Virus record (IMG/VR): IMGVR_UViG_3300023184_000327
Span: 1 to 34,440 of that record
Reading direction: 5' to 3' (one strand)
From: a virus
DNA length: 34,440 nt
Positions 1 through 34,440 of this stretch are shown here, in pieces; position 1 is the first letter of the stretch, and each line of letters opens with the position of its first letter. The notes under the pieces are model-generated. The model was not told the origin of the DNA and made no database searches. It saw only the letters and a list, made by a program, of their open reading frames with translations. The position numbers and the translations under genes were made by a program.

Positions 1-988
1 TATCTAAATGAGATACTAACGTTATGCTTGGTAATATACCAGCATTAGTAGAAATAAACGTAGCAATTTGAGGATAGTTAGGTAAATATTTCTCTACAAA
101 AGTATCATTCTCTATATCATTAAATAAATCTTTATCTTTTCTAACAACTAAATATTGTTTTTTAACATCAAATGGAAGTTTAATCCATTCTCTAATAGAA
201 ATTGAATTATTTTTATATGTTTGATTTACCTTTTCTTTTGTAGATAAAGGAATATATTTAAATATGTTTTTTAATCCACTAACTGAAGGGAAATTTTGTT
301 CAATAAAACTAAATGGTTCCCATCTATTCCACTCTGTAGCTCTACCACCAACATCATTATTTGATCTATCTGATGCTTTGTAAGTATTATCACTACCAAC
401 GACAATAACAAAGAAACTTTTCTTATCGCTATCTGGTAAATTAGTATCTCTTACAAGATAAAATGTTGGATTTTTTCTACTTGAATCATAACGATAGTTA
501 CCAAATGATGTTTTAGTAATACACCAAGATTCACCTCTACCAAAATTTAAACAGTTTTCCTCTTTAGAACCATTATATATAATTAAACCATTTTCGTTGT
601 AAACGACATCAGGTGTAATATCATATTCTTCTTTAGGTTCATCCACACCAGCAGTTGCTGTAACTGTTCTAATTAATTGAGATAAAGGAACTATAACCTC
701 ATAATCATTTTTTGTTCTAGTAACAGTTTCACCATCTGGTGTTGTTTTTTGGATTTGCTTAACTCCTTTTTTAAGTAAATCAGTTCCGCCTTTAGAAACA
801 ATACCTGCTTTTAATTGATCAAAACGTTCAATATATTTTTTTAACTGATTGTCAGTAATTTGAATGTTTAAATCATCAGCTTCTTGCTTATAATAATCAA
901 TAAGAATATCCATTTGTTTTTGGTCATACTCAAACAAAGGGCTCAAATTATGGACTACGTGTAATATAAATTTATCTATGGGTCTCAT
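1..988 (-). CDS. Large protein with GRGESWCI motif, truncated by the window edge
   Basis: An open minus-strand frame from the ATG at 988 to the left edge, 329 residues visible and the C-terminus missing. It starts MRPIDKFILHVVHNLSPLFE with helical sequence up to about residue 70, then a beta region. Around residue 149-160 stands FGRGESWCITKT, followed by Tyr/Ser/Asn-rich sequence (NPTFYLVRDTNLPDSDKKSF, VGSDNTYKASDRSNNDV) and an aromatic stretch (WNRWEPFSFIEQNFPSVS). The GxG-x-x-WC[IT] pattern occurs in large uncharacterised T4-like phage proteins. The ATG follows the stop of the tagged gene at once, so it belongs to the same transcript. No function can be assigned. Confidence 0.72.
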   Translation of the reverse strand, partial: MRPIDKFILHVVHNLSPLFEYDQKQMDILIDYYKQEADDLNIQITDNQLKKYIERFDQLKAGIVSKGGTDLLKKGVKQIQKTTPDGETVTRTKNDYEVIVPLSQLIRTVTATAGVDEPKEEYDITPDVVYNENGLIIYNGSKEENCLNFGRGESWCITKTSFGNYRYDSSRKNPTFYLVRDTNLPDSDKKSFFVIVVGSDNTYKASDRSNNDVGGRATEWNRWEPFSFIEQNFPSVSGLKNIFKYIPLSTKEKVNQTYKNNSISIREWIKLPFDVKKQYLVVRKDKDLFNDIENDTFVEKYLPNYPQIATFISTNAGILPSITLVSHLD

Positions 989-1384
989 TTACCATTTTTT
1001 ACATGACCAATAATTCGCCTTCCAGCGTGGTCCTGGGTTATCACAATTATGTCTTGCTCGGTATGCTGCTCGTCTTTTAGGGTTTTTAGCTTTAATCACC
1101 ATTCTTTTGCCTTTAGCAGATTTACCACCAAAGCCAAAGTTAACTTTTACAACTTTACCCTTATTATTCTTAACATATACCTTAAATTTCTTTATATCAC
1201 CTTGCATTATCTTACCTAACTGCACTTTGCGGCCACGGTATTCTGCTTCGGTTAGACAATCACATCCTTCAGATAACACTTGTTTATATTCTTTTATAAA
1301 TGTAACAAATTCTTTTAGATCTTGTTCATTTTCAACATCATATTCGTCTATTTCTTCTTTTAATATATCTACTAACTTTATCAT
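989..1384 (-). CDS. Tagged protein with conserved basic C-terminal domain
   Basis: A 131-residue protein. The first 10 residues MIKLVDILKE match the repeated tag, followed by an acidic helix (residues 11-40). Two more candidate cleavage motifs, LSE-G (37-40) and LTE-A (44-47), precede the mature-looking basic domain: GRKVQLGKIMQGDIKKFKVY, VKVNFGFGGKSAKGKRMV, then AYRARHNCDNPG and YWSCKKW at the end. I recall this C-terminal domain in other T4-like phages. The position of the cleavage motifs suggests the acidic part is a removable propeptide. Its stop directly abuts the next ATG. Confidence 0.68.
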   Translation of the reverse strand: MIKLVDILKEEIDEYDVENEQDLKEFVTFIKEYKQVLSEGCDCLTEAEYRGRKVQLGKIMQGDIKKFKVYVKNNKGKVVKVNFGFGGKSAKGKRMVIKAKNPKRRAAYRARHNCDNPGPRWKANYWSCKKW

Positions 1385-1387
1385 AGT

Positions 1388-1801
1388 TTATTTATTAAGT
1401 TTTACTTTTGCTTTTTTTGTATTAGGTACAAACTGTTTATCTGATGCTGCTTTTTTCTTTGATGTAGCAGCGCGTTCAGCTTTAGTTAAACTATTTGCTT
1501 TAGCGCGAGGTAAACAACGAGTTGTTGCTTTACCTTTTTTCATTGTACCACAAGGGCCAGTTATATTACCTGTTGTATCAATACGAACCCAATCTTCTTT
1601 TTTAAACCAATCACGTAATGATTCGTGCATATCTAAATCGTCTTCTTCCATTAAACCTTTACACACTTTAACAGCACGGCCAGATAAATAAGCTGAAGGT
1701 TTTTCACCAGCAGCTCTACGACGATTATAGTAAGCTTTGCCTTTAGGGCATAGCTTTTTTTCAGCTAAAAGATCTTGTAATATTTCGGTTAATTTAATCA
1801 T
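1388..1801 (-). CDS. Basic tagged protein with Cys/Lys-rich domain
   Basis: A 137-residue, strongly basic protein. The tag MIKLTEILQDLLAEKK is followed by LCPKGKAYYNRRRAAGEKPS and AYLSGRAVKVCKG at about 17-49, a small domain I recall in phages and large DNA viruses, then LRDWFKKEDWVRIDTTGNIT and GPCGTMKKGKATTRCLPRAK, and a Lys-rich tail. The abundance of Lys/Arg suggests DNA or RNA binding, as for T4 internal head proteins. A cleavage at LAE (12-14) is possible. Function unproven. Confidence 0.65.
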   Translation of the reverse strand: MIKLTEILQDLLAEKKLCPKGKAYYNRRRAAGEKPSAYLSGRAVKVCKGLMEEDDLDMHESLRDWFKKEDWVRIDTTGNITGPCGTMKKGKATTRCLPRAKANSLTKAERAATSKKKAASDKQFVPNTKKAKVKLNK

Positions 1802-2031
1802 TTATTCTTTTTTGGTACCCACCAAATACAAACATATTTAGTTGGTTCGGCAGGTATTTTACCATCTCCATTCCATTTAATATAATATTTACCTTCACAC
1901 AATTGAGTTTCTTTATTCCACTTACCACAATTAGCACACATTGCGCCACCTTCAGGAACAACCTTAGCAGGTTTAAACCCATCTGGAAACTCAAGTGGTT
2001 GTGGTTTTACTAATTCTGTTAATTTTATCAT
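1798..2031 (-). CDS. Four-cysteine HiPIP-like small protein with N-terminal tag
   Basis: A protein of 77 residues from the ATG at 2031. A longer frame from 2079 overlaps the upstream gene and is rejected, because the 2031 start gives MIKLTELVKPQPLEF, similar to the neighbouring tags. The protein has CANCGKWNKETQLC and a later YVCIWWVPKK, giving four Cys spaced CxxC-x8-C-x23-C with an aromatic pair at the last Cys, a pattern like high-potential iron-sulfur or zinc knuckle proteins. Metal identity is unknown. This copy lacks a clear cleavage site right after the tag (LTE at 4-6 is the nearest). It overlaps the next start in an ATGA. Confidence 0.6.
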   Translation of the reverse strand: MIKLTELVKPQPLEFPDGFKPAKVVPEGGAMCANCGKWNKETQLCEGKYYIKWNGDGKIPAEPTKYVCIWWVPKKNK

Positions 2032-2035
2032 AATA

Positions 2036-2329
2036 TTATATGCGAGCTCCGTCGTAATTATTGATATCATCATCCGCATTTTGTGAATACGAATTAGCTA
2101 TACCTGAGTTTCTAAATGTTGGTATTGGTTGTTTAGCGTATGTTGCTTCGTGCTTGGTAGCAGCTACGGCAGCATGTTCCATTATGTCAGATGCTTGGTT
2201 AGCAATAGTTTCAGGATCATTACTTGATAATGCTATTTCAGCACACGCTATAATTTCTTTAAAATGATCACGCCAATGCGTTTTATCAGATGTATCAACT
2301 TCTTTTAATATATCTAACAATTTTATCAT
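2036..2329 (-). CDS. Small tagged protein, probable head-packaged protein
   Basis: A 97-residue protein that opens MIKLLDILKEVDTSDK, one of the clearest examples of the repeated N-terminal peptide of this region. LKE at residues 8-10 is the candidate cleavage point. The middle is an Ala/Glu-rich helix (ACAEIALSSNDPETIANQAS), the end is disordered with Asn, Asp and Tyr (SQNADDDINNYDGARI). No known family. Head packaging and removal of the tag are inferred from the shared peptide only. Confidence 0.65.
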   Translation of the reverse strand: MIKLLDILKEVDTSDKTHWRDHFKEIIACAEIALSSNDPETIANQASDIMEHAAVAATKHEATYAKQPIPTFRNSGIANSYSQNADDDINNYDGARI

Positions 2330-2610
2330 AAACTAGCTTTGTTACGCTCTGTTAGATACTTAATTTCAGTTCTTAAACTAGCAACTTCAGCTACTAATTC
2401 AAAAAGTTGAGCTCGCATTTCGTCTTTTTCTATTGAAGATGCAGCAAGTAATGCTTCTAATTTAGCGATACGATCTTTGCAATCATGACGAATAAATTCA
2501 TCATCACGCTCTCTATGCATAGCACGCTTTTCATAAAATCTAAATGCTGATGTACCACCCAAAACTGTAATTGCTGTGATTAATACTGACCACATATTGG
2601 ATTGATCCAT
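2326..2610 (-). CDS. Small membrane-anchored coiled-coil protein
   Basis: A 94-residue protein. A hydrophobic segment at about residues 6-24 (MWSVLITAITVLGGTSAF) is followed by a basic stretch and a long heptad-like helix at about 45-90 (KDRIAKLEALLAASSIEKDE). The layout of an N-terminal anchor and a coiled coil resembles inner-membrane spanins, but holin-like or unrelated roles cannot be ruled out and no partner outer-membrane lipoprotein is seen. The leader carries a TATTTATA element at 2642-2649 and a coding-strand TATAAATA that abuts the ATG. It overlaps the next gene in an ATGA. Confidence 0.58.
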   Translation of the reverse strand: MDQSNMWSVLITAITVLGGTSAFRFYEKRAMHRERDDEFIRHDCKDRIAKLEALLAASSIEKDEMRAQLFELVAEVASLRTEIKYLTERNKASL

Positions 2611-2641
2611 TATTTATAAAAAATTTATAGTGAATTATACC

Positions 2642-2649
2642 TATAAATA
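2642..2649 (-). promoter_or_regulatory. TATTTATA leader element
   Basis: Coding-strand TATTTATA 31 bases upstream of the ATG at 2610, right after the stop of the zinc-ribbon gene. A coding-strand TATAAATA, the T4 late-promoter octamer, also lies at 2611-2618 and abuts that ATG. Promoter role untested. Confidence 0.35.
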
Positions 2650-3240
2650 TTATGCCTCCGATATATCTTTCAATTGCTTAATATAATCCTGTAGATCTTT
2701 GACTATTTTTGTTTTATCTATAATTCCACCGCGCCATTCTTCAACATCACCGGCTTCTGTTACGAATGATTCCTTACCTGTGTCCATTAGTATTTCTAAT
2801 AGCATATCTTCTAATTCCTTAATATATGTCTTAACACCACCCATAATCATGTTGCGTTGGTATTCTTCAAATTTGCCTGTACGTTTTAATTCAGTTTCCA
2901 TACCTACAACACAATCAAAACACATTTTATGTATAGGCCACATCTTTTTGTTTAAAAAGTCATTAGCCATTGCTTTACTACAATTAGGACAAATAATAGG
3001 TAATAATATAGATTTTTTAATACTATCTAAACGCGTCATAGTTTGCTTAAGACCATTTTTAATAGTCCATGTTTTACTATTTTCTTCCCAAACATCGCCT
3101 TCTTTATGTTCAACAGATTGTTTAGTGTAACCAGCTTGTGTAGCGGTCTTATCACCATATTTTTTAGTAATTAAATTTCGCATACGTTGTACGTCGCGAG
3201 ATTTAAAATCTTTTTGTAACCTTGATTCTTTTTCTTCCAT
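2650..3240 (-). CDS. Conserved phage protein with Cys4 zinc-ribbon-like motif
   Basis: A 196-residue protein. The N-terminal part is charged (LQKDFKSRDVQRMRNLITKK), followed by KEGDVWEENSKTWTIKNGLK and a four-cysteine cluster: CPNC at about residues 84-87 and CFDC at about 107-110, spaced like a zinc ribbon. The C-terminal half is helical and acidic with coiled-coil tendency. I recall this architecture in other T4-like phages without a known function. Zinc binding is likely; an enzyme activity is not shown. The start overlaps the HAD gene stop by one base. Confidence 0.7.
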   Translation of the reverse strand: MEEKESRLQKDFKSRDVQRMRNLITKKYGDKTATQAGYTKQSVEHKEGDVWEENSKTWTIKNGLKQTMTRLDSIKKSILLPIICPNCSKAMANDFLNKKMWPIHKMCFDCVVGMETELKRTGKFEEYQRNMIMGGVKTYIKELEDMLLEILMDTGKESFVTEAGDVEEWRGGIIDKTKIVKDLQDYIKQLKDISEA

Positions 3241-3707
3241 TATAACCCTAATTTTTTAAGTTCTATTATTGTATTAGCAGCTGAACTATGAAATATACCT
3301 ATGCCGCCTTTAGCGTTCCATTCATCAATAGTTTTTTGCATATCATCAATCAATATACGATTTGGTTCTGCAAATAATTGTTTGTTAGCTCTATTATAAA
3401 AATATGCTTTTTTAAAGCTGTTTTGTAAGTTAATTTTTAACCAAGCTTCCTTACCTATTTTAGATGAAGGATCTTGTGATGGAGCTGATAAAATGTTTGG
3501 TTTATATTTTTTAATATAGCGCCATAATTCTTGTCCATCGGGCATCCAAGGTAAATTAGCCCACCATTGAGCGCCTGCTTTACTAATAGGTTCCCAAAAA
3601 TCGGCTTTACCGTTAAATGTTTTAGAAGGAGTTGTATTTGTTAATTCTTTATAACCTTTTTCAAAATCGACAAGGACACCATCCATGTCGCAATATATTG
3701 TATACAT
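3240..3707 (-). CDS. HAD-family 5'-nucleotidase-like phosphatase
   Basis: A 155-residue phosphohydrolase. Motif I is YCDMDGVLVDF (nucleophile Asp 7 and Asp 9), motif II is ILSAPS around Ser 74, a Lys in SSKIGKEAW is the motif III candidate, and motif IV is ILIDDMQKTIDEW (Asp 121, Asp 122). The pattern is closest to 5'(3')-deoxyribonucleotidases and to phosphatase domains of nucleic acid end-repair enzymes. It lacks the N-terminal tag of its neighbours. It lies next to the P-loop kinase and the nucleotidyltransferase, so it may act on the same nucleotides or nucleic acid ends. Confidence 0.78.
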   Translation of the reverse strand: MYTIYCDMDGVLVDFEKGYKELTNTTPSKTFNGKADFWEPISKAGAQWWANLPWMPDGQELWRYIKKYKPNILSAPSQDPSSKIGKEAWLKINLQNSFKKAYFYNRANKQLFAEPNRILIDDMQKTIDEWNAKGGIGIFHSSAANTIIELKKLGL

Positions 3708-3709
3708 AA

Positions 3710-4633
3710 CTATTTTTTGTGTTCGTAGATACTATTATTTATTTTACCAAAATTTCTTAATAACACACCAGCCATAGAATTTGCCTCGTCCTCAATAGGT
3801 GAACCTGTTTGTCCACTAGTTGGGTCAAGTCTACCATCTTCTTCTTGCTTACGGTGTACAAGTTCATGTGCTAATGTTCTTAATATATCAGCCATGTTTC
3901 TATTTTTAACGTAGATCCAAATTTTCTTATCATGTGGATCAAAAAATCCAAAAGTACGTTTATCTTGTGCTTGTTTATTATCGTAAGATAATGTTAAGCT
4001 ACCTGGAAGATTTTGTATTCCCAAGTTCTTAGCAGCAAATTTAATAAATTCACCAATAGTGCCTGTCTGGCTTTCTGTTAATCTGCCTTCAGTTAATGTT
4101 GGTAGTTGTATTTCTAAAATATTAATAAAATCATCTGTATTAATACCTTTAGGTAAATATTTTTCAATTTCAGTTTTACTATTAATTTTTATAGCATTTC
4201 TTAAACCAGTAGCATTTACATCTTCACCTGCAAGCATGCCTGCATCAAAAATTTCTACATTAGGGAATTGTAATGCGCTTTTAAAACGATCAACTTCACC
4301 TTTACCTGCAGCTAAAATAAAATTAGTATCAGGATTATTTTTAACAACGTTATAAACTTCTCTAATAGGACTTTCTTCAGTTAATTTTACTTCAACAGAA
4401 CTATTTAATAATGTCTTATATAATTCCCATATAGCAACACTTTCATCAGCATCAACACCATCACGAGTTTTAGGTGATACTAATACTACTACTTGATCAG
4501 CTTTATCTAATAGTTGTTGAACTACTTCAAAGTGACCTTTATGTGGTGGTTTAAATGCACCTGGAAATAAAGCAATAGTTTCTTTATCCCCTGCTTCTAA
4601 TAATTGCTGTGCTATATATTGTCCTAAATTCAT
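3710..4633 (-). CDS. Fused nucleotidyltransferase and zinc metallopeptidase, putative processed head protein
   Basis: A 307-residue protein with two enzyme domains. Residues 19-165 form a cytidylyltransferase/NMN-adenylyltransferase fold: LFPGAFKPPHKGHFEVV, with GAFKPPHKGH at 25-34 as the nucleotide-binding signature, and ATGLRNAIK at 141-149 in the place of the second signature. Residues 195-307 hold a zincin motif, LAHELVHRKQEE (His 256, Glu 257, His 260), with DEAN at 282-285 as a likely third ligand. The start MNLGQYIAQQLLEAGD ends in LLE-A, and the linker between domains contains LTE-G and LTE-S at residues 180-188, all of the prohead-protease type. The substrate of each domain is unknown. 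Confidence 0.78.
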   Translation of the reverse strand: MNLGQYIAQQLLEAGDKETIALFPGAFKPPHKGHFEVVQQLLDKADQVVVLVSPKTRDGVDADESVAIWELYKTLLNSSVEVKLTEESPIREVYNVVKNNPDTNFILAAGKGEVDRFKSALQFPNVEIFDAGMLAGEDVNATGLRNAIKINSKTEIEKYLPKGINTDDFINILEIQLPTLTEGRLTESQTGTIGEFIKFAAKNLGIQNLPGSLTLSYDNKQAQDKRTFGFFDPHDKKIWIYVKNRNMADILRTLAHELVHRKQEEDGRLDPTSGQTGSPIEDEANSMAGVLLRNFGKINNSIYEHKK

Positions 4634-5388
4634 TATGATAAAAATGTATTTATTTTAGATTTAGCATCTTCAGTAGATGTAAATTCTGGTGTTCTTTTAA
4701 CTAATGTTTGTATTGCTGTGTTTAAATCTAATATTTCTTGGTCGCGCTTTGCTTTCTCATCTGGTGTATAAACTTTACCACTACCTTTTACAGTTTGAAA
4801 AAATGTTTTTTTAGCATAAGCCGGATCAAATTCTAATTTACCTTCAGGATCGTTATTAATTAAAGCAAATTTATCACCAAATGCTTGAGCGTATGTATCT
4901 ATATTAGCATTTACACCAGCCCATGTTTTTAAAACAATTGAAGGTGATAATGCACGATCACGACTAGCGTTACGTGCTAATGATGTGTAAGGTGAAACCC
5001 AAATCATAACCATCATTGTATCGTATCCTAGTTCTTCTAATTCAGCTTTTTTCTTTAATAGTGGTTTACTAGCAGCACCAGTACCATCTATAATAATATC
5101 TTTTTTAGCTCCAGATAATTCCGCGTATTTTTCTTTAGTTGCCTTTTGTGCTTGACCCATTAATTTGCCTGCTTGAGACAATTGATCTTGATTGAAATCT
5201 GCGATTTTCATGCCTAATCCTGCTGCTTTCAATAGCTCCTCATAGGTGTCATCAACATTAATTACAGTCAAATTTTTCGGTATTAACTGCGCAGATACGA
5301 ACGTTTTACCAGAACCAGCGGGGCCCGCCATGAATATAGCTTTTGGTTTGCCTTGTGCTTCTTTTAGTAAATCTAGTAACTTAATCAT
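4633..5388 (-). CDS. P-loop kinase, zeta-toxin/polynucleotide-kinase-like, with head-targeting tag
   Basis: A protein of 251 residues from the ATG at 5388. A GTG at 5427 would add 13 residues but reads through the hairpin, and only the internal start gives the shared opening MIKLLDLLKEAQ. Residues 19-30 form a Walker A motif (FMAGPAGSGKTF), INVDD at 43-47 supplies acidic residues, IIIDGTGA at 98-104 resembles the Walker B region, and LARNASRDRALSP at 137-149 offers the arginine lid. The fold resembles zeta toxins and polynucleotide kinases. The tag ends in LKE-A at residues 8-11, a likely prohead-protease site. The acceptor (nucleotide sugar, nucleic acid or nucleoside) is unknown. Confidence 0.72.
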   Translation of the reverse strand: MIKLLDLLKEAQGKPKAIFMAGPAGSGKTFVSAQLIPKNLTVINVDDTYEELLKAAGLGMKIADFNQDQLSQAGKLMGQAQKATKEKYAELSGAKKDIIIDGTGAASKPLLKKKAELEELGYDTMMVMIWVSPYTSLARNASRDRALSPSIVLKTWAGVNANIDTYAQAFGDKFALINNDPEGKLEFDPAYAKKTFFQTVKGSGKVYTPDEKAKRDQEILDLNTAIQTLVKRTPEFTSTEDAKSKINTFLS

Positions 5389-5395
5389 ACGTGAA

Positions 5396-5403
5396 TATAA
5401 ATA
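5396..5403 (-). promoter_or_regulatory. TATTTATA element downstream of the kinase hairpin
   Basis: Coding-strand TATTTATA overlapping the downstream foot of the hairpin and ending seven bases before the kinase ATG. Together with 5429-5436 it brackets the hairpin. Confidence 0.35.
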
Positions 5404-5431
5404 GGTGACCTGGACAAGCCAAGCCACCTAT
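5401..5431 (-). promoter_or_regulatory. Strand-specific 13-bp RNA hairpin ahead of the kinase gene
   Basis: A perfect 13-bp stem with a five-base loop (CTTGT in the coding-strand RNA) in the gap between the nuclease stop and the kinase start. The two non-Watson-Crick positions are G-U pairs in the coding-strand RNA but would be A-C mismatches on the other strand, so the structure is built for minus-strand transcripts. It ends 12 bases upstream of the ATG and lacks a T run, which argues against a simple terminator. A role in mRNA 5' end stability, RNase processing or translation control is possible. Confidence 0.65.
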
Positions 5432-5436
5432 AAATA
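5429..5436 (-). promoter_or_regulatory. TATTTATA element upstream of the kinase hairpin
   Basis: Coding-strand TATTTATA that overlaps the upstream foot of the hairpin at 5401-5431. If it is a promoter -10 element, the transcript would begin inside the hairpin, so a shared role with the second copy at 5396 is unclear. Confidence 0.35.
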
Positions 5437-5452
5437 TTGCTATTTGTATTTA

Positions 5453-6235
5453 TTATGCTATCTTAACACTAGTAGGTAACGTTTCGGTTACCGGTTTAAA
5501 GTTAGGATTTTCTAATGTATATATTTCGTATATGTTTTTAAACATTTTAAAATTCTTTTCAATGTCATTTACGAATTTTAATTCCCAACCTTTACCTTGA
5601 ATTTTATCACCTTTACCTTCACTACGTGTATTTGCTTTAACCCACAATATTCCTGTATGAGTTACTTTTTCATCATGTGTTTCATTCCAAGCTGTGGCAT
5701 AAGCCGCTAATTGTAAATCATATGACGTATGTAATGAGTTAGATGTTTTTAAATCTAATAACCAAATGTTATCAAACATTCTAACAACTAAATCCGCTGT
5801 ACCAGCATATTTGTGTTCGTCTGAGAATAAATGGTATTCAGTTGCTATTAATTCTGGTTTATGTGTATTCCAAAAATCAGCAAACTTTAAAATCATTCTC
5901 CATACATCTAAGTTATACTTAGCGTTTCCAAATTCATCAATCCAAGTAATTTCTTGTCCATTTAAGAATGCATCTACGGCTTGGTGTACTTGAGTACCTT
6001 CGCCTGCTGCTTTATTAGCAATAATTTCTGAATTATGACCTACATCTTTTAACCAAGCATGGAAAAATTGATTTTTAGGAAAATAATTTAAAACTGATGT
6101 TACTGAAGGGTAATAATTACCTTCTCGTTTGTAAAATCTACTATCTAGAACATTGACCTGTTTATCACCTTCCGCATATTCAACAATACGTTTGATTTTA
6201 GGATCTTTTATAATGTTAGAATTTCTTTCGATCAT
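5453..6235 (-). CDS. PD-(D/E)XK nuclease, RecB/Cas4-like
   Basis: A 260-residue protein of the PD-(D/E)XK superfamily of RecB/Cas4 type, expected to cut or resect DNA with Mg2+. The conserved residues appear in order: GEGTQVHQAVDAFL (His 84), ATEYHL (Glu 133), YAGTADLVV (Asp 148), LLDLKTS (Asp 161, Lys 163) and the YDLQLAAYATAW motif (Gln 175, Tyr 179). I see no Fe-S cysteine cluster, unlike Cas4. Translational coupling to the primase suggests a role in replication or recombination, or in degrading host DNA. Confidence 0.85.
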   Translation of the reverse strand: MIERNSNIIKDPKIKRIVEYAEGDKQVNVLDSRFYKREGNYYPSVTSVLNYFPKNQFFHAWLKDVGHNSEIIANKAAGEGTQVHQAVDAFLNGQEITWIDEFGNAKYNLDVWRMILKFADFWNTHKPELIATEYHLFSDEHKYAGTADLVVRMFDNIWLLDLKTSNSLHTSYDLQLAAYATAWNETHDEKVTHTGILWVKANTRSEGKGDKIQGKGWELKFVNDIEKNFKMFKNIYEIYTLENPNFKPVTETLPTSVKIA

Positions 6236-7170
6236 ATGTTTTGTAGTTTTTTCTCAAGCAAACTTTGAAAAGTCAAAGGTTGTGTATGCTCAAGAGTATT
6301 TAAAAATGATTCAAACCCGATTTCATTTGCATCTTTACCTTCTAATTCTACCATGTAAACCTCTTTACCATACGACATCAATTTTTCAGCATGTTTAAGA
6401 GCATCTTTTTTAGCATCATTATCTAGTGCAATGTAAATTCTATCAACGCTTGATTTTACTAGTTTTTCCATTAGTTTGTTATGTAACACTTTACCTAATA
6501 ATGGAATAACGTTTCGTTTAATAGTAATTGCATCAAACATACCTTCACAAAGTATGATTGGTGCATCCCAATTTATGTATAATTCTAAACCTATAACTTC
6601 CTTAGATGCTATAGGTGGATTTTTGTATTTACGATCTGATTCTTTGTAAGCGCGAGCAACAAAATAATTTAAAATACCATTTGCATCATATGAGGGTATT
6701 ATTATTCGTCCACCATACGATCCTTCTTTACAGAAACCAATATTATATTTTAAAATATCGTCTTTAGTTACGTTACGTTTTGTTAAGAATCGTAATGCGT
6801 GTTTAGCCTCTATTTGAGCGATCTTATCCGAGTAAATACCATTTAATGCGATGTACTCAGCGGGTAAAGCGAGTGCTTCGCTAGATATAATAGTATCATT
6901 AGATGTTGGTTGGATGAGCAGATCCAGGTCTTTAAATCGATCAGGCGACGCTTTAGCACGTTTAAATAACGCACGTATAGATTTACCTTTAGAATCACAA
7001 ACCCAACAATGCCAGAAATTTTCTTTCTTAGTAGTAGTGCGTAGTGATACTTCTAGTTTTTGCTTATGGTGAGCACAAAACGGACACTTAAAAGCATAAT
7101 TACCTTTACTTGTGACCTGCCCCTTACCTAAAACGGATTCTACTAATAGCAGTAATGCTGCATTTTCCAT
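6232..7170 (-). CDS. 61: DNA primase, DnaG/gp61 type
   Basis: A 312-residue primase that makes RNA primers for lagging-strand synthesis. An N-terminal CHC2-like zinc finger is visible: CPFC at residues 29-32 and CWVC at 55-58. The TOPRIM catalytic core follows, with GGRIIIPSYDANGILNYFVA at about 153-172, ILCEGMFDA (Glu 209, Asp 213) and YIALDNDAKKD (Asp 250, Asp 252). Length is close to T4 gp61 (342 residues). A helicase partner is not in the window. The stop overlaps the start of the nuclease gene in an ATGA, so both are translated together. Confidence 0.88.
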   Translation of the reverse strand: MENAALLLLVESVLGKGQVTSKGNYAFKCPFCAHHKQKLEVSLRTTTKKENFWHCWVCDSKGKSIRALFKRAKASPDRFKDLDLLIQPTSNDTIISSEALALPAEYIALNGIYSDKIAQIEAKHALRFLTKRNVTKDDILKYNIGFCKEGSYGGRIIIPSYDANGILNYFVARAYKESDRKYKNPPIASKEVIGLELYINWDAPIILCEGMFDAITIKRNVIPLLGKVLHNKLMEKLVKSSVDRIYIALDNDAKKDALKHAEKLMSYGKEVYMVELEGKDANEIGFESFLNTLEHTQPLTFQSLLEKKLQNI

Positions 7171-7188
7171 AACTGTGAATATAACATC

Positions 7189-7629
7189 TTATTCTGCCTC
7201 AATCAAATCTCTAGTAAAGAATTTACCTAATATATTGTCATTATAAGATAAACTAGGACTAGTTAAACATTCATACTTACACTGGTAGTGCATTTCGTAG
7301 TATGTTAGTTGCTTTTTAGTTTTGCATTGCTTATAAATCCAACAAGTAAAATTTTCCTCACCATGTTGCTTAATATCAGCAAGCAATTGCTTATTAGAAC
7401 CCCAATACGTTTGCCAATCGCTTTCACTTTGAATTACTTCAAACTTTGGTTTGCGACCAGGTCCTGTTTGTTCTGCTAATTGTTTTTGGGTTAATTTATG
7501 CTTCTTGTTATGAAAGAATGCTTTTTTACCAATGTAAAACTTACCTGTTATTTCGTTAGTAATACAGTAAACAAAACCATAATATTTTGTGGGATCAATT
7601 ATATCCCAACTTTTCCATTTAGACATCAT
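7189..7629 (-). CDS. GIY-YIG family endonuclease
   Basis: A 146-residue protein with the GIY-YIG nuclease core: YGFVYCITNEITGKFYIGKK at residues 17-36, an Arg/Lys-rich segment, WQTYWGSNKQLLADIKQHG at 72-90 and a candidate catalytic Glu at residue 112 (TYYEMHYQ). In T4-like phages such proteins are often free-standing homing endonucleases of the Seg type, though some act in DNA processing. It lies between the virion genes and the primase, at a junction between modules, as expected for a homing gene. A dedicated DNA-binding domain is not obvious. Confidence 0.75.
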   Translation of the reverse strand: MMSKWKSWDIIDPTKYYGFVYCITNEITGKFYIGKKAFFHNKKHKLTQKQLAEQTGPGRKPKFEVIQSESDWQTYWGSNKQLLADIKQHGEENFTCWIYKQCKTKKQLTYYEMHYQCKYECLTSPSLSYNDNILGKFFTRDLIEAE

Positions 7630-7936
7630 ATTTTACAACAAAGGTCATGTCAGTATAAGGTGACATTAAAATTGGTTTACCAAATTTAGCTACCGCTAAC
7701 AATTCATTATCATCATTATATAAACCTATTCCTGTAGCATAAGGTGTAAAGTATGAGCCTGATGGTAGTGTAGAGCCAGTAGCGAATGATTTTAAAGATC
7801 CGCTTGAGTAATTATTTACTAAAGTTGGATTGTACGATAAATTAAATTCACTTTCTTTAACAACGCAGCGCACTTCATTTTCATAAATAATGTGTTCGTT
7901 TTTAAATGATAATTGAAAAGATCCGCTATATTCCAT
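7619..7936 (-). CDS. Small tail protein, [12 protein letters not shown] domain (copy 2)
   Basis: A 105-residue protein that is essentially the C-terminal domain of the 324-residue tail protein at 18922-19896. Both carry a K-x-SE-[FY]-N segment, then G-[LM][16 protein letters not shown] and finish with VK-x-D. The N-terminal 25 residues (MEYSGSFQLSFKNEHIIYEN) are specific to this copy. It could be a stand-alone adaptor that attaches the preceding Pro/Thr protein to the virion. Its end overlaps the start of the GIY-YIG gene by 11 bases. Confidence 0.62.
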   Translation of the reverse strand: MEYSGSFQLSFKNEHIIYENEVRCVVKESEFNLSYNPTLVNNYSSGSLKSFATGSTLPSGSYFTPYATGIGLYNDDNELLAVAKFGKPILMSPYTDMTFVVKYDV

Positions 7937-7951
7937 TGTTATAAAAATTTA

Positions 7952-8743
7952 TTATACAGGTCTTCTAACACCAACATATGTGTTAACTATATAAGTACTT
8001 CCGTAAGTTGCTGTTGGATAAACATTAGGTGTATATTGTGCAGGACAATTTAATTCTAAAATAGTATTTAGAGATGCTTGAACATAAGGACTACAAGAAT
8101 CAGCAATACCATTAATATAATTATTTATTTGAGCTACATCCGTATCAAATTGTCTAGTTAACTGTATAGTTTGAATATAATATTGATTGCCATTAGGTAT
8201 ATAAACAGTAGTATTTCCTGTAACACTTAATGTTTGAAGTAATGTTGATGTAACTCCATTATATTTGTATATTCTTGTATAACCTGTATTTCCTGGATCT
8301 ATTGTTAGACTTACATAAACAGCTACTAATGGAGTTGAAGGAGTAGGTGATTTTGTTGGGGTTACTGATGGTGTACCTGTTAATGTTGGTGTTAATGTTT
8401 GTGTAGGTGTGATTGTAGGTGTTAATGTTTGTGTAGGAGTAGCAGATTGGTTTGGAGTTGCAGTTAATGTTTGAGTTGGGGTAATCGAAGGTGTTGGTGT
8501 TAGTGTTGGTAATATAGTAATATCAACATCTCTAGAAAAAGAATTACATGCAGGATTAATATTTCTAACAGTTATTGTTTGAGTGGTTTGTGGTACTGTA
8601 ATAATTCTAGTAGCATACATTTCTGATAATGTCAACGGTCCCTCATAAAATACAAGACCGTTACTAGGACTACGGTAGTATATATTATAAGGACCTGGAC
8701 TAGATCCGTTAATTAAGCGCACATATGCATTAATATCAGCCAA
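7952..8743 (-). CDS. Second Pro/Thr-repeat fibre-type protein (TTG start)
   Basis: A 263-residue protein in three parts. Residues 1-78 form a beta domain (NAYVRLINGSSPGPYNIYYR), residues 79-138 a Thr/Pro repeat (TPTPSITPTQTLTATPNQS and variants), and residues 140-263 a C-terminal beta domain (VYVSLTIDPGNTGYTRIY) ending VGVRRPV. The start is TTG at 8743: an in-frame TGA lies two codons upstream and no ATG occurs near the beginning of the conserved frame. A TATTTATA element ends 14 bases upstream. It resembles a short version of the 706-residue fibre and follows the glycan island directly, so it may be a second glycosylated appendage. Confidence 0.68.
   Translation of the reverse strand: MADINAYVRLINGSSPGPYNIYYRSPSNGLVFYEGPLTLSEMYATRIITVPQTTQTITVRNINPACNSFSRDVDITILPTLTPTPSITPTQTLTATPNQSATPTQTLTPTITPTQTLTPTLTGTPSVTPTKSPTPSTPLVAVYVSLTIDPGNTGYTRIYKYNGVTSTLLQTLSVTGNTTVYIPNGNQYYIQTIQLTRQFDTDVAQINNYINGIADSCSPYVQASLNTILELNCPAQYTPNVYPTATYGSTYIVNTYVGVRRPV
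8330..8509 (-). repeat. Pro/Thr-coding repeat in the second fibre gene
   Basis: About 180 bases of imperfect repeats (plus-strand units such as GTTAATGTTTGTGTAGGTGT) encoding TPTQTLTPT-type sequence. They are shorter and more diverged than the repeats in the fibre gene at 16794-18914 but code for the same kind of stalk. Confidence 0.85.
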
Positions 8744-8757
8744 TTGTCAATGTTTTA

Positions 8758-8765
8758 TATAAATA
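8758..8765 (-). promoter_or_regulatory. TATTTATA leader element of the second Pro/Thr gene
   Basis: Coding-strand TATTTATA ending 14 bases before the TTG start at 8743, in the short gap after the glycan island. The spacing is compatible with a late promoter and a very short leader. Confidence 0.4.
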
Positions 8766-8766
8766 T

Positions 8767-10437
8767 TTAATTTTCACGTCTTTCTTCGGCCTTATAAAAT
8801 TCAAACCTATTATGTTCTGTTGGAGTAGCCAATAATATCCCCGGATATATATTACCATTTAATGTTTCCTGGTAAATGTGGCTCATCCATGTTTGTTCAA
8901 AAGGATGGGCCCACTTAATATCTAAAAACATTTTTTTATTACCCTCACGAGATACTACTTGAGGCCAATTACAATAATATATGTCACCTGTTGCATAAGG
9001 TAATTTATTATGAGATTTTATATATTTAAAATTTAAATAGGGAGCATCATTAGGATTTGATGATATTTTTATAGGATTTTCAGGAAATAATGCTACTCTA
9101 CTACTATTAGGTACGTTATGCCACGCCCATTGTCTTGTATTATCTCCATAAAATTCTGAAAAGTTCCATTTAAGAAAATCAAAATTTTCATTCCAGGTTA
9201 TTTGCATTAAAGTATTATAAAAATCTTTAATTTTTCTTCTAAATCCATTTTTACAAACATCTTCATTTCCTAAATAAAAGAACATGTCATCTTCAAAAAA
9301 GAAATGATAATCAAAATTATTTTCTTCGGCATGTTCTGCTATAAATTGTCTCCCACCACATATACCTAAATTATCTTTTTTAATTTCTTCAAATCCATAT
9401 TTGTTACAAAGTTTAGCATATTCACTATTAGTATCATGATTTAATGAATTATTTAATAAAAACTTTTTTGGTTTATCTAAAAAATTCTTATCATATTCTT
9501 CAAATGATATACATAATTTTTCAAATTGGGAAGGTGAATTATAAGTTATAACATATAAAGCTACATTATCAGCATTATGTTCATTTATTTTAATACCATC
9601 AGATTGAATTTGAGTATCTAAATTATTATTTTTTAAATTTTCAAAAAATGTATATAGCAACCCATTATCTTCAATACTATAATATTGAAATAATTCTGGG
9701 TATTTGTAAAGCATTATTGTGAATATAGACTCTTCAGTACCCATATAACCTGAGGTTAAAGTATCATACAATGATGAGTAATAAATTTCATTTACTTTAC
9801 TTATAGTATGTTTAGGACCTCCAAATATACCCCCTCTACAAACCTTATCTATTTCTCCATTAGCATATTCACACATAGGGGCATAAGTAAAACCATGTAT
9901 TTCAACTTTACCACCATATGGGAAAGCAACAAAACTAAATTTATTAAAATATTTATCTAATTTATTTAATACTTGATCATGCCAAAAATAACCATCATTT
10001 ACGGTATTAGTTAAAGCACCATCAACCCAAACTAAATGGGTTGAATCAAAAGGATCCATTAGTGCGGCATCATTAAGTAGAAACATTTTTGACATTACTA
10101 ATGGATTATACATTTCAAGTTTAGCTTGAGTACTATCAGGTAACCATCCTGATTGGTTATACCATTCGGGATTATTTCTTATAGTTTGTATTTTATTATA
10201 TATGTCTTGGTTTTCTTTAAACCAATCTAAACTACGTACTATAACAACAGTATCATCTTTACTACGTCTTTCCCATACCCACTCTTCATATTCTTTTTCT
10301 ATATAAATTATAAAATTAGAAGGTGTTTTTAAAAGTTTTTCTAAATGATTAAGATAATGGTTAAAAGATCTAGACCACCCTTCGGTTAAAGTGTCTCGTT
10401 TAATATCCCAAATACCTGTAACTATTGTAACTGACAT
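8767..10437 (-). CDS. Two-domain glycosyltransferase (HtrL/YibB-like plus GT-A domain)
   Basis: A 556-residue protein with two modules. Residues 1-270 resemble HtrL/YibB proteins: SVTIVTGIWDIKRDTLTEGW, STHLVWVDGALTNTV, and RGGIFGGPKHTISKVNEIYY with TEESIFTIML. Residues about 290-556 resemble GT2-type GT-A transferases: NVALYVITYNSPSQFEKLCI, GICGGRQFIAEHAEENNFDY, then HFFFEDDMFFYLG, in which EDDM is a candidate DxD site. A two-domain enzyme could add two sugars in succession. It is the last enzyme of the island, ahead of the second Pro/Thr protein. Confidence 0.68.
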   Translation of the reverse strand: MSVTIVTGIWDIKRDTLTEGWSRSFNHYLNHLEKLLKTPSNFIIYIEKEYEEWVWERRSKDDTVVIVRSLDWFKENQDIYNKIQTIRNNPEWYNQSGWLPDSTQAKLEMYNPLVMSKMFLLNDAALMDPFDSTHLVWVDGALTNTVNDGYFWHDQVLNKLDKYFNKFSFVAFPYGGKVEIHGFTYAPMCEYANGEIDKVCRGGIFGGPKHTISKVNEIYYSSLYDTLTSGYMGTEESIFTIMLYKYPELFQYYSIEDNGLLYTFFENLKNNNLDTQIQSDGIKINEHNADNVALYVITYNSPSQFEKLCISFEEYDKNFLDKPKKFLLNNSLNHDTNSEYAKLCNKYGFEEIKKDNLGICGGRQFIAEHAEENNFDYHFFFEDDMFFYLGNEDVCKNGFRRKIKDFYNTLMQITWNENFDFLKWNFSEFYGDNTRQWAWHNVPNSSRVALFPENPIKISSNPNDAPYLNFKYIKSHNKLPYATGDIYYCNWPQVVSREGNKKMFLDIKWAHPFEQTWMSHIYQETLNGNIYPGILLATPTEHNRFEFYKAEERREN

Positions 10438-10440
10438 AAA

Positions 10441-11364
10441 TTAATTTTGGTAGTTTATTATATCGTGCCAAACCATATATAATGGTTTTAATTCATTCCA
10501 AGATTCATCCCACATTTCAAAATGGTATTTATCATGTCCCTGAGTAGCATGAACATCAAAACTAAATGTTATTATTTTTTCTTTATTTATATTATCAAAT
10601 GCTAATTTCATAATTGCCTCTTCGGTTACCAAAAAATCACGCTCAAGTATTTTAATAGCATATTCCCAAAAATTATCAACAAATTCTTTTACAACATTTA
10701 CATTACCTCCAAACATACCTGCAATTAAATAGGGACTAGTTATGTTATCTACTATACCTGTTTCAATAAATTGACTATGATTTATTTGTGGATTGGGTGT
10801 TGTGATTACAAATAATTTATTAGTAGTAATTTCATTTAATTTATTAATTAAATTTTCATTAAATATAGGAGCAAAATTAAACACATCATAATCAGACCAC
10901 CAATTAAAAGAATTACCACTGTGCTCTTCAATTTTATTATATTTGCCTGAATATCTCCATGGGAATATTCCGGGGTGTTGTAGTCCACAATCTATCCAAT
11001 ATATTTGATCGCAATCATTTAATTCTCTTTCAATAACATCAAATTTACCCCACATTATTTCAGGACCCCTACCGTTTAAACCTTCATTAAAAAAACGTTC
11101 TCTAACTTCATTTATACTACTATGTAATTTAACTTCACTTAATTCTAATAATTTTATAGTTAAATTATTTAAATTATAATCATCTTTTAATTTTTGTACT
11201 TCGTTTAAATTTTTAGAATGAGTATATACTATTATTTCTTGTCCTAAATTTGTACAATGACTTTTTAAAGAACCTAAATATCTTTCTTTTCTAACACTTC
11301 CTATTCCTTGAAAAGGATAATCTTCCGAATCCATCCAATATGCTGTTACTATTTTTATTTTCAT
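10441..11364 (-). CDS. HtrL/YibB-like putative glycosyltransferase
   Basis: A 307-residue protein. The start MKIKIVTAYWMDSEDYPFQG and the middle CDQIYWIDCGLQHPGIFPW (with D-x-G in place of DxD) and PYLIAGMFGGNVNVVKEFVD, followed by a conserved TEEAIMK, resemble the HtrL/YibB family and related capsule glycosyltransferases. It shares this layout with the N-terminal half of the next gene, so the two may be paralogues. A soluble glycan-building role is inferred. Confidence 0.55.
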   Translation of the reverse strand: MKIKIVTAYWMDSEDYPFQGIGSVRKERYLGSLKSHCTNLGQEIIVYTHSKNLNEVQKLKDDYNLNNLTIKLLELSEVKLHSSINEVRERFFNEGLNGRGPEIMWGKFDVIERELNDCDQIYWIDCGLQHPGIFPWRYSGKYNKIEEHSGNSFNWWSDYDVFNFAPIFNENLINKLNEITTNKLFVITTPNPQINHSQFIETGIVDNITSPYLIAGMFGGNVNVVKEFVDNFWEYAIKILERDFLVTEEAIMKLAFDNINKEKIITFSFDVHATQGHDKYHFEMWDESWNELKPLYMVWHDIINYQN

Positions 11365-11367
11365 TTA

Positions 11368-12108
11368 TTAAAATTTTCTATGAAGAATTCCAGATGAATT
11401 ATAAAAAGCAAAGCAGTCTGGTAGGAAATTATGGAAGGGGATGTGTTCTTGTTTCATGTTAGCTTCTAAAGCAGATATTCCAATCTCAAATCCTTCAGAA
11501 AAGTTATTAATTTTATTTGCTACGCTATACCATAAAAATTGTTCCCACCGTTGAACAAAAAATCTAAATTTATAATTGTTTTTAAATATTAAAAATTGTT
11601 CATTTACTACTTCAGCAGCATCCCATTTATCACATTCTAAAACATCATAATCATGAAGTTTATGTTTAAAAAAACAAGTATCTATTTCTTTTCTACCACC
11701 ACCTAATGAAGAAGGTCTTTCAAAACCAAAATCATATTTACTTTCTTCTAAAAAATCTAATAATCCTGTTATTCTTTCTTCAGAAAAATTATCACCCATT
11801 AACCAATCCCCATCTATATAAATAACATAATCATATTTTTGAAGTTGAGGATTTTCTTTTTCATATGTTATAATGTGTTTTAAAGATAAACATTTAAAAT
11901 TATAATAAAATAATGTGCTAAAGCTATATAAAGATGGAGGGTTTATAATATTAATATTTATTCTATCTTCTGTTTGTACATAATCGGGGTTAGTAGTAGT
12001 GATAAAAAAGTCGCATTGATTTGTTCTATCACGTAAATTTTTAAAAAGACTAATAGCAGCACTTTCATAAGGTTCATTAATGGCTAAAGTTGCAAAGCAG
12101 TATCTCAT
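11368..12108 (-). CDS. Glycosyltransferase-like protein with DGD motif
   Basis: A 246-residue protein with GT-A character: MRYCFATLAINEPYESAAIS at the start, then YDYVIYIDGDWLM at about residues 92-104, where DGD is a candidate DxD site, and a C-terminal acceptor-side region rich in Phe and Tyr (PFHNFLPDCFAFYNSSG). It resembles GT8-type or nucleotide-diphospho-sugar transferases in outline only. It sits in the island between two other transferases, with one base to the upstream gene stop and three to the next. Confidence 0.58.
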   Translation of the reverse strand: MRYCFATLAINEPYESAAISLFKNLRDRTNQCDFFITTTNPDYVQTEDRININIINPPSLYSFSTLFYYNFKCLSLKHIITYEKENPQLQKYDYVIYIDGDWLMGDNFSEERITGLLDFLEESKYDFGFERPSSLGGGRKEIDTCFFKHKLHDYDVLECDKWDAAEVVNEQFLIFKNNYKFRFFVQRWEQFLWYSVANKINNFSEGFEIGISALEANMKQEHIPFHNFLPDCFAFYNSSGILHRKF

Positions 12109-12109
12109 T

Positions 12110-12793
12110 TTATAAATTTACTTCATTTAAATATCTTATTGAATGTGTTCCGTTAGGTTCAATTGGTTGATCATTTTCATCTAACTGTAATCCAATAAAA
12201 AAGTTTTTATCGTCTCTTGGAATATAATTATCTTGTATATCATAACCACAATAGTAAATATTATCTTTATTAATATTTTGCATGTATAAATGCAATATTT
12301 CTTGATCATCACCCCATTTAATTAAATCTCTATTGTTAATATAATTAATAAAATGGTTTTTAAAATTGTCTGTTTGATTTTTTACTCCAAATAAACCGCT
12401 AGGTACTGGCGAGTGCCATGGGTGGTCTCTTATAATAAAATAGTCTTTGTCTGATTTAATCCATTTATTAATATATGTAACTTCTCTTTGACTAAATCTA
12501 CTATCTAAATCTCTAACAATGGCTCTTGTATTTTCAAAAAATGAAAAAAATCTCCAAAAATATGGGTAATCTATTATTAATTTTTTAGTAATAGACATAT
12601 TTTCAACATTTACCATTGTTGCACCAAGATCAGTAAGTTTTTTATCATAATCTTTTATAAATAGTTCATTATGGTAATAAATTTTTATCTCCCAATCAGG
12701 CAACATTTCTTTAATTTGTTGAATATTTCTTTCAGCGCCGATATAATATTTTGGATTATTATTAAATAAAGTAAAAGCAACTATTGGTTTCAT
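12110..12793 (-). CDS. Glycosyltransferase-like protein with DLD motif
   Basis: A 227-residue GT-A-like protein. It begins with a strand/helix pattern (MKPIVAFTLFNNNPKYYIGA) and has AIVRDLDSRFSQREV at about residues 90-104, in which DLD serves as a candidate DxD metal/nucleotide-sugar site. WHSPVPSGLFGVKNQ and WGDDQEILHLYMQ follow, the latter a possible catalytic-base region. No membrane segment is present, so it is probably cytosolic. Donor and acceptor are unknown. Confidence 0.6.
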   Translation of the reverse strand: MKPIVAFTLFNNNPKYYIGAERNIQQIKEMLPDWEIKIYYHNELFIKDYDKKLTDLGATMVNVENMSITKKLIIDYPYFWRFFSFFENTRAIVRDLDSRFSQREVTYINKWIKSDKDYFIIRDHPWHSPVPSGLFGVKNQTDNFKNHFINYINNRDLIKWGDDQEILHLYMQNINKDNIYYCGYDIQDNYIPRDDKNFFIGLQLDENDQPIEPNGTHSIRYLNEVNL

Positions 12794-13632
12794 TATATTA
12801 CATTTATAAATTCGTATCTATCTTCATCATCTACCTGTAAATTAACAAATTTGCTAATAACAGGATCATTTGAATTAATACCTGAATTAGGGCCTATTTG
12901 TGTTAAAGGCCAATATATTTTAGAGGCATTTGATAAAAAGCAAGCCCAAAATGAAAATGTACCCTGGCATGCTATAATTTTGTTAAAGGATGTTATTTGA
13001 GAAAATACATCTAAAATTAAGCTATCAATTAGTATTGGATTATATTTACTTAGTTTTGTTAGTAAATCTTGATGTTTACTTATGTGATCTAAACTTATAT
13101 ATAAATTATCAAATGATTCTTTTTCTAAAATATCTAGATAATAACTATCAGGTAATGAAAATTTCCAATCATGATTACTATTTCTAAGCATTATAACAAT
13201 ATCATTATTATCACGTGAAGGTAATGTTAATGATTTATAATATGATTTTACTAAATTTTTATATGGTTTGATATAATCATACTTAGAAAAATAAGATTCA
13301 TTTATAAACCCATAATTAGGAAAAGTATTAATAATATTCTCTATAGAACCAAAATTAACAACATCATCATCTCTTAAAAATTTAGTTGGATTTTCTACTT
13401 GTTTTTTATTCAAAATACTTTTAAAAGGAAATAATTGATTTTCATACTGACCTGTTTCTTTATTTTCTCTTCGTATTAATGAATTTTCAGGTACTATGAG
13501 ATTATAATCTAATAAATCAGCTAAAATTCTACACCCAGCATATATAAAAAGTTTATTACCTAAATTTTTTCTAGGGGATGAAAATTGACCTCCTTCTAAA
13601 GAATCCTCATAAATATCATTTATAGTTACCAT
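12793..13632 (-). CDS. GT11-like (fucosyltransferase-like) glycosyltransferase
   Basis: A 279-residue protein resembling alpha-1,2-fucosyltransferases of family GT11. The N-terminal motif LGNKLFIYAGCRILADLLDY corresponds to the GNQxFQYA motif, IVIMLRNSNHDWKF stands where the basic HxRRGD motif is normally found, and the C-terminal part FNKIIACQGTFSFWACFLSN matches the sugar-nucleotide binding region. The HxRRGD residues are not conserved, so donor or activity may differ. It overlaps the carbamoyltransferase start region by seven bases and the next gene by one, showing tight co-translation. Confidence 0.6.
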   Translation of the reverse strand: MVTINDIYEDSLEGGQFSSPRKNLGNKLFIYAGCRILADLLDYNLIVPENSLIRRENKETGQYENQLFPFKSILNKKQVENPTKFLRDDDVVNFGSIENIINTFPNYGFINESYFSKYDYIKPYKNLVKSYYKSLTLPSRDNNDIVIMLRNSNHDWKFSLPDSYYLDILEKESFDNLYISLDHISKHQDLLTKLSKYNPILIDSLILDVFSQITSFNKIIACQGTFSFWACFLSNASKIYWPLTQIGPNSGINSNDPVISKFVNLQVDDEDRYEFINVI

Positions 13633-15212
13633 TGATTAGATTTATTTTTAAAATAATAATCTTGTAGTAATAATCTATCCATTTTACTAGTATTGTAAAG
13701 CTTAATAGCATCACGATAAGTAGATACTATTGGTTTACCTGCTATATTAAATGATGTATTTAGTAGTACTCCTATACCAGATATTTGTTTAAATTCAGTT
13801 ATTAAATCATATAACCATGGATTTTGCTCTCTAGTTACTGTTTGCACTCTAGCTGTACCATCAATATGTGTAATTGAAGGTAATTTTTCTCTCCATTCTT
13901 CCTTAACTTTAGGACAAAAACCCATCCATCTGCTTTCACCTTCAAATTCAAAATATGTACTTACATCTTCTAACCTAACTACTGGGGCAAAGGGTCTATA
14001 CCATTCTCTATTTTTAACTTTATAATTAAGAATATCTTTTATATCTGGTAGAGAAGGATTACATAGAATGCTTCTATTGCCTAATGCTCTAGGACCGTGT
14101 TCAGCACCATCTCTAACAACACCTATAATATTACCATTAAGTATATCTCTAGCAATAACATCTATTCCTTCAAGGCTAGACCAATGTTCCTCAATAAATT
14201 CCATTAAATTGTATTTATCTAAAGCTTCTATACCTTTATAAGTAATATCTATTGGTTGTTGTGGTTTTAAATGTTTTAAAATCATACCAACTGATAAACC
14301 GCAATCACTAGGATTGGGGGCAACAAATATTTTTCTGTTTAGTATTTCTTTTAGTCTAGTATTAAGTAAAATATTAAGTGCACACCCACCAGATAAATGC
14401 AAAGAAATATTAGGATATCTTTCTAAAAATGGAGTAGTTTTTTCAATAAAAATATCTTCAAATACTTTTTGAGAAGTAGCAACTATATCCCATGCTGTTT
14501 GTCCTTCTAATTGATTAGATTTATCAAATATTATATCAATTTTATTACCTAATATTTCTAAAAGTTCATAATAATTGTTACCATCAACTTTAAATAAATA
14601 GAATTCTTTAAAAGCATCAACCCATTCAGATCTTACTTTACCATATGAACTTAATCCCATTAATTTACCCGAATAAACTAAATTACCTCTAGATAAATCT
14701 ATTTCTTTTTTAATGTCTTTAACATATTCACCAAATACCATATAGGGAAAACCTAAATCTATATAGTATCTTTCTATTAATTCAACTCCTTTATCTCTGG
14801 TAGCATGGTATATATTAAAGAAACCATCACTACCACCTCCATCAAATGAAACAATTAATGCTTCATTATCATTTGATTGATAAAAACTTGAATACGCATG
14901 TATTTCATGATGAGCGCAACTAATATACTCTTTAGCAGGTATATATTGTGATATATCTATTCTTGTTTCACCTTCAAGAACATCTGTGTTGGAAAAAAAA
15001 CATATATCAAATAACTCAATACTAAATTTCTTTTTAATATACTTTAAAATATCTTGTACAACATAATGTCTTGAAGCCGCAGTAAGGTATTGAGTAATAC
15101 CTATATTTTTTTGATTTAAATATCTTTCTAACTCTATTATTTCTAAAATTTCTCCATTTTCCTCTATAGTGATGGAAGCATTATGTGATCCGTGTATTGC
15201 TATATTAGCCAT
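13626..15212 (-). CDS. NodU/CmcH-type carbamoyltransferase
   Basis: A 528-residue protein of the family that moves the carbamoyl group of carbamoyl phosphate, through a carbamoyl-adenylate, to a hydroxyl of a sugar or antibiotic (NodU, CmcH, TobZ). Visible signatures are IAIHGSHNASITI at the N-terminus, the metal-binding HHEIHA at 101-106, SFDGGGSDG at 122-130, LHLSGGCALN at 271-280, NPSDCGLSVGMIL at 300-312, and GAEHGPRALGNRSILCNPS at 369-387 in the YrdC-like C-terminal domain. Length and both domains are intact, so it is probably active. Located among glycosyltransferases, it most likely decorates a sugar. DNA or a metabolite is an alternative acceptor. Confidence 0.92.
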   Translation of the reverse strand: MANIAIHGSHNASITIEENGEILEIIELERYLNQKNIGITQYLTAASRHYVVQDILKYIKKKFSIELFDICFFSNTDVLEGETRIDISQYIPAKEYISCAHHEIHAYSSFYQSNDNEALIVSFDGGGSDGFFNIYHATRDKGVELIERYYIDLGFPYMVFGEYVKDIKKEIDLSRGNLVYSGKLMGLSSYGKVRSEWVDAFKEFYLFKVDGNNYYELLEILGNKIDIIFDKSNQLEGQTAWDIVATSQKVFEDIFIEKTTPFLERYPNISLHLSGGCALNILLNTRLKEILNRKIFVAPNPSDCGLSVGMILKHLKPQQPIDITYKGIEALDKYNLMEFIEEHWSSLEGIDVIARDILNGNIIGVVRDGAEHGPRALGNRSILCNPSLPDIKDILNYKVKNREWYRPFAPVVRLEDVSTYFEFEGESRWMGFCPKVKEEWREKLPSITHIDGTARVQTVTREQNPWLYDLITEFKQISGIGVLLNTSFNIAGKPIVSTYRDAIKLYNTSKMDRLLLQDYYFKNKSNQW

Positions 15213-15221
15213 TATTTTGTA

Positions 15222-16472
15222 TTATAAATTTCCTTCAATTTTATCACACCAATCTTTAGATACAGAATGTGGCCAAACTACCCATTTAACTGGTTTGGAT
15301 GCTATTGAAAATTCTCGCCATACTTTTAAATAACCATCAGGATCATTTTTCATTCTATTAATTTCATCTATATTAGCATCTTGTCTAAAAATTGTTTCAC
15401 TTTTGTCATTTTCAAAAGCAACAACCCAAAAATCATAATCATCTAACGGTACTTGGTGGGGGTAAATATCTATGCAATGTTTGAATATAGTTAGAAAAGA
15501 AGTATCATATTCTAAAGGGGCCGTTATTACTGGGTTAGGGGCAAATTTATTATCTTTAGTGTATTGCTGGATAGCTCTATCTCTAAAACGCAAACCAGAA
15601 TATGCTTCATATTGGTGTAGAGAACGTTCAGTTCCAAAATCATGTGGGCCAAATTCTATATCACATCTACATTCTGCATCAATACCAAATAATGCTCTAT
15701 TTCGTTTATGAGCATGACTATTTTTTTCTCCCCACTTTTTATCATCATCCCAATGCTTAGTTCTACCTTTACGAGTATACTCATGCCAAGCAATTACTTT
15801 ATGAGGATGAAATAAATCATAACCCCAAGTATAAGAACGAACGGCTAATGAAATTTCTTCACCATGAAAATATAATTCTGGGTCGTATGGTACTTCAATA
15901 CACCATTGTCCTAATGTAAAAATAAAATGTGCAGATAGAAATCTTGATGGGATTGGAGATTTTAATTTTTTCCAATTCGGGATAGCAGCGGGTAGAAAAA
16001 ATACAGCTCCTTCAGGAATAAATCTATCAAAAGTCATCCACCAAGGTTCTTGATTGCGACCTTCTGGATCATTTTCTGGGTCAAATGAAGGTATATATGC
16101 TGTAAGTAAAGGTTTTTTATAACCCTTTTTTTGCAACTGCTTAATCATTTTGATACATTCAGTATCCCATCCTTTAATAAAACGGTGATGCGAATCTAAC
16201 TGTAGGTAATATTCTTCACCACCATAATGTTGATGGATTTGATTTCGTGCCCAACATGCACCTTTAGAATCTTCATAATCAATATTAATAATTCTAAAGC
16301 GGGTATCATTTCTAAACTCGCTTAAATCATCCCAAGTATCTTTCTCAGCATGTTGCCATGCTATACCAAAAACTAAATTTTCAGGATAGTCTGCATTTTT
16401 AATACAATCATGTAGCGTGGGTAATAACTGTGGGTCTCTATAGGATGCTATAGAAATGTAAATTTTACTCAT
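15222..16472 (-). CDS. GlcNAc-transferase-like glycosyltransferase (Skp1 Gnt1-like family)
   Basis: A 416-residue protein. Its N-terminal 250 residues match the pattern of the GlcNAc-transferase family typified by the Dictyostelium Skp1 hydroxyproline GlcNAc-transferase: YISIASYRDPQLLPTLHDCI at the start, FGIAWQHAEKD, then YYLQLDSHHRFIKGWD (DSH at 93-95 in place of DxD), GEEISLAVRSYTWGYDLF at 204-221 and WHEYTRKGRTKHW at 229-241. Members transfer sugars to protein hydroxyl groups in the cytoplasm. The C-terminal part (about 330-416) contains FWVVAFENDKSETIFRQD and is an additional domain that I do not recognise. As the first gene of the island after the Thr/Pro fibre it is the best candidate for the priming transferase. 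The acceptor is inferred. Confidence 0.75.
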   Translation of the reverse strand: MSKIYISIASYRDPQLLPTLHDCIKNADYPENLVFGIAWQHAEKDTWDDLSEFRNDTRFRIINIDYEDSKGACWARNQIHQHYGGEEYYLQLDSHHRFIKGWDTECIKMIKQLQKKGYKKPLLTAYIPSFDPENDPEGRNQEPWWMTFDRFIPEGAVFFLPAAIPNWKKLKSPIPSRFLSAHFIFTLGQWCIEVPYDPELYFHGEEISLAVRSYTWGYDLFHPHKVIAWHEYTRKGRTKHWDDDKKWGEKNSHAHKRNRALFGIDAECRCDIEFGPHDFGTERSLHQYEAYSGLRFRDRAIQQYTKDNKFAPNPVITAPLEYDTSFLTIFKHCIDIYPHQVPLDDYDFWVVAFENDKSETIFRQDANIDEINRMKNDPDGYLKVWREFSIASKPVKWVVWPHSVSKDWCDKIEGNL

Positions 16473-16503
16473 AACTTAAATATAACTAATTTTTATTTAA
16501 TAT

Positions 16504-16527
16504 CCAAACATTATTTTTGTTGTTTGG
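16504..16527 (-). other. Possible hairpin in the gap before the glycan island
   Basis: A 7-bp perfect inverted repeat (CCAAACA / TGTTTGG) with a 10-base loop lies in the 70-base gap between the small gene at 16543 and the glycosyltransferase start at 16472. On the coding strand it is followed by an A/T-rich stretch but not by a clean T run, so it is at best a weak terminator or processing site. Confidence 0.35.
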
Positions 16528-16542
16528 GGTTTCATCAATGAA

Positions 16543-16773
16543 CTATAAACTATTTATTACATCATTTTGAACAACTAAATAAGATGTTTCATCGGAATTT
16601 AACCATTTTGTAGAAATAGTTGATTCTTCTAAAAATTGATTATAATTTGATTCACTTATTAAAATGTCTATATTTTTAACATTACTAAATGATGAACACA
16701 AAACGACTTGTTTTCTATCATTATCTAACATCATATAAACATCTCCTACGGTACTTTTAAAATATGTTTTCAT
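16543..16773 (-). CDS. Small protein between fibre gene and glycan island, unknown function
   Basis: A 76-residue protein, MKTYFKSTVGDVYMMLDNDR at the start, with alternating beta-type hydrophobics and no signal peptide, transmembrane helix or recognised motif. It is preceded by a 20-base leader and followed by a 70-base gap with a possible hairpin, which makes it the last gene of the fibre block or the first of the glycan block. A chaperone or fibre-accessory role is conceivable from position alone. Confidence 0.5.
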   Translation of the reverse strand: MKTYFKSTVGDVYMMLDNDRKQVVLCSSFSNVKNIDILISESNYNQFLEESTISTKWLNSDETSYLVVQNDVINSL

Positions 16774-16793
16774 ATATTATTTTTGTTTTTATT

Positions 16794-18914
16794 TTATGGA
16801 CATCCACCTAATCCATTACTTACTATTGCTATTATTGAACCATCTCCTCCAAGATAAGTAGCAGGTAATGTTGCTCCACTATCAAATATCGCACATCCAA
16901 TAGAACTATTTAATAATGTAGCACCTTCGTAGATATATAATTCTGATTGAGAATAATTTCCACTAGCCCCTATTAAATCAGCTGTAATGTAATCTCCTGG
17001 TTGAATTGTAAAGTTTCCGCTTGAATAAGTTCCTGAAGCTTGGTATACTACTTGAACTGAGTTTACTGAGATTGATAATATTCCTGACCCTCCACCAGTC
17101 TTACTTAAACTCCATGATATATTATAACCTGTTGGTGGAGGTGTTGAAGTTACTGCTGGGGTGCTTGTTACTGCTGGAGTGGATGTTACTGCTGGGGTTG
17201 GAGTTACTGCTGGGGTGCTTGTTACTGCTGGAGTACCGGTAACTGCTGGAGTACTTGTAACAGCTGGGGTTGGAGTTACAGGAGGTGTTGGTGTATGTGT
17301 TACTTCTGGAGTAGTTGTTACTGCTGGAGTTGGAGTTACTGCTGCAGTATGTGTTACTTCAGGAGTGGATGTTACTGGTGGTGTTGGAGTATGTGTTACT
17401 TCAGGGGTGGATGTTACTGGAGGTGTTGGAGTATGTGTTACCTCTGGAGTAGTTGTTACTGCTGGAGTTGGAGTTACTGCTGCAGTATGTGTTACTTCAG
17501 GGGTGGATGTTACTGGAGGTGTTGGAGTAGAAGTTACTGCTGGAGTGGTTGTTACTGCTGGAGTAGGTGTTATTGGTGGTGTTTTAGTAGGAGTAACAGT
17601 CATTGTTGGGGTTACAGTTTTAGTTGGAGTAGAAGTAACTGTATTAGTTGGAGTAACTGTGGCTGTATTAGTTGGAGTAACAGTCATTGTTGGAGTGACT
17701 GTATTAGTTGGAGTGACAGTCATTGTTGGAGTTACAGTCATTGTTGGAGTGACAGTAACAGTATTAGTTGGAGTGACAGTCATTGTTGGAGTTACAGTCA
17801 TTGTTGGAGTGACAGTAACAGTATTAGTTGGAGTGACAGTCATTGTTGGAGTTACAGTCATTGTTGGAGTGACAGTCATTGTTGGAGTGACTGTTGGAGA
17901 TGATGTTACTGTAACTGTTGGGGTCATTGTTGGTGTTGGAGGTATAAACACCACTTCATAACTAAAATCACAATCACCAGGTAAAACATTAAATCTTATT
18001 AAAGCTTTATTACTTGTAAGTTTTCCAAAACTACCAGTAGAATTAACTGTATAATAAGCATCATAAGTTCCTTCAGTAAAAAACTTATAGTTTCCTACAT
18101 TTACAGTTCCTTCAGTTATTGTAGAATAAGAACTAGAATAAAAATTAGCATACATTCTAGGTTGATTGTTACTAATAATTTCTATAAGAGATAATTGATC
18201 TGTGCTTCCCGATAATGAAGCAGATAATATTAAAGTACCAGATCTAGCTATGTCATTCTTTAATACACTATTACCTACTTTGGAATAATCACTTGCTTTA
18301 ACTGTAGTAATATTCGCTACCGCTAATGGTGGTAAAGGGAACATATTTTGATAACTCTGATTAGTTATAATTGCTAAACCTTGTGGGTAAAATATATTTC
18401 CAATATGGATACTTCCAGTATCAAATAAGTTTCCATTTCCATCATCTGTTATAAAATAAGCAGAAGATGATAATTTAAAATTATAAGGTAATAATTTATT
18501 ACCATATACATCTTGATTAACAGCTAATACACGAATACCAGCATTAGCACCTGTAGGAAAATTCTTAATTAAATTAGGATTTTCATCATAAATAAAATAT
18601 GATGAAGTTGCGTATTGTTGAGATGCTGATTCATATAAAAATGAATTAGCTAAAGAAGAAGTATTTAAAAATGAACCACTAAATGAATGGTAGAATAAAT
18701 GATCAATTTGATCATAAATTAAACGCTCATATTGACCCTCAGTCATAGGATCCATTGTGTGATCAAAAGTACCAGAAACATTAGTACCTTTATAAATTGT
18801 TACATAACTATCATTATTGGGGTATCCTAAAGGATAAGTTAGATTCCACTGCTTATTTGCGGCATAGGAAACATGCGTAACGTCTGATTTGCTTAGTTGT
18901 TTGAATGATGACAT
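16794..18914 (-). CDS. Tail fibre/adhesin with long Pro/Thr mucin-like repeat
   Basis: A 706-residue protein in three parts. Residues 1-325 form a virion-attachment region ([20 protein letters not shown]) with beta strands. Residues 326-594 are an uninterrupted Thr/Pro/Val repeat with two flavours, TPTMTV / TPTNTV proximally and TPAVTS / TPEVTH distally. The last 110 residues form a compact beta domain with a Gly-rich core ([19 protein letters not shown]) and Cys residues near the end, possibly the receptor-binding tip. The repeat would give an extended stalk offering well over a hundred Thr residues for O-linked sugars. It lies directly upstream of the glycosyltransferase and carbamoyltransferase genes, which suggests it is their substrate. 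Confidence 0.72.
17311..17535 (-). repeat. 138-bp higher-order repeat, near-identical copies
   Basis: The segment beginning at 17311 (GTAGTTGTTACTGCTGGAG) recurs starting at 17449 with only a few substitutions over roughly 80 bases. The period is 138 bases, or 46 codons, and encodes the TPEVTH / TPAVTP pattern. It is a second, older level of duplication in the distal half of the stalk. Confidence 0.75.
17701..17876 (-). repeat. Exact 60-bp tandem repeat, about 2.9 copies
   Basis: Bases 17701-17760 and 17761-17820 are identical, and 17821-17876 repeats the first 56 bases again before diverging. The unit encodes 20 residues, so it is in frame. Perfect identity at synonymous positions indicates a recent expansion, in contrast to the degenerate repeats on either side. 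Confidence 0.93.
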
Positions 18915-18921
18915 ACATAAA

Positions 18922-19896
18922 TTAATAATCTAACTTAACTCGAATTAATGCTTCTTTTGTGAAGTCTTTTACTAATGGTTTGCTTAATTTAGCTACAGCT
19001 AACAATTCATTATTATCGTTGTACATACCTACTGTTGTAATGTATGTTTGAGGATTATTAATTAAAGTAGTATAATTTAAATTACCATTTGTATCTATGA
19101 TAGATGGATTAGAGGTATAATTATACTCACTATTTTTAATACGTGTGAAGAAATAACGTGCAGAAATAGTTTCAGATGATTGTAATTGAAAATTACTACC
19201 TGATGTTATAGCATTATATAATTTTAAATGGTTGTATGCTATTGTGCTTCCTCCAGTATAACTAATACCAGGAGTATTACTACCAGTTAATGCATTTGCA
19301 TTTAATACAATAATATCTAAATCTGGGAAGAATAAACCATAATATGTTGATAAAGATCCAGAACCATTACTTCCACTTATAATATTATAATATCTATTTT
19401 CACCAACAAAACGAGTTAAATTTGTAGTACCACTATCATCTGTAAATTGTCTAGACCCACTGGTGCCGGCTAAAGTTAAATTTAAAGAACCAGGTAACAA
19501 AGCTTCTTTATAACAATTTCTAGAAATATTAATTACATAAATAGAATCTGAAATAGAAGTACCACCATCAAAACTAAAGTTTGTAGTTTCAGTTCCATAA
19601 ACTAAATTTCTATATTGGCCATAAACGATACGTGATGGACTATATCCAATAGTTGAAGTAGATGTATTAATAGGGGCTGAACCAGATCCGTTTACATTAC
19701 CAAACTGGATACTAAATTGGATTGATGATGAGTTTGAAGTTAATGGAGGAGCGTTATATACATCTAAATAATACTCTGTGTATGTACTAGCTGTATAAAA
19801 TGAGTTTAAAATTAAATTATCTCCACTCCATAATCCGCGTACTACGGTTTCGGAGCTAACTACTGAATCTTCTGTATTGTATCTTGTAAATGACAT
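18922..19896 (-). CDS. Tail protein with C-terminal [12 protein letters not shown] domain (copy 1)
   Basis: A 324-residue beta-rich protein. The opening [20 protein letters not shown], followed by [15 protein letters not shown], leads into Ser/Gly/Asn-rich strands, and the last 80 residues hold a compact domain: [13 protein letters not shown], then [19 protein letters not shown] and ending RVKLDY. The same domain makes up most of the 105-residue protein at 7619-7936. The two copies flank the fibre/glycan island. The domain probably docks the protein onto the baseplate or the fibre; that is inference. The following Pro/Thr fibre gene starts eight bases after this stop. Confidence 0.6.
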
Positions 19897-19909
19897 TGTT
19901 TATATTATT

Positions 19910-20572
19910 TTAAACTGTGGCTACTTTTTGTATGTTTAAAGGTATAGTAACTCTAGCTCCACTATCTCTACCAATAACGGTAAGTGTAGTTGTTAGAGTA
20001 GTCAAACTTGTTCCAAATAAAGTGTTAATTGTTGTACCTGTGATTGTAAATGAAGTACCCACTTGACTTGTTGAAAGTACAGTACCTGAAGTTGTATTTA
20101 ATCCTGTTGCTGGTGTTGTAGTTGTAATACCTGTACCTGCAAATGAAGATAATAATCTTGAATCAGAAATAGTTACAATATATCCGTTTGCTTCAAATGT
20201 ACTTGTAGCACCTAAATAGTTAAGTGTTTGTGGAGTAATTGTTAATGAAGCACCTTGGCGTAATGAAATACTGTTATATCCAACATTAACAACGGGTAGA
20301 CGTGATGTGCCACGAGGTAATGTTACTAATTTATAACGCATAATTTGTGAATCATTAGGAAATGCCTCAATTACGGGCATTGCTTCAATAGCCTCGCCAT
20401 AATATGCAGAACCAGATGGATGATAAGGATTATACAAAGTATAATCAATTTCATCATCCGCTAATGAAAATTGCGTAATTTGAAATGAACCATCGTTACG
20501 AGCCAATAATTGGCGGCCCTTAGTGGTTAGTATTGCATCTACAGTTACGTATGTAGGATTTAAAATTGCCAT
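19910..20572 (-). CDS. Tail structural protein, Thr-rich
   Basis: A 220-residue protein. The N-terminal part MAILNPTYVTVDAILTTKGR and LLARNDGSFQITQFSLADDE is a recognisable opening of phage tail/fibre attachment proteins. The C-terminal half is Thr/Ser/Gly-rich beta structure (STSQVGTSFTITGTTINTLF). No catalytic motif is present. A TATTTATA element on the coding strand ends 21 bases upstream of the ATG, so this gene may start a separate late transcript covering the fibre genes. Function is inferred only from neighbours. Confidence 0.55.
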   Translation of the reverse strand: MAILNPTYVTVDAILTTKGRQLLARNDGSFQITQFSLADDEIDYTLYNPYHPSGSAYYGEAIEAMPVIEAFPNDSQIMRYKLVTLPRGTSRLPVVNVGYNSISLRQGASLTITPQTLNYLGATSTFEANGYIVTISDSRLLSSFAGTGITTTTPATGLNTTSGTVLSTSQVGTSFTITGTTINTLFGTSLTTLTTTLTVIGRDSGARVTIPLNIQKVATV

Positions 20573-20593
20573 AGTTCTTTATGTTGTATATAT

Positions 20594-20601
20594 TATAAAT
20601 A
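20594..20601 (-). promoter_or_regulatory. TATTTATA leader element of the 220-residue tail gene
   Basis: Coding-strand TATTTATA ending 21 bases before the ATG at 20572, in one of the few gaps within the tail module. Confidence 0.4.
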
Positions 20602-20618
20602 TATTAAGTTATTAATTT

Positions 20619-23600
20619 TTAAACGGTGTTTATTGTTAATCCTTGATTAGTTGTTAATATTTTTTGTTTTACTTGTTTAGTAATAGTATCAATATTTTTT
20701 AGTACATCTGGTGATAAATTATCAGGAATTAAAAATCCGTATGAGGTTTGACCATCTAATTTATCAAAATATAAATTAATATTAGTTTCATCTGGTAATT
20801 TTGATAAAAATAATAATTTACTAATAGTACTATTACTATAAGAACCATTTATAGCTAAATTACTTACTAAATTAGGCGACACTTTTAATTCTAATATTGA
20901 AGAATTTAATTGAGCCGATACTATATTTAATTCTTGTACTTGAGCATTATTATTATAATAAATTAAAATCACATCTCCAACCTTAGGTGAAAACGTATTA
21001 TTTATATTTCCATAAGCTGTATGTAAACTAACAGAACTTGTTGCAGGTAAATATAAATAATCTTTAAATCCAGATAGACTTTTATTAAGATATAATGTAT
21101 CAATACCGTTGGATTGCGATACAAATTGTCCTAAAGAAGAGGTAGCAAATGGATTAATACCTATTGTTGATACACCTATTGAATTTCTTAAACCTGTATA
21201 TACTGTTCTATCACCTGTACTTAATAAAGAAGCGGTATAATTGTTTGATGATGTTACTTGTTGTAATTTAAAATATACTTGATCTCCTGGGGTATAGTCT
21301 TTAAAGGAACTTGTTGTATTAAAAGTAAATGTAGTTGCTAAGTTACCTGCTGAGGAAGTAAATGGTAAAGTTTGTGATGACAATGTTGTACTTCCTGATA
21401 CTATGCTAAATGTATATGATGCACTTTGAGGATAAGAACCAAATTGAAAATTAATACCAAAATTGGCTATAAAAGCCATATTTGTATTTTGAGGAACACT
21501 ATATGAAGGAAAATTATTGTTACTACCTTGGCTATAATATCCTCTACCATCAAAAGTACCATCAGGAACATTAAACACATTGTATATAAACCCATTAGAT
21601 GCTGTATATCTATTATTTGCTGGAGTAGAGCCTGTTACAAATCTTCCATCATTATCTGAGTGGAATAATATTGAGGTTCCTTTACCAACATATTGAAAAT
21701 ACAATTTTGAATCAGACCCGGTATAATACAATATTGGATAATAAGAATATCCACTATCAAAAATAGGTTTTGGACCATCTGTATTTTTTTGGTCGCTATA
21801 TTGTTGATTATCAAATAGAGCAACAGTTGAAGTTGATCCTAATTTAAAAGTATTTTGAATTTCAATCCAATGACTATCTAAGCTTGAAGTGGGGGTTTGG
21901 CTTAATTCAGTTAAACTACCACTTTCATCTACTAAATATTTTAATGCTGTTGGGTTACGATTATCAAAAAATGAACTACTTACTACTTGAGTAAATAAAC
22001 CAAATTTTCTAACATACTTATCAATTGCTGCTGATTTACCATATGATTTATCCCCATCAGTATAAGTATTATAAGTAGCACTGTAGGTTCTGGATCCACT
22101 ATAACGTGATCTAATATAAGAAGTTAATGTTAGATATGAATCTTGTAGTGATGCTGTTACCAATAAAGTATATGAACCACTACCTAAAAGTCCATTACTA
22201 CCTGATATTTCTAGTTTTTTTCTTGATTTTGTATCTAAACTTTTAGAAACATTGTTTTGTAAAACATTAAAATCAGAATGTAAAAAATCTTGATAGTCTA
22301 CTTTTTTTGTAGGGATGCTTGTTACAAAATATAATCCTAAAGAAGAAGCACTAGCCGAAATATATTGTAAAGAAGAACTATAAGGAGCTATAGATTTACT
22401 AACATTAAATATAACAGAAGCTGTTATCAAAGAATTAGTAAATGTTGAACCTGTAGGAGTATAAATTAATGTAGGAGTATTTGAAGAAGTATAATTAGGA
22501 GTTATTTGAAATTTTATTCCATTTATTTTAAAAGAGCTTGATGCATCATTTATACTAGCACTTGTTATAAATAAGGTATTAATTTTAGGAGTTGGAAAAG
22601 GATTAGAAGAAGATACATTAAATACTGAGGAGGTATAGATAAGACCTTGTGTCCATGGGTTATAATTGTTTGGTAAAAAATAGCTATTATATATACCAAT
22701 TTGACTACCGCTTAGTTGACCTGTAAAATATGCTGCTCTACTACCCGATATACTACTGTAATAATCATCATATATGGGGGTAAATGTAGGAGCATTTAGA
22801 TTGCCCTCTTTTTCTAATTCATTAGTTGTGTTATTGGGGCGAGCATAAGACCATTTATTTCTTTCTAAAGCAGGAGAATTAATAGTAATACCTGTTGTAA
22901 GACTAGTTCTTGCAGGAACATAATCTTCTAACATTTTAAACATTGAATTATCAAAGAATTGAACTAAACGAATAAATCCATTATAATCCATTAATGAACC
23001 TGTAAAACCAGGGAATGATCCTGTTCCTCTAAAATATATATTTCTTTGAGTGATTAAATCATTATATGAACCACTATATAATTGTCTAGGATCTCCAATA
23101 TAATCATCAATAACCCAACTTGAATTATTAGAAGCAATAGATTTAGATACATAAGTATCTATTTGTGATTGTGGAGAAAATGATATATCAACATAATTTT
23201 CATCTACTGTTCTAAAATTAGATGAAGCGGTTGAATATTGTGTTATAGTAGAATAAGGGGATAATACATTTCCAAAAGTACCAGATACGCTTGCTGTTAT
23301 ATTACTTACAATTCTAACTTTATCGTTATTATAGCCTGCTAGCATTCCTACTTTAGAAGATCCTCCAAATTCTTTTACATTTAAAATACTACTTGTAATA
23401 ATACTTCCTGTAGGAGTATAATAAGTAGATCCTGAAATTGTGTAGTAATCTTGGTTGGATATACCGAATGTAGAAAGTAATGTTCTTAAACCAGCAACAG
23501 TACCTTTACGTTGTAATAATAGAGGTAAATTATGATAAATACGTTTATATGATTCTGCTAATAAATCTTTTTTAGGAACATTATTTAAATAAGAACTTGT

Positions 23601-25274
23601 ATAAGAAAAATCATTTAAAGAACCACTATATGAATAACTTCCTGTATTAGCACCAGCTAAATATTGAAGTATACTATTATCTCCAAAACTATTAAATACA
23701 CTTACTCCTAAAGATTGTAATAAATTATAAACAACATCTTTAGAAATACCAACATTTAAGTTATTATTAGCTAAATTAATATCAGTTATTGATTTTATAT
23801 ATATCCATATGTTGTCAAAGTATTGACCCATCATGTTTAAGAAAATCAAATAATTTGCGTTATCTGGATCATCTACAACATAAGATGGAACTGAATATTT
23901 AAAATAGTTTATATTATCTGAATCATAATCTTCAGCATTTAGTGTAAGATTATTGTACCAGGTTGTAGCTTGAGATGATGTTACAGAATATAAAATATAA
24001 GGTTTATTTACACTTAATTTTGGATAAGGAGTAATGCCATATTGTAAAGACGATGTTAAAGAACCTGATCCAAAGTATAAATAACTTTCAAAGCCATCAA
24101 AATTAGTTATTGTATCATTTATACTAGATGAATATGAATTTATTTCAGATTGTAAACTACTAGTAGTTGATATATAAGGGGTATAATAGTTTATAAAGTT
24201 ATTACCTGTTTCAATTTGTTGAACTTTTGTAAAGAAATTTTGTACACGAGATAAAGCCGAACCAAATGTTACAAAGTTTCCAAAACCACCATTATCACCA
24301 CCGGCCCCATCATAATTAATATTAATATTAATACTTTGGGAAATGTTTAAATTTAATAAAGAATCATTATTTAATCCTAATCCATCTGCATTTTGATAAG
24401 ATGTGTTAGTTGTATTAGTTGTATTTTTTAATAAGTTGCTACTACCTTGTCCTACTTTATTTCTATTAATATTTCTAAAGTTAGGTCCTTTTAATTTTTT
24501 TACTGAAGGAGCAGATAGTATAGCATCTAGATTAATATCAAAAATATATGGGGTTGAAATTTCTTCTACTACCCAAAATGATGTTTTTTCACTAACAATA
24601 TTATCTAACTCATTATATAATTTAAATAATATTTCATACCCAGTATCAATTTTATTTAAAACTATATTAGTAACTAATTCTTGAATATTATTACCAAAGT
24701 TTAAAAGAAAGGGATCAAAATAAGAAGATGAATTATAATAATCAATTAAAGCAAGAGAACCACTTTCAATTTGGGCGTCAGTTAAAACAACAGATCCCGC
24801 TCGTACTTCCGTTCTATCAGGAGAAATTTCTTTAACAAATAAAGAAGCTGATGGGAAACTTGAAATTTTATTTTTAAATATATTATATTGAACCTTAAAT
24901 TCACCTGACGAATAACCTAGATTTTCAAGATCCATTACAGGATCAATTTCAATAACAGGATATGATGATGTTGTAGAAAGGTTAGATACACTGCCTACCT
25001 CGGCTCCGGTAGCTGTTGTGTTATTTATATTTAAATTAGGGTTAATGCCTGAATTTAAAGCAACATCACTTGGTAGTTTATATTCGTGATAATTATAACT
25101 GGTTTCTAGTAATGTATTACCTATATCATAAACATAGTATTCTATATAATCGTTTGGTGCTCCAAAACTTTTTTTAATTTTGTAAGAAGTAACCAATCTT
25201 AAGTCATCTGCTGTGTAGCGAGATACTTGTGTCGTACTTAATATACTGCCTACTATTTTTATATTATCTGCCAT
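20619..25274 (-). CDS. Very large tail/baseplate structural protein
   Basis: At 1551 residues this is the largest protein in the window. It opens with MADNIKIVGSILSTTQVSRY and is rich in Ser, Thr, Asn and Tyr with short beta strands throughout, typical of phage tail and adhesin proteins. A helical section near residues 560-620 (KKDLLAESYKRIYHNLPLLL, QRKGTVAGLRTLLSTFGIS) resembles a motif seen in large wedge or fibre-hub proteins. No enzyme motif is evident. Its position downstream of gp6 would suit a gp7-like wedge or tail-fibre scaffold, but similarity to T4 gp7 cannot be established by eye. The coding-strand TATTTATA element at 20594-20601 lies just past its stop codon, ahead of the next gene. 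Confidence 0.6.
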   Translation of the reverse strand: MADNIKIVGSILSTTQVSRYTADDLRLVTSYKIKKSFGAPNDYIEYYVYDIGNTLLETSYNYHEYKLPSDVALNSGINPNLNINNTTATGAEVGSVSNLSTTSSYPVIEIDPVMDLENLGYSSGEFKVQYNIFKNKISSFPSASLFVKEISPDRTEVRAGSVVLTDAQIESGSLALIDYYNSSSYFDPFLLNFGNNIQELVTNIVLNKIDTGYEILFKLYNELDNIVSEKTSFWVVEEISTPYIFDINLDAILSAPSVKKLKGPNFRNINRNKVGQGSSNLLKNTTNTTNTSYQNADGLGLNNDSLLNLNISQSINININYDGAGGDNGGFGNFVTFGSALSRVQNFFTKVQQIETGNNFINYYTPYISTTSSLQSEINSYSSSINDTITNFDGFESYLYFGSGSLTSSLQYGITPYPKLSVNKPYILYSVTSSQATTWYNNLTLNAEDYDSDNINYFKYSVPSYVVDDPDNANYLIFLNMMGQYFDNIWIYIKSITDINLANNNLNVGISKDVVYNLLQSLGVSVFNSFGDNSILQYLAGANTGSYSYSGSLNDFSYTSSYLNNVPKKDLLAESYKRIYHNLPLLLQRKGTVAGLRTLLSTFGISNQDYYTISGSTYYTPTGSIITSSILNVKEFGGSSKVGMLAGYNNDKVRIVSNITASVSGTFGNVLSPYSTITQYSTASSNFRTVDENYVDISFSPQSQIDTYVSKSIASNNSSWVIDDYIGDPRQLYSGSYNDLITQRNIYFRGTGSFPGFTGSLMDYNGFIRLVQFFDNSMFKMLEDYVPARTSLTTGITINSPALERNKWSYARPNNTTNELEKEGNLNAPTFTPIYDDYYSSISGSRAAYFTGQLSGSQIGIYNSYFLPNNYNPWTQGLIYTSSVFNVSSSNPFPTPKINTLFITSASINDASSSFKINGIKFQITPNYTSSNTPTLIYTPTGSTFTNSLITASVIFNVSKSIAPYSSSLQYISASASSLGLYFVTSIPTKKVDYQDFLHSDFNVLQNNVSKSLDTKSRKKLEISGSNGLLGSGSYTLLVTASLQDSYLTLTSYIRSRYSGSRTYSATYNTYTDGDKSYGKSAAIDKYVRKFGLFTQVVSSSFFDNRNPTALKYLVDESGSLTELSQTPTSSLDSHWIEIQNTFKLGSTSTVALFDNQQYSDQKNTDGPKPIFDSGYSYYPILYYTGSDSKLYFQYVGKGTSILFHSDNDGRFVTGSTPANNRYTASNGFIYNVFNVPDGTFDGRGYYSQGSNNNFPSYSVPQNTNMAFIANFGINFQFGSYPQSASYTFSIVSGSTTLSSQTLPFTSSAGNLATTFTFNTTSSFKDYTPGDQVYFKLQQVTSSNNYTASLLSTGDRTVYTGLRNSIGVSTIGINPFATSSLGQFVSQSNGIDTLYLNKSLSGFKDYLYLPATSSVSLHTAYGNINNTFSPKVGDVILIYYNNNAQVQELNIVSAQLNSSILELKVSPNLVSNLAINGSYSNSTISKLLFLSKLPDETNINLYFDKLDGQTSYGFLIPDNLSPDVLKNIDTITKQVKQKILTTNQGLTINTV

Positions 25275-25277
25275 TTA

Positions 25278-25637
25278 TTAAGCTTGATTTGCTAATTTAT
25301 TTACACTATTAACTGTAGTTTGAATTTCTACTAATTGTTGTCTTAATGAAGTAATTTCTTCTAATAATGCTTGTATATCCGTGTTATCTATTCTTACATC
25401 TAAAGTTTTTGCTATTTTTTCTAATAACTGTCTTAAAACATCTGGTGGAATTAGGTCATATAAAGAATCAAATAATGCTAAAAAATCTTCTAAGGTAAAA
25501 GATGGTGTACCACCTCCTGTACCACCACCAGCTTGGTTTAATCCACTTGCTGGTTGGAGTTGATTGAATTGGGTACTAACAACTTTATTAAAAGCATCTT
25601 TATCAAATACTGTTTTCTCTATTGGTATGCGAGACAT
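25278..25637 (-). CDS. Small coiled-coil tail protein, unknown function
   Basis: A 119-residue protein. An N-terminal segment (MSRIPIEKTVFDKDAFNKVV) is followed by a Gly-rich linker (NQAGGGTGGGTPSF) and an acidic helix containing LEDFLALFDSLYDLIPPDVL. Residues about 85-117 form a heptad-like coiled coil (ALLEEITSLRQQLVEIQTTV). It may trimerise and connect neighbouring tail proteins. The start codon overlaps the stop of the preceding gene, and the stop lies three bases ahead of the 1551-residue gene, so it is part of the tail operon. No family is recognised. Confidence 0.6.
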   Translation of the reverse strand: MSRIPIEKTVFDKDAFNKVVSTQFNQLQPASGLNQAGGGTGGGTPSFTLEDFLALFDSLYDLIPPDVLRQLLEKIAKTLDVRIDNTDIQALLEEITSLRQQLVEIQTTVNSVNKLANQA

Positions 25638-26743
25638 TATCTTATAACTTTAAAGTAGTAATTATCATCAGATATAACTGTTTCACCACTAGATAATACA
25701 GTTTTAAATAATAATTTATAGTAGCGTTCAGGTTGTAATCCGTTCATATATACATCAAAATAACTACCACTAGCATCACAGCTAATTTTAGTGTATGTTG
25801 GGTCGTAATCTACGACAATTTCCTCACTATCCAAGTCCTTTATTGACCAAGATGAAGAAGCAGGTAATGCTTTATTATTTAAATAAATAGAAGTAGTTTG
25901 AAATACTCTAGCTGGGAATTTATCTCTAGCATTTATTCTAAAACGTTGCACTGAATCTTGTTGAAATTCACCTTTGTTATTACCTAATGAAAGAACAAAT
26001 GCATCTGAATTTATAATAGATAATGAGCCTGTATTATATATTGAATCATTCCATCTAATTTCTAAACATGGAGGATATATAGTGTGAGTGTTACCTGAAA
26101 AATATTTTGTTTCAAATTTAGATTGTGTTGTAAATTCTATAGATGAAGAATGTTTTAAAATAAAACCATTATTAGGTATTGAACCACTATACCAAGCCTT
26201 TACAGTGTTAGATACTTTTAATTCAATATCTTTAGAAGTTAAGTTAGTAAATGATTGAGTTGATTGATAATTTGTATTATAATTCCACGTACCACCACCA
26301 GACACTGCTGCACTTCCACTTCTATATGAACCTGTTACACCTGATGGGAATGAACTGCTAATCCAAGCGGTTCCACTAGCTTGATCTTTATATTGCCAAC
26401 TAACCCCGTCTGTAGTAATAGGTGAATTACCTAATCTGCCAGTACCCATATTCCAACTTCCTGATAATGGGTGACATAATAAAGTATAGTTTAAAGGTAT
26501 AGATGAAGCGTTAGCTAAATATAACTTTAAGTATACATCAAAAGCACTGCTTGATACCTTATTAGCGATTATATCGCTGATTTGAGCAGAAGGGAATTGA
26601 ATTAAAGCACGTGATACCTCATCGGTGCCATTAATGGAATAATAAGTGCTAATTTCTAATATTTCATCTAATCCTGTGTTTAATGTTGGATAGAATGAAT
26701 ATAGAGTAGCACTCTTTTCGGGAAATATTTTGTAGATTGCCAT
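25637..26743 (-). CDS. Baseplate/tail protein with DNRLRE-like beta-sandwich domain
   Basis: A 368-residue beta-rich protein. Residues about 10-215 resemble DNRLRE / CBM96-type sandwiches: SATLYSFYPTLNTGLDEIL at the start, then VSRALIQFPSAQI, VYLKLYLANA, a Gly/Ser/Trp-rich loop (SWNMGTGRLG, GVSWQYKD), VSNTVKAWYSGSIPNNGFIL and CLEIRWNDS. Such domains bind carbohydrates or serve as adhesin modules. The C-terminal part has immunoglobulin-like strands (WSIKDLDSEEIVVDYD, YMNGLQPERYYKLLFKT). The position between gp6 and the large tail proteins suggests a peripheral baseplate part, perhaps taking the place of T4 gp8 or gp9; this is inference. A TATTTATA element ends 17 bases upstream of the ATG. Confidence 0.6.
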   Translation of the reverse strand: MAIYKIFPEKSATLYSFYPTLNTGLDEILEISTYYSINGTDEVSRALIQFPSAQISDIIANKVSSSAFDVYLKLYLANASSIPLNYTLLCHPLSGSWNMGTGRLGNSPITTDGVSWQYKDQASGTAWISSSFPSGVTGSYRSGSAAVSGGGTWNYNTNYQSTQSFTNLTSKDIELKVSNTVKAWYSGSIPNNGFILKHSSSIEFTTQSKFETKYFSGNTHTIYPPCLEIRWNDSIYNTGSLSIINSDAFVLSLGNNKGEFQQDSVQRFRINARDKFPARVFQTTSIYLNNKALPASSSWSIKDLDSEEIVVDYDPTYTKISCDASGSYFDVYMNGLQPERYYKLLFKTVLSSGETVISDDNYYFKVIR

Positions 26744-26760
26744 AGTTAGTAATTACTACA

Positions 26761-26768
26761 TATAAATA
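26761..26768 (-). promoter_or_regulatory. TATTTATA leader element of the DNRLRE-like gene
   Basis: Coding-strand TATTTATA ending 17 bases before the ATG at 26743, in the gap after the GH19 gene. Confidence 0.4.
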
Positions 26769-26787
26769 TGTTAACTACCAAACTATT

Positions 26788-27387
26788 TTACGCTAATAAT
26801 GCGTAATATTCTTTAAAGTGTTTAATACGATCCGGTAAACCTATCGTACCACCATTAACACGTTTAGTAATAGACGTGACAACGGCATCAGTTGCGCCAC
26901 CATCAGCCATAATATGTAACTTATTTTTATTAAAGAACCAAGCTGCAGACAATAATGCATATTTTTCTGCTACCCATGTTGGATTAGCAGCTATATCTTC
27001 ATTAATTGATTTACCAAATGCAGTATAATTATCTTTTCCAGTTAATTGGATATAACCACGACCACAGAACTTAGCACCATCACCACTTGCCTCATCACCA
27101 TTACCCATTCTAGATGAATAAACCTTATTAGCAATTTTTTCAGGTTTACGTTCATATGTTTTAGCTAATACTTCTGTTGGAAAATATTTTTTAAATATAC
27201 CCATTAAACCTTTAGCACTATAATTTAAATTTTCTTTAGTTAGTCTAAAACCACCTGATTCGTGACCACATTGGGCTAAAAAATGTGCTAAACGTAAAGG
27301 TGTATTTATTTCAAATTTACTCATAACTCCTGGGATTTGAGCAATTACGTTATCTGGAATATGTCCTTTTAATTTATCTAAATTCAT
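26788..27387 (-). CDS. GH19 chitinase-like muramidase / endolysin
   Basis: A 199-residue protein of glycoside hydrolase family 19, which cuts beta-1,4 links in chitin or peptidoglycan. Visible signatures are HFLAQCGHESGGF with the catalytic Glu at residue 43, a second acidic residue in MGNGDEASGDG (Glu 99), FCGRGYIQLTGKDNY at 108-121, and ITKRVNGG near residue 173. No signal peptide or membrane segment is seen. Phage GH19 enzymes usually act as endolysins. Here the gene lies inside the baseplate operon, immediately after gp6, while the spike protein lacks the lysozyme domain of T4 gp5, so a tail-associated role in wall penetration is an alternative. Confidence 0.85.
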   Translation of the reverse strand: MNLDKLKGHIPDNVIAQIPGVMSKFEINTPLRLAHFLAQCGHESGGFRLTKENLNYSAKGLMGIFKKYFPTEVLAKTYERKPEKIANKVYSSRMGNGDEASGDGAKFCGRGYIQLTGKDNYTAFGKSINEDIAANPTWVAEKYALLSAAWFFNKNKLHIMADGGATDAVVTSITKRVNGGTIGLPDRIKHFKEYYALLA

Positions 27388-27396
27388 ATTTTAATT

Positions 27397-29232
27397 TTAT
27401 AATGTTATAACTCTACCTTGAATATCTGTATTAGGATATCTAACTTCAAATATTGAAGGATCGGCTGATGTATATATATTTCCACTTTGAGTAGCTCCCG
27501 GTATATCATATCCAAAAGTAGAATAAGTAGTACCTGTACTATCTTGTTTGTTAATTATTTCAATATTAGGAACAGATTGTACTCCTTTTATTTGTAAAAG
27601 AAGAGATACAATTTCAGAAGTTACAATAGGTTGATTTATTTGCCATTTTTCTATGTTAAAATAATCTTTTAAAGCACTGATACAATTAGACAATACTAAT
27701 TGGTTACTAAAACCACTTATTGTAGTGACATCAAAATTAACTCCTATATTTATATAAAAAGCATCTCTAATATTAATAGCATCCGTAACCATTCTATACT
27801 CATTTAAATAAGTAACTAAATTTTGTTTTAATGTAGTTGATGCTAAATCTAATTGTTTATTTGAATTATAAGCCAAAACATATAAATCTAAAGATAATGG
27901 ATTATTTTGAGTGGTTGATGTTACAAGAGAAGGTTGTGGATTCTCCATAACATCTTGAGTAATATATACTTTAGAAATACTACCATAATCTGAAGGTAAT
28001 GATAATGCTCTTACAATATAATCATTTTTAGTTACAGCACGTAACTGAGATGAATGAGCATATAAAGCGTTTTGTCTGATTTCTTCTATTTCGTCTCCAC
28101 CTCTTCCACCTGAAGATGGGTTTGTGTTTGTTGATGCTATACTTGATAATATAGTATTAGATATTATTCCTCCTGGGTCTCCATTTTTAAAATATATTCC
28201 TGAGGTGTTTATACTAGTTAAATCGTTAGTAGGTACATTCGAAGATATACCACCACCTGTTAAATATCTTACTGTTAATGTAGTATTGGATGGTGCTAAA
28301 CCATATTCTTGTGTATAGAATATAGAAGCTTGATTATAATTACCTAATAAGTTAGATATACCTGGTACTAAACCTAGTTGAATATTATCTGGAGTTGGAA
28401 TTATATTGCTATCAGATTTATTAGAAACTCCTGCTCCAAATTCTAATTGTAATGAATTATCAGATAAAATCCTTGATATAAATCTACGTGGAGTACGTTT
28501 TAACTTTAATAAATAAGGTACTTGATCAGTAGTATAACTTGGATTTGAAAATTTTTCGTAAATAGTAGATTGAGCTAAATAAGGTACTTCATACCATTTA
28601 TTTCCATCACTATCTGTTATATCTAAAATTTGTAAAATATTACTATCATTTATAGTAACAGTAGAAAATTTTTGAGGACTACTAAATGTAAAAGTAGTTA
28701 ATTTAATATCAGCTGATATAGCAGGTATTGAATTTTTAACTAAGAAATAATCTGAATCATATAAAGTAATAGTAGCACTCCCGGTGTCACTGAAATCTAA
28801 TTTTTGAGTTGTTAAAAATTTAGTTCCAGTTGAGGTGGAAGATAATGCTGTATTTTCAGGTATTACTAAAGCATAAGAGGTATCAGGAATTAAAGGACTT
28901 GTACCTATTTTAATAGGCATTTTTTGATATATATCTATTGTAGCTGAAGATGCATATGATGCCTTGGGACGATATCCTAAAGTATATGATAATGCATATA
29001 AATTTTCTTTTTCCTTAGCATATAATAAATAGTTTTCTTGTACTTGGTTATCAAGATAAAATGACATTACATCACCAACATAAGAAGCCATTTCAATAAA
29101 CATAGCTCCTGGATTAGCATCTGAAAAATCATTGTATGCTGTTGGAAAATATGTTTTAGCATAGTTTGTAAGGTTAGCCTTAAAATCACTAAAACTTTTA
29201 TTTAAATACGATATATTATTATCTTGGGACAT
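27397..29232 (-). CDS. 6: Baseplate wedge protein gp6-like (baseplate J family)
   Basis: A 611-residue protein resembling T4 gp6 (660 residues), the main wedge component that forms the inner baseplate ring. The N-terminus is characteristic: FSDFKANLTNYAKTYFPTAY, then DANPGAMFIEMASYVGDVMS and YLDNQVQENYLLYAKEKENL. The middle is beta-rich, and the second half carries GGRGGDEIEEIRQNALYAHS and LRAVTKNDYIVRAL, the signature of the baseplate J core. The C-terminal domain matches the dimerisation region in position. The start lies two bases after the gp25 stop, so the pair is co-translated. Confidence 0.88.
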   Translation of the reverse strand: MSQDNNISYLNKSFSDFKANLTNYAKTYFPTAYNDFSDANPGAMFIEMASYVGDVMSFYLDNQVQENYLLYAKEKENLYALSYTLGYRPKASYASSATIDIYQKMPIKIGTSPLIPDTSYALVIPENTALSSTSTGTKFLTTQKLDFSDTGSATITLYDSDYFLVKNSIPAISADIKLTTFTFSSPQKFSTVTINDSNILQILDITDSDGNKWYEVPYLAQSTIYEKFSNPSYTTDQVPYLLKLKRTPRRFISRILSDNSLQLEFGAGVSNKSDSNIIPTPDNIQLGLVPGISNLLGNYNQASIFYTQEYGLAPSNTTLTVRYLTGGGISSNVPTNDLTSINTSGIYFKNGDPGGIISNTILSSIASTNTNPSSGGRGGDEIEEIRQNALYAHSSQLRAVTKNDYIVRALSLPSDYGSISKVYITQDVMENPQPSLVTSTTQNNPLSLDLYVLAYNSNKQLDLASTTLKQNLVTYLNEYRMVTDAINIRDAFYINIGVNFDVTTISGFSNQLVLSNCISALKDYFNIEKWQINQPIVTSEIVSLLLQIKGVQSVPNIEIINKQDSTGTTYSTFGYDIPGATQSGNIYTSADPSIFEVRYPNTDIQGRVITL

Positions 29233-29234
29233 TA

Positions 29235-29645
29235 TTATATAAATTGTACAGTTACTTGGTCTGGAATATTTGAAATTGCTAAGCGATAATTTACAGTTAC
29301 ATCCAAAACATTATAATCAAAATTGGGTTCAACTTTCACTTCACCTAATATTATTTCAGGAATAAAAATATTAATTGAATCTATTATTTTAAGTTTTAAT
29401 ATTTCCGAATTAAGATTAGTCATATTATCAAATAATGATCTTCTTAAATCTGTTCCAAATTCAGGATTCATTATACGCTCACCCTTATCTGTTAATAGTA
29501 AATTAATTAAATTTGATTTAATTTGATCTTTAGTACTATAGGTCTTATTAAAAACACCAGCAGCATTGAAAGGTAAAGATACCCCAATTACAATATTCTT
29601 TTGTAAATCTAACGGATTTACACGTATTGTTTGAGGTATTGGCAT
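29235..29645 (-). CDS. 25: Baseplate wedge protein gp25-like
   Basis: A 136-residue protein of the gp25/GpW family, close in size to T4 gp25 (132 residues). It shows the family core: YSTKDQIKSNLINLLLTDKG, then GERIMNPEFGTDLRRSLFD, and a C-terminal beta region that ends VTVNYRLAISNIPDQVTVQF. Gp25-type proteins form part of the wedge that initiates sheath assembly in contractile tails, and they occur in contractile injection systems generally. The gene is directly followed by gp6, the usual order. Its presence argues that the tail is contractile. Confidence 0.88.
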   Translation of the reverse strand: MPIPQTIRVNPLDLQKNIVIGVSLPFNAAGVFNKTYSTKDQIKSNLINLLLTDKGERIMNPEFGTDLRRSLFDNMTNLNSEILKLKIIDSINIFIPEIILGEVKVEPNFDYNVLDVTVNYRLAISNIPDQVTVQFI

Positions 29646-29646
29646 A

Positions 29647-30012
29647 TTAATCTAAATTTCTTAATCCTTGTTTATCCATTGGTGACATATTATTAGCAGC
29701 ATCTGCAATAAAAGCAGCAAATGGATTTATTTTTTCACCCGTACTTTCATCAACAGCGTCGATCACTGCTAATTTACTAACTGGTGGTTGGAAGCCAAAT
29801 GCTTCACCCATTTGAGATGCTAATTGGCTACGTACACCATTGGGTAATGGGTTAGTTGATACATTAGCGCTAGTAAAATTCATTGTTTTACTTTCAGTTA
29901 AGGCTGTTTTGTTTTGACGAGCCATTACTTCATTTAAGATTTCAGGTAATTCTTCATGCATTGCATCAATTACCGCTTCTTTAATTAATCTTTTAAATAC
30001 TTTGATGTTCAT
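29647..30012 (-). CDS. Small baseplate-module protein with a capsid-targeting-like N-terminus
   Basis: A protein of 121 residues from the ATG at 30012. An upstream in-frame ATG at 30051 lies inside the preceding gene and would add 13 residues; the start at 30012 is preferred because it falls after the upstream stop and gives MNIKVFKRLIKEAVIDAMHE, which resembles the N-terminal peptides of the left-end gene group. Two (L/I)-x-E motifs followed by small residues are present: IKE-A at residues 10-13 and LTE-S at 38-41, the pattern cut by T4-type prohead proteases. The remainder is Asn/Ala/Ser-rich and has no known domain. It lies between the tape-measure candidate and gp25, so a virion role is likely; head packaging is speculative. 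Confidence 0.6.
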   Translation of the reverse strand: MNIKVFKRLIKEAVIDAMHEELPEILNEVMARQNKTALTESKTMNFTSANVSTNPLPNGVRSQLASQMGEAFGFQPPVSKLAVIDAVDESTGEKINPFAAFIADAANNMSPMDKQGLRNLD

Positions 30013-30015
30013 AGT

Positions 30016-30023
30016 TATAAATA
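30016..30023 (-). promoter_or_regulatory. TATTTATA element ahead of the small tagged baseplate gene
   Basis: Coding-strand TATTTATA ending three bases before the ATG at 30012, just past the stop of the tape-measure candidate. The spacing is too short for a promoter of this gene, so it may be a different signal. Confidence 0.3.
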
Positions 30024-30025
30024 TT

Positions 30026-31624
30026 TTATCCTTGTAAATTTTGTTGGTCAATAGTTAGTTTTAGCTGGAGTACTAATTGTTGTGGATTTAAGGTGAATGA
30101 ATAGTCACTTTTTATTCGTTCCACATTTTTAGTATCTACAGCTACAACGTAGTGTCGTTTATTTCCGCGCACGTTAAATTTGGGGTCATTTTCTTCTCTA
30201 GTAAAAAATGTAAATCCTTTATATGTTCCTAAATTAGTAGTATTAGTTGGAGTTATTTGATTTGCAAGTCCTGATAGTGTGTTTAAATTTGAATTATTTA
30301 ATAAATTTTGTAAGTTAATAGCATCTGCATTAGGATTTTGTTGTTCTAATAAAGTCAATAATGATGATGAATTACGTAATCTATCAGCATAATCGGTATC
30401 TGATTCTCCAAGTCTACGATTTATATCAGATGTTGGATCATCACTAGAATATTTAATTTGGTTTAAATAATCAAATAAATCAACATCACTTAATAAAAGT
30501 AATGTTTTCTCTTCTATTTTTTGATTAACATCATGTAATTGTCTTTTTAAATCCTCTAAAACAAATACAGCTCCATTTAATATAGGAAGTAAAATACTAA
30601 CAACTGCAGAGGCTTCATCTAAAATTCTTGCTGCTTTAGCCCATAATATAGTTGCTGGTTTTGAAAGAATACCAAGAGGGGATGCTATTGGGATTAAGTC
30701 TAGTATTCTTGTTAATACGCTAAATACAGTTAATATTATACTTATAGTATTCAATATTTTAATAGTATTTTGAATTCGTACTTCTTGCTGATTAATTTTG
30801 CTAATACAACCATTTCTAGCTATTCTAGCTTGGTTAAGTTCATCTATAGTAGTAGCAGCATCTATAATATTATTTGTTTTATTTACTAAATCTTGAAGAG
30901 CACTACTGTCAGATATAGTTGTAATTAATTGTTGAGTTAATAGACTAGAAGTAGATACAATAATTGTTTTAGTTATATTTAAAACTAATTGTTGTAACTT
31001 CTGTTTATCCATTTGCCCCTTTAAATTCTTAATTCTATTTTTTAAAGTATCCTTACTTAGTATAAAGTCAGCAATATCTTTTTTAATTTTTTTATAAGGA
31101 TCAAGAATTAATTTTTGAAATCTTTCCTCTAATTTTTTTCTATTATTATCATTAATAATTTTTTCAGCTTCATATCTAGCATTTTCTTTATCTATAGCGT
31201 CTTGAAATTCAGTTGTTGAAGTAAAAACAGAAGGAACTAAAACTTGTGTACCATAAGAATCATATGTTATTGTAGGTAATGATTTAGCAGTTAGTTCTAA
31301 AAGAGTATTTGCGTGTTCAATTTCTAATTTAATTCTATCACTAATTACTTTTTCAATTTCCGTTTTTAGTTTTTGAATAGGACCTAAAACAACTCCAATA
31401 ACTTGTTGTTTAGCTTGATTAGTTAATTGATCTCCAAATGTAGTAGGATTTTGGATTTGGGATAAAGTATTACCTACACTTGAGGGAATAAAAGAAGATA
31501 CATTAGACTTCATATCACCACCCGCAGATGAAGCCATACTATTTCCATTATTATTAGTAGGAGCCACATCACCTAAATTTTGAGCTACTGTATCACCAGG
31601 TAATTGTTCACGTTGTTGTTGCAT
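30026..31624 (-). CDS. Long helical virion protein, candidate tape measure or hub protein
   Basis: A 532-residue protein without a recognised family. The first 70 residues are polar and disordered (Gln/Asn/Ser/Gly). Residues about 75-285 form long charged helices (VIGVVLGPIQKLKTEIEKVI, YEAEKIINDNNRKKLEERFQ). Residues about 286-356 are very hydrophobic (LNTISIILTVFSVLTRILDL, then VVSILLPILNGAVFVLEDL), followed by another coiled coil. The C-terminal 80 residues form a compact domain (YKGFTFFTREENDPKF, RHYVVAVDTKNVERIKSD). Long helices plus membrane-like helices next to the spike gene, and a length near that of the T4 hub/tape-measure protein gp29 (590), suggest a tape-measure or hub role; this is inference. 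The start overlaps the spike stop codon. Confidence 0.5.
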   Translation of the reverse strand: MQQQREQLPGDTVAQNLGDVAPTNNNGNSMASSAGGDMKSNVSSFIPSSVGNTLSQIQNPTTFGDQLTNQAKQQVIGVVLGPIQKLKTEIEKVISDRIKLEIEHANTLLELTAKSLPTITYDSYGTQVLVPSVFTSTTEFQDAIDKENARYEAEKIINDNNRKKLEERFQKLILDPYKKIKKDIADFILSKDTLKNRIKNLKGQMDKQKLQQLVLNITKTIIVSTSSLLTQQLITTISDSSALQDLVNKTNNIIDAATTIDELNQARIARNGCISKINQQEVRIQNTIKILNTISIILTVFSVLTRILDLIPIASPLGILSKPATILWAKAARILDEASAVVSILLPILNGAVFVLEDLKRQLHDVNQKIEEKTLLLLSDVDLFDYLNQIKYSSDDPTSDINRRLGESDTDYADRLRNSSSLLTLLEQQNPNADAINLQNLLNNSNLNTLSGLANQITPTNTTNLGTYKGFTFFTREENDPKFNVRGNKRHYVVAVDTKNVERIKSDYSFTLNPQQLVLQLKLTIDQQNLQG

Positions 31625-32853
31625 TAGATAGTGAATGTTGATTTAGATAATAATTCTTCAATTCTATCGCGAAGATTATCTGTATTTGAATTAATTCTAT
31701 CGTGTAATTCAGTAGCAGCTGTTTGTAAATCCGCTACTGGACTTCCCTGAGCAGCAGAGGCTGCTGGTGATAATTTAACAGCAAATGTATCTATAGCGTG
31801 TAATAAATCTTGAAGATATTTAGCTGTCTGTCTACCTAACATTAAGGGTTCAGTTGGTATTTCATTTGTAATCTTGGTACCTAAAAATATTTTTGGTTTA
31901 ATATCTAATCCAGTTGATATTTCTTCTTTAATATTAAGATGTATATGTTCACCTGCATTTAAATTAACGGTATAATTTGTACTTAATTCTATATTAGAAG
32001 AAGCAAATAACATTATATCATCTTTTTTAGAATTTAAAACAATTCTATCAGCATTGATTATTACTTGAGAATTTTGATAATACTTAACTATTGGAGAAGT
32101 AAGGGGATTTATAGGATCTTTAACATCAACTTTAAAAGGTATATTTTGTGTAGAAGTTAAATAAATTGAAGAGGCTTCTTCATTTATTTTTTCAACATAA
32201 AAATCTTGATCTTTATTATAATTGTGACCATTAGAAATAATAACAATAGGATCACCATCTTTACCTATACTACTCCATTCATTATTACTTGAAGCAAATC
32301 TTACAGTACTACCAAATCTAATAGAATTTCCTTTTCTACCTTGTATAATACAATCACCTTCAAAATTTAATAAATTTCTAATAATAGAACTTTCAATAAA
32401 TGTTTTTCCTAAAGGAGATTTTGCATTAGCTGTTTGTGAATTTACTTGAGAATCACCCCATAAATTTATAACGGTAGTATAATATTTTTGGGTTGAATTT
32501 GAAGTAATTTGAGCTGATGGAGATGGTAATTCTATTATGTAAATTAATTCTCCTAATAAGGGATAATAATTAATATTAGGAAATAAGGGTTTAGCTATAT
32601 CACAAATATCAAAAAAACTATCTGTATTGTCACCTATTGTATTTTTAGCATTATTGTAATCTAAGAAAAAAACAGTTCCTGCACCTCCATACTCACCTGC
32701 TCTACTAAACTGTTTAGTGGTAGGGGTATTGGATGTAGTAACTACACCATATACTCTTCCTACCTTTAAAGATGGAGGCGGAGGTAATAAACTTGATGGT
32801 TTACTTAATCCAAATGAAAGAGGACTTATTCCTGTTTTAATAGATAAAGACAT
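31624..32853 (-). CDS. 5: Baseplate central spike / hub protein with OB-fold (T4 gp5-like)
   Basis: A 409-residue protein. Residues about 30-130 have the look of the gp5-type OB-fold (GRVYGVVTT, GTVFFLDY, then PNINYYPLLGELIYIIELPS). The middle contains short beta repeats, FEGDCIIQGRKGNSIRFGS and GDPIVIISNG, and residues about 265-330 (VIINADRIVLNSKKDDIMLF, VNLNAGEHIHLN) resemble the stacked strands of a trimeric spike. The C-terminus is helical. Unlike T4 gp5, no lysozyme domain is visible; a separate GH19 enzyme lies five genes downstream. The position ahead of gp25 and gp6 matches the baseplate order of T4-like phages. The assignment to the spike/hub role is firm, the exact equivalence to gp5 less so. 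Confidence 0.72.
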   Translation of the reverse strand: MSLSIKTGISPLSFGLSKPSSLLPPPPSLKVGRVYGVVTTSNTPTTKQFSRAGEYGGAGTVFFLDYNNAKNTIGDNTDSFFDICDIAKPLFPNINYYPLLGELIYIIELPSPSAQITSNSTQKYYTTVINLWGDSQVNSQTANAKSPLGKTFIESSIIRNLLNFEGDCIIQGRKGNSIRFGSTVRFASSNNEWSSIGKDGDPIVIISNGHNYNKDQDFYVEKINEEASSIYLTSTQNIPFKVDVKDPINPLTSPIVKYYQNSQVIINADRIVLNSKKDDIMLFASSNIELSTNYTVNLNAGEHIHLNIKEEISTGLDIKPKIFLGTKITNEIPTEPLMLGRQTAKYLQDLLHAIDTFAVKLSPAASAAQGSPVADLQTAATELHDRINSNTDNLRDRIEELLSKSTFTI

Positions 32854-33251
32854 TACTTAGTAGTTTCGTATTGAAGTTGCTGAGTTTTAGGAGCTTGCTC
32901 TAATAACTTTTTACCTTCTTCTTGAATATCTTTTTGTTCAGCTAATAAAGCTTCAATTTCACTCATATCAATTAATGAGTCTGCTGATGAATTATTAGAA
33001 GTTGCAGCACGTTGTGCGATAGCTGCCATTTTAATTAGCTGTTCGTTATTCTTTACATTAACATCTATTAAATCTTTAACGGTAGGCATTAACATTACCG
33101 CAGAACCCGCGTTAGATGTCGCCATAGGTTTCATAGTATCAATGAACTCACCGATTTGTTTATCAATATCCTTATTATTCTTGTGTATTTGCTTAAATAA
33201 ATCTGATAAAGATGTATTACCGAATATTGTTACGTCATCAAAATTAGCCAT
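32853..33251 (-). CDS. Coiled-coil phage protein of the baseplate module, unknown function
   Basis: A 132-residue protein with no recognised enzyme motif. It opens with MANFDDVTIFGNTSLSDLF and a charged stretch (HKNNKDIDKQIGEF), then has an Ala/Ser/Asn-rich middle and a long charged helix at about residues 95-125 (EIEALLAEQKDIQEEGKKLL). This looks like a structural or assembly protein. Its stop codon overlaps the start of the spike gene, so the two are translationally coupled. An AATAAATA element (coding strand TATTTATT) ends 14 bases upstream of the start and is one base away from the recurring leader motif seen at other genes. Confidence 0.6.
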   Translation of the reverse strand: MANFDDVTIFGNTSLSDLFKQIHKNNKDIDKQIGEFIDTMKPMATSNAGSAVMLMPTVKDLIDVNVKNNEQLIKMAAIAQRAATSNNSSADSLIDMSEIEALLAEQKDIQEEGKKLLEQAPKTQQLQYETTK

Positions 33252-33280
33252 AAAGTGCGTTTATCAATAAATATGAATAA

Positions 33281-34060
33281 TTAAATCTTTATATACCCGT
33301 GCTCATAATATTCATTATATAATCTAACACGTATAGTGTCTAACTTTTTAATGATTTTAGTAATCTGAGGAGTTGATACGTCTGTCATTTCGCGTATATA
33401 GATGTATAGTGCTTTTTTATTAAATATTTCTAGCGTTTCACGTTTACGAAATAATTCAACAATAGCATCAGCCGTCTGAGCATCATGTTGTTTAGGAAAT
33501 AATGTGTGAATATGTTTATCAATATACTTAATATACTGGTTGATAAATAGATTTGGGGAATGTAATTCATCTAAGGCATCCATTGACTCATGTAGATGTG
33601 TTTTATCTTCATCTAATTCATCTATATCAGCTTTCTCTTGTAATTTCTTATAATTGTTCTCGTTATATACAATTAAATAACGTTTAGCAATAGTACCAAA
33701 GTAACTAAATGCTTTACCTTTTTCAGATTTATATAAATGTAATTTTTCAAGAAGAAAAGTAATTACCTCATGCTTCAATTCTTCAATTGTATCAGTATCA
33801 GTGTAATAAAATTTAAACGTATGAATAATATTCTCGGCTAACTTATAAAAACCATATTTAATACGATCATTATAAATGCGATTACGTTCAGCCATATCAG
33901 TAGTAATAAGATATTCCACGATAGCATCTTCAGTATCTTGAGTAAAATATATTCTAGGTTCTTTGGGCTTACGTTTACGAGGTAGCCCTCTTTTAGTTAA
34001 AGCAATTACGTCATCTTCAGCAAAGATATCTAAATCGTAATCTTCTTCATTATATGCCAT
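33281..34060 (-). CDS. 55: T4 gp55-like late transcription sigma factor
   Basis: A 259-residue protein resembling the sigma factor that T4-like phages use to direct host RNA polymerase to late promoters. The core at about residues 55-135 has the pattern AENIIHTFKFYYTDTDTIEE, then a hydrophobic helix and FSYFGTIAKRYLI, corresponding to a sigma region 2-like fold that binds the polymerase clamp and the -10 element. No region 4 for -35 recognition is obvious, as expected for gp55. An N-terminal acidic stretch is followed by a basic patch (KRGLPRKRKPKEPR). At 259 residues it is longer than T4 gp55 (185 residues); the extra length lies in the N-terminus and in the C-terminal helices. It stands at the head of the baseplate module that it would be expected to switch on. 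Confidence 0.82.
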   Translation of the reverse strand: MAYNEEDYDLDIFAEDDVIALTKRGLPRKRKPKEPRIYFTQDTEDAIVEYLITTDMAERNRIYNDRIKYGFYKLAENIIHTFKFYYTDTDTIEELKHEVITFLLEKLHLYKSEKGKAFSYFGTIAKRYLIVYNENNYKKLQEKADIDELDEDKTHLHESMDALDELHSPNLFINQYIKYIDKHIHTLFPKQHDAQTADAIVELFRKRETLEIFNKKALYIYIREMTDVSTPQITKIIKKLDTIRVRLYNEYYEHGYIKI

Positions 34061-34107
34061 TCTGTTATTTTAATAACATTATACGAAAAGAAAGGAACGT
34101 AACCAAA

Positions 34108-34386
34108 CTAGTTTTTACGAGTATTAAATTGACTAACTAAAGTTTGTATTTCTTTTAAATTAGAAAAGAACGTACCTACTTCATCATCGGCTTGAAATGC
34201 GCCTTGTAAATCTAATTCTTTTAAACGGGCTTCTCCATCAGCAGCAATTATACCAATAGCATCAATATATTGTTGTTGTTCGGAAAAAGCTTTTTCTAAA
34301 GCATTGTTACGTCTAATAAGTAAAAAAGCACCAATGATAGCTAATTCAATTAAATGAATTACTACTACCCATAAAGCTATTATCAT
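34108..34386 (-). CDS. Small single-pass membrane protein, unknown function
   Basis: A 92-residue protein. Residues 1-25 are strongly hydrophobic (MIIALWVVVIHLIELAIIGA) and are followed at once by RR, which predicts an inner-membrane anchor with a cytoplasmic C-terminal side. The remainder is helical and mildly acidic, with coiled-coil character around residues 28-90. I do not recognise a family. It sits directly upstream of the late sigma factor gene and was probably co-transcribed with it. No Shine-Dalgarno sequence precedes the ATG. A role at the host membrane is possible but not shown. Confidence 0.6.
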   Translation of the reverse strand: MIIALWVVVIHLIELAIIGAFLLIRRNNALEKAFSEQQQYIDAIGIIAADGEARLKELDLQGAFQADDEVGTFFSNLKEIQTLVSQFNTRKN

Positions 34387-34392
34387 ATTTTA

Positions 34393-34440
34393 TTATTTAG
34401 GAGCAAATTGATTTTCAAAATCGTCCGGTTCAATAGAAAC
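34393..34440 (-). CDS. C-terminal end of an unidentified gene (5' end outside window)
   Basis: The last 15 codons of a minus-strand frame that enters from the right edge and ends in TAA at 34393-34395. The visible peptide is VSIEPDDFENQFAPK, an acidic tail. The stop lies six bases upstream of the next start codon, which matches the tight spacing of the rest of the window and is the main reason to believe the frame. Another frame also stays open at the edge, so the assignment is moderate. Nothing can be said about function. Confidence 0.5.
   Translation of the reverse strand, partial: VSIEPDDFENQFAPK

Follow-up and report, generated by a model that had tools for sequence, protein, structure and literature searches.

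We found that a 13-bp hairpin lying in front of a phage kinase gene is a conserved gene-sense RNA element that is under selection as RNA. The reading that we favour, with confidence that stands about evenly balanced, is that this element is a translational lock embedded in a late promoter and heading a cluster of genes for probably capsid-packed proteins, where the locking step would act on RNA that enters from the gene upstream. The hairpin was studied in a 34.4-kb stretch of phage DNA of 30% G+C (the window, meaning the whole of the DNA that was analysed), whose genes, as taken from the list of open reading frames, all lie on the minus strand. The features that carry the argument are collected in Table 1.

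Table 1. Positions in the window of the hairpin, the putative promoter boxes and the genes discussed.
Feature	Position	Strand	Basis
13-bp RNA stem with 5-nt loop (5414-5418), complete only in gene-sense RNA	5401..5431	minus	folding and covariation
Outer 5-bp stem, 3' half, pairing with 5434-5438 across a UU/UU internal loop	5394..5398	minus	folding
Box 1, ATATTTATA, putative late promoter element and 5' foot of the stem	5429..5437	minus	motif placement upstream of genes
Box 1 in the T4 register -13..-6, AATATTTA	5431-5438	minus	
Box 2, second TATTTATA, 3' foot of the stem; putative ribosome landing site and/or weaker second late promoter	5396..5403	minus	
Predicted late RNA start (+1), fourth base after the octamer, in the 5' arm	5425	minus	purine bias and spacing cluster
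Zeta-toxin-like P-loop kinase, first gene behind the hairpin, N-terminal tag MIKLLDLLKE, then A	4633..5388	minus	Pfam PF06414 E 2e-9, AAA_33 E 3e-8; PHROG polynucleotide kinase E 4e-7
Second tagged gene, MNLGQYIAQQLLEAG..., cytidylyl / NMN adenylyltransferase-like	3710..4633	minus	PHROG 395 E 2e-7, 3462 E 2e-4
Upstream exonuclease gene	5453..6235	minus	PHROG 298 exonuclease E 8e-39
Candidate phage late sigma factor	33281..34060	minus	orthologues' Sigma70_r2 matches

The hairpin lies in a 64-nt intergenic gap between the stop codon of the exonuclease gene (5453-5455) and the ATG of the kinase gene (5386-5388). An earlier note on this DNA had claimed a stem that is whole only in minus-strand RNA, and folding bears this out: the minus-strand RNA of 5386-5455 reached -22.4 kcal/mol (z -4.8, equalled by 0 of 200 shuffles), whereas the plus-strand RNA of the same stretch reached only -15.7 kcal/mol with the stem broken (z -2.7), and the two wobble pairs are G-U in the former and A-C in the latter. 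The 45-nt core of the hairpin gave z -6.4, with 0 of 200 shuffles folding as well. The feet of the stem overlap TATTTATA octamers in the minus sense (5429-5436 and 5396-5403), and the stem ends 12 nt before the kinase ATG, both as the same note had described; the start codon and the 5 nt preceding it lie outside the hairpin. The outer 5-bp stem is conserved less than the inner stem among relatives.

A covariation analysis, which had been proposed as a check, found the pairing present in relatives and specific to gene-sense RNA. Across 19 distinct variants, 98.4% of 247 pair cells hold standard pairs, compared with 26-51% when the structure was slid along the alignment as a control. Changes on both sides of a pair occurred in 5 of the 13 pairs against a shuffled mean of 1.7, with 1 of 500 shuffles as high, and the covariation score lay above all 500 shuffles, a significance that the shuffle test overstates because the variants come from related phages. 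The upper stem takes part in this covariation (G-C to A-U at columns 15-33 in 6 of the 19 variants, and at columns 20-28 in 2), and the loop sequence varies. Gene-sense G·U occupies 24 cells; A·C, the form that a G·U pair of the opposite RNA would take here, occupies 0. This favours the gene-sense RNA as the molecule that is selected.

Upon searching viral contigs with a loose pattern in which only GG and CC were fixed in the stem, we obtained 65 matches, made up of 35 family members and 30 unrelated or other hairpins. One locus (L167) joined the hairpin set through a pattern that presupposes part of the pairing, and two (L146 and L333) were added separately; several loci represent the same phage from different samples, so that locus counts are not counts of independent events. 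A covariance model placed exactly one strong gene-sense copy in each of 12 of 50 whole records, many of which had also been used to build the model and some of which may be fragments. The hairpin occurs almost unchanged in 11 of 80 kinase loci (80 kept of 89 found), where the kinase is 80-98% identical; the other 69 showed none within 90 nt ahead of the match. It also occurs in 11 of 34 loci of a nucleotidyltransferase that is able to occupy the kinase's place, a further one (L310) having a terminator-like version. In the remaining 22, a few of them with an uncertain start codon, the 75 nt ahead of the start showed no such hairpin. A lock would thus be dispensable in many relatives.

Both neighbours of the hairpin change from phage to phage. 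The upstream gene across 36 loci is the exonuclease in 12 and belongs to three other families in 10, 6 and 6, with 2 unreadable, and box 1 starts about 8-19 nt past the upstream stop codon in 29 of 34 readable loci (about 140 nt, by script, in the other 5). BLASTP sorted the first genes at 39 loci into three families: P-loop kinases (19 loci, split into two branches that share 31% identity), a nucleotidyltransferase (15 loci) and a protein of about 470 residues (5 loci). The MNLGQY and MTHKEL proteins belong to a single family. Hence, the hairpin is kept between four upstream and three downstream gene families while both of its neighbours change. A diverged relative before the MSKYKSLSSILKEEE gene has kept box 1 and has an upper stem of different sequence, and on two contigs of 121 and 406 kb (loci L195 and L220) a box, a hairpin and a second box precede a gene starting MAIIMGIDVSTTTIGW, RuvC-like by eye. 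Outside this set of viral contigs, one degenerate pattern gave 0 matches in bacterial and archaeal genomes, and named phage records yielded four short matches, all at E 5. Rfam held no family above its gathering score, the 8 weak matches in 5300-5500 all falling far under it, and no title or opening of an abstract in the literature searched, which lay mostly outside subscription journals, describes the element.

We read the box at the 5' foot of the stem as the late promoter of these phages, from its motif and its placement. The earlier note had set the octamers as a pair around the hairpin; they do stand at both feet, but the octamer as such is not enriched across the window (17 seen, 16.4 expected), and what is unusual is its place and orientation, with 7 of the 12 gene-sense TATTTATA copies of the window falling in gaps between genes. 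In the 60 nt upstream of 1838 distinct open reading frames, ATATTTAT was found 280 times and its reverse complement 16 times. On two long related contigs, taking the 60 nt ahead of each gene that follows a gap of at least 20 nt, we counted 22 genes against 1 and 28 against 2 for TATTTATA versus the reversed TATAAATA. In Flavobacterium phage immuto, the distance from the end of the octamer to the gene is 17 nt for the terminase, 16 nt for the portal, 25 nt for the tail sheath, 21 nt for the tail tube and 30 nt for the baseplate hub. Box 1 fits the predicted late-promoter consensus fully, and base counts at the promoters gave no clear -35 element.

The T4 late promoter reads TATAAATA at -13..-6, and the -7 element of Bacteroidota is TAnnTTTG. 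The T4 letters also stand for gene e in a figure legend of PMC3014915, and passages of PMC2988020 describe a box of 8 bp that is separated from the start by about one helical turn, naming position -13. The putative promoter here is similar in consisting of a single AT-rich octamer that lies roughly one helical turn from the start and stands before virion genes, and it has the same -13..-6 register as T4; it differs in its core, TATATTTA(T) rather than TATAAATA, and resembles the Bacteroidota -7 element. As TATTTATA is the reverse complement of TATAAATA, a T4 late promoter in antisense was also considered and was rejected because the motif stands in the gene sense before genes, at the ratio of 280 to 16 given above. 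When 316 distinct promoter boxes were folded against 40 shuffles each, 28 had z < -3, among them 18 copies of the present element, or 19 including the diverged relative.

The position of the RNA start was derived from the same promoters. A purine (A or G) stands four bases past the octamer in 92% of 186 promoters (octamer-ATG distance at least 5 nt, hairpins left out), and the distances from octamer to ATG cluster at 3 nt (37 cases) and 4 nt (34 cases), with 2 cases at 0-2 nt, 3 at 5 nt and a broad hump at 13-27 nt. Together, the purine bias and the cluster of ATGs at 3-4 nt would place the RNA start inside the 5' arm of the hairpin, at the fourth base after box 1. For comparison, the spacing from the -7 element to the start is 4-5 nt in F. 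johnsoniae promoters, as stated in part of PMC6847099. From the predicted start the leader measures 37 nt in the window and 37-40 nt in 28 of 29 cassettes. The 71 ATGs found exactly 3 or 4 nt after a late box in related contigs are spread over many loci, and many late genes are probably leaderless, judging by start codons that a script chose. In hairpin-free relatives (L315-L329) the upstream stop codon, mostly TGA, touches the box and the tagged gene starts 4 nt behind, so these tagged genes are probably leaderless as well. The base ahead of box 2 is C, the usual base at leaderless-spaced boxes being A (72 of 73), yet its own fourth base (at 5392, where its +1 would fall) is A in 13 of 15 distinct versions, making a weaker second late promoter possible. 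At five loci (L278, L269, L295, L296 and L297, on contigs G002, G001, G005, G003 and G009) we saw a second kind of promoter-embedded hairpin, ATATTTATGGGTARCC ... followed by Ts, which lies some 110 nt ahead of a gene that starts with MSNKDLFKEAIADAKAVREAAL or the like; this hairpin may stop RNA that reads through and let late RNA pass.

Of the three functions that the earlier note had offered (mRNA stability, processing or translational switching), the last is now favoured, because the hairpin combines a fit to the late promoter, a likely RNA start inside the stem, strand-specific covariation and a zeta-toxin-like tagged kinase in a manner like that of T4 gene e; the stability element stays on as a rival. 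RNA reading through from the upstream gene would contain the whole hairpin, and neither the gap sequence nor a scan showed an ordinary terminator between the exonuclease gene and the hairpin. In such RNA the lower half would pair the promoter-box sequence (UAUAGGU and the outer AAUAU) with the ribosome landing site (ACCUAU and AUAUU) before the start codon, and with the landing site buried the toxic or cargo protein would be made poorly at too early a time. Late in infection, the phage's own sigma factor would start RNA inside the 5' arm at about 5425, and perhaps also from box 2 at about 5392, giving RNAs that lack the lower 5' strand and whose landing site would be open. With +1 at 5425, late RNA keeps the upper 7 bp, and the lower stem and the outer pairs are confined to RNA entering from upstream.

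Modelling of the two RNAs agreed with this direction of change. The mean unpaired probability of positions -20..-1 was 0.54 in late RNA against 0.26 in read-through RNA, with all 29 distinct cassettes changing in the same direction and the AUG lying outside the main stem; the gain was modest in the cassette of the window (0.23 to 0.42), and one locus (L189) had no gain over -20..+15. The promoter box in itself partly dictates the lower stem. Weighing for a lock are the pairs at columns 12-14, which draw their 5' base from the stretch between box 1 and the predicted +1: these bases are variable in other promoters and absent from the expected late RNA, and still all 57 of their cells are paired, one of the changes being a double one from G-C to A-U. 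By eye, there is no Shine-Dalgarno sequence between the stem and the AUG, which itself lies outside the helix. Translation in F. johnsoniae is tuned partly by structure around the start codon, according to a portion of PMC6847099.

Locks of this kind are known from T4, where, in the passages of PMC3014915 that concern them, genes e, soc, 49 and I-TevI have a hairpin over the translation start region in their longer RNAs, and the DNA for the 5' strand in gene e holds two late promoters, so that the late RNA of gene e lacks that strand. The present element is similar in that a late promoter, here assigned by motif and with a predicted +1, lies in the DNA of the 5' strand, and it may be similar in that the hairpin would cover the translation start region of read-through RNA; the two promoters of gene e have a parallel in the two boxes here. 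It differs from the T4 locks in having no Shine-Dalgarno sequence and a main stem that ends 12 nt before the AUG, in that its two feet are the promoter box and a second copy of that box, and in that one cassette is shared by first genes of three families and follows upstream genes of four kinds.

Two other RNA-level explanations bear on the same observations. The hairpin might be the 5'-terminal stem-loop of the late mRNA, in which a hairpin of 7 bp or longer shields the message from 5'-end-dependent decay or binds a regulator. As the predicted +1 falls where the GC-rich upper stem begins, a blunt stem of 7 bp would form the 5' end of late RNA, and the covariation of the upper stem and the constant leader length fit this reading; it leaves unexplained, however, why bases before +1 pair with the leader in every variant, and the loop varies in sequence. 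We regard it as rather unlikely. Alternatively, the hairpin might act in termination or attenuation, ending transcripts that run in from the upstream gene. The earlier note had remarked that a terminator T run is lacking, and indeed no run longer than 3 follows the stem in the window or in 35 of 39 hairpin loci, whereas the ordinary terminators of the same phages have their T run directly behind the stem; a lax consensus scan nevertheless classes the stem of the window as terminator-like, owing to its T-rich tail TTATATTCAC. A run of 5-6 Ts does begin three bases past the stem in four of the 39 loci (L166, L180, L146 and L333), leaving room for termination there, and the related hairpin of L310, with six Ts directly behind it and a second late box further down, is possibly an intermediate between lock and terminator. 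Ordinary terminators stand at this junction in some kinase relatives, and the second promoter-embedded hairpin described above has its T run before another gene. Weighing these points, we hold termination to be distinctly improbable, though it may act in place of a lock or alongside one.

A role at the level of DNA, as a recombination hot spot, a protein-binding palindrome or a small insertion with an 8-bp flanking duplication, would suit the swapping of both flanking genes around the hairpin and the resemblance of the octamers to a direct repeat. Against it, the excess of G·U over A·C points to gene-sense RNA, the flanking repeats are explained by a promoter box and its pairing partner, and the hairpin-bearing records among those searched with the covariance model, some of them perhaps fragments, carry a single strong gene-sense copy each; we consider such a role very improbable. 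We give still less credence, close to none, to an RNase processing site that would separate the exonuclease and kinase messages: a long stem between two genes of the same direction speaks for it, but a promoter box lies inside this stem, 13 bp is short for RNase III, and we saw no feature specific to such a site.

A lock that delays its gene would make sense for a protein that is packed into the capsid and possibly toxic, properties that are here predicted from the sequence. The kinase had earlier been called tagged and potentially toxic; it is zeta-toxin-like (PF06414), and its tag proved to be common to neighbouring genes. All 39 genes that come first after the hairpin (with 20 distinct N-termini) encode an N-terminus with L/I-x-E ending at residue 10-16, compared with 46 of 432 open reading frames in two contigs, in a test that was chosen after the tags had been seen. 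It replaced a looser amphipathic pattern that we discarded as weak genome-wide (seen against expected, 5 and 0.9 in the window, 10 and 6.2 in contig G001, 8 and 5.9 in contig G002, and 9 and 6.0 in immuto). Further reading frames of the window with the same kind of tag lie at 989-1384, 1388-1801, 2036-2329 and 3710-4633 (tags MIKLVDILKEE, MIKLTEILQDLLAE, MIKLLDILKEV and MNLGQYIAQQLLEA), and the tagged genes of the window form a probable capsid cargo cluster. In T4, according to passages of PMC9026906, L/I-x-E is the motif of the prohead protease, and ten residues at the N-terminus are enough to direct IPIII into the head. The tags resemble the T4 capsid-targeting sequences in PMC9026906 in being about 10 N-terminal residues that end in L/I-x-E on otherwise unrelated proteins, and differ in their letters, MIKLLDLLKE and MNLGQYLVQQLLE, the likeness being one of sequence. 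The record of the window is a fragment; a prohead protease is annotated in immuto (as prohead core protein serine protease), together with T4-type gp20 and gp23 genes.

The locus itself can be compared with that of immuto (NC_055915), to which the exonuclease gene has 68.6% DNA identity over 38% of the query. Both phages have the order primase, exonuclease, a variable gene, NMN adenylyltransferase and deoxyribonucleotidase, and the same box before late genes. They differ at the variable gene, which in immuto (gp089, nucleotidyltransferase-like by its resemblance to the proteins of L171/L198) has neither tag nor hairpin.

A candidate for the sigma factor that would use the late box is encoded near the end of the window. 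Its orthologues are the sole Sigma70_r2 (PF04542) match of their contig in 6 of 8 related contigs, one of them above the Pfam cut-off; T4 gp55 scores at similar strength in the PF04542 search, and immuto gave no match. The window protein, itself without a PF04542 match at E up to 1, is 61-82% identical to six orthologues, and gp118 of immuto, annotated as hypothetical, is 48% identical to the candidate. A profile comparison of the candidate with gp55 by hhalign gave no significant match, and one sigma candidate had no match by sequence in the PDB. Searches with phrog_234 and phrog_12791 gave no match in 9 records, but the controls were equally silent, so this is no sign of absence. A predicted model of the candidate (low depth, mean pLDDT 69.6) had mostly sigma factors among its top 20 fold neighbours, with a best E of 0.22 and none significant.

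Taken further, and more tentatively than the lock itself, late promoter, lock hairpin and capsid-targeting tag may together form a portable 5' control cassette that lets a T4-like clade of Bacteroidota phages swap capsid-delivered effectors at one locus, with the promoter box serving as the DNA start signal late and as the antisense strand of the RNA lock early. A lock of this kind would follow a principle known from T4. If the lock is true, it would give lytic phages of Bacteroidota, whose hosts do without Shine-Dalgarno sequences, a way to delay toxic or cargo genes. The literature searched held no transcription map for this phage group, for which the analysis provides an in-silico late promoter with predicted RNA starts and many predicted leaderless genes. 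Overall, it marks a locus where probable capsid-packed effectors are exchanged, which may be useful for finding such effectors.
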